From contig NZ_WPCC01000006.1 in assembly GCF_009741925.1 (NCBI RefSeq), forward strand, positions 1 to 64,000: a stretch of DNA of 64,000 nucleotides, given 5' to 3'. Source of the DNA: Natronomonas sp. CBA1123. GTDB lineage: Archaea > Halobacteriota > Halobacteria > Halobacteriales > Haloarculaceae. Under the pieces are notes generated by a model. The model saw nothing but the letters and a program-made list of their open reading frames with translations. It had not been told where the DNA came from and did not search any database. Below, in pieces: positions 1 through 64,000 of the stretch. The translations under genes and the position numbers were made by a program. Numbering within the stretch: the first letter of the stretch is position 1; each line of letters begins with the position of its first letter.

Positions 1-847
1 CGGCGAGGCCGACCGGCGACTTCCCCGAGACGATGCCGGCGGCCGCGGCACTGTCGAGTAAGTCCCGAGCGCGGCGTTCGACCGCCTCGTCGACGTCGAG
101 TTCGCTGCCGAACCGCGGGATGTAGCTCTTCGGGTCCGCGGGCTGGATTTCCAGTTTCAATTCCCGGACGACGTACCTGTAGGTTCGTGAGATTTCGCTG
201 CGGCCGACACGGGAGACGCGCTCGATTTCGTCCAGACTGCGAGGCGTCCCGGCCTGTCGGGCGGCGGCGTACAGCGCCGAGGCCGCCACGCCCTCGATGG
301 AGCGCCCCGGAAGAAGGTCGTCGTCGAGGGCCCGCCGATAGATGACGGAGGCGGTTTCCCGGACGTTCTCGGGGAGGCCGAGCGCACTCGCCATGCGGTC
401 GATTTCGCCGAGCGCCTGCTTGAGATTGCGCTCCTTGGAATCTCGCGTCCGGAACCGTTCGTTCCAGGTGCGGAGCCGTCGCATCTTCTGGCGCTGACGA
501 CTCGACAGGGAGTTGCCGTAGGCGTCTTTGTCCTGCCAGCCGATGTTCGTCGACAGGCCCTCGTCGTGCATCATCTTCGTCGTCGGCGCGCCCACGCGGG
601 ACTTCCGGTCGCGCTCGGCGGAGTCGAAGGCGCGCCACTCCGGCCCGCGGTCGATTTCGTCCTCCTCGACGACCAGCCCACACTCGCTACAAACAGTTTC
701 GCCCGTATCGGCCGCCGATTCGAGCCGCCCGTCACACTCCGGACAGGCCTCCGTGCGTTCCCGTGAATCAGCCGTGCGGCGTTCGGTCGGTGATTCGGCT
801 GCTTCGGTTCCCCGCTCGACGTCCGTTCGCGTGTTCGTGTTGCTCAT
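1..847 (-). CDS. tfb: Transcription initiation factor IIB (TFB), partial
   Basis: General transcription factor that binds the TBP-TATA complex and recruits RNA polymerase. The gene starts with ATG at 845-847 and runs off the left edge, so only about 281 codons are visible. An N-terminal zinc ribbon has Cys at about residues 35, 38, 53 and 56 (CPEC, CSEC). It is followed by the B-finger/linker region (GPEWRAFD) and cyclin-like repeats (GRSIEGVAASALYAAAR). Haloarchaea carry several tfb paralogues and this fragment does not show which one it is. A TATA-like site at about 1060 is the nearest clear promoter-like element upstream. Confidence 0.95.
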   Translation of the reverse strand, partial: MSNTNTRTDVERGTEAAESPTERRTADSRERTEACPECDGRLESAADTGETVCSECGLVVEEDEIDRGPEWRAFDSAERDRKSRVGAPTTKMMHDEGLSTNIGWQDKDAYGNSLSSRQRQKMRRLRTWNERFRTRDSKERNLKQALGEIDRMASALGLPENVRETASVIYRRALDDDLLPGRSIEGVAASALYAAARQAGTPRSLDEIERVSRVGRSEISRTYRYVVRELKLEIQPADPKSYIPRFGSELDVDEAVERRARDLLDSAAAAGIVSGKSPVGLA

Positions 848-1059
848 TGTCGGAATCCAGCGCCGGTCACTCGAACGCCCGTTCTCCGGTGGTTCCCGCA
901 CGCACTGGTGATACCCGAACTACCCAGAACTGTTTCAAGAGGGTTTTCCGAATTCTCACCCAATTTCGGCAGTTGGTGGGTCACACACGTTTCAAGGAAC
1001 GAAAGACTCGACACCGCCGCGTGAACTACAGACCGCGTCGCTGGTGTGCCTAACGGGCG

Positions 1060-1068
1060 TTATAAACC
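1060..1068 (-). promoter_or_regulatory. TATA-like element upstream of tfb
   Basis: Read leftward the sequence is GGTTTATAA, a good haloarchaeal TATA match. No start codon lies 25-30 nt downstream on either strand. If it drives tfb, the mRNA would have a 5' leader of roughly 185 nt. The rest of the gap between tfb and hyuB (848-1129) shows nothing else I can support. Confidence 0.3.
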
Positions 1069-1129
1069 TTGGACTCGCCGAATCGAATCCCGAGTACGAC
1101 GAATCCGAAACCGATGGAAGGTCGCTGAC

Positions 1130-2734
1130 TCACGCGTCGTCGTCACTGGTCTTCCCATCGAGACGGTCGTCGGCACGTTCGGCGGCCGACCGTTCTGTCG
1201 GGTCCCCGTAGCCGCCACCGCCCGGTGTTTTGACCGTCACGGTCGTTCCGGCATCGACATCGACGGTCGTTTTCGCCGGAACTGACGTTCCGTCAATCAG
1301 GTTCGCACCCGTCGTTCCATCCGCCCCGCCGTGGGCGCCTCGGGGTGAGAATTTTCGGCGCTCCGTCAACAGTGACACCGTCGCATCCGTCTCGACGGTA
1401 ATCGAACGTTCGATACCGAGGCCGCCACGGTGTTTTCCATCACCGCCACTGCCGTCTCTCAGTTCGTACCGCTCGACACGCATCGGGTACTCCGCCTCGA
1501 GCGCTTCAATCGGTGTGTTGAGCGTGTTCGTCATGCCGACTTGGACGCCGTCGATTCCGTCACCGGATGCACGCCCGCCGAACCCGCCACCAATCGTCTC
1601 GTAGTACGTGAACCCATCGCCGCTTCGGGTTCCGATGATGAGATTGTTCATCGTCCCCTGGCTTTGGGCAGGGACGCGCTCTGGAACCGCCTCGGCAAAG
1701 GCATCAAGCACCACGTCGGTGACTCGCTGGCTCGTCTCCACGTTCCCGCCGACGACGGCAGCGGGATGGGTCGGATTGAGCAACGAACCTTCGGGTGCCC
1801 GAACCGAAATCGGTTGGTAACAGCCCGCTGTCGGCGGTATATCCGGGTCCGTGACGGCTCGGACGACGAAATACACCGCACTCTTCGCGACGGCCAGCGG
1901 TGCGTTCATATTCCCTGCAACTTGGCTGGATGTTCCAGAGAAATCAACATCGACTGTCGTGCCATCAACCGTTACCGTCACCTCGATTGGAATCTCCTCT
2001 TCGGTCACACCGTCGCCCTCGAGTCGGTCGTTGGCTCGATAGACGCCGTCCGGAATCTCCTCGAGTTCGTTTTCGATACGCTTTCGCGAGTAGTCGATAA
2101 CCGCATCGAACGCCGCCTCGACCGTCGGCCAGCCGTGTTTCTCGACGAGTTCGCGAACCCGCTCGATAGCCCGGTCGTTCGCTGCGAGCTGTGCACGAAT
2201 ATCCGCACGCCGCTCGTTCGGGTTTCGAACGTTCGCCAGAACGAGGTCCATCACATCCGCGTGTATGTTCTCCTCAGAGACGAGTCGCACAACTGGCAAC
2301 CGAAGACCTTCCTGATAGATTTCCGTCGCGCCGGCCGGCATACTTCCCGGCGTCATGCCGCCGATATCGCCGTGATGTGCCCGGGTGACGCCGTACCCGA
2401 TGATTTCTCCCTCGACAGCAATCGGCGCGACGATAGTCACGTCTGGAAGGTGGGTTCCGCCTGTAAACGGGTCGTTCAAGACGTATGCCTCTCCAGGCAC
2501 CGGGTTCCGGTCGAGGACCGCTTGAACCGCTTCGGGCATAGCGCCCAAATGGACGGGGATGTGCTCGGCTTGGGCAACCATCCGACCGTCTGCATCGAAC
2601 AACGCCGTCGAGCAATCCTGCCGTTCCTTGATGTTCGGAGAATACGCACCGTGGATGAGCACATCCCCCATCTCGTCAGCGATTCCTTCCAGCTGGTTTC
2701 GCACGACCTCGAGTGTAACGGCATCGAGATTCAT
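1130..2734 (-). CDS. hyuB: Hydantoinase B / 5-oxoprolinase beta-type subunit
   Basis: A 534-residue protein of the HyuB family, the partner of HyuA in ATP-dependent N-methylhydantoinase or 5-oxoprolinase-type enzymes that open cyclic amide rings. The N-terminus carries the family pattern GAYSPNIKERQDCSTALFD. Glycine-rich stretches typical of the family (GGNVETSQRVTDVV, GGGFGGRASGDG) follow, and the C-terminus has the usual GGGGYGDP. Length is normal. Its ATG overlaps the hyuA stop by four bases (ATGA), so the two are translationally coupled. The exact substrate cannot be read from sequence. Confidence 0.9.
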   Translation of the reverse strand: MNLDAVTLEVVRNQLEGIADEMGDVLIHGAYSPNIKERQDCSTALFDADGRMVAQAEHIPVHLGAMPEAVQAVLDRNPVPGEAYVLNDPFTGGTHLPDVTIVAPIAVEGEIIGYGVTRAHHGDIGGMTPGSMPAGATEIYQEGLRLPVVRLVSEENIHADVMDLVLANVRNPNERRADIRAQLAANDRAIERVRELVEKHGWPTVEAAFDAVIDYSRKRIENELEEIPDGVYRANDRLEGDGVTEEEIPIEVTVTVDGTTVDVDFSGTSSQVAGNMNAPLAVAKSAVYFVVRAVTDPDIPPTAGCYQPISVRAPEGSLLNPTHPAAVVGGNVETSQRVTDVVLDAFAEAVPERVPAQSQGTMNNLIIGTRSGDGFTYYETIGGGFGGRASGDGIDGVQVGMTNTLNTPIEALEAEYPMRVERYELRDGSGGDGKHRGGLGIERSITVETDATVSLLTERRKFSPRGAHGGADGTTGANLIDGTSVPAKTTVDVDAGTTVTVKTPGGGGYGDPTERSAAERADDRLDGKTSDDDA

Positions 2735-4737
2735 CGTGTCTCACCTCGCTCGAGTACGAGACCGCCATCGTCGCGCACTGAACCGGACCAGCCGGGCGGC
2801 ACGACGGTCGTACTTTCGCTGTCTTCGAGAACTGCAGGCCCTGAAATCGATGTCCCGGCCTGAACCGTATCTCGATTCCAGACGGAAACATCGTAACGTT
2901 CGCCATCGAAATATCCGTCACGGGTGCCGACACTGGAGCTATCCGTTCCCTCGTACTGCGTTTGTGGGGAGTCGTGTTCGACACGGGCGGAGACCCCGAG
3001 CGTGACTAACTCGACCGGCTCGTTCATCCGATATCCGTAGGCCTGTTCGTGGGCCGCACCGAATCGAGTCGCGACGGCGTCCAAGTTAACGGGGTCGTTG
3101 ACATCGATAGCCAACTCGAAGCTCTGCCCCGCATACCGGAGTTCAGCTGTTCGCTCGACGATTGGGGTGCTGGTGGTCTGGACATCCTCCAGCAGTTCGT
3201 CGGTCAAGGCCGCGTATATCGACTCGAGTCGAGAGACGTCTGCGTCGCCGAGCAGTGTTCGATGCGTTCGCATTCGGTCGTGTTTCTCGTCGGCCCCCAA
3301 CAGGCCATAGGCAGACAACACACCACCTGCCAGCGGAACGATGACCCGGTCCATCTCCAAGCGATTCGCCAGCGCGGCGGCGTGCATCGGTCCAGCGCCA
3401 CCGAAGGCGACCAATCCGAACTCCCGCGGGTCGTGCCCTCGCTCGACGGTGACCGACCGAATCGCCCGTGTCATTTTCGCATTGGCAACTCGGTACACGC
3501 CTGCTGCAGCCTCCCGTGCCGAATCGAGTCCCGCTTCGTCAGCTAACGACGCCAAGGCCTCGCAGGCGGCATCGACATCGAGCGAAACCTCGCCGCCGAG
3601 AGCTGCATCTTCCCCGATGTATCCGAGGACCACGTTCGCATCCGTAACCGTCGGTTTCGTTCCGCCACGTCCGTAACACGCTGGACCGGGTTCGGCACCC
3701 GACGACTCGGGGCCGACGCGCAATGCGCCCCCAGCGTCGACCCAGGCGACGCTTCCACCACCGGAGCCCACGGTGGTCACATCGACCATCGGCGTCGCGA
3801 TAGGGTGCCCGCCTATCTCGGCCGAGGTCGTCCGCGCAACGTCGCCGTCACGGACCAGACTCACATCGCTCGAGGTACCGCCCATATCGAACGTCACGAG
3901 TCCTTCGAGCCCGGCCGCCGAAATCGCTGATTCGGCACTGGCAGCGGCACCGACGACACCCGCCGCAGGTCCCGAAAGGACCGTCGTTACCGCGTGTTCA
4001 CGAACCGTCTCGGGGTCAGCGATGCCGCCGTTCGATTGCATCACACGTGGCTCTGGAATCCCGAGTTTCGCTGCGTTATCGGTAATTCGTCCCAGATACG
4101 AATCGATTGCAGGCCGAACGTAGGCGTTGACAACTGTCGTTGACGTCCGTTCATACTCGCGGAATGCGGGGAGGATTTCGTGCGACGCGGAGACTGGAAC
4201 ATCGAACCGGTCGCGAAGGCGCTCTGCAATAGCTGCCTCGTTGGACGAATCGGCATAGGAGTGCAACAGAGAGACAGCGATGCTTTCTGCCGACTCAAGC
4301 TGGTCGCTCAATTCGTCGACGGCTCCAAGGTCAACTTCTTGCTTGACGCCGTCGGGGGTCGTTCGCTCATCGATTTCGAACCGGCGTCGACGTGGGACTA
4401 ACGGGTCGGTCCGCTCGGCCGAAAGGTCGTACAAATCCGGACGAGTCTGTCGGCCGATTTCAAGCACATCGCGGAAGCCATCCGTCGTCACCAGTGCCGT
4501 CTTTGCTCCGTCCCGTTCCAGAAGCGCGTTCACCGATACCGTCATCGCGTGCGTGAACACCTCGATATCTTCGACGTCGATATCGGCCGTCAGACACGCT
4601 TTCTCGATTCCGTCAAACACCCCCTCACTCTGGTCTGCAGTGGTGGGGACTTTCGCCGTCGTCAAGCCATCCGCTGTCGCTAACACCACGTCAGTGAACG
4701 TCCCTCCGACGTCGACGCCGACATGTGGGGTTGGCAC
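2731..4737 (-). CDS. hyuA: Hydantoinase A / 5-oxoprolinase alpha-type subunit
   Basis: A 668-residue HyuA-family subunit with an actin-like (ASKHA) ATPase fold. The first phosphate loop is GVDVGGTFTDVV near the N-terminus. FDMGGTSSDVSL in the middle and GLVAFGGAGPMHA further on complete the nucleotide site. It acts with hyuB, whose start it overlaps by four bases. The start codon is GTG at 4735-4737, immediately before PTPHVGVDVGG. A divergent acetamidase/formamidase gene begins about 240 bp away, so this may be a small amide or cyclic-amide utilisation locus. That pathway role is inferred from context. Confidence 0.9.
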   Translation of the reverse strand: MPTPHVGVDVGGTFTDVVLATADGLTTAKVPTTADQSEGVFDGIEKACLTADIDVEDIEVFTHAMTVSVNALLERDGAKTALVTTDGFRDVLEIGRQTRPDLYDLSAERTDPLVPRRRRFEIDERTTPDGVKQEVDLGAVDELSDQLESAESIAVSLLHSYADSSNEAAIAERLRDRFDVPVSASHEILPAFREYERTSTTVVNAYVRPAIDSYLGRITDNAAKLGIPEPRVMQSNGGIADPETVREHAVTTVLSGPAAGVVGAAASAESAISAAGLEGLVTFDMGGTSSDVSLVRDGDVARTTSAEIGGHPIATPMVDVTTVGSGGGSVAWVDAGGALRVGPESSGAEPGPACYGRGGTKPTVTDANVVLGYIGEDAALGGEVSLDVDAACEALASLADEAGLDSAREAAAGVYRVANAKMTRAIRSVTVERGHDPREFGLVAFGGAGPMHAAALANRLEMDRVIVPLAGGVLSAYGLLGADEKHDRMRTHRTLLGDADVSRLESIYAALTDELLEDVQTTSTPIVERTAELRYAGQSFELAIDVNDPVNLDAVATRFGAAHEQAYGYRMNEPVELVTLGVSARVEHDSPQTQYEGTDSSSVGTRDGYFDGERYDVSVWNRDTVQAGTSISGPAVLEDSESTTVVPPGWSGSVRDDGGLVLERGETR

Positions 4738-4946
4738 GTCAACGCACCTCCGGCTCGGTTGGAGTCGCTATCTGGTCGTGCATTCGTCTCTTGTTCACAC
4801 TGTGCCGTAGAATCTGCAAAAGCGTTGTTGAGAGAGACGCCATCTCTCGTATGAATCGATACGAACTCGGCCGTCGTTGGATAATCCTTTGAATGTGGCT
4901 TTCGAGACCCGACATCCGTCCGTCAGGTCAACCGATCTAGAGTCGA

Positions 4947-4953
4947 TTTTAAG
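4947..4953 (+). promoter_or_regulatory. TATA-like box for acetamidase/formamidase
   Basis: TTTTAAG centred 31 nt before the ATG at 4981 suggests a nearly leaderless transcript. The 243-bp divergent spacer (4738-4980) should also hold the hyuA promoter and any shared operator, but I see no clear palindrome in it. Confidence 0.5.
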
Positions 4954-4980
4954 ATTGGGACCGACTAACACACTAGGGCG

Positions 4981-6285
4981 ATGTCTCAGCAAGTCCAGAA
5001 AGAACTCGAAGTCGACCAGTATACGCTCGGTCTCGTCGGTCCAGACCAGGAGTGGGCGGGCACGGTCGCCGACGGCGGTACCGTCCGCACGCACACCCCA
5101 CCAGCCTGCTGGGGGCCGATGATTACGCCGGAGTTCCGCGGCGGCCACGAAGTCACACGCCCGATTCGCGTCGAGAACGCCGAACCCGGTGACGCTCTCG
5201 TAGTCCGTATCAAAGACGTCGAGGTGACCAGCGTCGCGACCAGTACCGGTAGCATGGCCGAACGTGAGGGGGCCTTCGGCGACGACCCGTTCGTCGACCA
5301 CGTCTGTCCGGAATGCGGGACGGAGTGGCCCGACAGCGTCGTCGAGGGAACCGGCGAGGACGCAATCCGGTGTGCCGAATGTGGCGCCAACGCCTCGTCG
5401 TTCGGCTTCGAGTTCGGCTACACCGTCGCTTTCGACGAGGACCGCTCGGTCGGCCTCACTGTCGGTCCCGAGGGGGCCGACGACCTCGCCGACCGCGCCC
5501 ACGAGGCGATGGCGTTGCCGGAGAACTCTCGACAGCATCCGATTCTGTTGTACAAGCCCGACGGGATTCCGGGCACGCTCGGCCACCTCCGGCCGTTTAT
5601 CGGGAACATCGGAACGACGCCGTCGCGAGAACTCCCTGACTCCCACAACGCCGGCGACTTCGGACAGTTCCTCATCGGCGCCGACCACGACTGGGGATTG
5701 CCGGACGAAGAGGCCTTGGCGGACCGCACCGACGGCCACATGGACTCCAACGACGTCCGGCCCGGTGCGACGCTCATCTGTCCGGTGAAAATCGATGGCG
5801 CCGGCCTGTACGTCGGCGACCTCCATGCCAACCAGGGCGACGGCGAACTCTCCTTACACACGACGGACGTCAGCGGCCGGACCGAACTCGAAGTCGAGGT
5901 CATCAAGGGCCTCGATATCGACGGGCCACTGCTGCTCCCGAACGAGTCGGACCTGCCGGATATCGCGAGGCCCTACACGGACGCCGAACGCGAGGCCGGC
6001 GACACCCTCGCCGACGAGTACGGCGTCGACGAGGTGCGCGATGCGGCACCGATTCAGATTATCGGCAGCGGTGCGACCATCAATGACGCGACGGACAACG
6101 CGTTCGAACGAGCGGGCACCCTCTTCGGCATGACCGAAGGGGAAGTCCGCGCTCGCTGTACGTTCTCGGGCGGCGTCGAAATCGCTCGCCTCCCCGGCGT
6201 CGTTCAGTTGTCGATGCTGGCGCCGACCGACCTCCTCGAGCAGTGCGGCCTCGAGGAGACCGTTCGAAATCACTACAGCCTGTAG
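4981..6285 (+). CDS. Acetamidase/formamidase family protein with zinc-ribbon-like insert
   Basis: A 434-residue FmdA/AmdA-family amidase, expected to hydrolyse short amides to acid and ammonia. Family features include PACWGPMITPEF, the GDLHANQGDGE motif and IQIIGSG near the C-terminus. Residues about 109-134 contain CPEC and CAEC pairs that look like a zinc-ribbon insert. The shorter paralogue in this window (42645-43613) has no such insert. It diverges from hyuA-hyuB, which suggests joint use of amide substrates. The substrate is not determinable from sequence. Confidence 0.85.
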   Translation: MSQQVQKELEVDQYTLGLVGPDQEWAGTVADGGTVRTHTPPACWGPMITPEFRGGHEVTRPIRVENAEPGDALVVRIKDVEVTSVATSTGSMAEREGAFGDDPFVDHVCPECGTEWPDSVVEGTGEDAIRCAECGANASSFGFEFGYTVAFDEDRSVGLTVGPEGADDLADRAHEAMALPENSRQHPILLYKPDGIPGTLGHLRPFIGNIGTTPSRELPDSHNAGDFGQFLIGADHDWGLPDEEALADRTDGHMDSNDVRPGATLICPVKIDGAGLYVGDLHANQGDGELSLHTTDVSGRTELEVEVIKGLDIDGPLLLPNESDLPDIARPYTDAEREAGDTLADEYGVDEVRDAAPIQIIGSGATINDATDNAFERAGTLFGMTEGEVRARCTFSGGVEIARLPGVVQLSMLAPTDLLEQCGLEETVRNHYSL

Positions 6286-6314
6286 ACGAGAGGTGTATGG
6301 TTCCCTGCAAACCC

Positions 6315-6590
6315 TTAGCTCTCGTCTTTCGCGCCGCCCTGCATCGCGGGAAAGAGCTGTACTGTCGCATCCGACGGACAGTCCTCGCCGAGGTCGGCAC
6401 GCTCACCGTCGACCATGATGCGGACGCTCGGCCGGACCTCGCCGGCGTCGTCCAAGATAGCCGAGCGAGCGCGGGGGTAGGTATCGATGAACGCGGTGAG
6501 TGCGTCCGCGACCGTCTCGGGGGCGACATCGAGTTCGACGGTCTTGCTGCCCGTCGCTGCACGGAGTTCCCCGTAGACTGTGACGTTCAT
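6315..6590 (-). CDS. MoaD/SAMP-type ubiquitin-fold small modifier
   Basis: A 91-residue beta-grasp protein starting at the ATG at 6590 (MNVTVYGELRAATG). The family serves in molybdopterin or tRNA sulfur transfer and, in haloarchaea, as SAMP ubiquitin-like protein modifiers. Both roles use a C-terminal Gly-Gly. Here the Gly-Gly is at residues 85-86 and is followed by five more residues (AKDES), so it would need trimming before activation or is inactive as a conjugator. A TATA-like GCTTTCAT about 27 nt upstream supports this start over a longer in-frame extension to 6659. It converges on the acetamidase gene. Confidence 0.8.
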   Translation of the reverse strand: MNVTVYGELRAATGSKTVELDVAPETVADALTAFIDTYPRARSAILDDAGEVRPSVRIMVDGERADLGEDCPSDATVQLFPAMQGGAKDES

Positions 6591-6693
6591 ACGACCACGT
6601 AGCACGGCGACAGAGATGAAAGCTGCCTCGTTACTCTCATCGCCGATTCCATCGGCCATAATTTGAAGCCAGTTCTGTCCGCATAGCCATACA

Positions 6694-7770
6694 ATGAGCC
6701 AACAGGGTGGGACACTGTCTCGGATATGGGTTACTCGGCTTATTGATAGGATTCAGGACCGTCTCGGATTGCCGCCGCTCGTCAGCGGGACGGTTACGTT
6801 GGGGATGGTCCCGGTGTTCCTGACTGCCCTGTTTTTCGTACTGGCGGACGGTCGAATGCCGAGGGACTTCCTCATCGCCCACCTGTTAGCGATGGGCGTT
6901 CCCGTTATCGGCCCTGCAGCCATCTGGTACTGGGACGTTCGTGTCTTCCCGACGTTCGTCGAGGAGAGTGCCGATTTAGCGACGAATCCGACGGCCGTCC
7001 AGCGCATCGGCGAGCAGTACAAGCGAATCTTCACCACGCGCTCGTGGTACTTCGTCGTGCCGTGGACGGCCCTAATCGTCGGCTTGGTCGGGCTGAATAT
7101 CGGCTACTTCGAGACGGTCGGCATCGCGGGCTTCAGCGACCCCGCGTTGTGGGCCTATCTGCTGTTTGCGGTCTGGTGGGGACTGATTACGGGTATCGGG
7201 TTCCACGGTGCAGTAACCGCGGTTCGGACGATTCGCGCGGTGGGAGAACTGGAGTTACAAATCGAGCCACTCCATCCGGATGGCCTCGGGGGATTGAGCA
7301 TGATTGGCCACCTTGCAATCTGGACGACGATGCTGATTTCGGTCGGGTCGTTGGCCCTTCCGTTGGCGTTCCTGCTCGGCACGGAAGGAGGGTATCGTGC
7401 CGTCGTGTACCTCGCAGTGGGCATCTATGTCGTCGCTATCGGGGTGTCGTTCGTCTATCCCACCGTGTACGTGAATCGGCGCGCCCGGGACATCCAGGAG
7501 CAAGAACTCGAGAAACGCCGGCGGAAAATCAGGCAGCTACAGCGGCAAGCTGCCAACCTTGAGGAATCGGATGGGACGACGGACGATACTGGGACGCTCG
7601 ACGAGGTGGCGACACGGCTCGAAATGCAGCGACTCCGTGACGAATTCAACGAGTACGATAGCGTGAGCCTCTATCCGCTTTCTGTGGGAATCATCATCCG
7701 CCTGATTTCCTCGCTTCTGCTCCCGATATTTTTCACGTTCGTCGATGTCTTCCTCGGTCGGCTTCTCTGA
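6694..7770 (+). CDS. Polytopic membrane protein, unknown function
   Basis: A 358-residue protein with about six hydrophobic segments (near residues 25-50, 55-75, 110-130, 145-165, 195-215 and 225-250). A charged, probably coiled-coil stretch follows at about 268-315 (RRRKIRQLQRQAANLEE), then a last hydrophobic segment at the C-terminus. I recognise no catalytic motif. The stop is a TGA at 7768-7770. The same frame stays open beyond it and encodes a zinc-ribbon-like peptide, described as the next entry. It is transcribed divergently from the SAMP-like gene. Confidence 0.75.
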   Translation: MSQQGGTLSRIWVTRLIDRIQDRLGLPPLVSGTVTLGMVPVFLTALFFVLADGRMPRDFLIAHLLAMGVPVIGPAAIWYWDVRVFPTFVEESADLATNPTAVQRIGEQYKRIFTTRSWYFVVPWTALIVGLVGLNIGYFETVGIAGFSDPALWAYLLFAVWWGLITGIGFHGAVTAVRTIRAVGELELQIEPLHPDGLGGLSMIGHLAIWTTMLISVGSLALPLAFLLGTEGGYRAVVYLAVGIYVVAIGVSFVYPTVYVNRRARDIQEQELEKRRRKIRQLQRQAANLEESDGTTDDTGTLDEVATRLEMQRLRDEFNEYDSVSLYPLSVGIIIRLISSLLLPIFFTFVDVFLGRLL

Positions 7771-7938
7771 CAGCCGTTCGAGGGCCCCAACTGCGCTCTC
7801 TGTGGTACGCCGTTAGACGGTGCCGACACGTGCCCAGAGTGTGGATACTTCGACGGGCACTCGGGTTCCGAGAGAACGGCTACGGTCGCTGTTGGATTCC
7901 ACACGATTCCGGCGAGCAGTACTCCGCATCAAGCGTGA
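7771..7938 (+). pseudogene. In-frame zinc-ribbon remnant after a TGA stop
   Basis: Directly after the membrane-protein stop, the same frame continues for 55 codons and reads FEGPNCALCGTPLDGADTCP and then ECGYFDG. Two CxxC pairs spaced by ten residues are the hallmark of a small zinc ribbon. There is no ATG, GTG or TTG before the first Cys pair, so it cannot be an ordinary independent gene. It is either a lost C-terminal domain of the membrane protein, cut off by a stop mutation, a read-through extension, or a 5'-truncated microprotein gene. Only the sequence pattern is certain. Confidence 0.5.
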
Positions 7939-8012
7939 AGAACGGCTTCTTGCGCCCCGTTTCGACTCTGAACCAAGAGTATATCTGACAATCCGTTCTA
8001 CAGTTCGTCGTA

Positions 8013-8453
8013 ATGGCTGATTTTGGGGGGCCGTACGATTTGCAGCGCTTCGTCGAGGCGCAGAACCCGGTGATAGCACAGGTCAAACAGGAGCTCGGTT
8101 CGGGAGAGAAGCGCAGCCATTGGATGTGGTTTATTTTTCCGCAGGTTGCCGGCCTCGGCAGTAGTCGGAAGGCACAGCGGTATGCGATTTCCTCGCGCGA
8201 AGAGGCCGAAGCCTATCTGGAACATCCGATATTGGGCCCACGGTTGCGCGAGTGTACGGAACTCGTAAACGACATCGATGGGCGCTCGGCACACGAGGTC
8301 TTCGGGTCACCCGACGATTTGAAATTCCGCTCGTCGATGACGCTCTTCGAAGCAGTCGCGGATGATGCCTCCCCGTTTAGAACCGCTTTAGAGCAGTATT
8401 ACGACGGTGAGCGCGACGAGAAAACGTTGGAGTTCCTCTCGGAGGAATCGTAA
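8013..8453 (+). CDS. DUF1810 family protein
   Basis: A 146-residue protein matching the DUF1810 pattern: an N-terminal YDLQRFVEAQNPV, then KRSHWMWFIFPQ, LGSSRKAQRYAI and EHPILGPRLRECT. The family is widespread in bacteria and sporadic in haloarchaea, and its biochemical function is not established to my knowledge. A TATA-like GTATATC centred about 31 nt upstream (7979-7985) supports the start. It stands alone between the zinc-ribbon remnant and the HD-domain gene. Confidence 0.85.
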   Translation: MADFGGPYDLQRFVEAQNPVIAQVKQELGSGEKRSHWMWFIFPQVAGLGSSRKAQRYAISSREEAEAYLEHPILGPRLRECTELVNDIDGRSAHEVFGSPDDLKFRSSMTLFEAVADDASPFRTALEQYYDGERDEKTLEFLSEES

Positions 8454-8504
8454 CCGGAAACGAGAGCCACAGGCACACGACGAACCCACGTAGCTGCACG
8501 ACGG

Positions 8505-8511
8505 TTTTTAT
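8505..8511 (+). promoter_or_regulatory. TATA-like box for the HD-domain gene
   Basis: TTTTTAT centred about 29 nt before the ATG at 8537, consistent with a nearly leaderless transcript. The same element type (TTTTTATCTGA) recurs 28-30 nt before the next gene at 9840. Confidence 0.5.
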
Positions 8512-8536
8512 CTGATGCCGTCGAAAGGCGGGCGTA

Positions 8537-9754
8537 ATGGCGACGATAAAGGACAGCGTCCACGACCACATCGCCGTCGAGGGGGTTTCCGAGGACCTCC
8601 TCGACACCCCCGCCGTCCAGCGCCTCCGACGCATCAAACAACTCGGCACCGTCGAACTCGTCTATCCGAGCGCCAACCACACCCGCTTCGAACACTCACT
8701 CGGCGTCTATCACCTCGCCACGCGCGCGCTCGACCACCTCGGCATCGAGGGCAAGCGGGCCGAACGGGTCCGCGCCGCCGCCATCCTCCACGATATCGGA
8801 CACAGCCCGTTCAGCCACAACATCGAGGAGCTCGTCGCCCGCCACACCGGGAAGTACCACGACGAGGTCGAGGACCTCCTGACCGGCGGCGAAATCGCTC
8901 GCGTCCTCGCGCTTCACGATATCGACCCCACCCGGGTCGCCGCGCTCGTCTCCGGCGACGGCGAGTTCGGCCAGTTGGTCTCCGGGGAACTCGACGTCGA
9001 CCGCATGGACTACCTCGTTCGCGACGCCCACCACACCGGCGTCCCCTACGGCACTATCGACACGGGACGGCTGGTCCGGGAGTTGCGGTTCGTCGACGGC
9101 GAACTCGTACTCGCCGACGGCAACGTCCAGACGGCCGAATCGCTGCTACTCGCCCGTGCGCTGATGAATCCCGTCGTGTACAACCACCACGTCGCCCGCA
9201 TCTCGAAGGCGATGCTCCGGCGGGGTACGGAGGCGCTTCTGTCGTCTGGGGGCGCCGACGCCGGAACGGTCCGTCGGATGGACGACCGCGACCTCACCGT
9301 CGCCCTGCGGGACTGTCCGGACTCGGCCGAGTTCGCACGACGACTCGACGACCGGGACCTCTACAAGCGGGCAGTGTGGGCGGAGTTGCGGGACGTTCCC
9401 GACGACATCGTCGACGCCGACCACGATGAAATCGCGGCCTTCGAGCGGGATATCGCCGACCGCGCGAACGTCGACCCCGATTGGGTCGTACTCGACGTTC
9501 CCTCCCGGCCGGAGATGCGCGAGTCGACAAGTCGTGTGGTCGTCAGCGGCGAGGTGCGACAACTCGGAACGCAGTCGACGCTGGTGGGCGCCCTCCGCCG
9601 CGCCCAACACGAACAGTGGCGCCTCGGCGTCTACGCGCCCGAGGAAGCGACCGACCGCGTCGGACAGGCCACCGAGGAGGTGCTCGGCCTCGACCTCGAC
9701 GCCCTGGTCGTCGACGTACGGAAGAGCATCAACGCGACGTTGGACGAGTTCTAA
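8537..9754 (+). CDS. HD superfamily phosphohydrolase (dNTPase-like)
   Basis: A 405-residue metal-dependent phosphohydrolase of the HD/SAMHD1-like superfamily. The metal site is visible as RFEHSLGV (His53), the doublet in LHDIGHSPFSH (His85-Asp86) and the downstream Asp in ELDVDRMDYLVRDAHHTG (about residue 153). The spacing matches deoxynucleoside triphosphate triphosphohydrolase-like proteins, but whether it cleaves dNTPs is not shown. An amidohydrolase gene follows after 85 bp with its own TATA-like element. Confidence 0.85.
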   Translation: MATIKDSVHDHIAVEGVSEDLLDTPAVQRLRRIKQLGTVELVYPSANHTRFEHSLGVYHLATRALDHLGIEGKRAERVRAAAILHDIGHSPFSHNIEELVARHTGKYHDEVEDLLTGGEIARVLALHDIDPTRVAALVSGDGEFGQLVSGELDVDRMDYLVRDAHHTGVPYGTIDTGRLVRELRFVDGELVLADGNVQTAESLLLARALMNPVVYNHHVARISKAMLRRGTEALLSSGGADAGTVRRMDDRDLTVALRDCPDSAEFARRLDDRDLYKRAVWAELRDVPDDIVDADHDEIAAFERDIADRANVDPDWVVLDVPSRPEMRESTSRVVVSGEVRQLGTQSTLVGALRRAQHEQWRLGVYAPEEATDRVGQATEEVLGLDLDALVVDVRKSINATLDEF

Positions 9755-9839
9755 CGGCGCCCTGACTCGGAAACCCGTTACGGAGAAAGACGATCCGAGA
9801 ACGGGCCTGTTTTTATCTGAGGCCGCCACAGAGGGAGAC

Positions 9840-10868
9840 ATGGAACTGTCGGGGACGATACTCGCCGGAGCCGACTACGAACCGGTCGAGGGCCGTGTCG
9901 TCGTCGAGGACGGCGAAATAACGGCCATCGAAGAGGTCGAGACGGCCTCAACGGACATCATCTGTCCGGCGTTCGTCAACGCGCACACGCACATCGGGGA
10001 CTCCATCGCCAAGGAGGCCGGCCGCGGCCTCTCGCTGGACGAACTCGTCGCACCGCCCGACGGCCTCAAACACCGACTGCTCGCCGATGCGACGCGGGAG
10101 GAGTTGGTCGAGGCGATGCGTCGCTCGCTGTCGTTCATGGAATCGGGCGGAACGACGGCGTTTCTGGAGTTCCGAGAGGGCGGCGTCGACGGCGTTCAGG
10201 CGCTGCTCGATGCTGCGGCACGCCTCGATATCGAGCCGTTCGTCTTCGGTCGCGAGGAAATCGACGTGTTGGAGGTAGCCGACGGCTACGGTGCCAGCGG
10301 CGCCCGCGATGCCGATTTCTCCGCGGAGCGCAACGCTGCCCTGCACGCGGAGAAGCCGTTCGGCATCCACGCCGGCGAGCGAGACCCACACGACATCAAC
10401 CCCGCCTTGGACCTCGACCCCGACTTCGTCATCCACATGGTGTACGCCGAGGAGATGCACCTCGAACGGCTGGAGGACAGCGAGACGCCTGTCGTCGTCT
10501 GTCCACGGTCGAACCTCGTCACCGACGTGGGCGTCCCGCCCGTCTCGGACCTGCTCGAACGCACGTCGGTCGCGCTCGGCACCGACAACGTGATGCTCAA
10601 CAGTCCGTCGATGTTCCGAGAGATGGAGTTCACCGCGAAACTGTGTGACGTAACCGCGCCCGAAGTGCTGCGGATGGCGACGGCCGCCGGCGCCGACATC
10701 GCGGGGCTGAACTGCGGCGTCGTCGAACCCGGCCGGGAGGCCCGACTGTTCGTTCTCGACGGCGACTCGGACAACCTCACCGGCGCCCGCGACCCGGTTC
10801 GTGCGGTGGTTCGTCGCGCCGGCGTCGACGACGTGAAGAACGTCGTCACGCCCCGAGACAGCGCGTAA
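9840..10868 (+). CDS. Amidohydrolase family protein
   Basis: A 342-residue TIM-barrel metal hydrolase of the chlorohydrolase/cytosine-deaminase type. Metal ligands are visible as the HxH in NAHTHIGDS (about residue 43), the His in GIHAGERDP and the Asp in LGTDNVMLNS. VVCPRSN is a typical beta-strand 7 signature. The N- and C-terminal beta-sandwich pieces (VVVEDGEITAI, EPGREARLFVLD) frame the barrel. The ATG at 9840 is preferred over an upstream in-frame start because it follows a TATA-like TTTTTATCTGA and begins the family domain. The substrate is unknown. Confidence 0.85.
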   Translation: MELSGTILAGADYEPVEGRVVVEDGEITAIEEVETASTDIICPAFVNAHTHIGDSIAKEAGRGLSLDELVAPPDGLKHRLLADATREELVEAMRRSLSFMESGGTTAFLEFREGGVDGVQALLDAAARLDIEPFVFGREEIDVLEVADGYGASGARDADFSAERNAALHAEKPFGIHAGERDPHDINPALDLDPDFVIHMVYAEEMHLERLEDSETPVVVCPRSNLVTDVGVPPVSDLLERTSVALGTDNVMLNSPSMFREMEFTAKLCDVTAPEVLRMATAAGADIAGLNCGVVEPGREARLFVLDGDSDNLTGARDPVRAVVRRAGVDDVKNVVTPRDSA

Positions 10869-10943
10869 GCCGCCTATATTCGTCCGTGAACGGTCGAAAA
10901 GGGTTTGTGCCGGTGCCGCCATTGTTCGTGTGGTGTGGTGACA

Positions 10944-11450
10944 ATGTACAATCGAATTCTCGTTCCGACTGACGGGTCGGGCGGCATGGACCGGGTAATC
11001 GACCACGCGTCGGAACTGTCGCGAGCCCACGAGGCCGAAGTGCACTTCCTCTACGTCGTCGACACCGCGGGCTTTGCGAGCCTTCCGATGGAGACGTCCT
11101 GGGAGAGCGTCACTTCGATGCTCCGCGAAGAGGGAGAGGCCGCGCTTCGCAACGCCGAGAAACGTCTCCGCGAGACCGAAACCGCCACCGCGATGGCCGA
11201 GGGGCCACCGAGCAAAGAAATCGTCAAATACGCCCGCGATAACCGGTGTGACCTCGTCGTCATGGGCACCCACGGACGGGGCGGACTCAACCGACTCCTG
11301 CTCGGCAGCGTCGCCGAACGGGTCGTCCGCGGCTCTGAGGTGCCGGTGTTGACCGTCCGGGTGGGCGATATCGAAGAACCGTTATCCGAAGAGGCCGCCG
11401 ACGAACGCCCGTTCGCGGCCGACCCTGCCGTCTCGGAAGTCCTCAGGTAG
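10944..11450 (+). CDS. Universal stress protein (UspA family)
   Basis: A 168-residue single UspA domain beginning MYNRILVPTDGSGG. It contains the ATP-binding signature GTHGRGGLNRLLLGSVAERV followed by VPVLTVRV, so it is expected to bind ATP. A C-terminal acidic tail of about 25 residues extends past the domain. The ATG at 10944 is used because the family always starts one or two residues before the first strand. The window contains three other UspA-type genes, one of them frameshifted. Confidence 0.9.
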   Translation: MYNRILVPTDGSGGMDRVIDHASELSRAHEAEVHFLYVVDTAGFASLPMETSWESVTSMLREEGEAALRNAEKRLRETETATAMAEGPPSKEIVKYARDNRCDLVVMGTHGRGGLNRLLLGSVAERVVRGSEVPVLTVRVGDIEEPLSEEAADERPFAADPAVSEVLR

Positions 11451-11479
11451 CGTCACACCTCCTCGTCGGAATCGGGAGT

Positions 11480-12406
11480 TCAGACTGGCCGGAGGTGTTC
11501 ACAGTCGCCCGCCGACACGCGTTTCTCACCTGCTTCGGTGTCGATGACGAGCGTTCCCGGGAACTCGACGTCGACGGCCTCCCCGACTACCTCGCCCGTG
11601 GCCGTCTCGACTCGGACCCGCTGGCCGAGCGTGATAGAGAGGTCACGCCACGCCGGCAGGACCGACTCCGGGTCCCGCCGTAATTCGTCGAACCGTTCGA
11701 GTATCGCCCGGGTCAACTCGGCACGGTTCACGTCACCGACCTCGTTTCGAATCGTCGTCGCCGTCTCGGGAACCTCGCTCAAATCGACGTTGGCGTTGAT
11801 GCCGATGCCGGGAATGACCCACGAGACGCGGTCGGCCTCGCCCTCCATCTCGGTGAGAATGCCGACGATTTTCTTCTCGTCGGGACCGACGAGGACGTCG
11901 TTGGGCCACTTGATGCCGGCATCGACGCCGACATCGCGGAGTGCTTCGGCCGTGGCGACCGCCGCCGCCAGAGTGTATATCGGCACCTGCGCCGGCGTGA
12001 GGTCGGGACGGCAGACGATACTGAGCCAGATGCCGCCCGACGGCGCCGACCACGCACGTTCGAGACGACCCCGGGCGCCGGTCTGTTCGTCCGCGAGCAC
12101 GGCGACATCGGACGCGCCGTCGGCCGCCAACTCCCGTGCGCGGTTGTTCGTGCTGTCGATGGCGTCGTGGTACTCGATTTCGAACGGTGCGTCGAGACCG
12201 AACTCGACGGCCGCACCGCCGAACTCCGGAACGGACGTGAGAACGTAGCCGTCGTCTCTGCTCTCGATTCCGAACCCTTCCTCGCGGAGCGCCTCGACGT
12301 GTTTCCACACCGCCGCCCGAGAGACACCGAGCCGTTCGGCCAGCTGTGGCCCGGCGACCGGACCGTCGGCGACCGAATCGAGAACCTGTCGTCTCGTTTC
12401 CTGCAT
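11480..12406 (-). CDS. birA: Biotin-protein ligase BirA with N-terminal HTH
   Basis: A 308-residue bifunctional biotin-[acetyl-CoA carboxylase] ligase and probable repressor. Residues about 1-60 form a winged helix (GPQLAERLGVSRAAVWKHVE). The ligase domain has the biotinyl-AMP loop in modified form (QTGARGRLERAW), the KWPNDV motif in GIKWPNDVLVG and a C-terminal SH3-like domain. The start is the ATG at 12404-12406, right at the HTH; the frame stays open upstream but encodes nothing recognisable. It lies last in a same-strand run of thiolase, NifU-like protein and birA. Confidence 0.9.
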   Translation of the reverse strand: MQETRRQVLDSVADGPVAGPQLAERLGVSRAAVWKHVEALREEGFGIESRDDGYVLTSVPEFGGAAVEFGLDAPFEIEYHDAIDSTNNRARELAADGASDVAVLADEQTGARGRLERAWSAPSGGIWLSIVCRPDLTPAQVPIYTLAAAVATAEALRDVGVDAGIKWPNDVLVGPDEKKIVGILTEMEGEADRVSWVIPGIGINANVDLSEVPETATTIRNEVGDVNRAELTRAILERFDELRRDPESVLPAWRDLSITLGQRVRVETATGEVVGEAVDVEFPGTLVIDTEAGEKRVSAGDCEHLRPV

Positions 12407-12441
12407 ACTCGACCCTCGGCGTCCGTCGATAAAAGCCTCCC

Positions 12442-12750
12442 TCAGAACGGTACGTCGTCGGCGTCGAATCCACGGGGCGTTCCCGCGTCCCCGTCCCCGG
12501 TTTCGGTGTCGACCTGCGTTATTTCGGGGATTTCTCGGACGAGCCGCGTCTTCAGCGCCTGCGTCGTCATCGGCGAGACGCCACACCCCGAACACGCGCC
12601 GCCGAGACGGATGGTGACGCTGCCGGCGTCCACGTCGAGTTGCTGAATCGCCGCATTGCCGCCGTGCATCTCTATCTGCGGGAAGTTCCGTCGGAGGAAC
12701 GCCATGATACGCTCTCGGAGGTCGTTCTCGTCGGCCGTGACGGTGGTCAT
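12442..12750 (-). CDS. NifU C-terminal-domain Fe-S scaffold protein
   Basis: A 102-residue protein consisting of a NifU C-terminal (Nfu-type) domain. It begins MTTVTADENDLRERI and contains the cluster-binding pair in GGACSGCGVSPMTTQ. Such proteins carry and deliver iron-sulfur clusters. The C-terminal 25 residues are acidic and low in complexity. The start at 12750 is chosen because the domain begins there; the longer open frame upstream has no domain character. It sits about 50 bp from the thiolase gene and 35 bp from birA. Confidence 0.85.
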   Translation of the reverse strand: MTTVTADENDLRERIMAFLRRNFPQIEMHGGNAAIQQLDVDAGSVTIRLGGACSGCGVSPMTTQALKTRLVREIPEITQVDTETGDGDAGTPRGFDADDVPF

Positions 12751-12800
12751 CGACCCATCTACGCGGACGACAGCAATAAAATGCCGGTCGGAAATCGACC

Positions 12801-13949
12801 TTACAGCCGTTCGATGATGGTCGCGATGCCCTGCCCGAAGCCGATACACATCGTCGAGAGGCCGTACTGGCCGTCGCACTCCTCGAGTTGGTAGGGGAGT
12901 TTGCCGACGAGCGCGGAGCCGGTCGCACCCAGCGGGTGGCCGTGGGCGATGGCACCGCCCCAGACGTTCGTCTTCTCCCAGTCGGCGCCGGTCTCCTCGA
13001 GCCAGGCGGCGACGACGGCCGCGAAGGCCTCGTTGACCTCGAAGCGGTCGATGTCGTCGATGCTCATGTCGTTCTGCTCGAGAATCTCCTGGGTCGCCGG
13101 AATCGGACCTGTCAGCATCGTGATGGGGTCGACGCCGACGACGTGGCTGTCGACGATTCGGGCCATCGGGTCCCAGCCGTGTTCCTCGGCGGCTTCCTCG
13201 CTGGCGATGAGTAGCCCGCCCGCGCCGTCGACGATGCCCGAGGAGTTACCGGCGTGGTGGAAGCCGTTCTCGGCGCTGCGGAACGACGGCGGGAGGTTCG
13301 CGAGTTTCTCGGCGGTCGTGTCGGGACGGGGGTGTTCGTCCTCCTGGACAGTGACACGGTCGTCGTCCAGTTCCGTCTCGACGGGGACGACTTGGTCGTC
13401 GTAGTGGCCGGCCTCGGCGGCCTTACCCCAACGCGATTGGGACTCCGCGGCGAGTTCGTCGAGGTACTCCCGGGAGAAGCCGTAGTTCTCGGCGATGCGC
13501 TCGGCACCCTCACCCTGTGTGGTGAGTTCGTCGAAGTACTCGAAGTACGTGTCCGTGACGCTGTTGCCGTCCGACCCCATCGGCACGCGCGTCATGTGTT
13601 CGACGCCACCGGCGATGATGACGTCGTGGTGGCCCGCAGCGATTTGGCCGGCCGCGAAGTTGATGGCCTGCTGGCCGGAGCCACACATCCGGTTCAGTTG
13701 GACGCCGGGAACGCCGTCGCCCCAGCCGGCGACCATCGGCGCCAGTCGGGCGATGTTGAGCCCCTGCTCGTCGACCGGCGTCACACAGCCGTAGATGACG
13801 TCTTCGATGGTTTCGGGGTCGAAGTCGTTTCGCTCCCGAAGGGCGTGCAGTGGTTCTGCCGCGAGGTCCTGTGGGTGGGTGTCGCTGAACGAGCCGTCAC
13901 GCTTGCCGAACGGCGTCCGAACGGCGTCGACGATGACTGGTGTACTCAT
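12801..13949 (-). CDS. Acetyl-CoA C-acyltransferase (thiolase)
   Basis: A 382-residue type II thiolase that condenses or cleaves acyl-CoA in fatty acid or polyester metabolism. The nucleophilic Cys is in NRMCGSGQQAINFA, GGVEHMTRVPMG follows, the His is in GGAIAHGHPLGATGS, and the second Cys is in STMCIGFGQG. Length and motif order are standard. The ATG at 13947-13949 (MSTPVIVDAVRTPFGK) is the correct family start. A TATA-like TTTACC about 20 nt upstream supports a leaderless mRNA. Confidence 0.93.
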   Translation of the reverse strand: MSTPVIVDAVRTPFGKRDGSFSDTHPQDLAAEPLHALRERNDFDPETIEDVIYGCVTPVDEQGLNIARLAPMVAGWGDGVPGVQLNRMCGSGQQAINFAAGQIAAGHHDVIIAGGVEHMTRVPMGSDGNSVTDTYFEYFDELTTQGEGAERIAENYGFSREYLDELAAESQSRWGKAAEAGHYDDQVVPVETELDDDRVTVQEDEHPRPDTTAEKLANLPPSFRSAENGFHHAGNSSGIVDGAGGLLIASEEAAEEHGWDPMARIVDSHVVGVDPITMLTGPIPATQEILEQNDMSIDDIDRFEVNEAFAAVVAAWLEETGADWEKTNVWGGAIAHGHPLGATGSALVGKLPYQLEECDGQYGLSTMCIGFGQGIATIIERL

Positions 13950-14155
13950 GAGTCCCTCTAACAATGGTAAAGGTCCCCCTTGTGCGTTGTGGTGGCCATG
14001 ACAGGCACGTTCATATCGGCGTTCGCTTACGGCCGACCCGAACGCATGCGCGTCGATTCGATATCCCCACATACAGTTTATCATTAAAAGGGCGCCGCTC
14101 AGTTGCAAGCCGCCGACCAGTAAACTACAACTGTCCGCCCCGAATAGGGCGACTC

Positions 14156-14323
14156 ATGAGCCTCTCACTGGAAGACGACTGTCCGGTCTGTGAATCGAGC
14201 CGGGAGTTCTACAAGGCCGCGAGCATGCGCATCCACCTCGGTCGGAAAAAGAAGTGGCACTGCCCGGAGTGTGACTACGGCTTCGTCACCATCAACGGCA
14301 TCGACACCTCCGCCTCGGCGTAG
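14156..14323 (+). CDS. Zinc-ribbon microprotein, 55 aa
   Basis: A 55-residue protein with two Cys pairs, CPVC near residue 9 and CPEC near residue 38, and a basic stretch between them (HLGRKKKWHC). It resembles other haloarchaeal single zinc beta-ribbon microproteins, and no specific function can be given. The start at 14156 directly precedes the folded region. The 206-bp gap upstream has TATA-like and AT-rich stretches near 14090 and 14130. Confidence 0.75.
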   Translation: MSLSLEDDCPVCESSREFYKAASMRIHLGRKKKWHCPECDYGFVTINGIDTSASA

Positions 14324-14369
14324 GTCGGACCCCGAGTAATTTATCGGTTCGGTGCGTGCGTCGGATAGC

Positions 14370-15533
14370 ATGAAGCTCCGGTTGCGGCTCTCGCTTCTCG
14401 CTCGAATGGCCGTCGCGCTCGGCATCCTTCTGTCGATATCGCTCGTTCTCGCCGTGATTCTCTCGATTTTCGGCGGTATGCTCGGGTTTGCGATTTTCGG
14501 GTGGGTGTACGAGGGCGTCGACGCACTTGCCGACCTGCCACGGCTGTCGACAGCCCTCCCTGTGCCGGCGTGGGCCGTCGCCTCTGCCGCGATAGCCGCC
14601 ATCGTAGGCGTGGTTCGCGGGTGGCCCTACGTTCGGAACCACACCGAGACGGAGTACGTGATTCCGCCGACGACACCCATCTCCCTGACCGTTACCGCCG
14701 GACTGCTCGGCTGTCTCTACCTGACGCTCGTCGAGGGAAGCGCAGCGCTACGGGCCGCCTTGTCGACGGCCGTCGGTCTCGCCGTCGTGTTCGGACTCGG
14801 CGTCGTTCTCGCGCTATGGGTGACGGTCGCGGACGTTCGGGCCCGGATTCGGGAGTTGCGCGAAACGCTCGCCGAGGACAGTCACCCCATTGAGGAGAGC
14901 CATCCAGACGTAGCCACAACCGTAAGTCGTCTCGCACAGCTGGCCGACGTTCCCGAGCCGGCGGTCCATATCACCGAAACGGCCCGTCCGGAGTCCGTGA
15001 CGATAGGATACGGGGACGACGCAATCATCGTGGTATCGACGGGACTGCTGGAGACGCTCACCGGGGACGAACTCGAGGCTGTTTTAGCACACGAAATCAG
15101 CCACCTGGCCAACGGAGACAGTCGCGTGATGGGTGCCGCACTCGGACCGGTACTCGCCGCCGACGAATGGATGGAGGACGACCCCCACGACTTCGGAGAC
15201 CGCATCTGGAACGGCGTTTTCTTTCTGTTGAAGCTGTACGGCCAACTCGGGACGGCTATCCTCTCGCGCGGACGCGAGTGGAGTGCCGACGCCGGCGCTG
15301 CCGAACTGACGGGCGACCCCGCAGCGCTCGCGAGCGCGCTCCGTCGACTCGGCGACGCCAGAACGCGACCGGAAACCGACCTTCGCGAGTGGGAGCACTC
15401 CGTCGCAGTCATGGACATCCTGCCACCGGCAGCGTCGGATATCACGACGGGGCCGTTCCGAACACACCCTGCCACCGAAGACCGCATCGAACACCTCCGA
15501 AACCGGACCGAATCCCTCGAAACCGCGGATTGA
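14370..15533 (+). CDS. M48 (HtpX-like) membrane metalloprotease
   Basis: A 387-residue integral membrane zinc protease. Four hydrophobic segments occupy roughly residues 7-50, 65-85, 105-120 and 135-160. The zinc-binding motif HEISH lies in LEAVLAHEISHLANGD, and the third ligand is probably the Glu in REWSADAGAAELTG. Family members degrade misfolded membrane proteins. The ATG at 14370 is chosen because it starts the positively charged lead-in to the first membrane segment. Confidence 0.88.
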   Translation: MKLRLRLSLLARMAVALGILLSISLVLAVILSIFGGMLGFAIFGWVYEGVDALADLPRLSTALPVPAWAVASAAIAAIVGVVRGWPYVRNHTETEYVIPPTTPISLTVTAGLLGCLYLTLVEGSAALRAALSTAVGLAVVFGLGVVLALWVTVADVRARIRELRETLAEDSHPIEESHPDVATTVSRLAQLADVPEPAVHITETARPESVTIGYGDDAIIVVSTGLLETLTGDELEAVLAHEISHLANGDSRVMGAALGPVLAADEWMEDDPHDFGDRIWNGVFFLLKLYGQLGTAILSRGREWSADAGAAELTGDPAALASALRRLGDARTRPETDLREWEHSVAVMDILPPAASDITTGPFRTHPATEDRIEHLRNRTESLETAD

Positions 15534-15641
15534 CTCCGGAGGACAGTCAACTCATAAATCATATATTGCGATAGCAAATCGCCCGATTCGCGCAGAGTCG
15601 TGGCTGTGGACGGCGGCTTCGAGTGAGAAAAAACGAGCGGG

Positions 15642-17075
15642 CTATTCGTCGTCGAGCGCCTGCCACGACAGCTGCGGGTCCCGCGCGGCCGACACCTGGT
15701 CGATTCGGCGTGCCGCGGTTCGTTCGGGGGCGGCCTCCAGCGTCTCGATGTCGTCGGCCCGGGCGGCGTTGAACGCCGCGGCGAGTTGGTCCAGCGTCCG
15801 TTTGTTCTCGATTTCGGTCGGTTCGGTCATCAGCGCCTCGCCGACGATTTCTGGCCACTTCGTCGTCGGCGGGTGGACGCCGTAGTCGAGCATCCGTTTC
15901 GCCACGTCGGCGGCGTCCTGCTCGCCGGCCGAGGCGACGAACTCGTGGTGGAACGGCCCGAACGGCACCTCGTAGTCGACCATCTCGGCGAGGTAGTTGG
16001 CGTTGAGAACGGCTTTCGCGGAGGCGTCGGCCAGCCCCTCGTCGCCGAGGCGGGCGATGTAGGCGTAGGCTTTCACCGCGACGAGCCAGTTGCCCTGATA
16101 GCCGTGGACCTTCCCGATAGAGTTCTCGGGAGCGTACAGTTCGTACCCACCATCGGATTCACGGACGTGCGGGTCGGGGAGAAACTCGGCCAACTCCTCG
16201 ACGACGCCGACCGGTCCCGCTCCGGGGCCGCCGCCGCCGTGTGGCGTCGCGAACGTCTTGTGGACGTTGTAGTGCATGATGTCGAAGCCCATGTCGCCCG
16301 GTCGTCCGTGGCCGAGCAGGGCGTTGAGGTTCGCGCCGTCGTAGTACAGCAGGCCGCCGGCGTCGTGGACCATCTCGCTGATTTCGGTGATGTCCCGCTC
16401 GAAGAGCCCGAGCGTGTTCGGGTTGGTGAGCATCAACGCGGCGGTGTCCTCCGAGAGTGCGGCGTCGAGTGCCTCGAGGTCGACGCGGCCGTCCTCGCCG
16501 GAGGGAAGCGTCACCACGTCGTAGCCCGCCATTGCCGCCGACGCGAAGTTCGTCCCGTGGGCCGAATCGGGGATGACGACCTCGCTTCGGTCGTCGCCCC
16601 GGGACTCGTGGTACGCTTTCGCGATGAGAATACCGGCGAACTCGCCGGCGGCACCGGCAGGGGGCTGCAGCGTCACTGCGTCCATCCCACCGATGTTTCC
16701 GAGATACCGCTGGAGTTCGTACTGGAGTTCGAGCGTCCCCTGCGTGCTCCGCTCGGAGCGGTCGGGGTGGACCGACGCGTCGGCGACTGCGGCCACGTCC
16801 TCGGTGAACTTGGGGTTGTACTTCATCGTACAGGAGCCGAGCGGGAACGGTCCGGAATCGACGCCGTAGTTCATCTCCGAGAGCCGCGTGTAGTGGCGGG
16901 CGAGTTCGGGTTCCGAGAGGTTCGGCAGTTCGAGTTCGTCGCGCGTGAGGTCGTCGGGCAGCGTCGAGTCGATGGCGACCGATTCGGTGTTCTTCTCGGA
17001 GAGCAGCGGCTCGTAGGTGTCCTCGTCGTCGGTCCACCGTGCCTGGTCGTAGCCGAGCGGCGACTCGTCGGTCAT
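15642..17075 (-). CDS. gcvPB: Glycine dehydrogenase (decarboxylating) subunit 2
   Basis: A 477-residue C-terminal half of the split P-protein of the glycine cleavage system. The pyridoxal-phosphate lysine is in [32 protein letters not shown] and [18 protein letters not shown] are family signatures. Together with subunit 1 it decarboxylates glycine and passes the aminomethyl group to the H protein. Its start overlaps the gcvPA stop by four bases. Genes for the H and T proteins are not adjacent. Confidence 0.95.
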
Positions 17076-18400
17076 CGTGCGGCCTCCTCGAAGGCGGCGA
17101 CGAAGCCATCGATGGTGGCCTCGTTGGTTTCGGTCACGCAGACCTGCAGTTCGTGTTCGCCGACGACGTGGACGGCGTAGCCCGCGGATTCGAGGTCCGC
17201 GGCGACCGCCGAGGCGGGTTGGTCCGTCCGGACGACGAACTCCCGGAAGTGATGCCGGTCGTGGACCGGCGCCTTCACTCCTCGGATGTCGTTGAGTCGG
17301 TCCGCGAGGTTACGTGCGAGCGTGACACAGTCTTCTGCGAGGTTGAGTAGGCCGTCGGGGCCGAGCCAGGCGACGTGCATCGCCGTCCGGAGGGCGACCC
17401 ACGCCTGATTCGTACAGATGTTCGAGGTGGCCCGCTCCCTGCGGATGTGCTGTTCTCGGGTCTGGAGGGTGAGCGTGTAGACACGGTGGCCCGTCGTGTC
17501 CTCGCTGGCACCGACGAGGCGGCCCGGAACCTGCCGGAGGAACTCCTCTCGGCAGGCGAAGATGCCGAGTCCCATCCCGTAGGCCGAGGGGAGGCCGAGC
17601 GTCGCGGCATCACCGACGACCACGTCCGCGCCGACGCTTGCCGGTTCCTGCAGCAAGGCGAGTGCGACCGGGTCCGAACCGAGAACGAACAGCGCGTCGT
17701 TGTCGTCGGCCAGTTCGCCGACCGCATCGAGCCCTTCCTCGATAGTACCGCGAACCGTCGGGTTCTCGGCGTAGACGAGGAGCGTCTCCTCGTCGACGGA
17801 TTCGGTCAGCGCCTCGCGGTCGACGTTGCCGTCGTCCATCGAATAGGTGTCGACGGTGATGTCGTGACCGGCGATGTAGTTCTCCAGCGTGCCCCGACGG
17901 CCCGCCGACAGCGTCTCGGGAACGAGGACGCGGTCACCGGAGGTCTCACGGACGCGGACGGCGAGTGTCGCCGCCTCGCCCAACGCCGTCGCCGCGTCGT
18001 ACATCGAGCAGTTGGCGACCGACAGACCAGTCAACTCCACGAGCATCGACTGATATTCGAACAGCGCCTGGAGGAACCCCTGAGCGACCTCGGGTTGGTA
18101 CTGGGTGTAACTCGTCAGGAACTCCGAGCGCGCCGAGAGGTGGTCAACCATCGAGGGGACGTAGTGGTCGTAGTGGCCGCGTCCGAGAAACTCGACGAGG
18201 TCGTCGTTTTTCGCGAGCGTGTCCTCGACGAGTTCGCGTGTCGCCTGCTCGCTGCGGGCGTCGATGCCGAACTCGCCGTCGAATCGAACGTCGTCGGGGA
18301 TGTCGAAGAGTGCCTCCTCGCGGTCGACGCCGACCGCCGAGAGCATCGCCTCGGTCTCGGCCGGCGTGTGGGGCGCGTAGGGGCTACCGTTGGCTGTCAT
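17072..18400 (-). CDS. gcvPA: Glycine dehydrogenase (decarboxylating) subunit 1
   Basis: A 442-residue N-terminal half of the split P-protein. It shows the typical [21 protein letters not shown] stretch, shortened in function to substrate and dimer contacts, plus [15 protein letters not shown]. It starts at the ATG at 18398-18400 ([12 protein letters not shown]). An in-frame ATG at 18433 is possible but less likely. Translation is coupled to gcvPB. The upstream region contains two palindromes (18460-18471 and 18497-18516) that could be operators shared with the divergent UspA gene. Confidence 0.95.
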
Positions 18401-18459
18401 GGGAAACTGAGCGTACACCGTCTTTCGGCGCATGGCTAATGATAGCCCCGGTTCGGCTG

Positions 18460-18471
18460 CAGTAAACTGCA
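18460..18471. promoter_or_regulatory. Short palindrome upstream of gcvPA
   Basis: GCAGT-AA-ACTGC is a perfect 5-bp inverted repeat in the gcvPA/UspA divergent spacer, roughly 60-70 bp from the gcvPA start. It could be a regulator-binding site. The evidence is the symmetry and location only. Confidence 0.3.
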
Positions 18472-18496
18472 TACTCTGGTTCGAGAAGTCGAAAAT

Positions 18497-18516
18497 ATAT
18501 GCACGAAAGTGCATAT
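18497..18516. promoter_or_regulatory. Perfect 8-bp inverted repeat, candidate operator
   Basis: ATATGCAC-GAAA-GTGCATAT is a perfect 8-bp inverted repeat with a 4-bp centre, lying 17 bp upstream of the TATA-like box of the UspA gene and about 100 bp upstream of gcvPA. Position and symmetry suit a dimeric regulator site controlling one or both divergent genes. Confidence 0.55.
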
Positions 18517-18532
18517 CTACGTCAGCGGACGG

Positions 18533-18539
18533 TTTTAAT
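18533..18539 (+). promoter_or_regulatory. TATA-like box for the frameshifted UspA gene
   Basis: TTTTAAT centred about 29 nt before the ATG at 18565. A functional-looking promoter in front of a frameshifted gene argues that the frame break is recent, a sequencing error, or tolerated. Confidence 0.5.
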
Positions 18540-18564
18540 AGGGTACCGGTCGTCGTGGATGCAC

Positions 18565-18955
18565 ATGACGACGTTCCTGGCAGCGACCGACAACGAGACG
18601 ACCAGCAAACGACTCCGGCGGTACCTGAAGAACCGAGTCACCGACGACGACACGGTGTACGTCGTCAACTCCCTGAAAGGCGGCGACAGCACGTCCGACC
18701 GGGACGTCCTCGACGGAAAGGAGGCGGCCGAGGAACTCACAGAGTCGATTCCGAACGCCGAAACTCACCAGCTCGTCCGGGGGGAACGACCCCTCGACTG
18801 ACATCCAGAAGTTCGTCGACCAGTACAACGTCGACGAGGTAGTCATCGGCATCCGACAGCGGAGCAGGACCGGGAAAATCGTCTTCGGCTCCACCGCACA
18901 GGACGTGCTGCTGACCTCGGACGTGCCGGTCGTCGCAATCCCCCTCGACACATGA
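18565..18955 (+). pseudogene. UspA-type stress protein with a single frameshift
   Basis: The first 77 codons ([17 protein letters not shown] onward) read in one frame and end at a TGA at 18799. From about 18782 the next frame continues the same protein ([20 protein letters not shown], then the nucleotide-binding [14 protein letters not shown] and [11 protein letters not shown]) to a TGA at 18953-18955. The switch falls at a run of six G (about 18779-18784). With five G the gene would be an intact UspA of about 129 residues. It overlaps the next ORF by four bases. This is a real frameshift, a slippage site or a sequencing error. Confidence 0.8.
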
Positions 18956-19221
18956 GCGCGGACGAACTCCAGTCGGCCCTCGAGGCGCTCGAAGCCGCGC
19001 GCGATCTCGCCGACGGCGACGCTGAACAGCGACTCGACCGCATCGTCGAGAAGGTGTCGAAGGCACTCGATGCCGGCCGGCAACTCGACCACGGTGCCCT
19101 CGCGCGGATGGACCGGACACTTGATGAACTCACAGACGAGACGACCGGCGAGACGGCCGACGCCATCGCCGACGCGAAAGCAGCGCTGATAACCTACCGG
19201 GAAGGCGTCCCGGGCGCGTAG
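18952..19221 (+). CDS. Small helical acidic protein, 89 aa
   Basis: An 89-residue, mostly helical protein ([20 protein letters not shown]) with heptad-like Leu/Ala spacing and high Asp/Glu content. I recognise no enzyme motif. Its ATG overlaps the stop of the frameshifted UspA gene (ATGA), so in an intact locus its translation would be coupled to that stress protein. It converges on the next gene, two bases from that stop. Confidence 0.7.
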
Positions 19222-19223
19222 CG

Positions 19224-20474
19224 TTAATCGTCCAGCTCGACGGCTCCTTCCTCGAGCAGATTCTCCGCGAGGATGGGCACGAACGTCCCGATGTCGGTGA
19301 CCATGCCGACCGCCTGTGCCGACCCGCGGTCGAGCAGTTGGGTCACCGTCGCCGGGTTGATGTCGACACAGACGACCCGCGTCGTCGACGGCAGACAGTT
19401 GCCGACGGCAACGGAGTGCAGCAGCGTCGACAGCATCAACACCATATCCGCCTCGTGGGCCTGCTCGCGGATGGCGTTCTGTGCCTCGATGGCGTCGGTG
19501 ATGGTGTCGGGCAACGGGCCGTCGTCCCGAATCGACCCCGCGATGACGTAGGGCACGTCGTTTTGGACACACTGATACATGACGCCGGATTCGAGGAGGC
19601 CCTCCTCGACGGCTTCCTCGATGCCGCCGGCGCGGATGACCTCGCTGATGGCGTAGATGTGGTGTTTGTGACCGTGGCGAGCGTGGTCCAGCGTCTCGGT
19701 GTTGACGCCGAGTGACGTACCGTAGAGGTCACGCTCGATGTCGTGGACGGCGAAGCCGTTGCCGATAGAGAGGTAGTCAATGTACCCTTCCTCGACGAGC
19801 GAGGCCATATCCTCGCGGGCGCCGGAGTGGATGAGCGCGGGGCCGGCGACAACCAACACGTCGCCGCCCTCGGCTTTCGTCTCCTCGATGGCCTCGGCTA
19901 TCTGCTCGATGGTCGATTCGGAGGGCCGTTCACTGGAGATGCCGCCCTGCATGAACCCGAAGGCGCCCTCCTGACTCCGGGGCCGTTCCGGCGGTTGGAC
20001 CCGAATGCCGGCCTCGCCGGTGACCACTCGGTCGCCTTCCTCGATGGCGTTGAGAACCTTCGTGTACGCGCGGACGCCCGAGTCGGTTTCCTCGACGATT
20101 ACCGCACAGTCCATCTCGATGTGTTCGACGTCGACCCACTCGCCCTCGTAGCGAATCTGGGTGGGGTGGTTCGTCGTCGAGTAGAAGCCGTGCGGGACGA
20201 CCTGGTCTTCGGGGGCCGGTTCCAGTTTCGCGTCGTTGGGGTCGGCGAGGTTCGCCCCGTTCTGGTGGAGTTCGTGGACGATGCGCTGGAGGTCCTCCTC
20301 GGTGTCGGCGGTGACGAGCATGCGGGCGTAGGACTCCTTGTCCTTGTGGCGGCCGATGTCGAACTCCTCGACGTCGAAGGAGCCACCGTGGTCCATGACG
20401 ATACCGAACGCGGCCTGCATCATCCCCGAGTCGATGATGTGGCCCTCCAACTCGACGACGCGAGAGACGCTCAT
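19224..20474 (-). CDS. AgrE/ArgZ-type ornithine cyclodeaminase family protein (TIGR00300)
   Basis: A 416-residue protein matching the archaeal TIGR00300/LOR-SDH-like family. The N-terminal part (VELEGHIIDSGMMQAAFGIV) is the conserved domain found in LOR/SDH and AgrE/ArgZ proteins. The C-terminal part is a Rossmann-like domain with GGDVLVVAGPALIHSG, YLSIGNGFAVHDIE and TTRVVCVDINPATVTQLLDR. Methanogen members are reported to convert ornithine to proline, so this may supply proline by that route. The start at 20474 begins the conserved domain. Confidence 0.75.
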   Translation of the reverse strand: MSVSRVVELEGHIIDSGMMQAAFGIVMDHGGSFDVEEFDIGRHKDKESYARMLVTADTEEDLQRIVHELHQNGANLADPNDAKLEPAPEDQVVPHGFYSTTNHPTQIRYEGEWVDVEHIEMDCAVIVEETDSGVRAYTKVLNAIEEGDRVVTGEAGIRVQPPERPRSQEGAFGFMQGGISSERPSESTIEQIAEAIEETKAEGGDVLVVAGPALIHSGAREDMASLVEEGYIDYLSIGNGFAVHDIERDLYGTSLGVNTETLDHARHGHKHHIYAISEVIRAGGIEEAVEEGLLESGVMYQCVQNDVPYVIAGSIRDDGPLPDTITDAIEAQNAIREQAHEADMVLMLSTLLHSVAVGNCLPSTTRVVCVDINPATVTQLLDRGSAQAVGMVTDIGTFVPILAENLLEEGAVELDD

Positions 20475-20674
20475 ATCGGTGCGTCGGTTCGGGTCGATAA
20501 GTCGGTTGTGGGTGAGAACTGCGATTCGGGTCGAATTTGGGTAAACACTGATACGTCGGTTGATACTGGATACCAGTGGGTGTGAGTGGGAGCGACCACT
20601 TCGACACCCGGAACGGAGGCATCCCTGTCCCCGCTTTTGCGGCAAAGTAACGGAAAGGGCGACGGCTACGACCT

Positions 20675-23011
20675 TTACGTCGACTGCCCGATAACCACCA
20701 CGTCGGTCGTCCCGCCGAACGTTGCCGACTCGGAGCCACGGTTCTCCTCGGGGACGGCCCACGTTTCGACGGTGGCCTCGGCGGCGCCGAAAGTGTACGG
20801 CCCGCTGGCTTGGACGCCCTCCGGTGCCTCGATGAAGTAGGTGAACGTCTCGGAACCGTTCTCGATGTCCGAAGCCGAGACGGTGCCGAAGTCGACGGTA
20901 CCGGCGTCGTTGTCGAAGGACTCGTACTCGCCGCCGTATTCGAGGAAGTTCCACTCCGAGGGGAACGAGTCGACCACGCGGACGGAATCGGCGGCGCCGG
21001 TGTCGAAGTCACGCAGCGTTACCGTGACGCGGGTCGTCTGTCCACCGGTAAACACCGTCGCGTCTTCCTCGCGACTGCCGGAGGCAGTCAGGTCGAACTG
21101 CTCGGGCGGTTCGACCGATTCGACATCCTCGACGAGCGCGTCGAGTCCGGTGTCGAGGTCAGCGACCGAAAGGCCGCCAGCCAGCGCCTCTGCCGTCTCG
21201 ATTGCTGCCTCGGCGTCGACGAACCCGGCGCCCGTGTTCGTGACGCTGTAGTCGGGGTTGAAGTCGGCCGCGCTGTGTTCCAAAACGCGGATTAGGTCGA
21301 TGGGAGAAAGTTCCTCGCCGCCGCTCTCGGCGCGGTAGGCCTCCTGGACCAACATGGCGATACCCGCCGCGCCGGGACAGGACATCGACGTACCCGAGAG
21401 GCGGCCGTAGAACGGTTCGGCGTCGCCCGTCTCGCCGAGCGGGCCGAGCACGTCGGCTTTGTCCTGCGTGCTCAACACGAGGTTGCCGTGGGCGCTGATG
21501 CCGGGGCGGAACAGGGTCAGCGGCCGAGCCTCGCTCAGGTCGCCGTCGGCCTTCTCGTACTGTTCGTACTCGATGGTGTAGTCGGCCGCCACGGCGTCTT
21601 CGGGTTCGAGTTCCACGAGGTAGGTCTTCCCGCCGTCGACGTCGACGGTGAGCGTGTGGTGTTGCTTCAGCGGTTCCTCCCGGGACTGTGCGATTTCGAC
21701 CCACTCGCCGCCTTGGTCCTCGTGGACGCGCATCCGGACCCACTGACCCTCGGGGTCAAGCGTCAGCGTCAAATCGACGAGGTCGACGTTCTCGAAGGTT
21801 TCGAGCCGCTCGTAGGCCGAACCGGTGTCTTCGTCGACGGCGGCCGCCCCGGGACTGGTGTTGACTCCGGGGCCGACGGTGCCGGTGAACGTGCCGCTGT
21901 CGACGGTCGCGTGGGCACCGCGCTGGATGGCGTGGAACTCCCGGAGGTTCCGGAGCAGTTGTTCGCGGTTGTAGAACGTCTCGTCGTCGACCTCGCGTCC
22001 GCGCGAGGAGAAGCCCGTAATCGAGCGGTTGTTGGCGTTGTCCTCCGGCGAGATAGTCTTCTCCGCTGCGCCGACGCCGAGGACGTGCGGTGCCTTCGCG
22101 AATCGGTTGCCGGACCCGAGGTCCGGGCCGTCGTTGCCGTAGGAGAAGACGGGGAGGACGCCCTCGTTGAAGGCCTCCCAGGTGGCGACGTTGACGGGGT
22201 CGTTCGGATTGTAGACGTTGTTCCGGGAGACGCCGTAGGAGTTCGACACCACGTCGGGGTCGAAGTCGGGTTCGGTCCGGATGCGGCCGAGGAGGTGGTC
22301 CCACGCCGCGACCACGTACGGGAGGTAGACCCCCTGAACGACAGCGTAGCTGGTGATGGTCGCGTCGGGCGCCATCCCTTCGTAGGTGCCGTTGACGCCG
22401 CCCTCACCGTTGCCGGCGACGATGCCCGCACAGTGTTGGCCGTGGCCGACGGTGTCGGTGTCGCCGGGGCCGGCGTCGACCCACAGAGGGTCCCGCGGCC
22501 CGGTCGGTTCGTCGACGTACCGGAAGTTCGCCTCCACGCGGTCGGAGCCGATTCCGGGGTGGCTAGCGTTGAGCCCCGAGTCGATGACGACGACGTGGGC
22601 GTCCTCGCCGGTGTAGCCGATGTCCTCGTGGACGGCTTCGACAGCCATCGACTTCCGGGAGGTGTCGTCGTTGTGCCACTCCAGTTGTTCGGTGCGCTTG
22701 ACCCGCCGAACCGAGTCCCAACCGGCGACGGTCTCGATTTGGGCCGGCCGGAGGTGCGTCCACGCGATGCCGAGGTGTTCGAACAGGCGGTAGCCCTCTT
22801 CGAGGTCGAGCGTGTCGAGCCGTTCGGCGTCGTCGGCGGAATCGAAGACGACGAGCGCCTCCTGGAGGCCGCCGTCGAGGTCGAACCGCTCGTCGAGAAC
22901 CGCAGTCGAGACGCCCGAGTTCGCCGCGGCCGTGCCTGCGAAGGCCGCCGTCCCGGCTGCGATGCCGATACCCTTCACGAACGTTCGTCTGTGTATGCCG
23001 TCGTCGCTCAT
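20675..23011 (-). CDS. Tat-exported subtilisin-like serine protease
   Basis: A 778-residue S8 peptidase. The N-terminus has a twin-arginine signal (RRTFVKG, then a hydrophobic Ala-rich stretch to about residue 31). An inhibitor-like propeptide follows to about residue 120. The catalytic triad is Asp in VVVIDSGLN, His in VGHGQHCAGIV and Ser in GRLSGTSMSCPGAAG. A long insert of about 200 residues separates the His and Ser regions (roughly 330-530) and contains a pre-peptidase-type beta domain. The last 150 residues form a beta-rich C-terminal domain. It is probably a secreted folded-state-exported protease. Confidence 0.93.
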   Translation of the reverse strand: MSDDGIHRRTFVKGIGIAAGTAAFAGTAAANSGVSTAVLDERFDLDGGLQEALVVFDSADDAERLDTLDLEEGYRLFEHLGIAWTHLRPAQIETVAGWDSVRRVKRTEQLEWHNDDTSRKSMAVEAVHEDIGYTGEDAHVVVIDSGLNASHPGIGSDRVEANFRYVDEPTGPRDPLWVDAGPGDTDTVGHGQHCAGIVAGNGEGGVNGTYEGMAPDATITSYAVVQGVYLPYVVAAWDHLLGRIRTEPDFDPDVVSNSYGVSRNNVYNPNDPVNVATWEAFNEGVLPVFSYGNDGPDLGSGNRFAKAPHVLGVGAAEKTISPEDNANNRSITGFSSRGREVDDETFYNREQLLRNLREFHAIQRGAHATVDSGTFTGTVGPGVNTSPGAAAVDEDTGSAYERLETFENVDLVDLTLTLDPEGQWVRMRVHEDQGGEWVEIAQSREEPLKQHHTLTVDVDGGKTYLVELEPEDAVAADYTIEYEQYEKADGDLSEARPLTLFRPGISAHGNLVLSTQDKADVLGPLGETGDAEPFYGRLSGTSMSCPGAAGIAMLVQEAYRAESGGEELSPIDLIRVLEHSAADFNPDYSVTNTGAGFVDAEAAIETAEALAGGLSVADLDTGLDALVEDVESVEPPEQFDLTASGSREEDATVFTGGQTTRVTVTLRDFDTGAADSVRVVDSFPSEWNFLEYGGEYESFDNDAGTVDFGTVSASDIENGSETFTYFIEAPEGVQASGPYTFGAAEATVETWAVPEENRGSESATFGGTTDVVVIGQST

Positions 23012-23074
23012 CCGTATCGGTCACTCTCGAATCCACCCTTAATCCGATTCTGACAAATTCGTCCAAAGGTCCGC

Positions 23075-23458
23075 TCAGTCGCCCTTTCGCGTGACCGACC
23101 ACGAGGAGTCCGTCGCGTCGGTCAGTCGGCGATACAACCCGCGCAATCCCGCCGAGTTCGTCGCCGGGAGGACGTGGAACTCGACGGCACCGTCGCGGAC
23201 CGCGACGCGGAACGTGTCGCCGGTGTCGTCGTCGTGGACGAGATACAGCGGCATCGGTAAGTCGAACCAATCGCCGTACCGGTAGGGACCGGCGTCGAGC
23301 ACCGACTGGACGAGTACGACGAGGTCGCGGTCGTCGAAGTCGGCACTCGGCCGCACCGAAAACACCGTCTCGCCTTCGTACTCGACGCCGCCGCCCCGCG
23401 GGTAGCGACGCTGGGGGCGCGTCGAGATGGCGAACGTCGGGTCGTCGTCGTCGGCCAC
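23075..23458 (-). CDS. Hypothetical protein, 127 aa
   Basis: A 127-residue soluble protein (MADDDDPTFAISTRPQRRYP) with mixed alpha/beta composition and no motif I recognise. It has normal haloarchaeal codon and acidic-residue character and a clean start. It lies between the subtilase gene and the divergent RDD gene, each with separate promoters likely. Confidence 0.65.
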   Translation of the reverse strand: MADDDDPTFAISTRPQRRYPRGGGVEYEGETVFSVRPSADFDDRDLVVLVQSVLDAGPYRYGDWFDLPMPLYLVHDDDTGDTFRVAVRDGAVEFHVLPATNSAGLRGLYRRLTDATDSSWSVTRKGD

Positions 23459-23586
23459 GGGGCCGCTACGGCGGCTTGTCGTTTAAATTCGCGGGCGGAG
23501 TCGGCTCGACGGCCGGATGGAGCGAACCACCTGGGCCGAATCGGCTTCCTGTATCTTTATCCCCAACCGACGTGCACCGAACGGAC

Positions 23587-24039
23587 ATGGTAACCTTCGA
23601 ACGGCCGCTTCCCGATTTGGGTACCGAGGGCGACGTCGTCGTCAAACGAATCCTCGCGTTTCTCATCGACGCGGTCGGGTTCGGCCTCTTAGTCGGCGTC
23701 GTCTCCGAAGTTTTGGCAGTGATTTCCGAGACCCTCGGAGTGCTGGTCGGCGGCCTCGGGACACTCCTGTTTTTCGCCTACTTCATCTACTTCGAGGCGG
23801 AGTACGGGCAGACCGTCGGGAAGATGGTGATGGACATCGTCGTCGTCACCGAGGACGGTGACCCGATTACCTATCGGGATTCGGCCATTCGGACGCTGCT
23901 GCGAATCGTCGACGCACTGCCGTTCTTCTACATCGTCGGCCTCGTCGCCATCTTCGTCACCGACCGCAAGCAGCGGGTCGGCGACCTCGTCGCCGACACC
24001 ATCGTCGTGAAAGCAAAGCCGACGGCCGACAGACTGTAG
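23587..24039 (+). CDS. RDD family membrane protein
   Basis: A 150-residue RDD-domain protein. It has the early signature KRILAFLIDAVGFGLL with the characteristic Arg and Asp, a second hydrophobic segment (LGTLLFFAYFIYFEAEYGQT), the GKMVMDIVVV stretch and RDSAIRTLLRIVDALPFFY, and it ends in DRKQRVGDLVADTIVV. Family members are small membrane proteins, sometimes transport-related, with no common function assigned. The ATG at 23587 matches the family start. Confidence 0.88.
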   Translation: MVTFERPLPDLGTEGDVVVKRILAFLIDAVGFGLLVGVVSEVLAVISETLGVLVGGLGTLLFFAYFIYFEAEYGQTVGKMVMDIVVVTEDGDPITYRDSAIRTLLRIVDALPFFYIVGLVAIFVTDRKQRVGDLVADTIVVKAKPTADRL

Positions 24040-24046
24040 CGACCGA

Positions 24047-24055
24047 CCCTTTTTA
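24047..24055 (+). promoter_or_regulatory. Orphan TATA-like element
   Basis: CTTTTTATC lies downstream of the RDD stop with no usable ORF 25-30 nt later (GTG ACC TGA is the only start). The next gene has its own TATA-like CTATATC at 24178-24184. A short non-coding transcript from about 24076 or a promoter relic are possible. Confidence 0.25.
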
Positions 24056-24208
24056 TCGGATACCGCGACCAGACCGCCCGTGACCTGAGAGAGGCCGGCG
24101 GTCGGTCGAGGCCGTAGCGTGGGACCCGCCGCCGGTTACGCATTCCCGCCTGTTCGCTATCCGTCAACCGCCGGCACCTATATCGAATCGGAGTCCGTAG
24201 TCGGAGTC

Positions 24209-24901
24209 ATGTGTGGCCGTTACAGTCTGTTCACGCCACCGGAGGAACTCGAATCCCGCTTCGATGCGACGTTCGCCTTCGAGTTCGAGCCGCGGTACAA
24301 CGCCGCACCGAGCCAGCGGCTTCCAGTCATCACCGGAGAGCAACCCGACGCCATCCAGCGGCTCGAATGGGGGCTCGTCCCGCGCTGGGCCGACGACCGG
24401 AGCGACGGCCACATCAACGCCCGCGCGGAGACGGTCGACGAAAAGCCCGCCTTCGCCGAGGCCTACGAGCAACGGCGCTGTCTCGTCCTCGCCGACGGCT
24501 TCTACGAGTGGGCCGACACCGGTGGCGGGAAACGGCCCTATCGCGTCGCCTACGAGGACGACCGGCCCTTCGCGATGGCCGGTCTCTACGAGCGGTGGAC
24601 GCCCGACACACTCCAGACCGGTCTCGGGGAGTTCGACGGCGGCGAGAGCGGGTCGGCAGGGCAGGCCGACCCAATCGAGACGTTCACCATCGTGACGACG
24701 GAGCCGAACGGAGTCGTCGAGCCGCTGCATCACCGAATGGCGGTCATTCTCGCCCGCGAGGAGGAGACGGCGTGGCTCGACGGGGCGTCCGTCCCGCTGG
24801 ACCCCGCTCCCGAAGACGGCCTCCGGTCGTATCCCGTCTCGACGGCCGTGAACAACCCAGCCAACGACGGTCCGGAGTTGGTTCGGAAGGTCGAAGGGTA
24901 A
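24209..24901 (+). CDS. SOS response-associated peptidase (SRAP/HMCES/YedK family)
   Basis: A 230-residue SRAP protein, expected to crosslink to and protect abasic sites in single-stranded DNA. It begins MCGRYSLF; Cys2 is the catalytic residue once Met1 is removed. NAAPSQRLPVI, LEWGLVPRWA, HINARAETVDEKPAF, CLVLADGFYEW and PLHHRMAVIL give the conserved Asn, Glu and His residues in order. A start at exactly 24209 is required because Cys2 must follow Met1. A TATA-like CTATATC lies about 27 nt upstream. Confidence 0.95.
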   Translation: MCGRYSLFTPPEELESRFDATFAFEFEPRYNAAPSQRLPVITGEQPDAIQRLEWGLVPRWADDRSDGHINARAETVDEKPAFAEAYEQRRCLVLADGFYEWADTGGGKRPYRVAYEDDRPFAMAGLYERWTPDTLQTGLGEFDGGESGSAGQADPIETFTIVTTEPNGVVEPLHHRMAVILAREEETAWLDGASVPLDPAPEDGLRSYPVSTAVNNPANDGPELVRKVEG

Positions 24902-24967
24902 ACCCGTCCCGCGGGGGCGGTCTGGGCCGGGCGAACGCCTAAACCGACGGGCGACGACTGGCCAACA

Positions 24968-26545
24968 ATGACCGTCACCGACCGCCTACCGCTCGGCGGC
25001 GAGGAGGAAACGGAACTCGACCCGTTCCTGGAGCGTGCCGCCCGGTGGGCGACGGAGTTGGAGTACCGCGACGTGCCGCGTCCGGTGCGGTGGGCCGCAC
25101 GCGCACAGTTGGTCAGCACCGTCGGTGCGGCGGTGTGGACGTGCTCTCATCCCCTCGGCGAGCGAATCGCGACTGCGTCCGAGAGCCACGCCGATGGCGA
25201 CGCGACGTTCCTCGGGGGGCGAGACCTGTCGCCGGAGGGTGCGGCGGCCGGCAACGCCGCGCTGTCGATGGCGTTGGACTTCGACGACACCGTCCTCGGC
25301 GGCCACACCGGCCACAGCAGCGTCTTCGTCCCGCTGGCGTACGCCGAATCGACGGGGGCGAGCGGCGAGCGACTGCTCGTCGCACACGTCGCCGCAAACG
25401 AGGTGGCCGCACGGTTGGCCGCCGCGGCGGCAATCGGTCCCTTCCGGGGACAACAGACCGCCTACATCCACGCGGTCGCTGCCGCAGTGGGACGGGCGGT
25501 CATCGAGGGCGGCGACACCGAAACGCTGAGCGACGCCCTCGGAACCGCGCTGTTACAGCCACCGTGGCCACTCGAATCGCCGTTCCTCGGGAGCGACGCG
25601 AAGGTCTGGAGCGCGAGCGAACCCCTCAAGAGCGGCATCGCCGCCGTCGACTCCGCACGCGCAGGGCTCTCGGGCCGTCCGGACCTCACCGAAGCCGACG
25701 AGGGGTTCCTCGATTCCTTCGCCGACCTGCCGCTTCCGGAGTTCCTGGAGGGGTTCGGCGAGCGGTGGCACACCCGCGCCGTGACGGTGAAGGGCGTCCC
25801 CGGCTGTGCGTACGTGACGGCGCCAATCGAGGCCGCACTGGAGGCTCGTGGGCGGTTCGACCGCGGCCGAACCACCATCGAACGCGTCGACGTATACGGG
25901 TCGCTGTTCGCGACGGAGGTCGACGACCGCGCCTCGCCGTACCTCGACGGCCCGAACAGCCCCGCCTCTGCGCTGTCGTTTACGATTCCGTTCAACGTCG
26001 CGGTGGCGCTCATCGACGGAGAACACACGCCGCGACAGTTGGCTGGACGGGTCGGTGACGCCGACGTCTGGCGGCTGGCCGACCGGGTGTTCGTCCACCA
26101 CGACGCGTCGTTTACGATGGCTGCACTGGAGTCCGAAGTGCCGGTCGGCGCGATGCTCCGCCGAGTCGGAGTGCCCGTCGTGGGGTACGCGGCGAAAACC
26201 GTCGGCGTCGGCGCGACGCTCCGGCACCTCCCGACGCTGCTTCGCTTCGCCCGCAAGCGACCGCTCCCGACGGACCTCTCCGAGGCCGACAAGCGCATGG
26301 GCGCCCGCGTCGAGGTGACCACCGCCGACGGCCGGACCATCGAGACGACCGTCGACCATCCATCGGGATTCGCCGGCAAGCCGCTCGAAGAGATACGGGC
26401 GGTCGCCCGCAACAAGTGCCGTTCGGGGCTCGAAGCCGCTGGCGTCGGACCGTCCGATGCGACCCAACGGGTCGACGAACTGTTCGCCGTCGACAGCGCC
26501 CCGTCCGTCTCGCTGGGGGCGTTCGCCCCGGAGGAGTCGTCGTGA
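24968..26545 (+). CDS. MmgE/PrpD family protein
   Basis: A 525-residue member of the MmgE/PrpD family, which includes 2-methylcitrate dehydratase and related dehydratases or isomerases. Visible features are the helical first domain with ALDFDDTVLGGHTGHSSVFVPLAYA, the domain-two start TVKGVPGCAYVTAPIEAA, and the C-terminal KRMGARVEVTTADGRT. Its stop overlaps the GTG of the lipid-kinase-like gene, so the two are probably co-translated. The reaction in this organism is unknown. Confidence 0.85.
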   Translation: MTVTDRLPLGGEEETELDPFLERAARWATELEYRDVPRPVRWAARAQLVSTVGAAVWTCSHPLGERIATASESHADGDATFLGGRDLSPEGAAAGNAALSMALDFDDTVLGGHTGHSSVFVPLAYAESTGASGERLLVAHVAANEVAARLAAAAAIGPFRGQQTAYIHAVAAAVGRAVIEGGDTETLSDALGTALLQPPWPLESPFLGSDAKVWSASEPLKSGIAAVDSARAGLSGRPDLTEADEGFLDSFADLPLPEFLEGFGERWHTRAVTVKGVPGCAYVTAPIEAALEARGRFDRGRTTIERVDVYGSLFATEVDDRASPYLDGPNSPASALSFTIPFNVAVALIDGEHTPRQLAGRVGDADVWRLADRVFVHHDASFTMAALESEVPVGAMLRRVGVPVVGYAAKTVGVGATLRHLPTLLRFARKRPLPTDLSEADKRMGARVEVTTADGRTIETTVDHPSGFAGKPLEEIRAVARNKCRSGLEAAGVGPSDATQRVDELFAVDSAPSVSLGAFAPEESS

Positions 26546-27453
26546 AACCCGAGCGCGTGGGTGCGGTCGTCAACCCTCAATCCGGCAGCGGGAACGCGGC
26601 GGAGTTGTTCGCCGAACTGTCCGACCAGTTCCCCGAAGCCGAAGTCGATGCGACAATCACGACCGGCGCGGACGACGTACCGACTGCGGCTCTAGAGCAA
26701 GCGAAATGGGCCGACCTCGTGGTCGCTATCGGTGGCGACGGAACCCTCCGTGAAGTGGCTTCGGCGCTCGTCGACGCAGACATCGAGGCACCGCTGTTCG
26801 TCGTCCCGGCCGGCAGGGGGAACTCCTCGTATCGGCATCTCTACGGCGATTCCGACTGGCGGCACGTCGCCGCTCGGTTGGCCGACGGGCTGGAGACGCG
26901 GCCGCTGGAGGTCGGTCGAGCCGACACGACACCTCGAATCGACCCGACGTATTTCGTGCTCGGATTTACTGCCGGACTGTTCCGGAGCGCACTCGGCTAC
27001 GCCGAGCGATTGCGACGACTGCCCGGACCGCTCGCGTACCTCCTCGCGACCGGGTGGGCGACGCTGGCCGACGACCCCGTCGAACTGTCGCTATCGGTCG
27101 GCGGCGACCCGATGTACCACGGCGCCGCGCGAATCGTCGCCGTCGGGGGCGGTCGCTACCGCGGGAGCGACTTCGAACTGCTCCCGGAGTCCAGACGCGG
27201 CGACGGACTCCTCCACGCCCTCGTCGTCGAATCGGTCGGGCCTCGTGCGGCCGCTCGGCTCGCAAGGCGTGCCAGAGCGGGTCGGATAATCGACGACCCG
27301 TCGGTTCGATACGCCACGGGTGAGACCGCACGGCTCCGTTCGGAAGCGGGCCTCCCGGTCGAACTCGACGGAACGCCCGTCTCGGAGCCGGTAACTGCGG
27401 CCGAACTCGAAGTGGTCCCGGAGGCGCTGCCGGTCGCGTACCCCTCCGAGTGA
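26542..27453 (+). CDS. Diacylglycerol kinase-fold lipid kinase-like protein
   Basis: A 303-residue protein of the DAGK catalytic-domain/NAD-kinase-like superfamily. It begins VGAVVNPQSGSGNAAELF. The nucleotide motif IAIGGDGTLREVASAL, seen here as VVAIGGDGTLREV, is followed by PLFVVPAGRGNSSYR. A beta-rich C-terminal half is present. The GTG start at 26542 overlaps the upstream TGA as GTGA; the longer open frame into the upstream gene is not plausible. The family phosphorylates lipids, but no substrate is known here. Confidence 0.8.
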   Translation: MKPERVGAVVNPQSGSGNAAELFAELSDQFPEAEVDATITTGADDVPTAALEQAKWADLVVAIGGDGTLREVASALVDADIEAPLFVVPAGRGNSSYRHLYGDSDWRHVAARLADGLETRPLEVGRADTTPRIDPTYFVLGFTAGLFRSALGYAERLRRLPGPLAYLLATGWATLADDPVELSLSVGGDPMYHGAARIVAVGGGRYRGSDFELLPESRRGDGLLHALVVESVGPRAAARLARRARAGRIIDDPSVRYATGETARLRSEAGLPVELDGTPVSEPVTAAELEVVPEALPVAYPSE

Positions 27454-27526
27454 CCGCACCGGTGTATTTCGTCCAGCGATAGTGACCATAGAATTTATAT
27501 CATGAGTGTATAATCCGTGTTCACAA

Positions 27527-28741
27527 ATGGCGATAAATTCGACATCGGCCACTGATGCGGCCATCGAGCGGCCGATATCGGTCGCGTGCGTCGACGACTA
27601 CGCGGAGCTGTGTGACCTCACCGCGGAGGGACTCGAATCGACGAGCGGCCGGCTCCGGGCGACCCCGATAACGGACCCGGAGGCGGTGACAGACCGCCTC
27701 GATGAGTTCGACTGCATCGTCTCCGATTACGAGATGCCCGGTACCGACGGCCTCGAGTTGCTCCGACAGGTCCGCGTCCTCGACGACGACATTCCCTTCA
27801 TCCTCTTTACGAGCGAAGGCTCCGAGAACGTCGCGAGCGACGCCATCTCGCTGGGTGTCACCGATTACATCACGAAATCGGGCGGCTCCGAGCGGTTCAC
27901 TCGACTGGCTCATCGCATCGAGAGCGTCGTCGACGCACGGCGAGCGACCGAACAGGTCGAACGAACACGGGAGCAGGCCACCGAAGCCATCCGCACCGAA
28001 CGCGCTCGGTTTCGAGCCCTCATCGAACACTCCCCGGCGACGGTGTGTCTCCTCGACGACACCGGTACCTTCCAGTACGTCAGCCCCTCGATGGAGGAGG
28101 TGACCGGATTCGTGCCACGGGAACTCCGCGGCGAGAGTGCCTTCGATAGGGTCCACGACGAGGACCGCGAGCGCGTCGAGCGCGAGTTCGCTAAATCGCT
28201 GTCGAACCCCGATTACCGACCCACCGTCGAGTACCGCTTCCGACACAAAAGCGGCGACTGGCGGTACATCGAATCCCGAGGTGCCAACCGACTCGACGAC
28301 CCGGACATCGAGGGGTTCGTCGTCAACAGTCGCGATATAAGCGAGCGTCGCGAAACTGAACGACGCCTACGGCGAGAGCGGGACCTCACCGACCGAATTC
28401 TCGAGGTAACGCCAGCGCCGTTGCTGTTGATGGAGCGGGACGGCCACATCCGGCGTGCGAACGACCGGGCCGCAGAAGTGTTCGGCATGGAGCGAGAGGA
28501 ACTGCTCGGTCTCTCACCGGCGAAGCCGTCGGTGACCTTCCGAAACGCCGACGGGGAGCCGATTGCCGACGGTGAGTACCTCTGGGAGGTCGTCGCCGGC
28601 GCCGGAACCGCGATGCGGGACGTCGACTGCGAAGCATCGCTTCCCAGCGGGGACTTCTGGCTGACCGTCAGCGCCTCACCGATGTCCGGCGAGGACCGAA
28701 CGCTCGTCGTCGTCTCGGTCGACGACATCGAGCCGTTGTGA
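27527..28741 (+). CDS. Receiver-PAS-PAS signalling protein without kinase domain
   Basis: A 404-residue protein with a response-regulator receiver at residues 15-130. The phospho-acceptor Asp is in DCIVSDYEMPGTDG and the switch Lys in DYITKSGGSERF. Two PAS domains follow at about 165-280 (FRALIEHSPATVCLLDD) and 295-400 (RILEVTPAPLLLMERDG). No histidine-kinase or DNA-binding domain follows, so it is probably a relay or sensor adaptor. A TATA-like ATTTATAT at 27491-27498 leaves a leader of a few bases. The ATG at 27527 is preferred to the GTG at 27506. Confidence 0.85.
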   Translation: MAINSTSATDAAIERPISVACVDDYAELCDLTAEGLESTSGRLRATPITDPEAVTDRLDEFDCIVSDYEMPGTDGLELLRQVRVLDDDIPFILFTSEGSENVASDAISLGVTDYITKSGGSERFTRLAHRIESVVDARRATEQVERTREQATEAIRTERARFRALIEHSPATVCLLDDTGTFQYVSPSMEEVTGFVPRELRGESAFDRVHDEDRERVEREFAKSLSNPDYRPTVEYRFRHKSGDWRYIESRGANRLDDPDIEGFVVNSRDISERRETERRLRRERDLTDRILEVTPAPLLLMERDGHIRRANDRAAEVFGMEREELLGLSPAKPSVTFRNADGEPIADGEYLWEVVAGAGTAMRDVDCEASLPSGDFWLTVSASPMSGEDRTLVVVSVDDIEPL

Positions 28742-28840
28742 TGGCGACTGCTGATTGGAACGTCACCATCTCCATCGGCGACGTGACACACCTCGGTGAC
28801 GATAACAACACGTAAGTCCGGGGCGGCCGCCGGCCCGAAC

Positions 28841-29548
28841 ATGAAACAGGCACGCATCGAGACGCCCGACGGCGTCCTCGAAGGCGAGTACGACGACGAC
28901 GGCACCGTCCACACCGACGAGGGGACGTACGAACCCGCTCAGTACGAGTTGCTGGCGCCGTGTGAACCGTCCGTGTTCTACTGCGTCGGTCGCAACTTCG
29001 GCGAGAAAGTCGACCAGATGGACTACGAAGTGCCGGAGGTGCCGGACTTCTTCATCAAACCCCCCGTCTCGCTGCACGACCCCGAGACGCCGATTCCGTA
29101 CCCCTCCTTCACCGAGGAGTTGACGTACGCCGGCGAGTTGGCCGCCGTCATCGACACCGAGTGCAAGAACGTCGAGGAAAGCGAAGTCGACGACGTAGTG
29201 CGCGGCTACACCATCCTCAACGACCTCGACTGCCTCGACCAGGAGCGCCGCACCGCCCGGAAGGCCTTCGACTCCTCGGGACCGCTCGGCCCCGTCGTCG
29301 CCGACGTCGACCCCGTCGGCCTCGACATGACGACCCACATCAACGGCGAACTCCGACAGGAGGACAACACCGAGAACATGTTCATCAAACCGCGAGAAGT
29401 GATTTCGTTCCTCTCGGAGCGCTTTACGTTCAAGCCGGGCGACGTGATTTCCTTCGGCAGTCCTGCCAACCCCGGTCTGTTGGAGCGGGGCGACGAAATC
29501 GAAATCCACTACGAGGGAATCGGGACGCTGCGGAACACCGTCGAGTAG
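28841..29548 (+). CDS. Fumarylacetoacetate hydrolase family protein
   Basis: A 235-residue FAH-fold enzyme, related to 2-keto-4-pentenoate hydratases, fumarylpyruvate hydrolases and oxaloacetate decarboxylases. It shows VFYCVGRNFGEK, PDFFIKPPVSL, the acidic metal ligands in YAGELAAVID and a C-terminal FKPGDVISFGSPANPG. The ATG at 28841 begins the family-like N-terminal beta region. It converges on the UspA gene. The substrate is not determinable. Confidence 0.85.
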   Translation: MKQARIETPDGVLEGEYDDDGTVHTDEGTYEPAQYELLAPCEPSVFYCVGRNFGEKVDQMDYEVPEVPDFFIKPPVSLHDPETPIPYPSFTEELTYAGELAAVIDTECKNVEESEVDDVVRGYTILNDLDCLDQERRTARKAFDSSGPLGPVVADVDPVGLDMTTHINGELRQEDNTENMFIKPREVISFLSERFTFKPGDVISFGSPANPGLLERGDEIEIHYEGIGTLRNTVE

Positions 29549-29554
29549 TTCGGG

Positions 29555-29986
29555 TTATCCGATGTTGACGACGACGACGGGGCGTTCGGACTCCTTGACG
29601 ACGCGTTCGGTCGTACTCCCCAGATGGAGGCGTTTCTCGCGGCCGGTCCGACCGTGCGTGCCGAGAACGAGCAAGTCGATGTCGTTGTCTTCGGCGTAGC
29701 GTAGAATCTCGCGGTGGGGAACGCCCTCTGTGGTCGCCGTCGTGGCCTCGATGTCCGATTCCGCAGCCCGGGCGGAGAGGTCTTCTACGGCCTCGGTCGC
29801 GTCGTCGGACAGTTCGGTCCGGACGGTCTCCTTCTCGTCGGTGTCGGCAGCCAAGACGACCCGGCGGTCGACAATCGAGATGATGTGGAGGTCGGCGTCG
29901 TAGGCGGTTGCGGCTCCGATGGCGTGTTCGAGTGCCTCGGCGGCCCCGTCGCTTCCGTCGGTCGGTAACAGCACGGAATCGTACAT
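29555..29986 (-). CDS. Universal stress protein (UspA family)
   Basis: A 143-residue single UspA domain beginning MYDSVLLPTDGSDGA. The nucleotide-binding signature is GTHGRTGREKRLHLGSTTERV, given here in pieces: GTHGRTG and LGSTTERVV. It ends in RPVVVVNIG. The ATG at 29986 is chosen because it gives the canonical family start, although an ATG at 30007 is in frame. It lies between the FAH gene and the divergent HTH regulator. Confidence 0.9.
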   Translation of the reverse strand: MYDSVLLPTDGSDGAAEALEHAIGAATAYDADLHIISIVDRRVVLAADTDEKETVRTELSDDATEAVEDLSARAAESDIEATTATTEGVPHREILRYAEDNDIDLLVLGTHGRTGREKRLHLGSTTERVVKESERPVVVVNIG

Positions 29987-30059
29987 GCAGGCCACTCCGA
30001 TGGCCACCTACTTCAAACGGGCTGTCACGGATTGGGGGACGGCGCGACCGTCGGAAACG

Positions 30060-30067
30060 TTTTTATT
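30060..30067 (+). promoter_or_regulatory. TATA-like box for the winged-helix gene
   Basis: TTTTTATT is centred 25 nt before the GTG at 30089, the spacing expected for a leaderless transcript. It decides the start in favour of GTG 30089 over an upstream in-frame ATG at 30032. Confidence 0.6.
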
Positions 30068-30088
30068 CTGCCCTTCCTGAGACGGATT

Positions 30089-30439
30089 GTGGCAGACGAC
30101 CGTAGCATCGAGGATGTCCTCGATACAATCGGCGACCAACACGCACGGACGGTGCTGGCAGCGATTAGTCGCCAGCCCCGTTCGGCGAAGGAACTCGCCG
30201 AGGAGTGTGATTTGTCGCTCCCGACGATTTACCGCCGACTCGAACTGTTACAGGACCACGACCTCATCATCGAACAGACGGCCGTCGCCGAAGACGGCAA
30301 CCACTACAACGTCTACGAGTGTAACTTCGACAGCACCGTCATCCAACTCGAGGACGACGAGTACAAGGTCCGCATCTACCGACGCGAGAACCTCCCGGAC
30401 CGCTTCACGCAGTTGTGGGACGACCTCGGCGCCGAGTGA
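30089..30439 (+). CDS. Winged-helix transcriptional regulator (ArsR-like)
   Basis: A 116-residue protein with a helix-turn-helix at about residues 30-70 (TVLAAISRQPRSAKELAEEC, LSLPTIYRRLELLQDHDLI) and a short C-terminal region (YNVYECNFDSTVIQL). It is probably a local DNA-binding regulator. The next gene, 70 bp downstream on the same strand, encodes a small three-helix membrane protein. Such a regulator and small membrane protein pair recurs in haloarchaea. Confidence 0.8.
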   Translation: MADDRSIEDVLDTIGDQHARTVLAAISRQPRSAKELAEECDLSLPTIYRRLELLQDHDLIIEQTAVAEDGNHYNVYECNFDSTVIQLEDDEYKVRIYRRENLPDRFTQLWDDLGAE

Positions 30440-30511
30440 GACGCCGGCAGTCACGGGTCGATTCGACCCGCCGGGGGGTGGTTTTAATACGACGGCAGGA
30501 ATCCCCCGCAC

Positions 30512-30802
30512 ATGGTCGACATCCTGCAGGGCGTGTTGATTCTGATGCGACTCGTTCTCTTCGGACTCTCGCTGGGACTGACGCTCATCAGCTTTCAGGC
30601 GTACACAAAGCGTGGGTCGGACCGACTGCAGTACGCGTTCATCGGGTTCGCGTTCATCAGTATGGGCGTCGCGATGACGAACCTCACGACACAGGTCGGG
30701 GTGAGCGGTGACCTCGGCCGAGAGTTGTTCTACCTGCAAATCGCCGAAACGGTGCCGTTCATCGTCGGCTTTGCGATGATTTACATGTCGCTGTATCGCT
30801 AG
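30512..30802 (+). CDS. Small three-helix membrane protein, 96 aa
   Basis: A 96-residue protein with three hydrophobic segments (about residues 5-28, 38-60 and 75-95) and short polar loops (AYTKRGSDRLQ). It is reminiscent of the haloarchaeal small membrane proteins encoded next to winged-helix regulators (DUF7521-like). No function is assigned. A TATA-like GTTTTAAT lies about 28 nt upstream, so it can be transcribed separately from the regulator. Confidence 0.7.
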   Translation: MVDILQGVLILMRLVLFGLSLGLTLISFQAYTKRGSDRLQYAFIGFAFISMGVAMTNLTTQVGVSGDLGRELFYLQIAETVPFIVGFAMIYMSLYR

Positions 30803-30808
30803 CCACCC

Positions 30809-30874
30809 ACTTTTTACACGGGAACACGGGTCGCGCGCCGTTCGGCGCGCGACACCGGTTCCCGGCAAAAACTT
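30809..30874. repeat. Dispersed hairpin repeat, copy 1
   Basis: The element runs from ACTTTTTACACGGG to CCCGGCAAAAACTT. Its core is a perfect 11-bp stem (30830-30840 with 30843-30853, TT loop), flanked by CGGGAAC/GTTCCCG (30819-30825 with 30858-30864) and an imperfect outer A/T arm. A second copy with the same borders is at 58261-58304. Both copies lie between convergent genes, where they could end transcription from both sides. Confidence 0.7.
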
Positions 30875-30900
30875 GGGGAAAATATGCGCGCACTCCTCCG

Positions 30901-31031
30901 CGTGGCGGCTTCGCCGCCACGTTATGAGGTTGCGGCCTCTGGCCGCAACCCATGTCGCGCTCTCCCTCAGGTCGAGCGCGGTAGTCGTCGTGCGCTACCG
31001 GACTTCGAGCGCCTACGGCGCTCTCGTCCGG
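30901..31031. other. Structured intergenic segment with three more hairpins
   Basis: Three perfect inverted repeats follow copy 1 of the repeat: a 9-bp stem at 30901-30921 (TTC loop), a 10-bp stem at 30928-30950 (TCT loop) and a 7-bp stem at 31007-31023 (TAC loop). The last is enclosed by CCGGAC/GTCCGG at 30998-31003 and 31026-31031. No convincing ORF occupies the gap from 30803 to 31098. It could be a structured RNA, a relic mobile element or a terminator cluster. Confidence 0.55.
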
Positions 31032-31098
31032 CGAAACGCCTCGCTTGTGCTCGGCGTATGCTTACAGAAGGGCCGAACCGGACGTACCAGCGAAAATC

Positions 31099-31317
31099 TC
31101 AGCGCCACTCCTCGACGACGGTGGCGCCGGAGCCACAGAACAGACACCGCTCGCCGTGTCGAAGCGCGACCAACTGCCGACCGCAGTTCAGACAGTGCAG
31201 CAGTTCGCGGTCGCCCGCCTCCAGTTCCGCGCGTATCTCGTCGGTCTGCGGCGGGATGGCGTGGTCGGGTCGCCGCAGGTTCCGGTCGCGTTTCTCGGGC
31301 ACGTCCGTTATACGCAC
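31099..31317 (-). CDS. Zinc-ribbon protein, 72 aa
   Basis: A 72-residue protein with a polar N-terminal half and a C-terminal zinc ribbon with pairs CLNC and CLFC separated by 15 residues (HCLNCGRQLVAL, CLFCGSGATVVEEW). The start is GTG at 31317; no ATG is available in frame. Its function is unknown. It converges on the three-helix membrane protein gene across the structured repeat region. Confidence 0.7.
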   Translation of the reverse strand: MRITDVPEKRDRNLRRPDHAIPPQTDEIRAELEAGDRELLHCLNCGRQLVALRHGERCLFCGSGATVVEEWR

Positions 31318-31364
31318 TCGACAGATAAGAACCTCTCTCCCGCAGCAACGGCCCCCGTCAGCAG

Positions 31365-32558
31365 TCAGTTCGTCGTAATGAGTTCGACCACGTCGCGGTG
31401 GTCGAGTTCGTGGTCGCCGGCGATTTGCCGGCCTGCACGGCAGTCGACGCCGTGGAGCAGGCCGTCGCCGAGGTCCGAGTGGATGTGGTAGGCGAAATCC
31501 GAGGTGGTCGCATCCGGCGGCAACAGGAAACAGTCCGGGAGAATTTTGCCGTCGGCAGTGCCGAGTCCGCCCGAAGAGCCGGGGAACACAGCCAGCAGGT
31601 CGAGCGTATCGAACAGCGCGGTCTCCAGTGCGGCTTGGACGCCGGTGCCGTCGTATTGGGCGGCGAACTCGGCGATGCGGTCGAGGCCCGCGGCCTGCTC
31701 CTCGGAGATGTCGCCGACGATTTCGAAGTCGGCGCTACCGGGGACGTACTCGACGACGCCGTCCTCGTCGGCCGCCTTCAGTGCTTTCTCGGCGTGGGCG
31801 CTGGCCGGGACGATTTCGAGGTGGTCGTAGTCGGGGTCCGACGTGATTGCCTCGTAGTTGGCCTGCGCTTCGGGGGTGTCCATCTTGTTGGCCGCGATGA
31901 CGATGGGTTTCGTCGCCTGCCGGATTTCACGGGCGAGCGTCTCGCGGTCGTCGTCGTCCCACTCGCCGGGGTCGAACCCACAGCCGACCCGTCGGATGAG
32001 CCGCTTGATTTCGTCTTCGTTGGTTCGGAAGGCGGTCATCTGTTCTGCGAGTTCGACTTCGATGTCCGTCTCGGCGGTGTTGTAGGCGCCCTCGTAGCGC
32101 TCGATGCCGCGTTCGAGGATGTCGAGATACCACATGTCGAGTTCGTCTTCGAGGAACTCGATGTCCTCGCGGGGGTCGTGGCCCTCGGTGGGTTCCCCCT
32201 CGGCGTCGGTCGTCCCCGAGAAGTCGACGACGTGGACCAACACGTCGGCCTCGTTGAGGTCGGTGAGGAACTGGTTGCCGAGGCCGGCGCCCTCGTGGGC
32301 ACCCGGAATGAGACCGGCCACGTCGACGAGTTTGACGGGGACGAACCGCTCGCCAGACCGGCAGAATCCCGAATCGGGCGTACACGTCTCGTCGAACTCC
32401 GGGGCGGCACAGGGGACGCGGACGTACGCTTCGCCGATGGAGGGGTCGATAGTCGTGAACGGATACGCACCCTCCGGCACGTCGTTCATCGTCGCGGCGT
32501 TGAAGAAGGTGGACTTGCCGACCGAGGGCTTGCCGACGAGTCCGACCGTGTAGCTCAT
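31365..32558 (-). CDS. Redox-regulated ATPase YchF / Obg-family GTPase, archaeal type
   Basis: A 397-residue P-loop NTPase of the Obg/YchF group, a ribosome-associated translation factor. G1 is GLVGKPSVGKSTFFN, G3 is VDVAGLIPGAHEGAGLG and the G4 region is VIAANKMDTPEA. The archaeal insertion with Cys residues (PCAAPEFDETCTPDSGFC) is present, and a TGS domain ends the protein (FLLPPDATTSDFAYHIHSDL). The ATG at 32556-32558 starts the family domain (MSYTVGLVG). The longer open frame upstream has no domain character. Confidence 0.9.
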   Translation of the reverse strand: MSYTVGLVGKPSVGKSTFFNAATMNDVPEGAYPFTTIDPSIGEAYVRVPCAAPEFDETCTPDSGFCRSGERFVPVKLVDVAGLIPGAHEGAGLGNQFLTDLNEADVLVHVVDFSGTTDAEGEPTEGHDPREDIEFLEDELDMWYLDILERGIERYEGAYNTAETDIEVELAEQMTAFRTNEDEIKRLIRRVGCGFDPGEWDDDDRETLAREIRQATKPIVIAANKMDTPEAQANYEAITSDPDYDHLEIVPASAHAEKALKAADEDGVVEYVPGSADFEIVGDISEEQAAGLDRIAEFAAQYDGTGVQAALETALFDTLDLLAVFPGSSGGLGTADGKILPDCFLLPPDATTSDFAYHIHSDLGDGLLHGVDCRAGRQIAGDHELDHRDVVELITTN

Positions 32559-32672
32559 ACCGTCGGTTGCTCGCTGGCGTTCAAGAGGGCTTCCATCGGC
32601 GCCGCCAGTGCGTTTCGGTGACACACTGCAGTCGATTTCGACCGACGATTCGACGCTCGATACCGAGCGGAG

Positions 32673-32678
32673 TTTAAA
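32673..32678 (+). promoter_or_regulatory. TATA-like box for the 48-aa membrane protein
   Basis: TTTAAA centred 27 nt before the ATG at 32703, matching leaderless spacing. It favours that ATG over one six bases upstream (32697). Confidence 0.55.
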
Positions 32679-32702
32679 TCGGACGTGACCGCTACGATGG
32701 GT

Positions 32703-32849
32703 ATGGCAACGGACCACGCCACGGCCGTCGAGACGGAGGGCGTCGAGTCGGAGTCGACCGCTTACATCTCGCCGACCGCCGATTTCCTCCTGTTGTTCGG
32801 GGCGACACTGCTCGTCGCGCTCACAGCCGCCGCCGTTATTACGCCCTGA
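32703..32849 (+). CDS. Small single-pass membrane protein, 48 aa
   Basis: A 48-residue protein: an acidic N-terminus (MATDHATAVETEGVESES), then a hydrophobic helix (DFLLLFGATLLVALTAAAV) ending in ITP. The TATA-like box upstream and regular codon use support it as a real gene. Its function is unknown. A second membrane-protein gene follows after 16 bp and is probably co-transcribed. Confidence 0.6.
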   Translation: MATDHATAVETEGVESESTAYISPTADFLLLFGATLLVALTAAAVITP

Positions 32850-32865
32850 CTCGACAGGGTGCCCA

Positions 32866-33210
32866 GTGAGCGCCGACACGCCCGCCCGGAGCCCCTTCGA
32901 GTTACTCGCCGGCGCCGAGCGCCCGCTGTGGGTCGCGGCGGTGCTGCTGTACGGCATCGGCGACACCGCGACGACGTTCTGGGGGCTTTCAGTCGGCGGA
33001 GCCGCCGAAGCCGGTCCCGTCGCCGGGCCATTCATCCACGCCTACGGCCCAGTCGCGCTGTTGGGCCTCAAGGCGGTCGTGTTCACGCTGTTTTACCTGG
33101 TGTGGCGCGTGTTGCGAACGCCGGGCCGGACCGCCGTCCCGCTTGCGCTGGCGGTCGTCGGCGGACTCGTCACGACGTGGAACCTGCTGGTGTTGTCGGG
33201 GACGCTGTGA
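32866..33210 (+). CDS. Four-helix membrane protein, 114 aa
   Basis: A 114-residue hydrophobic protein with segments at about residues 20-40, 48-62, 65-85 and 92-112 (GIGDTATTFWGLSVG, LGLKAVVFTLFYLVW). The start is GTG at 32866. The GDTATTFWGL pattern with a conserved Asp-Thr resembles DUF5658-type membrane proteins, but I am not certain. It follows the 48-aa membrane protein closely and converges on the next gene. Confidence 0.65.
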   Translation: MSADTPARSPFELLAGAERPLWVAAVLLYGIGDTATTFWGLSVGGAAEAGPVAGPFIHAYGPVALLGLKAVVFTLFYLVWRVLRTPGRTAVPLALAVVGGLVTTWNLLVLSGTL

Positions 33211-33249
33211 CTGTCTCGGACGCGAGAACAGCCACAGTCGAGTGACGCA

Positions 33250-33510
33250 TCAGTTCGCCCCGGTGTCGTCGACCCCCTGGCTGGGGGTCGGGTCGGCCAC
33301 GATGAACTGCAGGAGGACGCTCACGACGAGGTAGCCGACGGCACCCATCAGTACGGCGAGCGCAATTTCGTCGGCGACTTCGAGGGTCAGGTTCGTGTAC
33401 GGGTAGCCGTCGGTCTCCAGTCGGGCGACGTACACCATCGGGAATAGCGACAGTGGGATGGCCAACACGGCAGTACAACGTCGAATCGTCCGTTGGAGGG
33501 AATCGGACAT
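33250..33510 (-). CDS. Two-helix membrane protein, 86 aa
   Basis: An 86-residue protein with two hydrophobic segments (about residues 13-32 and 50-75) and a short hydrophilic tail. It begins MSDSLQRTIRRC. I see no recognisable motif. The ATG at 33510 is preferred over an in-frame GTG at 33537. It lies between the four-helix protein and the salactin-like gene. Confidence 0.6.
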   Translation of the reverse strand: MSDSLQRTIRRCTAVLAIPLSLFPMVYVARLETDGYPYTNLTLEVADEIALAVLMGAVGYLVVSVLLQFIVADPTPSQGVDDTGAN

Positions 33511-33563
33511 GGCTGGGGGGTCGCAGTCAGATACCAAAAAATTCCGCTTCGACCGGGAACCAT

Positions 33564-34613
33564 TCAGCCCTGATGTAAGAGGAGTTGTTCGGCGATGCGC
33601 TGGGCGCCCTCGGCGGCGGCGAGGTCAGGTCGGTCGGCAGCGGTCGCCTCCACGTCACGCTGGAGCTCCTCGCTCAGTCGGCGCTGGAACTCCTCGACGA
33701 GACCCGGAATGCAGGCCATCCCGCCGGTGAGGACGATGCGCTCATCCAAGGCGAGTTGGTACACTTTCATGTAGTCGTTGGCCAACTCCGGCAGGAAGTC
33801 GTTGGCGACGGCTTCGACGACTTCGTCGAGGTACTCGTCGACGGCGTCCATCACGCTGTCCTCGATGGTGAACTCGTGGGCGCCGCCGCCGGGCTGTTGG
33901 ATGACGTCGGTGAACGGCTCGAAGTTCTCGAAGTCGGCGTGGTCCTCCTTGTACTCGCGAGCGGTCGTGATGTCGACTTTCACGCGGCCCTGTGTCTCCT
34001 CTTCGACGTAGGCGACGATGCGGCGGTCGACCTCGTTGCCGGTGACGCCGCCGGTCGCGAACGGCGCGAGCTGCTCGCCACGACGGTAGGCGCAGGCTTC
34101 GAGGTTCGTCGACCCGAGATTGATAGACAGGAAGATGCTGTCGACGGCGTCGAGGCCGTCGAATGCGGGGACGGCACCGCACAGCGACTCTGGGTAGGCC
34201 CGTACCAGCGACTCGCCGACCGACGACGATTCGATGACCGATTCGAGGTTGGCGATACCTTCCTCGTTGTCGATGGTCGGGACGGCGTAGACGACGCCGC
34301 TCTCGGCTGGGACGCCGTTGGCTTCCATGAACGCCTCGAAGAACGTGGCGGCGTCCTCGGCGTTGTCGTCGTCCTCGGGCAGCCCCGACCGGAGCATGTA
34401 CCGGACGCGGTCGGGGTACTCGACGGCGGCTTCTTCGCCGTAGAGGACCCGCTCCTCGCCGGTGAGCGCGTCCTCGTAGGTTGCGAGACACGTCAGCGTG
34501 CGTTCGAGGTCGTCGGGCGTCGAGACGACGGTTCGGGTACTGCCGAGTTTCACGCCCACCGGGGTCTCCGAGGGCAGGTCGGCGTCGGTGCTGGACTGGG
34601 AATCACTACTCAT
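33564..34613 (-). CDS. Actin-fold ATPase, salactin type
   Basis: A 349-residue actin/MreB/Hsp70-fold protein. Phosphate 1 is near GVKLGSTRTVV, phosphate 2 is IFLSINLGSTNLEACAYRRG, and the adenosine motif is ERIVLTGGMACIPGLVEEF. Length and layout match haloarchaeal salactin, a dynamically unstable actin homologue described from Halobacterium. A polymerising cytoskeletal role is therefore likely but inferred. A TATA-like ATTTATAC about 30 nt upstream gives it its own promoter. A FlaD/E-domain gene lies immediately upstream on the same strand. Confidence 0.8.
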   Translation of the reverse strand: MSSDSQSSTDADLPSETPVGVKLGSTRTVVSTPDDLERTLTCLATYEDALTGEERVLYGEEAAVEYPDRVRYMLRSGLPEDDDNAEDAATFFEAFMEANGVPAESGVVYAVPTIDNEEGIANLESVIESSSVGESLVRAYPESLCGAVPAFDGLDAVDSIFLSINLGSTNLEACAYRRGEQLAPFATGGVTGNEVDRRIVAYVEEETQGRVKVDITTAREYKEDHADFENFEPFTDVIQQPGGGAHEFTIEDSVMDAVDEYLDEVVEAVANDFLPELANDYMKVYQLALDERIVLTGGMACIPGLVEEFQRRLSEELQRDVEATAADRPDLAAAEGAQRIAEQLLLHQG

Positions 34614-34638
34614 GACACCCACTCACACCCCGACTATC

Positions 34639-34646
34639 GTATAAAT
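34639..34646 (-). promoter_or_regulatory. TATA-like box for the salactin-type gene
   Basis: Read leftward it is ATTTATAC, centred about 30 nt before the ATG at 34613, leaving a leader of only a few bases. Confidence 0.55.
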
Positions 34647-34697
34647 CCGCGGTGGTTCAGCGTTCGATACGTGGGCCGAAACGCAATCTGAAGGCCG

Positions 34698-35183
34698 CTA
34701 CCGTTCGTTCAGCGCGGCGAGGCGGGCGACGTACAACAGCGACAGTTGGTGGTCCGATGCCGACAATTCGGCGTCGGTGTCGTCGCAGGCATCGTCGACG
34801 GCGTCGACGTGGGACCGGACCGACGACGCCGCGGGGTCGGCAAGCCACTCCTGTTGTTCGTAAAATGACAGTGCCTCGCGGGCGCCGGGTCGGCCGGCCT
34901 TCCGAACGAGGAAGTCCACCCAGTCGAGTACCGTCGTCGTCCCGACGTAGGTCCGCGGGAGTCGACGCAGATACGGTGGGTCAGGGTCACCTGCGAGTTC
35001 GAGCTCGCGGGCGAGCAACTCGCGGTACCGGGCCTCGTCGCGGTGTTCGTCGCCGCGAATACGGGGTGGCAGCCCCCGTCGGCGGCCGGCGGTTTCCGAC
35101 CGAACAGACTCCAGGGCACCGCCTCGCTCGTGGACACCGGCGGCGTGCCGAAGCTCAGAGAGGTCGTACGCCGAGGGGTTCAT
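34698..35183 (-). CDS. FlaD/FlaE-domain protein (archaellum-like)
   Basis: A 161-residue protein. The central part (YLRRLPRTYVGTTTVLDWVD, FLVRKAGRPGAREALSFYEQ, then QEWLA) matches the FlaD/E domain of archaellum accessory proteins, which in haloarchaea sit at the cytoplasmic base of the motor and link it to chemotaxis signals. It is not within an archaellum cluster. It lies 84 bp upstream of the salactin-type actin gene on the same strand. A TATA-like GTTTAAG at 35207-35213 is 27 nt before the ATG. Confidence 0.75.
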   Translation of the reverse strand: MNPSAYDLSELRHAAGVHERGGALESVRSETAGRRRGLPPRIRGDEHRDEARYRELLARELELAGDPDPPYLRRLPRTYVGTTTVLDWVDFLVRKAGRPGAREALSFYEQQEWLADPAASSVRSHVDAVDDACDDTDAELSASDHQLSLLYVARLAALNER

Positions 35184-35225
35184 ACCCCGAACTTCGTACT
35201 GTGTGACTTAAACGCTCGCAGCGAT

Positions 35226-35348
35226 TCAGAGGACGAACAGCGCGAGTTGATACAGGAATCCGAGAACGAACGCGGCCACGAGAACGGCTGACGAGGCCAC
35301 GACGACGGGCGACAGTTGCTGTTCTTCCTCGACGATGTAGTCGGTCAT
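35226..35348 (-). CDS. Small single-pass membrane protein, 40 aa
   Basis: A 40-residue protein: MTDYIVEEEQQLSPV and then one hydrophobic helix (VVASSAVLVAAFVLGFLYQL) to the end. A TATA-like CTTTTT about 27 nt upstream of the ATG at 35348 supports it. It is the first of three same-strand genes ending with the salactin-type actin. Its function is unknown; a membrane anchor is one possibility. Confidence 0.6.
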   Translation of the reverse strand: MTDYIVEEEQQLSPVVVASSAVLVAAFVLGFLYQLALFVL

Positions 35349-35468
35349 ACGCGTTCGGAGAGCGCCGGGCGGAAAAAGCGTTGCGTCACCGTCGGCGCAG
35401 TCGGTCGCTCCTGACAGCCGTCTCACCGGAGGGCGAACCGATATGACCCTCCCGGTGGAACGAGGCGT

Positions 35469-36566
35469 ATGACATTCGGCTCGGACGACGAGATACACCG
35501 GCGACTCGATTCGGAGGGTCGGCCGCTGGACGACGACTACGAGCCGCCGCTGCCCGACGAGCAGTTGGTGGAGTTGTACGCCGACATGCGGCTGGCACGG
35601 CACTTCGACGAGCGGATGGTCAGCCTCCAGCGACAGGGCCGGGTCGGCACCTACGCCCCGCTGGCTGGACAGGAGGGGTCCCAATTCGGGTCGATGTACG
35701 CCGTCGACGACGCCGACTGGATACTGTACCAGTATCGGGAACACGGCGCCGTCGTCGACCGCGGGCCGCTGGCGGAGTACGTCCGCTACTGGATGGGCCA
35801 CGAATCGGGCAACGCCGCGCTGACCGACCACAACATCGCGCCGCTGAACATCTCCATCGCGGGACACATCCCGCACGCGACTGGAATGGCGTGGGCGTCG
35901 AAACTACAGGGCGACGACAACGCCGTCGTCTGTCACTTCGGCGAGGGGTCGACCAGCGAGGGCGACTTCCACGAGGGGCTGAACTTCGCCGGCGTCTTCG
36001 ACGTGCCCGCGGTGTTCATCTGCAACAACAACGGGTGGGCCATCTCCCACCCGGCGGACGAACAGACCGCCAGCGAGTCGTACGCCGAGAAGGCGGCCGC
36101 CTACGGGCTTCCCGGCGTCGTCGTCGACGGGATGGACCCGCTTGCGACCTACGAGGTCGTTACGGAGGCGCTGGCGAAGGCGAAAGACCCCGACGCCGAG
36201 ACGCGGCCGACGCTCGTCGAGGCCATCCAGTATCGCTTCGGCGCCCACACGACCGCCGACGACCCCACCGCCTACCGCGACGACGAGGAAGTCGAACAGT
36301 GGAAGGAGTGGGACCCGATTCCCCGGATGGAGACGTTCCTCAGAGAACGGGGGTCCCTCGACGAGGAACGCATCGACGCCATCGGCGAGGAGGTGCGGGA
36401 GACGGTCGCCGACGCCATCGACCGCGGGACTGACGTGGAGGCCGACCCCGAGGACCTCTTTGCGGACGCCTACGCCGAACCGACGCCGCGAGTCGAAGAG
36501 GGCCGGGAGTACCTCCAACGACTCCGCGAGGAGTACGGCGACGCCGCGCTGCTCGACGACGAGTAA
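35469..36566 (+). CDS. 2-oxoacid dehydrogenase E1 component, alpha subunit (orphan)
   Basis: A 365-residue thiamine-diphosphate-dependent E1-alpha subunit of the pyruvate/branched-chain 2-oxoacid dehydrogenase family. The ThDP motif runs from GEGSTSEGDFHEGLN to ICNNNGWAIS. GRVGTYAPLAGQEG and RFGAHTTADDPTAYR are family signatures. An E1-beta gene normally follows directly, with E2 and E3 genes near. Here the next gene is unrelated, so its partner must be encoded elsewhere. Confidence 0.9.
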   Translation: MTFGSDDEIHRRLDSEGRPLDDDYEPPLPDEQLVELYADMRLARHFDERMVSLQRQGRVGTYAPLAGQEGSQFGSMYAVDDADWILYQYREHGAVVDRGPLAEYVRYWMGHESGNAALTDHNIAPLNISIAGHIPHATGMAWASKLQGDDNAVVCHFGEGSTSEGDFHEGLNFAGVFDVPAVFICNNNGWAISHPADEQTASESYAEKAAAYGLPGVVVDGMDPLATYEVVTEALAKAKDPDAETRPTLVEAIQYRFGAHTTADDPTAYRDDEEVEQWKEWDPIPRMETFLRERGSLDEERIDAIGEEVRETVADAIDRGTDVEADPEDLFADAYAEPTPRVEEGREYLQRLREEYGDAALLDDE

Positions 36567-36620
36567 CCGTCGCTTCCGCCTCGACAACCTTTATTCCCGG
36601 AAAGCCATAGCGGCTAGCAT

Positions 36621-38189
36621 ATGGATTCGCTTCCGGGTCGGTCGTTCGGTCGGGTGACCGCACCCGAACTCGCGGTGTTCGTCTCCGGCGTGGCGAGTAT
36701 GGGACTCGAGATACTCGCCGGTCGCATGGTCGCTCCCCAGTTCGGCAGCAGTATCTACACCTGGGGGAGCATCATCGGCGTGTTCCTCGCGGCACTGAGT
36801 CTCGGCTATCACTTCGGCGGCAAGCGCGCCGCCGAGCGGGCCAGCGTCAACCGTCTGACGTGGCTGTTGCTCGGGACGGCTGCCTACGTCGCGCTGTTGA
36901 TTTTTGCCGGTGACTTGCTGTTGGCGGCGGGGTCGTCGTTCCCGTTACCCAGTCGATTCGCCTCGCTACCGGCCATCACGCTACTGTTCGGCCCGCCGAC
37001 GTACCTGCTCGGCTTCATCAGTCCCTACGCGGCCGAGTTGACGAACACCGACGAAATCGGCGAGGCCTCCGGTCGGGTGTACGCAGTCGGCACTGTCGGG
37101 AGCATCCTCGGTGCCTTCGGAACCACCTTCTTCCTCATCCCGTCGCTCGGTATCGAGGCCATTAGTTTCCTGTTCGGCCTGCTGTTGGTCGGCACCGCAC
37201 TGTCCATCTCGTTGCCGAGGATGAACCGCGAACCGCTGTTCGCTACGGTCGGCGTCACGGTGCTCCTCGTCGCCGCCATCGGTAGCGGCGCCGTCGGCGT
37301 CTCGACGGGCGGACAGGTCGTCTACCAGACCCAGACGCCGTATCAGGAACTCGAAGTGGCAGACCTCGGCGACACCCGAACGCTGTATCTCGACGGCCAA
37401 CGCCACAGCGCGATGGACCTCGACGACCCGAACCGCCACGTCTTCGAGTACACACGATACTTCCACATGCCGTATCTGTTCGCGAAGGACCCCGACGACA
37501 TCGACAGAGTGCTGTTCGTCGGCGGTGGCGGTTTCACTGGCCCGAAACGGTTCGCCGCCGAGTACAACGCCACCGTCGACGTGGTGGAAATCGACCCCGA
37601 AGTCATCGACGTAGCCAAGGAGTACTTCCGCGTCGAGGAGTCGGAGCAACTCAACATCCACAACGGCGACGGTCGACGATACCTCCGGAACACGAACCAC
37701 ACCTACGACCTCATCGTCCTCGACGCCTACAAGAAGGACAAGGTGCCGTTCCAGTTGACGACGGTGGAGTTCATGCAGTTGACCAACGACCGCCTCTCGG
37801 AGGACGGCATCCTGTTTGCGAACATCATCTCCGCGCCGAGCGGACCCGCCTCCGATTTCTACCGCGCTGAGTACCGGACGATGGAGCAGGTGTACCCGCA
37901 GGTGTACAGTTTCCCGACGGCGGGCGGGAGCGTCGTCCAGAACATCGAGGTCGTCGCCACGAAGAACCCCGGGCAGGTGACTGAGGCCGAGCTCCGCGAA
38001 CGGAACCGCCAGCGCGACATCGGTATCGACCTCGAGAGCGAAATCGGGAGCTATCGGAACGACGAACCGACCGACGACGTGCCGATACTCAGAGACGACC
38101 GTGCGCCGGTCGACAGCCTGCTGGACCCGATGGTGGGCCAGCGGTACGTCATCGAGCAGACGGCACCCGGAAACGAGACGGCCGGCTGA
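36621..38189 (+). CDS. Membrane-fused spermidine synthase-like protein
   Basis: A 522-residue protein. The first 225 residues hold about seven hydrophobic segments, beginning ELAVFVSGVASMGLEILAGR, the usual start of this fused family. The C-terminal half is a spermidine-synthase-type Rossmann domain with VLFVGGGGFTGPKRF, VDVVEIDPEVIDVA and LIVLDAYKKDKVPFQLTT. The catalytic Asp of classical aminopropyltransferases appears in LDAYKKD. Whether it makes polyamines is unknown. Confidence 0.85.
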   Translation: MDSLPGRSFGRVTAPELAVFVSGVASMGLEILAGRMVAPQFGSSIYTWGSIIGVFLAALSLGYHFGGKRAAERASVNRLTWLLLGTAAYVALLIFAGDLLLAAGSSFPLPSRFASLPAITLLFGPPTYLLGFISPYAAELTNTDEIGEASGRVYAVGTVGSILGAFGTTFFLIPSLGIEAISFLFGLLLVGTALSISLPRMNREPLFATVGVTVLLVAAIGSGAVGVSTGGQVVYQTQTPYQELEVADLGDTRTLYLDGQRHSAMDLDDPNRHVFEYTRYFHMPYLFAKDPDDIDRVLFVGGGGFTGPKRFAAEYNATVDVVEIDPEVIDVAKEYFRVEESEQLNIHNGDGRRYLRNTNHTYDLIVLDAYKKDKVPFQLTTVEFMQLTNDRLSEDGILFANIISAPSGPASDFYRAEYRTMEQVYPQVYSFPTAGGSVVQNIEVVATKNPGQVTEAELRERNRQRDIGIDLESEIGSYRNDEPTDDVPILRDDRAPVDSLLDPMVGQRYVIEQTAPGNETAG

Positions 38190-38195
38190 ACGCCG

Positions 38196-40609
38196 TCAGC
38201 CACTCTCGGCGTCTGAGAGGGCGGAGTGGTCGACCTCGTAAATCGTCACCGCCTCGTTCTCGAAGGCGACCGATAACTCCGGCCGTTCGTCGAACGCCCG
38301 GAGGTTCTCGCCGTACTGTTCGCGCTCGTTGGGACCCACGTAGACGTACTGCACGTCGTAAGTTTGGAGTGTCGCTGCGGCGTCGGACCACGGCCCGTCG
38401 TAGACGGCGTCGACCTCCTCGGCGCGGCGCTCGAACGCCTCGACGCCGCGATACCCTTGCTGGTGGTCCCACCCGATGACCGCGGGCACGCCGGTCAGCG
38501 TCGAGGCGGGACTGCTCCAGCGGTACGTCGCTCGGCCCGGTGCCTCGACGATGGTCGGCGTCCCCTGCCGGTCGTCGAGCCAGTGGATGGCCTCCATCTC
38601 TTCGGCGTGCCAGCGCTCGTGGGTCGCCAGTCCGTCGAGGGTCGCCTCGCGGTCGGCGGCCGCGTCGGAGCCGACCTCGCCGGCGAACGTCAGGACGGCG
38701 AACGGACTGCTCAGGAGGATGACCGCGACGACGAGTGTTCCAGCGACCACAGCGGAGCGCGTCGGCGTCGGCATCGAAGGGATTCGGCCGCTCGGCACCT
38801 CGTCGCCGCCGTCGGCGCGGGCGGCGCCTTCAGCCCGAGCGTCCGAGGATTCCGTCGACAGTCGCTCCGCGAGATACTGACGTGCGTCCGTGAGGACGAG
38901 CGCGCTCGCACCGCCCATCCCCGCCGCGGCCAGCGTCCACCCCTGGACGGCGACCTTCAGCGTCGTGTTCCAGCGAATCTGGGTCGGCGGCCACACCTTT
39001 GCGTAGACGATTTCCATCGAGAGAATCAGCCCGACACCGGCGACGAGCAACAGTCCCTCGAAGCCGATGCGGTCCGTTCGGAGGAGCCACCACGCGCCGA
39101 GCAACAGCGGGCCGGTGACCGCCAGCACCGCGAAGTCGACGACCCAGAGCAAGGCGGCGACGGCGGCCAGCCCCGACAGCGAGACGGCAGCGACGGCGAC
39201 GGGCGAAGCGTCACGAATCGCCTCGCGGCCGCTGTAGAGGAGGTAGCCGGCGAACAGCGCCAGCACGTTGCCGTAGATGACGAGGAACGGCCAGAGGTCG
39301 GTCCGCGGCGGGAGGAAGCCGACACCTTCGTTGGTCGGAACGTTGCCGAAAATGAGGAACGGCGAGGCCAAGGCGACGCCGACCAACCCGACACCGGCCG
39401 CGAGGATGCCGGCGAGGACGATGCGCCACAGTTCGGCGCCGAGCCATTCGAGGCGGTCGGTTTCGAAGTCGGCGTCGAACGTCAGGCGGTCGCCGACGCG
39501 GGGAGGAGCGTCGCCGGGTGGGCGTCGGCGGCAGCGAGTGCGAGCCACGCCAGTCCGACGACGGTCGGCAGCGACCACGTGTTCATGAAGCCGAAGACGC
39601 CCGCGACGAGTCCCATCCCGCCGTAGACGAGGGCGAGACGCCGGCCGCGTTCTTCGGCCGGCGTCAGGTAGTAACTGAGCGCGAGGGCAGCGGCGAAGAG
39701 GATGTAGCCGTTGGCCAGCGCGTGGCCGTGGAGGTCGGACTTCACGAAGGAGTACAGCGGGAACTCCTGGAGGGTGTTCGGGACGACGTAGCGGGTGTAG
39801 AACCACCCCCACTCGAAGGGGTTGCTCAGCCGAACGACGGCCTCCTCGTAGGGCATGTGCCGGACCGCATCGAAGGCGGGCCGACCGTACTCGAGGGCGG
39901 TCTCGCGGGGAAGCAGGCCGAATCCGAGGCGGACGGCGGTCGTCAGCGCGCCCGCGAGGGCGACGAAGAACACGCCGAGTGCGCCGCCGAGACGGTAGGA
40001 GCGACCACGGAGCGCCGTCGCCGCGCCGACGAGTCCGTACGCCGAGACGACGAGGAAGCCGTAGAAAGCGGCGATACCGAGGTTGAAGCCGTACCGCGGC
40101 GCGGTGTCGGTCAACAGCGTGTAAGCTGCGACCTGCATCTGGGTGCCGTAGTAGTACCGTAGCGGTTCGCCTGCGAACCAGAAGTCCTCGGGCGGCAGCG
40201 TCCCTGCACGCAACAGCGCCTTCACCAAGCCGAAGTGGAGGAACTGCTCGCCGCCGGCCGGCGTGATGCCGGCGTTGTACATCCGAAAGGAAACGAGAAA
40301 CAGGAATCCGACGGCGAAGACGGCGTAGCCGCCGGCGACGGCGCGCCACTCCGGTTCGGCGCCGCGGCGATACGCCAGCGCCGACGCCGCGACGACGAGA
40401 CCGAGGCCGACGACGACGGTGTGGAGACCGAAGGTCACCTGTCCGATCCAGAAGACGAACAGGGCAAGCGGGACGACGGCCGCGGGGAGGGCCAGCGCCG
40501 CACCGCGGCGGGGAAGCCGCGGGAAGGCGGCCGCCGCCAGCGGCGCACCGACCGCGGTCAGGGCCGCGAACGCAACGAGCCATTTCAGGACGATAGCGAG
40601 TTCGAGCAC
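38196..40609 (-). pseudogene. DUF2298/Chlor_Arch_YYY membrane protein with a frameshift
   Basis: The N-terminal 375 codons (from ATG 40609, stop 39482) carry the family signature EPLRYYYGTQM and many membrane helices. The protein then continues in another frame from about 39500 (GDRLTFDADFETDRLEW, further helices, GYRGVEAFERRAEEVDAVYD) to the stop at 38196. Rejoined length would be about 800 residues, normal for the family. The switch lies near a run of four C on the coding strand (plus-strand G at 39500-39503); one extra base restores the frame. No start codon suits an independent second gene. Confidence 0.8.
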
Positions 40610-40678
40610 GGGTACGTTCGGCCGCTCTTGGGGCGTAAACCTTCTGGATTTCGGGATGTACCGACCGTCGATGGGTGA

Positions 40679-42013
40679 TTACTCCGTCGACGTATCCGGG
40701 TCCGCTTCGGCGGTCCTGATTCGGAGCGTCGAAATTCGAGCGCCGTCGACGCTCGTCACCTCGACGACGTACCCGTCCGCCTCGATACTGTCGCCGACCT
40801 CAGGGGCCCGCCCGAGACGGGACAGCACCAACCCGGCGAGCGTCTCGAAGCCCTCGCCTTCGAAATCAGTGTCGAGTGCGTCGTTGACGGTCGACAGCGT
40901 GACGGAGCCGTCGGCATCGTAGGTGTCGTCGTCGAGGCTCCGTATCGAGTGTTCGCGCCCTTCGGCGTCGAACTCGTCTCGGAGGTCGCCGACGATGGCC
41001 TCGACGACGTCCTCGACGGTCGCGATGCCTTCGAGGGCCCCCCACTCGTCGATGACGGCGGCCATCTGTCGCTGTTCGTCCCGGAACTGCAAGAGGAGGT
41101 CGTTGACCGTCGTCGTCTCCGGTACGACGACGATGTCGCGTGCGAGGTCGCCGGCTGTCGCCGACTCCGACCCGGTCTCGCTGGCGCGGAGCACGTCTTT
41201 CACGTCGACGAACCCGACCACGCGGTCGGCGTCGTCGGCCTCGACGACGGGATAGCGCGTGTGCTCGGCGTCGAGAACCATCGTCCGCAACTCCGACAGC
41301 GACAGGTCGGCCGGAACGCTCACCACGTCCGGCCGCGGCACCATCACCTCCCGAACCACGGTGTCGTCGAGGTCGAAGACCCGCTCTATCATGTCGACTT
41401 CGGCCATCTCGACGTGGCCCTCTTCTCCCGACCGCATCAGCACGCGCCGGATTTCGCGCTCTTCGAGCGTCTCGTCGCTCTCGGAGGCCGGCGGGATGCC
41501 GAGCAGTCGGGTGAAGGCGTTGGCGGTGCCGTTGAACACGACGATGCCGGGTTTGAACAGGTAATAGGAGAGTTTCATCGGCGGCGCCAACAGCAGCGAG
41601 ACGCGCTCGGCGTCGGCGATGGCGATAGTCTTCGGTGCGAGTTCGCCGAAGACGACGTGGAGGAACGTGATGAAACTGAAGCCGATTGCGAACGCCACGA
41701 GGTGGATGAGACTCGCCGGTAGCAGTGATTCGAGAACCGGCTCGATGAGCGCTGCGACGGCCGGTTCGCCGATCCACCCGAGACCGAGCGAGGCGATGGT
41801 GATACCGAGCTGCGTCGCCGCGAGATAGTCGTCGAGGTTCTCCATCACGTCCTGTAGGACGCCGGAGCCGGCACGGCCCTCCTCGGCCAGTTGTTCGACC
41901 GACGTGGACCGAACCCGGACGAAGGCGAACTCCGAGGCGACGAAAAAGCCGTTCAGGACGACCAAGAACAGAGCGAGGAGGACTCGCGCCGCGGAGAAGG
42001 CGACGTCTACCAT
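40679..42013 (-). CDS. CNNM/HlyC-CorC family membrane protein with CBS domains
   Basis: A 444-residue protein with an N-terminal DUF21/CNNM transmembrane domain to about residue 190 (ALFLVVLNGFFVASEFAFVR). A pair of CBS domains follows at about 205-330 (VREVMVPRPDVVSVPADLSL) and a CorC/HlyC C-terminal domain at about 350-440. Relatives are implicated in magnesium or cobalt efflux. The ATG at 42013 overlaps the stop of a 16-codon upstream ORF, and the TATA-like box is positioned for that upstream ORF. Confidence 0.88.
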   Translation of the reverse strand: MVDVAFSAARVLLALFLVVLNGFFVASEFAFVRVRSTSVEQLAEEGRAGSGVLQDVMENLDDYLAATQLGITIASLGLGWIGEPAVAALIEPVLESLLPASLIHLVAFAIGFSFITFLHVVFGELAPKTIAIADAERVSLLLAPPMKLSYYLFKPGIVVFNGTANAFTRLLGIPPASESDETLEEREIRRVLMRSGEEGHVEMAEVDMIERVFDLDDTVVREVMVPRPDVVSVPADLSLSELRTMVLDAEHTRYPVVEADDADRVVGFVDVKDVLRASETGSESATAGDLARDIVVVPETTTVNDLLLQFRDEQRQMAAVIDEWGALEGIATVEDVVEAIVGDLRDEFDAEGREHSIRSLDDDTYDADGSVTLSTVNDALDTDFEGEGFETLAGLVLSRLGRAPEVGDSIEADGYVVEVTSVDGARISTLRIRTAEADPDTSTE

Positions 42014-42057
42014 CGTCGCCTCCGAGGCGTGCGTCCGTTCGAGTATCGAGTGACCAT
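42007..42057 (-). CDS. Leaderless 16-codon Arg-rich uORF
   Basis: A mini-ORF runs from ATG 42055-42057 to TAG 42007-42009 and reads MVTRYSNGRTPRRRRW. It contains four consecutive Arg codons, two Arg codons earlier, and a final Trp. The ATG is 27 nt downstream of the TATA-like box centre at 42084, where a leaderless transcript would begin. Its stop lies inside ATGGTAG, overlapping the ATG of the CNNM-type gene. It may couple or attenuate translation of that gene, or the mRNA simply has a 44-nt leader. Confidence 0.45.
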   Translation of the reverse strand: MVTRYSNGRTPRRRRW

Positions 42058-42080
42058 ACTGCCGTCTCGTGGGGGTGATT

Positions 42081-42087
42081 ATTAAAA
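42081..42087 (-). promoter_or_regulatory. TATA-like box upstream of the uORF/CNNM gene
   Basis: Read leftward it is TTTTAAT. The 27-nt spacing to the uORF ATG fits haloarchaeal leaderless initiation; the main gene ATG is about 71 nt away. Confidence 0.55.
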
Positions 42088-42213
42088 CGAGGCCGTCGGG
42101 AATCGGTCGAAACCCGTTCCTGCGCCCTCAGTAGTGCCGTCGCTATCGGAGCAGTCCTCGAAAGAAGCGAAGTTACGCGGCGTCGCCGTGTGGCGACGGT
42201 GCAGTAACCGTAA

Positions 42214-42408
42214 TTACGCGCGGACGACGTTCGTCGCGCGGGGGCCCTTGGGGGCCTGTTCGATCTCGAATTCGATTTCCGTCCCTTCCGTCAGATCCTC
42301 ACCGCCAACGTCCTCCATGTGGAAGAAAACGTCGTCGTCAGAGTCCTCAGTCGCGATGAAACCGTAGCCGCCTGTGTCGTTGAAGAAATCAACCTTACCG
42401 TTTACCAT
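42214..42408 (-). CDS. cspA: Cold shock domain protein CspA
   Basis: A 64-residue cold-shock protein with both RNA-binding motifs, GGYGFIA (RNP1) and DDVFFHM (RNP2), in a five-strand OB fold. It binds single-stranded RNA or DNA. It starts MVNGKVDFF. The stretch upstream (42409-42600) is unusually AT-rich for this window, as often found at strong or regulated promoters. It carries a TATA-like CTTATCC about 28 nt before the ATG. Confidence 0.95.
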   Translation of the reverse strand: MVNGKVDFFNDTGGYGFIATEDSDDDVFFHMEDVGGEDLTEGTEIEFEIEQAPKGPRATNVVRA

Positions 42409-42644
42409 TGCAATTAATTCGAATAGCGGTGTACGGATAAGGGTTCCGCATCTGTTTTCTATTTCGCAGAATTAGTGTACGAGTATTTACTATAGAACGT
42501 TTTTGAGACACAATACGGATTGTGTGGGAGATTTTGAGAAATCGTGTCCGATTCGGAATAAACACCAACGAATCCGACAGAACCCGTAGTTTTCATTAGT
42601 CCGACATATCGTGTGAACGGTACACAGAGACACGGGCCACTGAG

Positions 42645-43613
42645 TTACTCAGCGTCGTCACTCGGAAAGATGCTCTCGGGAAGGTACGCCGACACCGTCC
42701 ACGTCGGTCGGTTCACGACCTGGTTGATTTTCAAATCGACCGTGGCAGAACAGAGGAGATACGCCTTCTCGCGGGTGAGTCCCCGCTCCGCTTCGAGGTG
42801 GTCAATCATGTGCCGGACGGCCAGTTCGGTCGCTTCCATGAGGTCGTCTGCGACCCCTGTCGTCCCGTAGGTCGGTTCGTCGGCACCCGTCGCCGTGAAC
42901 GGCCCTGTCGTCTCGAACTGTGGGCCGTCGATGTCCATATCGGACCGAACGGAGAGGCGAGCGGTGACGTCCATCGGCGCCTCGATACCGGTCCCACACA
43001 CCTCGCCGTCGCCCTGTGCCGCGTGGCAGTCGCCAATGCTGAGCAGCGCACCCTCGGTCTCGACCGGGAGGTACAGCGTCGACCCCGCGGTGAGGTGTTT
43101 GATGTCTATGTTCCCGCCCACCCGCCTCGGTGGGACGGTGCTGTGGGTCCCCGGTTCCGACGGCGCGACGCCGACGACACCCGGAAACGGGTGTAGTGGA
43201 ACTTCGATTCCGTTCGCGAACCGGCCGACATCGCCCTCGAGGTCCCACACGTGGAGCCCGGGGTCGTCGAACGCCTCGGGAAGCAGTCCCTTCCCTGCAT
43301 CGCCCGGATAGAAGTAGCTCACACCGAACCCCTTGTGCTGGAACTCGAGGAACTCGACGGCGAGTACGTCACCCGGTTCGGCGCCCTCGATTCGAACGGG
43401 GCCGGTCAACGGATGCCCTTCGAAGGACATCGTCTCGAGGTCTTCGGCCGTCGATTCGCTGTCGAAGTGACCGTCCGGTGCCCCTCGACAGTCGAATCGT
43501 ACGACTGACCCCGGTTCGACCGACGCGATGGGGTCGAGAGCGTTGCTCCAGGTTCGATGGACGTTCTCGTCTCGGGCGCTTATCTCCCGGTCGGCGGTGA
43601 ATTCCGGTGACAT
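42645..43613 (-). CDS. Acetamidase/formamidase family protein (short form)
   Basis: A 322-residue FmdA/AmdA-family amidase. It has the family motifs FEGHPLTGPVRIEGAEPGD, PPRRVGGNIDIKHLTAG, LLSIGDCHAAQGDGEVCGT and LLCSATVDLKINQVV. It lacks the CxxC-containing insert seen in the 434-residue paralogue at 4981-6285. The ATG at 43613 is chosen because the family begins there; a further in-frame start at 43667 adds a non-conserved stretch. It has no neighbouring amide-transport genes. Confidence 0.85.
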   Translation of the reverse strand: MSPEFTADREISARDENVHRTWSNALDPIASVEPGSVVRFDCRGAPDGHFDSESTAEDLETMSFEGHPLTGPVRIEGAEPGDVLAVEFLEFQHKGFGVSYFYPGDAGKGLLPEAFDDPGLHVWDLEGDVGRFANGIEVPLHPFPGVVGVAPSEPGTHSTVPPRRVGGNIDIKHLTAGSTLYLPVETEGALLSIGDCHAAQGDGEVCGTGIEAPMDVTARLSVRSDMDIDGPQFETTGPFTATGADEPTYGTTGVADDLMEATELAVRHMIDHLEAERGLTREKAYLLCSATVDLKINQVVNRPTWTVSAYLPESIFPSDDAE

Positions 43614-43835
43614 ACCCGACGAACGGACCGAGTGGGCTAAGAACTGTTCACTGGCCCCGGGGACCACCGGGTTACCGAGCGTCAGAACCGTTCGCAGTCG
43701 TCAATCCACTAGCGGATTCGACTTGACGGTTCTACCTCGAGGGCGTCACGTTCTATCGCTGCTGGGACTTGGCTTACTCACGTCCGCTCGGTTTTGAAAC
43801 TCCATAACTAATGACGTATCCCTACTGCTACCGAT

Positions 43836-44069
43836 ATGGAGACCACTACAATCGCGGCGTCGGTCGAACACCAGTTGTCGGCCGGGGTTGCTAGCTTGGT
43901 CCCGCTACAATTATCAGGCGATTTCCTTCAGTGGGCGGTCATATTTTTCGTAATTGCAATCGTCGCAGCAGTCCTCGGTGCACGCGGGGTCGCCGGAGTC
44001 ACGATGACCATCGCAAAGTGGTTCGTCATCATCTTCTTGGTGTTGGCTGTGATTTCGCTTCTCCTTTGA
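43836..44069 (+). CDS. DUF1328 small membrane protein
   Basis: A 77-residue protein with two hydrophobic helices ([20 protein letters not shown] and [18 protein letters not shown]). The pattern GARGVAG followed by AKWFV is typical of the DUF1328/YtjA family. Its role is unknown. The 222-bp spacer upstream contains a TATA-like stretch near 43805 (CATAACTAA). Confidence 0.85.
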
Positions 44070-44285
44070 GCACCCCGAACGACAGCGGGGACGCCACCAC
44101 ACGTCGTTAAACGACCTCACGTCAGAAATCACCTAAGAGACTGGCACCGGTCTCACGACTCGTCTTCTATGCATAGTCGCTCCCGACACGCCGCAGGGAG
44201 CCACTCGGTTCGGCACTGCCGCCAGCGGCGCCGGCACCAGTGAACCAACCGAACACCCATGTCGTCGCGGCACGTATAGACATCA

Positions 44286-45170
44286 ATGCGTGTTCTCGTC
44301 GTTGGAGCGACCGGGTTCGTCGGCGGGCGGCTCGTCGAGTCACTGCGCTCGGCCGGCCACGAAGTCGTTGCCTTCTCCAGAAGCGCGAGTCAGTCGAGGT
44401 TCCCGGACGACGTTGAAATATTCGAAGGCGACCTCAGTAATCCGGCATCGCTGGAGGGGCTCTGTGAGGGAATCGACGCGGCCTACTACTTGATTCACTC
44501 GCTGACGGCCGAGAATTTCGCGGAGTTAGACCGGACCTACGCCCGCCGGTTCCGAGAACTAGCATCGGAAGCCGGCGTCGACAGAGTGATTTACCTGAGC
44601 GGCATCAGCGGCGACGAACGAAACCTCTCGCCACACCTCGCCTCCCGCCGAGAGGTCGAGTCGGTGCTCGAAACCGGGAGCTTCGATTTAACCGTCCTCC
44701 GAGCAGCGATTATCATCGGTTCCGGCAGCGCGAGCTTCCGCATCGTCGACGACCTCACCGACCGCCTACCCGTGATGACGGTCCCGAAGTGGGTGCGGAC
44801 ACCGTGTCAGCCGATTGGCATCGACGATGCCATCGCCTACCTAATCGGCGTCCTCGACGTCGAAGAGACTCGAGGCGGTATCTACGACATCGGCGCGCCG
44901 ACAGTGTGGTCCTACGAGTCACTGCTCAAATTGACCGCCAAGGAGAAAGGAAAGCGTGTCCTAATCGTGCCGGTTCCGATAATGTCTCCGGCACTGTCTT
45001 CACACTGGCTCCGACTGACGACGGACGTCCAGTACGACATCGCCCGGCCGTTAGTCGAGAGTATGCGAAACCCCGTGACCGTCGACCCCAAGCGGGACCT
45101 GCAGTCGGTCGTTCCCATCGAGCAGACGCCGGTCGAGGTGGCAGTCCAGCAAGCGCTTGCAGAAGGCTAA
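44286..45170 (+). CDS. NAD(P)-binding atypical SDR protein (NmrA/YbjT-like)
   Basis: A 294-residue Rossmann-fold protein with the dinucleotide motif VVGATGFVGGRLVESL at the N-terminus. YYLIHSLTAENFAELDR and VIYLSGISGDER are the atypical-SDR signatures, and AIIIGSGSASFRIV follows. It is expected to bind NAD(P)H; its reaction is unknown. It converges on the next gene with adjacent stops. Confidence 0.88.
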   Translation: MRVLVVGATGFVGGRLVESLRSAGHEVVAFSRSASQSRFPDDVEIFEGDLSNPASLEGLCEGIDAAYYLIHSLTAENFAELDRTYARRFRELASEAGVDRVIYLSGISGDERNLSPHLASRREVESVLETGSFDLTVLRAAIIIGSGSASFRIVDDLTDRLPVMTVPKWVRTPCQPIGIDDAIAYLIGVLDVEETRGGIYDIGAPTVWSYESLLKLTAKEKGKRVLIVPVPIMSPALSSHWLRLTTDVQYDIARPLVESMRNPVTVDPKRDLQSVVPIEQTPVEVAVQQALAEG

Positions 45171-45599
45171 TCAGGGCCCTGCGGGAGGGCCATCCTGAAC
45201 CGGTATCTCTCGAACCCGACGGAGTTCCGCCAGATGGGCTTCGGCATCCGCCGACAGCGGGAACGTTCCGCTGAGGTCCGCTACCGTTCGTCCGTGTACC
45301 AACCGGCCGAACGTAGCGCCCCCGACAGCGTAGGTTCGTTTCAGCCCATCAACGAGCGAGTCAGCGAAGCCCATCCGACCGAGTACCCGCCCGACGGTCT
45401 CTTCGCCGACGTGGACGGCGTCATCCTCGACGAAGATGAACGCGAAGGGTCGGGCGTCGAACTGCGCTTCGAGGAACGCCTGTACTGGCTCGGAGTCCCA
45501 GCGGACGGCCACGAGTTCGTCCGACCGACGGGTCGCCGCCTCGACGGCGGCGCGGAACAGCGGGTTGCTACCGTCGTAGACGAGAAGCGACTTTTTCAC
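45171..45599 (-). CDS. DUF393/DCC-like protein lacking the CxxC pair
   Basis: A 142-residue protein starting at GTG 45599. Its opening LLVYDGSNPLFRAAVEAA resembles the thioredoxin-like DCC (DUF393) family start, YDGxCPxC. The two cysteines are replaced, so redox activity is unlikely if the relationship is right. VRWDSEPVQAFLEAQF and DAVHVGEETVGRVL fit the rest of that fold. The assignment is an inference from the pattern. Confidence 0.5.
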   Translation of the reverse strand: MKKSLLVYDGSNPLFRAAVEAATRRSDELVAVRWDSEPVQAFLEAQFDARPFAFIFVEDDAVHVGEETVGRVLGRMGFADSLVDGLKRTYAVGGATFGRLVHGRTVADLSGTFPLSADAEAHLAELRRVREIPVQDGPPAGP

Positions 45600-46284
45600 G
45601 TGTCCTCTAGGTGCGTCGGGGATTTGAGTGTTTGCGAGCGAGTGGGACGGTCGTCCACTTCACGTCCCTTCGTAGATGCGCGGGTAGAAAGCTGGCCTCG
45701 GCACTCACGACACGTGTTCGAATCCGGGACTCTCAACGAGCCAAAGGGCCTCCCCGTCGAACGTCACCAGAACCCAGTTCTCCTCGACCACCAGCTTCCT
45801 GACACCGTACGCCGCCGAAGCCTCCCTACGGAGCTAGAGGGCGTCTCGAACATCCCCTGTGTACGCGTTCGACCGACTACTGAGGCGAATCCGGGACCAA
45901 CAGGATTAGACAAAGAACACAGTGGCGACGTTGTGGTCCGAGGGGGCACAGACGTGTTCCTGCTAATCAAGAACGAATCGACCGGAGCAGATACAGAGCG
46001 AGAGGATGCGCCCTCACGAGGTGGCTCAACGACCAGTCGTGAGCCTCCAATGAGGCCGCCTCGGTTGGCCAACTGAGAGAGCGGCGTGAACGTTCTTAAG
46101 TAGTAACTACCGGTGATATCAGAAAATGAAATCGGAACACGAGTATCGCAATTTTCGGGACTGAGTGGGGGGGAAGTTAGGCTTCGCTGAATACTGTCAC
46201 CCCGGGAGATGAACGGTTTGAAACTGTATTACCACTATATCCCTACAGTTGACGATAATCGAATCGCGGACAGGGTGAAGACAA
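45600..46284. other. 685-bp gap without a convincing intact gene
   Basis: No full-length gene is supported. On the minus strand, about 45710-45835, a frame reads VRKLVVEENWVLVTFDGEAL then WLVESPGFEHVS before a stop. It looks protein-like but has an in-frame stop upstream and no ATG, so it may be a gene remnant. A tRNA T-loop-like GTTCGAATCC at about 45717 lacks matching stems. The right end is AT-rich and contains GTAGT-A-ACTAC near 46101 and a TATA-like CACTATAT near 46230 for the next gene. Confidence 0.4.
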
Positions 46285-47400
46285 ATGAAAGATAATTCAG
46301 TAAGAGGATACGGTATCAACCGACGCACAGTACTAAAAGGTGCGACAGTGGGAGCCGGAATCGTCGGAATTCCGGGACTGGCTTCAGCTAAGGGCCATGG
46401 TAGCGGTCAGCCCTGTTTCAAGGACTTCGAGTGCGAGGACGACGACTCGACCTACGTCAAAATCGAGTTCGTCGAGGTCTACGAGGAGAACGAGGACGGT
46501 GAAGAGATTCTCGTCGATTGCTACTTCGAGGAGGAAACGGACACCGGTTTCATCACCATCGACAGCTACACGTCGAAAGAAGGGGAATGTGAGCCGATCT
46601 CGGTCGAATGGAGCGTCGCCGATGGCTATCTCGCGACCAAGGTGATGGCCTACGGCGGCCGAGACTGTGTCACAGTCAAAGACCTCCTTTCCACTGGCGG
46701 AACGTTCGAGCCCGGATTAGATGGTGCCGGCGGCCAGACGGCTGCTATCAGCAACCTCCAGTTCTGCGTGGAGGAGGAGGAGTGTATCGACATCCTTGCC
46801 GACCTCCAAGCTGGTGACGAAATCACCGGGAGCACATTCGGCAACGTCACGATCACGTCGTCGGTCGCTGGCAACACGATCGTTGCGGCTGAGGAAGGAA
46901 AGGACCCCGGGTTCTACGGAGCACCGAACGGCGATGGCTCCCTGACGAACGGGTGCATGGGCGAGACGATCGATATTGGCTTCGGTGACATCAATGCCAA
47001 GGAAGCGAAGGCCCCACAGAACCTTGACTTCACGTTCGACAACCCGGTCTCCGAGTTCGAGCTACGGATGCTCGACTTCGGTGACTTCAACCCGACCGGG
47101 GCCAGTAAGCACCTGATCGAAATCACGGCCTTCAACAGCGGCGGCATGGTGGTGGACTCGGAGACAATCGAGTATTATACCGACGGATCCGTGAACCCCA
47201 CGAAGGGCTACGAAACGTCCGCGCTGAGCACGGTGGTCTACGAGAACCTCAACGTGGAGGGAGACGCCTGTGGTGCTGAGGAAGGTGACATCGGAGACTA
47301 CACCTTCCTGCTCACTGGCGACATCGCGAAAGTCGAACTACGTTTCCCTTCGGGACACGACCCGAACATCGCGTTCGACCTCCCCTGCACGTCGCAGTAG
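46285..47400 (+). CDS. Tat-exported acidic protein, unknown function
   Basis: A 371-residue protein with a twin-arginine signal (NINRRTVLKGATVGAG region, cleavage probably after LASA). The mature part is acidic and beta-rich, with about ten Cys residues (QPCFKDFECEDD, RDCVTVKD, QFCVEEEECID). The second half (FTFDNPVSEFELRMLDFGDF) resembles a carbohydrate-binding or adhesin-like beta sandwich. A hairpin terminator follows the stop. Its base composition is lower in GC than neighbouring core genes, which hints at a transferred or fast-evolving surface gene. Confidence 0.75.
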   Translation: MKDNSVRGYGINRRTVLKGATVGAGIVGIPGLASAKGHGSGQPCFKDFECEDDDSTYVKIEFVEVYEENEDGEEILVDCYFEEETDTGFITIDSYTSKEGECEPISVEWSVADGYLATKVMAYGGRDCVTVKDLLSTGGTFEPGLDGAGGQTAAISNLQFCVEEEECIDILADLQAGDEITGSTFGNVTITSSVAGNTIVAAEEGKDPGFYGAPNGDGSLTNGCMGETIDIGFGDINAKEAKAPQNLDFTFDNPVSEFELRMLDFGDFNPTGASKHLIEITAFNSGGMVVDSETIEYYTDGSVNPTKGYETSALSTVVYENLNVEGDACGAEEGDIGDYTFLLTGDIAKVELRFPSGHDPNIAFDLPCTSQ

Positions 47401-47421
47401 ACCGCAGTGTAGCGGTTTTTT
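47401..47421 (+). terminator. Hairpin with T-run after the Tat protein gene
   Basis: ACCGC-AGTGTA-GCGGT followed by TTTTT. The stem is 5 bp and begins immediately after the TAG stop. Confidence 0.6.
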
Positions 47422-47607
47422 CGGACGTAACAGGCATCTTTAATTTTCCAACACGCACGCGTGAACTCGCCTCACTCGGTGATCTCTCCCATCTCATTGT
47501 TCCCTGAGGACCGCTTGGACGAACTCCTGGAACTTGAGCAGAGGGTCCGGCGCAAGCTCACGTAGGCCGCACGCTCGATCAGTGTCGATAGCGAGGTCAT
47601 CCCGGAC

Positions 47608-48375
47608 ATGGAGACCCTGGAAGTGCCCTCGGAATCGTACATCGGCTACGAGGACCGGCCTAGTTCGGGCGACTTCGACTACAACGACTTCGGAATGCGT
47701 GCGAGCATTACCGAGACGTACCTCGGTGACGAACTCCAGACCATCGACATGGAGTTCAGCGCCGAGGAATACCAAGCCGGTGACAGTCACGTCATCAGCA
47801 TCCAACGGGACTTCCTCAGCAGCGACACCATGGATTGGGAGTACGAGCTAAGCAGGAGCGGTTCGGATGACCTCAGCTCTGGTCGCACAACGGACGAAAC
47901 GAGTGGTCCAGTAGGCGAAAGCGGACTACTCGATGTCGCGCTGTTCGACACTGCCGAATTAGGGAGCAAGACAAGCACGATCGACGATACGGTCACGATT
48001 ACCGTCACGATAACCAGCGGGACAGAAAACCCGCCGTCGAACTCGCCACGTCCCGACGTGGCAGCGAACAATGTCCTGTTCGAGGTCTACGACACCGTCA
48101 TGGAGCCAGACGGGGCCGCTGCGGTCGACCTCGGGACGGTGCAAAGCGGTATCAGCGACGATGATATCGGCGGAGATGTAACAGAAAATTGGGACAACGA
48201 GGCCGACGTGCCCAACATCATCGTCGTTCCCGATGTAGACTTCGACGCGCCTGCAGAGGCTACGACGATTTCCACGGATTATCCGAATTTCGATGACTAC
48301 TACGCTGGCGGGACTACTGACGATGGAGTCATAGAAGTCGACGACACCTACGACGACTGGTTCGACACCTCGTAA
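47608..48375 (+). CDS. LruC-domain protein lacking a signal peptide
   Basis: A 255-residue protein. The opening YIGYEDRPSSGDFDYNDFGM matches the start of the LruC (DUF4842-like) domain, usually found in exported surface proteins with the pattern YEDxPxxGDxDYND. The remainder is beta-rich and acidic. No Tat or Sec signal is present and the domain starts within ten residues of the ATG. The 187 bp upstream hold a stop in the same frame, so the gene may be 5'-truncated. A T-run terminator lies at 48392-48398. Confidence 0.6.
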   Translation: METLEVPSESYIGYEDRPSSGDFDYNDFGMRASITETYLGDELQTIDMEFSAEEYQAGDSHVISIQRDFLSSDTMDWEYELSRSGSDDLSSGRTTDETSGPVGESGLLDVALFDTAELGSKTSTIDDTVTITVTITSGTENPPSNSPRPDVAANNVLFEVYDTVMEPDGAAAVDLGTVQSGISDDDIGGDVTENWDNEADVPNIIVVPDVDFDAPAEATTISTDYPNFDDYYAGGTTDDGVIEVDDTYDDWFDTS

Positions 48376-48391
48376 TCGGCAGGAAGGTATC

Positions 48392-48398
48392 ACTTTTT
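48392..48398 (+). terminator. T-run terminator after the LruC gene
   Basis: Seven T within 25 bp of the TAA stop (48373-48375), an arrangement sufficient for archaeal termination. Confidence 0.45.
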
Positions 48399-48424
48399 TT
48401 CGACTATAGAGTCCGCTCATCCCC

Positions 48425-48893
48425 TTACTGTTCGTCCAGCATCTGGATGCCGCGCTCCACAACCGCCTCGGTCACGAAGAGACTCGTCTCACGCTGGAGT
48501 GCTCGCATACGGGATGCCGCTTCGTCTCTGTCGAGCAATCCGCGACACACCCGAGCGCGATGACGCCGATAGAACCGCGTACTTCGACGCCCGCCTCGGA
48601 TGCTGTCTCGCGCGCGGCGAGGTCGTCGGGTAGAAGAACGACTCCACGCTCTTTTGTGACCGCAATCGCGGCGCGTTCTCCGGCGTCCAGTTCCTCAGTT
48701 CCGACTCGGCTTTCGTCGGCTTCGACGAGTTCGTACGAGAGGTCGGCCCCCCGTCCGGAACACCACCGGCATCGACCTCCTCGTAAACCGACTCCGGGAC
48801 GAGGAGCGTGTCAAACGTCGAGAGCAGTTCGAGTGAGTCGATTTCGGCGAGGTGAATGAGCGGTCCTGCGTCAGAAACGGCCGCAGGCGTCAC
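48425..48893 (-). pseudogene. PIN-domain (DUF3368-type) toxin gene with two frameshifts
   Basis: The N-terminus is intact (VSDAGPLIHLAEIDSLELLS, with the PIN acidic residue). At a run of six C on the plus strand (48747-48752) the frame breaks. The next frame reads DLSYELVEADESRVGTEELD and LDAGERAAIAV, then LLPDDLAARETASEAGVEVR. A second one-base loss near 48548 shifts the frame again to GLLDRDEAASRMRALQRETS and a TAA at 48425. Rejoined, it is a normal-length VapC-like RNase toxin. Its start overlaps the intact antitoxin stop. Confidence 0.75.
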
Positions 48894-49141
48894 GCGTTCA
48901 AGCCCCAGTCAACGTCTTCCTCGACGACCTCACGCTCTCGCTCCGCTCGCTCGACTTTCGTCCGACCGACGTGCTCGATTGCTTCCTCGCGGTCGAGTTC
49001 GCCGTCAAGGTACCGAGCAAGAACGAGGTCCTCCCACAGGTCCTCGAGCCCGCGTTCGAGTGCCCGCTCGAACACTTCGGACTCCGGAAGGCCGCGGGCC
49101 TCCGCGATTTCTCGAACCCGGCCGGAAATTTCGGCGGCCAT
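48890..49141 (-). CDS. Antitoxin of a PIN toxin-antitoxin pair
   Basis: An 83-residue, highly charged helical protein (MAAEISGRVREIAEARGLPE and ALERGLEDLWEDLVLARYLD) of the type encoded before DUF3368 PIN toxins. It should neutralise the toxin and autoregulate. The ATG at 49141 is chosen because the upstream extension is non-conserved. Its stop overlaps the toxin start as ATGA, the usual coupling. The toxin is broken, so the antitoxin may persist alone. Confidence 0.7.
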   Translation of the reverse strand: MAAEISGRVREIAEARGLPESEVFERALERGLEDLWEDLVLARYLDGELDREEAIEHVGRTKVERAEREREVVEEDVDWGLNA

Positions 49142-49379
49142 ACTGTGTGTTTGCTCGGTACCGTTCGTAAATCCGCGTCTGCCAGTCCGGCGCAGCCCTG
49201 ACCGGGACCTATGTTTACTGTGGCCACAACCAGATACCACAGAGACTCATTCTACCGTCAAAATGTCGGCCTCGGCACTCATAGGGCTCGTCACCGTCGG
49301 CTGCCTACACCGACTCGGCCCGCTGGCTCGTCATCGGCCACTCACGGATAAAACGTCGAACGGCAAGTGCGTTCCGTCG

Positions 49380-49769
49380 TTACTCCTCGTCGGCCGGGGG
49401 GATGAAGCCGAACTGCTCGCCGACGCCGAAGACGTCGAACTGCCGGAGGAGTTCGGCAAACTCCTCGTCGGAGGGGTCGACGAGCAGGAGGTCGTTGTCG
49501 AAGTCCATCGACAGCGTGTCCTCGCCGAAGTCGACGAGGAAGTTCCCGTCGGTGAACTCCCCGGCGATTTCGTCGCTGGATTCGACGGCGTCCTGCAGCA
49601 GTTCGCCGACGGACTGACCGGTGTTTGCGGCCTCCTCCAGCAGTTCGACGGCGATGTCGGGTGCCGAGGAGGGGTCCTCGACAGCTTGCTGGAGCAGGTC
49701 GCCCAGTGTCTGACCGGTGTCTTCCATCTGTGCCTGAAGTTCCTCGAACAGCTCCCGTGCGTCGCTCAT
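49380..49769 (-). CDS. Acidic protein with an internal duplication, 129 aa
   Basis: A 129-residue strongly acidic protein. Two copies of a short unit are visible: DTGQTLGDLLQQAVE (residues about 17-31) and NTGQSVGELLQDAVE (about 49-63). The C-terminal half (DFGEDTLSMDFDNDLLLVDP) is beta-like. I do not recognise the family. It begins MSDARELFEELQAQME. Confidence 0.65.
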   Translation of the reverse strand: MSDARELFEELQAQMEDTGQTLGDLLQQAVEDPSSAPDIAVELLEEAANTGQSVGELLQDAVESSDEIAGEFTDGNFLVDFGEDTLSMDFDNDLLLVDPSDEEFAELLRQFDVFGVGEQFGFIPPADEE

Positions 49770-49979
49770 GTGAATCTGCCGACGGGTTGAAATGAAATAG
49801 GCGTGGCGGTTCTCTCGAAATCCGCCCCACTCCCGGCAGCGAGGGTTTTCGACGGTCGTGGAACACCCAAATCCATGCCTCAGGTGTGCCGCTTCAAAAC
49901 ACCGAAGATTCCGGTCGCCAAAGCGACGTGACAGGCTGTTGGAATAGCTGTTAAGTACGCTCCAATGCTAACAATCATC

Positions 49980-50126
49980 ATGTCCCTCGGTACCGTACAA
50001 CGTTGCCTGGAGTGTGGCTTCGAGGCACCCCCAGGCTCCGATGCGTGGAGTCGCGTCGAACACCCACCGCTCGGGACGCTCACCCAGTGTCCGGAGTGCG
50101 GGAGTACGAACACGCACACCCTTTGA
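49980..50126 (+). CDS. Zinc-ribbon microprotein, 48 aa
   Basis: A 48-residue protein with pairs CLEC and CPEC separated by 26 residues (MSLGTVQRCLECGFEA and GTLTQCPECGSTNTHTL). The N-terminal 15 residues are followed directly by the first ribbon half. Its function is unknown. It converges on the next gene, 35 bp away. Confidence 0.7.
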   Translation: MSLGTVQRCLECGFEAPPGSDAWSRVEHPPLGTLTQCPECGSTNTHTL

Positions 50127-50160
50127 GAGGGTGTCTCCACGCCGGGAGAGAAACGCCCGG

Positions 50161-50610
50161 TCAGGAACCGAACGCGACTTCGATACCGAACATCGCCACG
50201 CCGATGCCGACGGCGATAATCGACCCCGCGAGCAGTTGTGCGCCGAGTCCGAAAACGAGCCCAGCGAGCACCGCACAGAAGCCGACTATCGTACCGAGAC
50301 CGAACACCGCGTCCCCGGCCCCGAGCGGCTCTTCGTCGGGATAGGCGGCCGCAGCAGTCGCGAGGAATACGTGAACCCCCAGCGGGACGACGGAGACGAC
50401 TGCGTACCCCGCATCCGTCCACCGGGGAGCGATTGCGGTCAGTTCGGTGAACTCCCGGAGCGTCGACACCGTATCGAGATAGAACAGCCCGACGAACTGA
50501 ATCAGGCTGTCGGTCACCGTCGTCGGGTCACCGGACGTCGAGGCGACGACGATTGACGCGCCGACGAACCCCCACGCGAACAGCCAGACGAACACTTGAT
50601 ACGCCCCCAT
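50161..50610 (-). CDS. Integral membrane protein, 149 aa
   Basis: A 149-residue protein with four hydrophobic segments (about residues 3-25, 70-90, 100-120 and 125-147), beginning MGAYQVFVWLFAWGFVGASI. No functional motif is visible. The ATG at 50610 starts the first helix; the open frame continues upstream into the deoxyhypusine synthase gene but is not coding there. Confidence 0.65.
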   Translation of the reverse strand: MGAYQVFVWLFAWGFVGASIVVASTSGDPTTVTDSLIQFVGLFYLDTVSTLREFTELTAIAPRWTDAGYAVVSVVPLGVHVFLATAAAAYPDEEPLGAGDAVFGLGTIVGFCAVLAGLVFGLGAQLLAGSIIAVGIGVAMFGIEVAFGS

Positions 50611-50657
50611 GGCAGTCGTCTCTTCGCCGTCGGGCAAAAATCCGACGGGTGATTCGA

Positions 50658-51677
50658 CTAGTCGCGCCGGTCGAGCGCCGCCGCGACCACGAGCGGGAGC
50701 GTGATAGTGGCGTCGGCGTACACCGAGACGTTCCGGGCGTCTTCCTTCAGTTTCCCCCACGACCGCGCCTCGTCGAGCGTCGCCCCAGAGAGCCCACCCG
50801 TCTGTGGCGGGTCCATCGTCAACTGGACCGCATAGTCGTAGGCCTCCGGCGTCACGAGCATCGTCTGGAGGACGTAGTTCTTCGGGACGCCGCCACCGAC
50901 GACGATGGCGGCCGTCGACTCCGCCTCGTAGGCGAGGTCGTTCAGCGGCGACATGTCCTTCAGGGCGTCCAACGAGAAGCCCGAGACCTGCGAGTGGAGC
51001 CACGCCTGCAACCCGAGGACGGAGTCCTGAATCGCCGGGACGTAGACGGGCACGTCGTTCTCGTATGCCGCGGCGGCGATGCCAGCGTCCTCGTCTATGC
51101 CCTCACGGTCGTTGACCTCGCTGTTGGCCCGGCCGAGTTCGCGGGTGAACTCGGCGATAGAGACGACCTCCTCGCCGACGGCGTCGAACACCTCCTCCCG
51201 AAGGTGGTTCTCGAACAGCGCGAAGTGCTCCTGTGGGAGATACACGTTGTAGATGCGGTCGACTTCCTCGTGGCGCAACTGCTCGTCGAAGTCCCGCTCT
51301 TCGAGGTCGGGGTGCTCCTCCCGGCCGTGGTGGTGTTTGCCGCCGATGGCCTCGATCGAATCGTGGGTGAGGTTCGCACCGGTCGTCACGAGCGCGTCGA
51401 TGTGGCCCTCTCGAATGAGGTCGGCGACGATGGCTCGCATCCCGGCAGGAACCATCGCCCCCGCGAGGCCGAAGAAGGTGGTCGTCTCCTCGCTGGCGAA
51501 TATCTCGCCTGTCACGTCGATGGCTTCCCCGAGGTTCGCGGCACCGATGCCCGCCTTGCCGTATTCGTCGGCGAGGTCGGCGACGGACATCCCCGCGGTG
51601 ACGCGTGCGTGCTCGACGGGGTCGTGGTCGAACTCCTCGCGCTCGGGGGGTTCGTAGGTCTCGCTGTCGTCGCTCAT
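50658..51677 (-). CDS. dys: Deoxyhypusine synthase
   Basis: A 339-residue enzyme that modifies a lysine of translation factor aIF5A with a polyamine-derived aminobutyl group, using NAD. The active-site stretch is IVVGGGVPKNYVLQT, which contains the catalytic Lys. LVTTGANLTHDSIEAIG and VYVPAIQDSVLG are family signatures. The ATG at 51677 starts the family region. Haloarchaeal enzymes may use agmatine in place of spermidine. Confidence 0.93.
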   Translation of the reverse strand: MSDDSETYEPPEREEFDHDPVEHARVTAGMSVADLADEYGKAGIGAANLGEAIDVTGEIFASEETTTFFGLAGAMVPAGMRAIVADLIREGHIDALVTTGANLTHDSIEAIGGKHHHGREEHPDLEERDFDEQLRHEEVDRIYNVYLPQEHFALFENHLREEVFDAVGEEVVSIAEFTRELGRANSEVNDREGIDEDAGIAAAAYENDVPVYVPAIQDSVLGLQAWLHSQVSGFSLDALKDMSPLNDLAYEAESTAAIVVGGGVPKNYVLQTMLVTPEAYDYAVQLTMDPPQTGGLSGATLDEARSWGKLKEDARNVSVYADATITLPLVVAAALDRRD

Positions 51678-51747
51678 TGTGGGACGGTCGGCCGGCGAGC
51701 GTTTCAAGGGCGCGATTTTCGGACGGACGACGGACGGGGGGACGGCG

Positions 51748-52449
51748 TCAGGTTCGCAACGCGGCTGCGACGGTTCGGACCTGCGCGAGACCGTTAGCGA
51801 CGAGGGCTTTCGGGAACCGCCGTCGGGCGTTGTCGATGGCGTCCGTCAGGGCGTCGTCGGCATCCTCGTGGACGCCGGGACCGTGTCCGGAGAGCACCCG
51901 GTTCGGCTGGAGGTCGGCAAACGCCTCCCGAGGCGGTGTCAGCCGACGGAGCAACATGACGCCGAGGCGCTCGTCGCCGACGCGCATGTAGTCGGCGGCG
52001 CCGACGGATTCCGACGCGACGAGCGTCTCGCCGTCGTAGAGCGCGTACTCCTGCCAGGTGCTGCCGCTCCGGGCGACCTCGATGAGTTCGTACTCGCCGA
52101 GCGTCCCGCCCACGTCGAGACGGTCGGTCGGCGCGTCGATGGCGCCGGCCACGTCGGTCATCGGTGCCGGCAGCGTCACCGGCACGTCGTGGCGCACGGC
52201 GAACGTGTCGGCATCGCGGGTGTGGTGATTCGAGAGGACGACGACGCCGGCGACGTCGCCGAACTCCTCGATGAGGGCGTCGACCCCAGGGGCGTCGATT
52301 GGGTCGACCAGCCACACGCCGTCGTTGGTCAACAGGGCGTGGCTGGCTCGCTGCATCGTCTCCTCGGGATGTGCAATCCAGCCGACGCCGCCCATCCAGC
52401 GGTCGATTTCCTCGTAGTCGGTGGGGGAGTCCGTCGCTTTCGCGGGCAT
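51748..52449 (-). CDS. Metallo-beta-lactamase-fold-like protein
   Basis: A 233-residue protein with the general MBL layout: VWLVDPIDAPGVDALIEEFG, then VVVLSNHHTRDADTFAVRH. The last is a partly degenerate version of the HxHxDH metal motif, retaining His-His and Asp. The C-terminal VLSGHGPGVHED corresponds to the SGHG metal His region. It may bind one metal ion or none. The start at the ATG at 52449 is preferred over 52464. Confidence 0.65.
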   Translation of the reverse strand: MPAKATDSPTDYEEIDRWMGGVGWIAHPEETMQRASHALLTNDGVWLVDPIDAPGVDALIEEFGDVAGVVVLSNHHTRDADTFAVRHDVPVTLPAPMTDVAGAIDAPTDRLDVGGTLGEYELIEVARSGSTWQEYALYDGETLVASESVGAADYMRVGDERLGVMLLRRLTPPREAFADLQPNRVLSGHGPGVHEDADDALTDAIDNARRRFPKALVANGLAQVRTVAAALRT

Positions 52450-52520
52450 GGTCAGTACGACCACCGACTGGCGTTAAAGTGTTGCCGTGGCGACAGACTA
52501 TGCGAACGACAGCCGAGCGG

Positions 52521-52844
52521 TCAGTTGTACTCCCGCCAGCGGTACCCGCAGTCCTGACACTTGAAAAAGCGCGTCGGCGGTTCGTCGGCGGCGCCGGTCT
52601 GTTTGATGGTGTACCACGCCTTCCCGTGACCGCACTTCTCGCAGGTCACGTCGTCCGCGGTCGGCTTGCCCTCGAAGTTCGCACCCTCCTCGGTTTCGAT
52701 GAGTTCGGTCTCGGATTGGGCCTCCGTCGTGACGAACTCCGCGGCTCGCTCTTCGTCTTTCGACTGTCTCGCCCCGCAGGACGAACACACCATCTCGCCG
52801 TCCTCGGAGTGCATCATCGAACCACACTCGTCGCAGAACTGCAT
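52521..52844 (-). CDS. tfs: Transcription factor S (TFS), RNA cleavage-stimulating
   Basis: A 107-residue TFS/TFIIS-RPA12-like protein. The N-terminal zinc ribbon has CDEC and CSSC pairs (MQFCDECGSMMHSED). The C-terminal ribbon has CEKCG and CQDCG, and the catalytic acidic pair lies in the AADEPPTRFFKCQDCGYRW loop. It induces cleavage of backtracked transcripts. The ATG at 52844 begins the first ribbon. Confidence 0.9.
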   Translation of the reverse strand: MQFCDECGSMMHSEDGEMVCSSCGARQSKDEERAAEFVTTEAQSETELIETEEGANFEGKPTADDVTCEKCGHGKAWYTIKQTGAADEPPTRFFKCQDCGYRWREYN

Positions 52845-52883
52845 GGCTGCCGCTAGCGGTCGGAGCGGCAAAACCGTGTGGAT

Positions 52884-53327
52884 TCACTCTTCGTCGGTCA
52901 GAATCTCGTCGGTCGGCCCGCGCCGCTTGGCGACGATTGGACAGTTCCGAACCCGGAACGACTCCATGTCGACGTGTTCGACGATTTCGGTGCCGTCGTG
53001 TGAGCAGGACACGTCCGGCGGCGTCGAGAAGTACTCACACGACTGGCAGTATCGACTCTTCGGAACGACGGCCGTATCGCCCTCCCGGTCGACGTCTTCG
53101 TCGGCTGCCGCGACCGAATCCACCCGGGCGACGGCCTCGGACGTTTCCCCGTCTTCGAGGGCGTCCCAGAGAGCATCTTCGTCGACATCGCCGACATCCA
53201 TCTCGTCGAACAGTTCGTCGGGGTCCACGTCGGCAAGGTCGCCGTCGACGTCGCGGTCCAGTTCCGCGAAGGGGTCGTCGCGTTCCGCGTCGCCGACTGC
53301 ATCGTCGCGGCCGTCGTCGTCACTCAT
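52884..53327 (-). CDS. Acidic Cys-containing protein, 147 aa
   Basis: A 147-residue protein. The first 85 residues are extremely acidic and probably disordered (DDPFAELDRDVDGDLADVDP). The last 60 contain Cys-rich CQSCEYFSTPPDVSCSHDG and NCPIVAKRR, which may bind a metal. It begins eight bases before the end of the ribbon-helix-helix/coiled-coil gene, so the two are co-translated. No function is known. Confidence 0.7.
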   Translation of the reverse strand: MSDDDGRDDAVGDAERDDPFAELDRDVDGDLADVDPDELFDEMDVGDVDEDALWDALEDGETSEAVARVDSVAAADEDVDREGDTAVVPKSRYCQSCEYFSTPPDVSCSHDGTEIVEHVDMESFRVRNCPIVAKRRGPTDEILTDEE

Positions 53328-54126
53328 CGGTGTCTTCCCCGCTTTCGATTGCTGGCGGGTCCTCGGCGGTCAGTTTCGGGCTTCCGAAGATGGAGGTCGA
53401 CGGCGCCACGTTGCCGAACTCGATGCCGCAGTTCGGGCAGGCGGGTTCGGTCAGCAGCGCGATGTCGACGGAGCTCGAACAGCCGCTGCACTTCGCCGAC
53501 CTGATTCCCTCCCGTCCGGCCCGCCGCTTGAGGTCCTCGAGGTGCCGCTCCCGTTCGGTGTCGACGTCGTCGCTTCGGTTCCGTAGCGCCACGACGATGC
53601 GCGCCAGTCGGCCGAGTTTCGACGATACGTCGTCGAGTTGCTCCTCGACTGCCTCGACGCTATCCGAGAGGTTCGCCACGTCGGTTCCGAGCCCGTCGAT
53701 GTCCTCGGCGAGGCCGTCCACTCGTCGGTTCAGTTGGTCGATTTCGGCGTGGTCGTGGTCCGCTGCCGCGCGGTCTTCCAGCCCATCGCGGAGTTGGAGC
53801 ACGCGACTTCTGATGTCCTCGACGTGGTCGTCGAGTTCGGACTCCAAAGAGCCGACGCGGCGCTCCAGTCGCTCGAGTTCCGCTTCGTCGACCGTGTCGA
53901 TTCGGCGCTCGATGTCGTCGAGAAATTCGGCGTCGAGCGTCGGCTTCTCGAAGGACGGCGTTTCGTCGCCATCGAGGTCGGCCGTCGTTCGATAGGTGCT
54001 CAGCAACTGGACGACCAGTTCCTCGCGGTCGACATCGAGGGTGTCGGCCCGGTCGTCGAGCCACCGTTCGAGTTCCGACGGTAGCGTCACCGACATTTCG
54101 GGCTCGTCAGCCGACTCCGTAGCCAT
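53320..54126 (-). CDS. Ribbon-helix-helix, coiled-coil and zinc-ribbon protein
   Basis: A 268-residue protein of three parts. Residues about 10-50 look like a ribbon-helix-helix DNA-binding segment (MSVTLPSELERWLDDRADTL). Residues about 75-210 are a long coiled coil (LERLERRVGSLESELDDHVE). Residues about 215-240 hold a zinc ribbon with CSGC and CPNC. It probably binds DNA as an extended dimer, but this is inference. It overlaps the next gene by eight bases, and TFS follows. Confidence 0.7.
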   Translation of the reverse strand: MATESADEPEMSVTLPSELERWLDDRADTLDVDREELVVQLLSTYRTTADLDGDETPSFEKPTLDAEFLDDIERRIDTVDEAELERLERRVGSLESELDDHVEDIRSRVLQLRDGLEDRAAADHDHAEIDQLNRRVDGLAEDIDGLGTDVANLSDSVEAVEEQLDDVSSKLGRLARIVVALRNRSDDVDTERERHLEDLKRRAGREGIRSAKCSGCSSSVDIALLTEPACPNCGIEFGNVAPSTSIFGSPKLTAEDPPAIESGEDTDE

Positions 54127-54198
54127 TGCTCTCTTTTATCAACGACACGCAGTTAAGGGTTCGGCCGTATCGCGACGTGAACCGGACGGAATCCCCAC

Positions 54199-55035
54199 TC
54201 ACCGGATTTTCCGAACGTCGCTGATGTCGAAGCCGGCATCGCCGATTTCCGTCTCGAAGCGAACGATGTTCTCGTCTTCTATCCGCGAGAGGACCCCGCG
54301 GAACTGTTTTACGACCATCGTTCGCGCGCGGGCGCTCCCGCCGCTTTCCCACTCGAACAGGAGCGTTCCGTCGGCGGCGTCGACGAGTTGGCCGTGTTTC
54401 TCGGCTCCGAGCGTCTCCTGGTTGATGTGAACGAGGATGAGACCGCCCCACTCGTAGGCCGCCCGCGAGAGTCCCTTCAAGAGGACCGGGATGTCGCTCC
54501 ACGGCAGGCTGTCGGTTCGAGAGCCGATGAGGTCGGCGATTGAGTCGATGACGACGACGTTGCCGGCAGCGTGGCTCGTGAGTCGGTCACCGAGTGCCTC
54601 CGTGACCGTCTTTCTGTCCTGGGTCTGTCCCAAATCGGAGATGTTCGCCGTCTTCTCCGCGTACCACTCCCGTGGGACGGGGCTGAGACGGAAGTACTCC
54701 GGCGAGAGGTCGTGAAACGACATGTTGTCGATGCCCGCCTCGACGACCTCTTCGTCCATCGCGAGGGTCATCTCGCGGTTCACCTGCCGTTTCTCGGAGG
54801 TAAAGGAGATGTAGTGGACTTCTTCCGGGGCGGAGGCGCGGTCGTCGATGCCGCCGTAGTAGAGGTCGAACAGCTCGGGGTCGCCCTTCGCGAGGCCGTT
54901 CATGATGGCCGCGGTGTACATGAACTCCCGGGCGCCGGCGCCGGCTTCCCCCGACAGCAGCACGACGCTGCCGGGCGGCGCACCACCCCCGATGGTCGTG
55001 TCCAAGCGTCGAATCCCGAACGGGATGCGGTCCAT
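54199..55035 (-). CDS. RecA/KaiC-superfamily protein with degenerate P-loop
   Basis: A 278-residue RecA/KaiC/RAD55-like protein. Strand-1 context FGIRRLDTTIGGGAPPGSVV is typical of haloarchaeal HTR-like or KaiC-type proteins. The Walker A position reads SGEAGAGAREF, where the usual GKS/T lysine is missing. Walker B is recognisable in NVVVIDSIADLIG. It may have lost ATPase activity and act as a regulator. The ATG at 55035 is chosen; a GTG at 55041 is also in frame. Confidence 0.75.
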   Translation of the reverse strand: MDRIPFGIRRLDTTIGGGAPPGSVVLLSGEAGAGAREFMYTAAIMNGLAKGDPELFDLYYGGIDDRASAPEEVHYISFTSEKRQVNREMTLAMDEEVVEAGIDNMSFHDLSPEYFRLSPVPREWYAEKTANISDLGQTQDRKTVTEALGDRLTSHAAGNVVVIDSIADLIGSRTDSLPWSDIPVLLKGLSRAAYEWGGLILVHINQETLGAEKHGQLVDAADGTLLFEWESGGSARARTMVVKQFRGVLSRIEDENIVRFETEIGDAGFDISDVRKIR

Positions 55036-55068
55036 GCACACCCGTTCGGTCCCCCGGCTTTAAAGCGT

Positions 55069-56040
55069 TTAGTGGGTTTCGACGCGTGCGCCGACGTTTC
55101 GCGGTTCGACCACGCGCACGTCGCCGTCGACGCCCGTCTCCGTAAGTGCAGTTTCGGCGGCTTCTCGCGCCGCCACCGCGGAGTCGGCGTCGGTGACGCC
55201 GTAGACAGCCGGCCCCCACGAGGACTGGCCGACGCCTCGGAGTGCGGGCGTCTCGGCCAACTCGTCGATGAGGCGACCGGCCGGCGGCCGGTACACGCCG
55301 CCCTGTTCGTCGGCGTACCACGCGCCGTTGAGTCTTCCGAAGGCGCCGACCGAATCGCCGAAGGCCGCCAGCCGACCCTCCGCTGCCGCCGGCAGGAGGC
55401 GGCGGACGAGCAGCGAGGCGAGTTCGTCGGCGACGGCCGGGTCGGCGTTCTCGACGACCGACCGCATGCTCTCGTCTTCGGTGGCGCCGCTGCGTCCGGG
55501 TTCGGCGTCGGGCAACACGAGAACGAACCGCCAGTCGGCGGGGAGGTCGTGGCGTGCGACGACCGCCGGCACCTCCCATTCGCCGGGGTCCGGCGGCGCC
55601 GTCGTGAATCGCTCGGTCGGATGGCCGGCATCGACGATGAACCCACCTGCTTCGAAGGCCGCGACGCCGACGCCGCTTCGGCCACCGCGTTCGAGTGCCG
55701 GCGCACGCGCTCGGATGTTCGGGTCGCGGCCATAGACGGTCGCGACGGCCGCGAGCGTCGCCAGCGTGAGTTGCGTTCCGCTCCCCAACCCGACGTGCCG
55801 CGGGAGCGTCTCCTCGACCGTCAACTCGGCGCCCGGCACGTCGAGCACGTCACAGACTGCCTCGGCGTACCCCCTGACGACCGGGTCCTCACAGACGACT
55901 GCCTCGGCCCGCTCGGCTTCGAGAACGACCCGTGGCTCGTCGAGGGCGACGCCGACGCCGCCGTAGAGCCGTTCGTGGGCCAGCGAGAGGTTTCCGAAGC
56001 CGACGTGGAGGCGAGCGCCGGCTTCGACACGGGCGCGCAT
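55069..56040 (-). CDS. Beta-ribofuranosylaminobenzene 5'-phosphate synthase family protein
   Basis: A 323-residue GHMP-kinase-fold protein of the beta-RFAP synthase family, which couples p-aminobenzoate (or a hydroxybenzoate) to PRPP in modified-folate (methanopterin-type) synthesis. The glycine-rich motif is LPRHVGLGSGTQLTLA. RLHVGFGNLS and GGRSGVGVAAFEAGGFIVD are family signatures. Its role in a haloarchaeon that uses tetrahydrofolate-type cofactors is uncertain. It starts at the ATG at 56040. Confidence 0.85.
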   Translation of the reverse strand: MRARVEAGARLHVGFGNLSLAHERLYGGVGVALDEPRVVLEAERAEAVVCEDPVVRGYAEAVCDVLDVPGAELTVEETLPRHVGLGSGTQLTLATLAAVATVYGRDPNIRARAPALERGGRSGVGVAAFEAGGFIVDAGHPTERFTTAPPDPGEWEVPAVVARHDLPADWRFVLVLPDAEPGRSGATEDESMRSVVENADPAVADELASLLVRRLLPAAAEGRLAAFGDSVGAFGRLNGAWYADEQGGVYRPPAGRLIDELAETPALRGVGQSSWGPAVYGVTDADSAVAAREAAETALTETGVDGDVRVVEPRNVGARVETH

Positions 56041-56098
56041 GCTCTGTCGTTCGACGCTGGCCGGGTTGTGCGTTTCGACAGCGGCAGCGATTCACGCC

Positions 56099-56239
56099 TC
56101 AGAGGTCCCGGGACTGCGAGAGGTTCCACAGCTCGCCGCCGCAGGCCGTACAGACGAGCGATTCCGCGTGTTCGGTTCGCCGACCACAGTCGAAGCACTC
56201 GTACAGTTCGGTCCCCGATTTCTGCGTAGCTGGTCGCAT
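56099..56239 (-). CDS. Rubrerythrin-like zinc-ribbon microprotein, 46 aa
   Basis: A 46-residue protein with pairs CFDC and CTAC separated by 16 residues, reading MRPATQKSGTELYECFDCG and then LVCTACGGELWNL. It resembles the short rubrerythrin-like domain proteins common in haloarchaea. Its function is unknown. It lies upstream of beta-RFAP synthase on the same strand, with 58 bp between. Confidence 0.75.
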   Translation of the reverse strand: MRPATQKSGTELYECFDCGRRTEHAESLVCTACGGELWNLSQSRDL

Positions 56240-56431
56240 ATCCAACCGTGAGTTGTGAGGTAGCTTAACTCACACCCTAATATTACTAGTAACGTACAGT
56301 CTCTTTCCGTAAAAAATGGACGTTCGGACATTTTTCACCGGTGAAAAGAGACCATATTCCGAGCGCAAAACAGCCTGCAAGAAGTGAGTCGATTGCTGGT
56401 CGTTAAGTCGGTCGACGGCGAGGGTGTACAC

Positions 56432-58189
56432 ATGAGCCAACAGGAGCCACCCGAGCGGGAGGCCGACGAGGGCGGGAAGCCGGAGCACCTCCGCAGCCGC
56501 GAAGTCACCGAGGGGACCGAACGTGCCCCGCACCGCGCGATGTTCCGCGCGATGGGGTACGACGACGAGGACCTCGCCTCGCCGATGGTCGGCGTCGCCA
56601 ACCCCGCCGCCGACATCACGCCGTGTAACGTCCACCTCGACGACGTGGCGCAGTCGGCGGTCGACGGCGTCGACGGCGCCGGCGGCATGCCGATCGAGTT
56701 CGGCACAATCACCATCTCCGACGCCATCTCGATGGGAACCGAGGGGATGAAAGCCAGCCTCATCTCCCGGGAAGTCATCGCCGACTCCGTCGAGTTGGTC
56801 GCCTTCGGCGAGCGCATGGACGCCCTCGTCACTGTCGCGGGCTGTGACAAGAACCTCCCCGGCATGATGATGGCCTCCATCCGGACGGACCTCCCCTCCG
56901 TGTTCCTCTACGGCGGGTCCATCATGCCCGGCGAACACGACGGGCGTGAAATCACGATTCAGAACGTCTTCGAGGGCGTCGGCGCCGTCGCCTCCGGCGA
57001 CATGAGCGAAGCGGAACTCGAAGAGATGGAACACCACGCCTGTCCCGGCGCCGGGTCCTGCGGTGGGATGTTCACCGCCAACACGATGGCTTCCATCAGC
57101 GAGGCGCTCGGGATGGCGCCGCTCGGGTCGGCCTCCCCGCCCGCCGAAGGCGACGAGCGCTACGAGGTCGCCGAACGCGCCGGCGAACTCGTCCTCGAGT
57201 GCGTCCAGGAGGACCGCAAGCCCTCCGACATCCTCACGAAGGAGTCCTTCGAGAACGCCATCGCCGTCCAAGTCGCCTTGGGTGGGTCGACCAACGGCGT
57301 CCTCCACGTCCTCGCGTTGGCCGCCGAGGCCGGCATCGACCTCGACATCACCGAGTTCGACGAGATATCGAAGCGCACGCCAAAAATCGCCAACCTCCAG
57401 CCCGGCGGGACGCGTGTGATGAACGACCTCCACGAAATCGGGGGCGTGCCGGTCGTCATCCGGCGTCTGCTGGAGGGCGGTTACATCCACGGCGACGCAA
57501 TGACCGTCACCGGCCGTACCATCGAGGAGGAACTCGACGTGCTCGAAGAGACCGGCCACCTCCCCGACGACGAAGACATCGAGGCGGACTTCCTCTACAC
57601 CGTCGACGACCCCATCCACGAGGAGGGCGCCATCAAGATTCTCACCGGCAACCTCGCTCCCGACGGCGCGGTGCTGAAGGTGACCGGCGACGACGCCTTT
57701 TTCCACGAGGGGCCGGCCCGCGTCTTCGAAGACGAGGAGTCGGCGATGAAGTACGTCCAGGAGGACCGAATCGAATCCGGCGACGTCATCATCATCCGCA
57801 ACGAGGGCCCGCAGGGCGGCCCCGGGATGCGGGAGATGCTCGGCGTGACCGCCGCCGTCGTCGGCGCCGGCCACGAGGACGACGTGGCGATGCTCACCGA
57901 CGGCCGCTTCTCGGGGGCGACCCGCGGCCCGATGATAGGCCATGCGGCCCCCGAGGCGTTCGTCGGCGGTCCCATCGGGGCCCTCGAGGACGGCGACCAC
58001 GTTACCATCGACATCCCCGAACGGAGCATCGAGGTCGACCTCACCGACGAAGAACTCGAAGCGCGTCTCGAGGACTGGGAACAGCCCGAGCCCTCGTATC
58101 CGACGGGCGTGTTGGCGAAGTACGGCATGGCATTCGGCTCTGCCGCCAACGGCGCGGTGACGAACCCCGGCGTGAAGCGCGACGACTGA
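56432..58189 (+). CDS. ilvD: Dihydroxy-acid dehydratase
   Basis: A 585-residue IlvD/Edd family enzyme that converts dihydroxy-acids to 2-keto acids in branched-chain amino acid synthesis. The Fe-S cluster cysteines are in [14 protein letters not shown] and [16 protein letters not shown], plus the [12 protein letters not shown] Cys. [14 protein letters not shown] and [20 protein letters not shown] are family signatures. The ATG at 56432 is chosen because a further in-frame start upstream encodes a non-conserved stretch. It converges on a DUF2391-type gene across the hairpin repeat. Confidence 0.95.
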
Positions 58190-58200
58190 ACGCGGTTCTC

Positions 58201-58304
58201 CGGCGGCTGTGCCGCCGGTAGCGGCGAGTGACCGTAGGGAACGAGCCGCTATTTTTCATCGAAGTTTTTGCCGGGTGGCCGCAGGCCACCCGTGCAAAAA
58301 GTTC
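58201..58304. repeat. Dispersed hairpin repeat, copy 2
   Basis: Two hairpins are present. One is CGGCGGC-TGT-GCCGCCG at 58201-58217. The other is a long stem CGGGTGGCC-GCA-GGCCACCCG at 58272-58292, extended by GAAGTTTTTGC (58261-58271) against GCAAAAAGTTC (58294-58304). Read on the minus strand, it shares borders and order with copy 1: CTTTTT-x-CACGGG, hairpin, CGGCAAAAACTT, four bases, an A/T stretch, GCG, then a GGCGGC-type hairpin. Both copies lie between convergent genes. Confidence 0.7.
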
Positions 58305-58310
58305 GTGGTT

Positions 58311-58961
58311 CTAGAACCGCCCCTCCTCGTCGCCGATACCCAACCGCTCGCCGAGTTCCTCGAGTTCGTCGTTGATGTCGGTCCCGGACGATTCACCGGG
58401 GAGGATATCGCCCAGCGCGGCCCCGAAGGAGGCGACCGTCCAGACCACGGAGATGCGGGCGAGAGCGACCGAGGGGTCGGCCCAGTCGATGCGGCCCCAC
58501 AGCGTCATCGTGAACGCTGCGGTGAGGAACGCGACGATGAGGACGCCGGCGAGTCGCCGCGGTACGAGGCCGAAGATGGGTCGGTTGACGATTACCTCAC
58601 GGAAGTCGGCGAAGTACAGCAGAGAAATCGCCATCAGGACGACGAAGGCGGCGTTCACTAGGAACAACACCGGCGTCGAAAGGAGATACGCAGCGATGTC
58701 GAAGACGCCGTCTTCGACCAACATCGGAATCGAGAGGATAATCGCGCCGACGGTGGCCTCCGCGATGTCGCGTCGGGTGAACTTCCGGATGGTCTCCGAG
58801 ACGGACGGCTCCGGCAGACGGTCCACGAGGGACATCACGTCACGGACCTCCCGTCGCTCGGCGTCGTCGTCGACGGTGGCTTCCAGCTCCGCGAGTTGCG
58901 AGCGGATTTCCCCGACTGCGACGTCTTCGAGGTCCGAGTCGCTCGACCCCTCGTTGCTCAC
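58311..58961 (-). CDS. DUF2391-like integral membrane protein
   Basis: A 216-residue protein. The first 75 residues are hydrophilic and acidic (SQLAELEATVDDDAERREV). Four hydrophobic segments follow at about 88-110, 112-135, 145-160 and 165-190 (TVGAIILSIPMLVED, LAGVLIVAFLTAAFTMTLWG). This agrees with the DUF2391 family of putative integral membrane proteins. The start codon is GTG at 58961. Its stop is seven bases from the repeat. Confidence 0.65.
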   Translation of the reverse strand: MSNEGSSDSDLEDVAVGEIRSQLAELEATVDDDAERREVRDVMSLVDRLPEPSVSETIRKFTRRDIAEATVGAIILSIPMLVEDGVFDIAAYLLSTPVLFLVNAAFVVLMAISLLYFADFREVIVNRPIFGLVPRRLAGVLIVAFLTAAFTMTLWGRIDWADPSVALARISVVWTVASFGAALGDILPGESSGTDINDELEELGERLGIGDEEGRF

Positions 58962-59022
58962 GGCCGTACGTCGGCCGGCCGTTCGAAAAAAGTTGCGTGC
59001 GGTTGTGTCGAGTCGCCGCCGT

Positions 59023-59388
59023 TCAGTCGTCGGGTTCGACGACCGTCGGGTCGTCGCCGTCGTCGCCGCGAACCGTCACGCTGTGTCGCGTGTGGCGGGC
59101 GTGAGTCTCCGCCCAGCGCTGTGCGGGCCGCTCCGAGAGGAACTCGTCGCCGTCGGGACACTGTCGGCAGGCGACGACCCACGGCGTCACCTCGTCGGGG
59201 AAGTGTCCGGTGTGGCGTTTGTGGTCCAACGCGAACCGTTCGAGCGCCTGATTGCCGACGCGAAGGTCGTCGAGTTCGTATTCGAGGTCCCACTCCCGGT
59301 TACACTGGGTACACGACACGGTGGGCGTGTCGTCGATTTCGTCCGGACAGCCGACCTCGTCGGTGTCTCCATCGAATCCGTCGGGCAC
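59023..59388 (-). CDS. Cys/His-rich hypothetical protein, 121 aa
   Basis: A 121-residue acidic protein with a CTQC pair and a later CRQC pair flanked by His-rich stretches (ERFALDHKRHTGHFPDE and ETHARHTRHSV). The spacing Cys-Cys-His-His suggests two zinc-finger-like units. The GTG at 59388 is chosen because it lies 25 nt after a TATA-like GCATATATAC centred at 59413. An in-frame GTG at 59436 would lie upstream of that TATA. Its function is unknown. Confidence 0.6.
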   Translation of the reverse strand: MPDGFDGDTDEVGCPDEIDDTPTVSCTQCNREWDLEYELDDLRVGNQALERFALDHKRHTGHFPDEVTPWVVACRQCPDGDEFLSERPAQRWAETHARHTRHSVTVRGDDGDDPTVVEPDD

Positions 59389-59408
59389 ATCTGGCGTTAC
59401 ACATCCCC

Positions 59409-59418
59409 GTATATATGC
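59409..59418 (-). promoter_or_regulatory. TATA-like box deciding the start of the Cys/His-rich gene
   Basis: Read leftward it is GCATATATAC. Its 25-nt spacing to GTG 59388 indicates a leaderless transcript starting at or near that codon. Confidence 0.55.
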
Positions 59419-59473
59419 ACACAGGTTCGTCGCCACGGACCGCCGGGCAGTTCAGACGAAACCACGCCGAGAC

Positions 59474-59983
59474 TCACTCCGGGAGGTAGAAGTCGGACTT
59501 CGTGTGTCGGTGAGGGGAGGCGTTCTTCAGTTTCGCGATTTTCGCCGGACTCCGATTGCGGACGATGACCACGTCGTAGGCTTCGTCGGTGGCGACGTTA
59601 CCGCCGACGCTCGAGACGCTCGTCACCAGGTGGCCGGCGTTGTCGCTGCCGATGAACACCATCGATACGTCCTCCCGTTTGGCGACTTTTCGGATGCGAG
59701 TCGAGATGGACCCCGACGGTGCGTACTTGTCGACCGTCTTGTGTCTGAAGTCCGCACTCGGCGCCAGTCCCACGACCTGCTCGTGTAATTTCGAGACGAT
59801 GGGCTGCATGGCGAAGGGCTCTTCCTCGCCGAGCCAGCCACGTTTCCTCGCGTAGCCGGCGTTCCCCTTCGGAATGACGCTTACGGCCAACACGTCTTCG
59901 TCGAACACGACCGCGAACTCCGTCGCACGGACGAGCGCCGCCTCGGCGAGTTCGGACCCGTCGAACGGGACGAGGAGAGTCAT
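59474..59983 (-). CDS. Universal stress protein (UspA family)
   Basis: A 169-residue UspA-type protein beginning MTLLVPFDGSELAEAAL. The signature region is FIGSDNAGHLVTSVSSVGGN followed by AYDVVIVRNRSP. The glycine-rich nucleotide-binding pattern is less canonical than in the two other intact UspA genes (no GxHG), so ATP binding is uncertain. A basic/polar C-terminal extension (SPHRHTKSDF) of about 25 residues follows. Confidence 0.8.
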   Translation of the reverse strand: MTLLVPFDGSELAEAALVRATEFAVVFDEDVLAVSVIPKGNAGYARKRGWLGEEEPFAMQPIVSKLHEQVVGLAPSADFRHKTVDKYAPSGSISTRIRKVAKREDVSMVFIGSDNAGHLVTSVSSVGGNVATDEAYDVVIVRNRSPAKIAKLKNASPHRHTKSDFYLPE

Positions 59984-60079
59984 ACGCGAGTTCGGCGACG
60001 GGAGAGTGTTAAAGGTCCGGTCACGGAGATTTCTAGCGACGGGCCCCGTCGAATCGGGTCGAATTGTCCCGGATAGCCA

Positions 60080-61024
60080 TCACAGTACGCCGACACTGGC
60101 TCGTGCCCGTCGCCGAAACGCCGTGTCGAACGACGAAAGCGTCGTTCCTTCCGACTCGAGGTCCCGGAGTCGCTCAGCTACCGTGGCGTCGATACTCGGC
60201 ATGAGGATGGCCGAGGCCACGCCGGTGGCGACCGTTCGAGTCCGCCAGTCGACGTACCGGGGTGCCAGCCACGACGGCCAGTCAGCGAGCAAAACGGCGT
60301 TCCGCCACGCGAAGTGTCTGCTCCCCGCGAGACCCGAAAGCGAGAGTCGCTCGTCGAATTCCCCGAGAGCCGCGTCAAGTTCGGAGATGCCCTCCGCACC
60401 GTACACCGAAGCGAGCGTCTCCTGGACCACGTCGGTGAGCCGTTCGAGAACATCGTTTATCCGGTCGTGGTCCGCCCGCTTCGCTTCGCGGTTCGGGTCG
60501 ATAGCGACTTCGTCGAGTGCGTACGTGAGGTCGTAGTTGATGTGGGCGTTGATGCCGAGCAGCGCGTCCTGCGTGACGAGCGTCTCACCCCGAAGGGATG
60601 CGGCGAAGGCGATTCGCCACGGGCGTGGGACGGCACCGAACTCACGCCGCTCGAAGGCGAGAAGCGCCCGGCGGTAGTGTTCGGCGAACGTGACGAGGTA
60701 CGCCCGGACCCACTCCGAATCCTCGAAAGTCGCCGAATCGATACCCGCTCGAACGGCCTCCGTCATGGTGCTGTACACCGTGAGAAACACCGAGCGTCTG
60801 TCGTTTCGGTCCCGGAGGTGCGCCGCCGCGTTCGCCAACCGTTCTGCAGCGTCGTCGACGGAGTCGAACGGCTCCGACAGGAGTTCGAGCAGCCGCTCGT
60901 CGGACGGGGTTTCGGCGACGCTTCGGAGACGGGCTTCGGTGGCCGTCCGAATCCCGCGACGATAACTCGAGAGAAGCGCCCACAACTCCTCGATTACTGG
61001 TGCGTGGGTTCGTAGTGGACTCAT
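60080..61024 (-). CDS. DUF5995-like protein
   Basis: A 314-residue helical protein. The conserved core is TQDALLGINAHINYDLTYAL, the pattern I associate with DUF5995. Earlier helices include FLTVYSTMTEAVRAGID. The His-x-Asn and Asp residues could be ligands but no function is known. It starts at the ATG at 61024 (MSPLRTHAPVIEE). Confidence 0.65.
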   Translation of the reverse strand: MSPLRTHAPVIEELWALLSSYRRGIRTATEARLRSVAETPSDERLLELLSEPFDSVDDAAERLANAAAHLRDRNDRRSVFLTVYSTMTEAVRAGIDSATFEDSEWVRAYLVTFAEHYRRALLAFERREFGAVPRPWRIAFAASLRGETLVTQDALLGINAHINYDLTYALDEVAIDPNREAKRADHDRINDVLERLTDVVQETLASVYGAEGISELDAALGEFDERLSLSGLAGSRHFAWRNAVLLADWPSWLAPRYVDWRTRTVATGVASAILMPSIDATVAERLRDLESEGTTLSSFDTAFRRRARASVGVL

Positions 61025-61038
61025 TGGTTCTGCGGTCG

Positions 61039-61338
61039 CTACTCCGAGCGTCTCCGTTCAGGGCGCTCGACGGCAATCGTTCCGTCGTGGTCGTCTTTGA
61101 CGACAATCGAGACCGCGGACACTATCGATCCCTCACCGCCGGTGACAGAGAGGGGTTGGCGACTCGTGTGTTCGTGTACCGCCGTTCGCTCACCCAGCCC
61201 GAAGAACACCTCGTTCGTCGAGAGCCTCCTGTTCCCGTCGAAGGGGTCCTCAACCCCCGGCTTTACGTGCACCCCTGTCTCGAACATGGTCCCATCTCGT
61301 CGTTCAACATCAGTCTCACCCAGCCGTACAACATCCAT
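61039..61338 (-). CDS. Possible small protein, 99 aa
   Basis: A 99-codon frame from ATG 61338 (MDVVRLGETDVERRDGT) with mixed polar and beta-like content (EGSIVSAVSIVVKDDHDGT). A TATA-like GGTATATCC lies about 27 nt upstream of the ATG (61363-61371). It ends 14 bp before the DUF5995-like gene on the same strand. I recognise no family, and alternative frames on the other strand have lower coding character. It is a tentative gene. Confidence 0.4.
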   Translation of the reverse strand: MDVVRLGETDVERRDGTMFETGVHVKPGVEDPFDGNRRLSTNEVFFGLGERTAVHEHTSRQPLSVTGGEGSIVSAVSIVVKDDHDGTIAVERPERRRSE

Positions 61339-61428
61339 GCCAGATGTACGCACACGGAAGGATATACCTACCGCCGAGATGGTATTAGGCGGTTGATAAC
61401 AATCCGAGATGTTCCCGTTTTGTTCCGT

Positions 61429-61539
61429 ATGTCCGTCTGGCTCGTGTCGGCGTTCCTGCTGTGGGCGCTCGGCATCGCCCTCTTTTGGGCGTTGCTGTAC
61501 GGTTACGGGGAGCAACAGGGAACGCTCGACGGCTACTGA
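61429..61539 (+). CDS. Single-pass membrane peptide, 36 aa
   Basis: A 36-residue peptide: MSVWLVSAFLLWALGIALFW followed by a short polar tail ending TLDGY. It is a single hydrophobic helix. It sits alone downstream of the tentative 99-aa gene on the other strand. Small haloarchaeal membrane peptides of this type are common; its function is unknown. Confidence 0.5.
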   Translation: MSVWLVSAFLLWALGIALFWALLYGYGEQQGTLDGY

Positions 61540-61916
61540 GGCGTCTACGCGATACCGTGTTCGGGTTACAAACGTAATCGCCGTTATACGACTACCGCGA
61601 AACACGGCCGTGCGGTTCGACCTATCTGGTTAACTTCGCTGGCGTTTCATCGTGAACACTCCAGTATCAATATCGGAATCCGGGGACGCTCCACCGCCCC
61701 CGGCTGACCATGAAGACCCGGAACCGCATCCTATTGGGACAGCGCGAAGGACATCGTTATTCGGTTTTTACCGGGGTCGTAGGGGCGGCTTTACGGTATC
61801 TGCTCTGATGGTTTTCGATGGACAACACCGTATTCCTGTTTCGTCGTCGGAAAGCGCCGTCATCGAGAGTCATACGTTGTCCGGTGTTTTTGTGACTACG
61901 GGCCGACTGAGAGGTC
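61540..61916. other. 377-bp gap without a supported gene
   Basis: Open frames here have poor coding character. A 32-codon frame at 61709-61807 (MKTRNRILLGQREGHR onward, ending RYLL) is the best small candidate but has no supporting promoter. No strong hairpin or repeat was seen. Confidence 0.4.
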
Positions 61917-62075
61917 ATGGCCTCGAAGCCGCAGGTTCAATGTCCACTCTGCCATCTGGAACTCGACGACTCGGAGCATCTCCAGGACCATCTGGTCGAG
62001 TCCCATTCCTCGAGCGAGCTGGCTGAGGCCATCGTCTCCCGGTGGGAGGCGACCGAATACGGGTACGACTCTTGA
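61917..62075 (+). CDS. C2H2-type zinc-finger microprotein, 52 aa
   Basis: A 52-residue protein with the pattern CPLC-x9-HLxDHLxxxH, reading MASKPQVQCPLCHLELDDSE then HLQDHLVESHSS. This is the classical C2H2 arrangement, rare in Archaea but present in haloarchaeal microproteins. The C-terminal part (ELAEAIVSRWEATEYGYDS) is helical. It may bind nucleic acid or protein; the role is unknown. Confidence 0.65.
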   Translation: MASKPQVQCPLCHLELDDSEHLQDHLVESHSSSELAEAIVSRWEATEYGYDS

Positions 62076-62242
62076 GGGGTGTCGTCAGGCTGTGCCGCCG
62101 TCGGTCCAGACCACATCGGTATGACTCGTCTCACGGCCAGCGGTGCCTCATCGAATGTCAAGCCGGAGCTCAACTGAGGGGACGGTCACTGCTGGAATCG
62201 AGGTTACGGTTAGTTAGAAAAGCGAAATTGATTTTATGGCCG

Positions 62243-62395
62243 CTACGCCGGCCGCTCACCCGACCGAATATTCGTCAGCGTGAGCGTCCACACGGCCCTG
62301 CAGTTCGAGCATTCCAATTTCACGTTCTTCGTCTCCTTCCCCCGCGTAAACTCAGAGATATCGTGACCGCAGTCACACGAGAATTCAACCTCCAT
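62243..62395 (-). CDS. Zinc-ribbon microprotein, 50 aa
   Basis: A 50-residue protein with CDCGH near residue 7 and CSNC near residue 30 (MEVEFSCDCGHDISEF and KLECSNCRAVWTLT). It matches a small zinc ribbon. It starts at the ATG at 62395; an AT-rich stretch lies upstream. It is 180 bp downstream of the tRNA-Pro gene on the same strand. Confidence 0.65.
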   Translation of the reverse strand: MEVEFSCDCGHDISEFTRGKETKNVKLECSNCRAVWTLTLTNIRSGERPA

Positions 62396-62574
62396 ACGAA
62401 GAAATCGAAGGAAACCTACAAAAGGTTTGATATGGTGTGATATTACGGGTTAATACCGAAATGCCACCGGCCACATTCGCTGTTGAGGTCGGTGCTTGGT
62501 GGTAGGATTTAGAGAGGGTTTTGGACGCAGAGGTAACTAAGCATCTACTAATCAGGCAGTTAGAGAACTTGTAG

Positions 62575-62645
62575 TGGGACCGCCGTGATTCGAACACGGG
62601 TCCAACGGACCCCATCCGCAGAGGATACCACTACCCCACGGTCCC
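62575..62645 (-). tRNA. tRNA-Pro (anticodon GGG)
   Basis: A 71-nt tRNA. The acceptor stem is GGGACCG with CGGTCCC, followed by an A discriminator base. The D-arm region is GGGGTAGTGGTATCCTC. The anticodon loop reads A-T-GGG-G-T, giving anticodon GGG with U33 and G37. The T-arm is CCGTG-TTCGAAT-CACGG. There is no intron and CCA is not encoded. A TATA-like TTAAAG about 30 nt upstream (near 62676) is its likely promoter. Confidence 0.93.
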
Positions 62646-62698
62646 TTGCATTTCGACGGAGGGCGCACCGGCCTTTAACCTCTTCGTTTCGATTCGGC

Positions 62699-63577
62699 CT
62701 ACACGAGGACGCGTTCCAGTTCGACCACTTCGCCACTGTCGGCGTCGGGGTCACCGGCGAGATGTCCGAGACACACCGCTGCGCCGTCGGGCGTGTAGCA
62801 GACGACCAACGTGCCGTCGTCGGCTTCATCCAGGTCCGCGTCGATGACGCCGGGTGCGTACACCGGCGCGCCGTTTGCGATTTCGCGTGCCGCCGAGGGG
62901 GCGACGGTCACCGAAGGGAGGAACTCCAGCGCCCGTTCGGCCGGTTGAACGACTTCCCGTAATAGTTCGGCGTCGTCGTTCTCACGCCAGAAGGCGAGGC
63001 CGTCGGCGAAATCCTGCAGCGTGGCGAGCGTCCGGTCGTCGAAGGGTCCGGTTTTCGTCCGCCGGAGGTCGCCCATGTGGGCGCCAGTACCCAACGCGAG
63101 GCCGAGGTCGTGACACAGTTTTCGGATGTAGGTCCCGCTTTCGCACTCCACGTCCAGTAAGACACGTCTGCCGTCGACTTCGAGCGCGTCGAGACGGTGT
63201 ATCGTCCGGACCCGAAGCCGTCGAGCGACGGCCGATTTTCGCGGCGGCTTCTGGTACAGCGGCCCCTCGAACTCCTCGAGGGTCGATTCGAGGTCGTTCG
63301 GCGCCGCTGCGTGCAGTTCCAGCACCGAGACGTACCCCTTCCGACTGTCGTCGAACACCTGTGCGGCACGCGTGGCCGTCCCGGTCAGGATGGGGAGACA
63401 GCCGGTGACTTTGGGGTCGAGCGTCCCCGCGTGGGCCGCCTGTCCAACATCGGCCATATCCCGGACCCAGGCGGCGACCTGGTGGGCCGACGGTCCCGGT
63501 GGCTTATCGAGATTGATGACGCCGAATTCGAGCAGCGTCGCCGGGTCACGGTCGTCGGGCGGCCCACGTTCCTCCAT
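62699..63577 (-). CDS. truB: RNA-guided pseudouridine synthase Cbf5/TruB family
   Basis: A 292-residue TruB/Cbf5-type pseudouridine synthase, the catalytic subunit of archaeal H/ACA RNPs. The catalytic Asp is in AAHAGTLDPKVTGCLPI. GTYIRKLCHDLGLALG and a C-terminal PUA domain follow (SAAREIANGAPVYAPGV). INLDKPPGPSAHQVAAW is the standard start region. The ATG at 63577 is two bases from the cmk stop, so cmk and truB form one transcript. Confidence 0.93.
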   Translation of the reverse strand: MEERGPPDDRDPATLLEFGVINLDKPPGPSAHQVAAWVRDMADVGQAAHAGTLDPKVTGCLPILTGTATRAAQVFDDSRKGYVSVLELHAAAPNDLESTLEEFEGPLYQKPPRKSAVARRLRVRTIHRLDALEVDGRRVLLDVECESGTYIRKLCHDLGLALGTGAHMGDLRRTKTGPFDDRTLATLQDFADGLAFWRENDDAELLREVVQPAERALEFLPSVTVAPSAAREIANGAPVYAPGVIDADLDEADDGTLVVCYTPDGAAVCLGHLAGDPDADSGEVVELERVLV

Positions 63578-63579
63578 GT

Positions 63580-64000
63580 TCAGAACTCGTAGCGGACGTT
63601 CTCGACAGGTGCTTTCCCTTCGTCGCTCTCGACGTCGTAGGACTCCAGCGTAGTGAGCACGACGTTGAGGACGCCCTCCGGCGAGAGTCGGGCGGTGTTG
63701 AGCGCGAGGTCGTAGATGCCGAGTTCGTCGATGTCGATGTTGTAGTACTCCCGATACCGGAGCGCCTCACTGTCGCCGCGTTCCTTCGTCTCCTTGCGTG
63801 CGAGTTCGACGGACTTGTCCTCGCGGTCGGCGATGCGTTCGGCGCGAATCGACAGCGGCGCGTCGAGCCACACCCGGAAGTCGGCGTGTTCGCCGGCCAT
63901 CCACCCGGCCAGCCGGGATTCGAGGACTACGTCGTCTCGCTCTTCTGCGATTTCCCGTTGCCGACGGTCGAGGTCGCGGTCTATCTGGTCGTCCTCCTCG
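63580..64000 (-). CDS. cmk: Cytidylate kinase, partial
   Basis: C-terminal part (about 139 residues) of an archaeal-type cytidylate kinase that phosphorylates CMP and dCMP. Visible are [37 protein letters not shown] and [20 protein letters not shown], typical of the LID and C-terminal regions. The P-loop lies beyond the right edge. It is directly upstream of truB, an arrangement common in haloarchaea. Confidence 0.9.

Follow-up and report, generated by a model that had tools for sequence, protein, structure and literature searches.

Why the gene for a protein with a FlaD/E domain should stand directly beside the gene for an actin is the question raised by this locus of Natronomonas sp. CBA1123, which lies in a stretch of 64,000 nucleotides, here called the window. 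The initial annotation described three genes on one strand, for a 40-aa single-helix protein, a FlaD/E-domain protein and an actin-fold ATPase of salactin length; all three are real and lie on the minus strand (Table 1). By curated family models the actin is a salactin, as it reaches 575 bits against the NCBIfam 'salactin' equivalog NF053533, over the curated threshold of 400, and 590 bits (E 1.6e-177, cut-off 27.1) against Pfam Salactin PF25229, and it is thereby the same actin as salactin VNG_0153C of H. salinarum. It is 63–72% identical to most other aligned haloarchaeal salactins. Foldseek matched the actin part to Mbl, MreB and MamK with probability 1.00 and a TM-score to the target of up to 0.80, and among solved relatives by sequence salactin gave one weak match, to BeeR. 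Volactin, another haloarchaeal actin with dynamic filaments (PMC10869688), differs from the window salactin in family and role, and its family (PF25216) was ruled out for the window actin at 14 bits against a cut-off of 35. The 86-aa protein on the other side of salactin has no Pfam or NCBIfam match, is unique to the window locus among all fetched loci and is not conserved.

Table 1. Features of the salactin locus, in window coordinates
Feature	Position	Strand	Remark
86-aa membrane protein gene	33250..33510	(-)	Downstream of salactin; probably outside the unit
Salactin gene, 349 aa	33564..34613	(-)	Pfam PF25229 590 bits, NCBIfam NF053533 575 bits
Salactin start codon	ATG at 34613		In-frame GTG at 34622 is a possible alternative
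arlD-type gene, 161 aa	34698..35183	(-)	Directly upstream of salactin, 84-nt gap
FlaD/E (Arch_fla_DE) domain, helical	34716..34979	(-)	PF04659, residues 69-156
N-terminal motif MNPSAYDLSELRH (consensus NPxxYDxxELR)	35145..35183	(-)	Candidate docking motif
40-aa single-helix membrane peptide gene	35226..35348	(-)	Genus-level salactin neighbour

The FlaD/E domain of the middle gene was confirmed in full (PF04659, 72.3 bits, cut-off 21), but the protein is ArlD-like and not an unrelated FlaD/E protein as its first description left possible. The A1 model scores 155 bits on it and spans nearly its whole length. FlaD/E proteins that neighbour salactin have a common layout, with an N-terminal M..NPxxYDxxELR, a variable linker and the FlaD/E domain at the C-terminus, and motif residues P3, Y6 and R12 are invariant among 21 ArlDs; the motif was not found in the ArlCE or the FlaJ-linked FlaD of the window genome. 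In Halobacteriaceae a protein with the same motif is encoded directly upstream of arlCE, arlF, arlG, arlH, arlI and arlJ, with salactin standing elsewhere, and this protein is ArlD. Its N-terminal motif reads MTLNPREYDPEELR, compared with MNPSAYDLSELR in the window protein, and the lengths are also alike. A tree of the FlaD/E domain (~100 residues) is weak with long branches, and in it the window protein groups with an ArlCE at 89/89; because such a tree is too weak for orthology, the assignment is carried by motif, length and synteny, on which the window protein is ArlD-type. Like the haloarchaeal ArlD (FlaD) of ArlCDE, it combines the motif, a disordered linker and the FlaD/E domain. Unlike ArlD genes of arl clusters, its gene is on another contig (C41) than the archaellum cluster (C18), which holds the other two of the three PF04659 proteins of the genome, namely ArlCE and the cluster's own FlaJ-linked FlaD; hence we call it ArlD-type and assert no motor role for it in this strain. 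An AT-rich stretch, read from the sequence, lies upstream of each window gene and could be its own promoter, thus co-transcription in the window is only a possibility.

The gene order, which the earlier reading had proposed to compare across Halobacteria, turned out to be kept across several haloarchaeal families. Salactin is present in 72 of 145 genomes sampled over the class, with the H. volcanii positive control over the salactin-family cut-off, and 74 salactin genes were fetched with their flanks. In 56 of these the gene directly upstream on the same strand encodes FlaD/E (53 listed, and the long-linker cases L062, L069 and L071, counted by gene gaps); a FlaD/E gene adjoins salactin in another orientation at two further loci (L066, L087), two salactins (L055) are inside an arl operon, and no FlaD/E is nearby at 14 loci. 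Of 36 near-genus representatives, 30 have FlaD/E at a distance of up to 6 kb from salactin and 27 have it directly upstream (23 by the cut-off and four long-linker cases); with a single gene caller, FlaD/E is present in this 6-kb neighbourhood in 22 of 34, whereas every other family is limited to 5 or fewer of the 34. The pair was found in Haloarcula, Halorubrum, Haloferax, Halorientalis, Halorhabdus, Halobaculum, Haloplanus, Halobellus, Halohasta, Halocatena and one Natrinema. At most Halorubrum loci the arlD stop and salactin start overlap as ATGA, which implies translational coupling there; outside the Halorubrum overlap the gap is mostly 10–200 nt. In contrast to the window and most other haloarchaea, where the partner gene is adjacent, salactin and arlD are apart in Halobacterium and the Halobacteriaceae. 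The published account of salactin describes its synteny as poor and gives no partner (PMC10746226), probably because its authors looked in and near Halobacterium, the family with the genes apart; the link was thus missed through the family of the model organism, and none of the open-access papers searched was found to join ArlD and salactin.

The genes are also tied to the archaellum and chemotaxis genes. In a sample of 391 genomes with a completeness of 90% or more, 180 of the 300 with arlH have salactin, compared with 10 of the 91 without it (Fisher p 1.6e-17, relatedness ignored). The first 145 genomes, in which none of 32 archaellum-less genomes has salactin or ArlD, had suggested a strict limitation of salactin to archaellated genomes, which the ten exceptions overturned; usually, salactin and ArlD are both lost along with the archaellum. 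Haloferax larsenii has cheY, cheC, cheD (as read from the sequences), arlD and salactin in this order, with arlCE, arlG and arlH on the same stretch, and salactin follows arlD in all six Haloferax genomes read, including H. larsenii, H. mucosum and H. elongans. In H. volcanii the unit 'ArlD/HVO_1202' rises with other arl and che units in a csmR mutant, according to a 2026 study whose text names HVO_1202 without identification (PMC13286277). From the gene order in six Haloferax genomes and the salactin-family match in H. volcanii, we infer that HVO_1202 is a salactin homologue and that this unit would be the same pair as that of the window. In G117 (L055) and at L244, two salactins are inside a duplicated arl operon. 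Hence the first description of the pair as outside any archaellum cluster is right for the window genome, but does not extend to Haloferax, where the pair is in the che/arl region, or to these two genomes. The arlH of the window genome is 60–62% identical to that of many f3-family genomes compared with 50–52% to its own genus, and the arlH of this genome and that of G110 are like those of another type of archaellum; the arlD–salactin pair is nonetheless retained in both.

We then consider the genomes in which the motor is gone. In seven of the ten genomes with salactin and without arlH (G150, G198, G290, G301, G344, G364 and G397), the sole FlaD/E protein is directly upstream of a salactin, which indicates that the pair outlives the motor. 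Archaellin is absent in six of the seven, and G301 has only one, with two stop codons. Among the other exceptions, G341 has the pair and a second FlaD/E protein, G275 is a fragmented assembly, and in G381 the best salactin match is a broken remnant. The seven or eight motor-less genomes with the pair represent at least three separate lineages, and the NPxxYDxxELR-type motif is kept or doubled in the archaellum-less genomes that carry the pair. Three of them are Actinoarchaeum halophilum (G198), Halocatena marina (G290) and Halocatena pleomorpha (G344), members of a clade in which, reportedly, the archaellum was lost and one MreB-like family was expanded (PMC10067837); this family is probably salactin, of which 2–4 copies are present there.

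What is known of the two proteins comes from other strains. Salactin of H. salinarum, the only species for which this is known, shows dynamic instability, with filaments that extend from foci at the poles and then shorten again; cells without it have a disturbed distribution of DNA at low phosphate and low ploidy, and its deletion leaves motility unchanged (PMC10746226). ArlD is part of ArlCDE, a complex that connects the archaellum to chemotaxis and is tied to the polar cap (PMC8978795, PMC2666748); ArlCE binds ArlD (PMC8978795), and ArlD-GFP of H. volcanii forms polar foci (PMC11588486). Binding of ArlD to ArlCE and CheF, its polar localisation and the need for it in swimming are taken from the literature on H. 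volcanii and H. salinarum. In the simplest model that joins the conserved pair, a polar ArlD and polar growth of salactin, the actin is held or nucleated at the pole by ArlD. ArlD would then be a protein with two partners, forming with ArlCE and ArlH the polar cytoplasmic switch or base of the archaellum, and also binding salactin, most likely through a flexible N-terminal NPxxYDxxELR arm. The pole-proximal end of the filaments would be fixed or nucleated by ArlD, and the outcome would be a pole-anchored dynamic actin for DNA partition or for the placing of polar structures.

The steps of this model differ in strength. A functional link between ArlD and salactin is highly probable. The window locus is an arlD–salactin gene pair; to the model built on it as a whole we give even weight, and the same balance holds for direct binding of the two proteins. 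A role of ArlD as the polar anchor or nucleator of salactin is plausible at somewhat worse than even chances. More tentatively still, ArlD may be an adaptor that serves both the rotary motor, at the archaellum base, and a dynamic actin. Its N-terminal arm would hold salactin at the pole or nucleate it there, and in the swimming-less hyphal Halocatena and Actinoarchaeum ArlD would survive purely as the partner of the actin, with a doubled arm and several actins. The link from actin filament to a polar platform that the initial annotation proposed is therefore well grounded by the conserved order across haloarchaeal families, with binding itself a conjecture from it, while the membrane peptide falls outside the conserved module. 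AlphaFold2 predicted a helical FlaD/E domain for ArlD alone, with pLDDT mostly >90 and an N-terminal arm at 68/63, and in a read-through ArlD–salactin fusion the arm rose to 83/80 (pTM 0.69); the difference is weak and the alignments differ between the two runs, thus it is a mere hint of docking. Motif-bearing ArlDs are also present in the salactin-less genomes G003, G012 and G024, so the motif cannot serve salactin alone. The unchanged motility of the H. salinarum salactin deletion (PMC10746226), the separation of the two genes in Halobacterium and the usual loss of both along with the archaellum also speak against the model. Salactin was the first archaeal actin whose dynamics were described in living cells, and had no known partner; the conserved and often coupled gene pair offers a known polar protein as a concrete candidate for the factor by which the filament is held or started at the pole. 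Because Haloferax strains with an arlD deletion and with ArlD-GFP exist, the question is directly testable there.

Other explanations make different use of the same observations. Salactin may be an accessory of the archaellum and chemotaxis regulon, for example for placing or inheriting polar archaella or arrays, which stands beside arlD for shared expression without direct binding. The strong co-occurrence of salactin with arlH, the position in the che/arl region of Haloferax, the two genomes with salactin inside the arl operon and the rise of ArlD/HVO_1202 with other arl and che units in the csmR mutant (PMC13286277) all agree with this. However, an accessory of the motor would hardly be expected in seven arlH-less genomes that keep the pair with FlaD/E down to a single gene beside salactin, or in the window genome and G110, which keep it despite a different archaellum type, and motility of the H. 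salinarum salactin deletion is unchanged (PMC10746226). We regard this explanation as rather unlikely, and it is the best placed of the alternatives. Least of all do we favour a historical accident, in which an ancestral pair of neighbours was kept by drift with no functional link. Most sampled genomes come from a few families of one order and the pair is broken at 14 of the 74 class-wide loci, as drift would allow, but the much lower recurrence of other neighbour families (at most 5 of 34 representatives), the overlap of the arlD and salactin genes, the selective retention once the archaellum is lost and the salactins inside arl operons make an accident very improbable.

ParM and ParR form a two-gene arrangement of an actin and its adaptor, and the window likewise pairs an actin with a dedicated partner gene, as do the MamK and MreB systems; the fold of salactin is closest to MreB, Mbl and MamK. 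Salactin could accordingly be a ParM-like motor of chromosome partition, with the FlaD/E protein as the adaptor between filament and DNA and the motor role of ArlD as a second use. This layout, the dynamic instability of salactin and the disturbed DNA distribution without it at low phosphate (PMC10746226) fit such a system. The partner, however, is a FlaD/E protein of the archaellum base, whereas the partners in ParM/ParR and MreB systems are a DNA-binding adaptor or a RodZ-type membrane protein. Moreover, the FlaD/E protein is predicted to be all-helical, a fold search with ArlD alone against the PDB gave no confident match, no solved relative was found by sequence, and Pfam detected the FlaD/E domain only and no DNA-binding domain. 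Since ArlD is also known as a polar motor-base protein, we consider partition of the ParMRC type improbable, and prefer ArlD as a polar partner of salactin.

Several further loci show how the genes are arranged. The arl operon of L055 and L244 has arlH and arlCE duplicated and two salactin genes interleaved, with the order arlCE, F, G, salactin, arlCE, H, salactin, arlCE, H, I, J in L055. In Haloferax (L060, L096–L099), a second short FlaD/E paralogue lies ~4–5 kb from the arlD–salactin pair. The archaellum cluster of the window genome (L107, G000:C18:64000-83999) looks foreign and ends in a 185-aa FlaJ-linked FlaD. ArlD-like proteins of Halocatena and Actinoarchaeum (L271–L275) have two DPxxYxxxELR-type motifs with a long disordered stretch between them. 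In G381 (L279) remnants of archaellum genes lie within a few kb of the broken salactin remnant, with pair and motor decaying together.

The 40-aa ORF has one predicted membrane helix, as first described, and relatives of equal length and 55% identity occur in G099 and G150, two genomes of the same genus. There they directly precede a second salactin copy, at loci that share the gene neighbourhood of the window locus but lack arlD. Nucleotide changes between the ORF and its relatives are mostly at third codon positions, and judged from these alignments the gene is real and genus-level (Natronomonas-type). As a third conserved member of the module the peptide was rejected, because no ORF resembling it was found upstream of arlD in other loci. 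At L073 and L174 the genus has a further salactin locus, where the 40-aa peptide is directly upstream and arlD is absent. The window salactin is closest to the L073 and L174 copies (78–83%), which indicates that arlD was either inserted in the window locus or lost from theirs.
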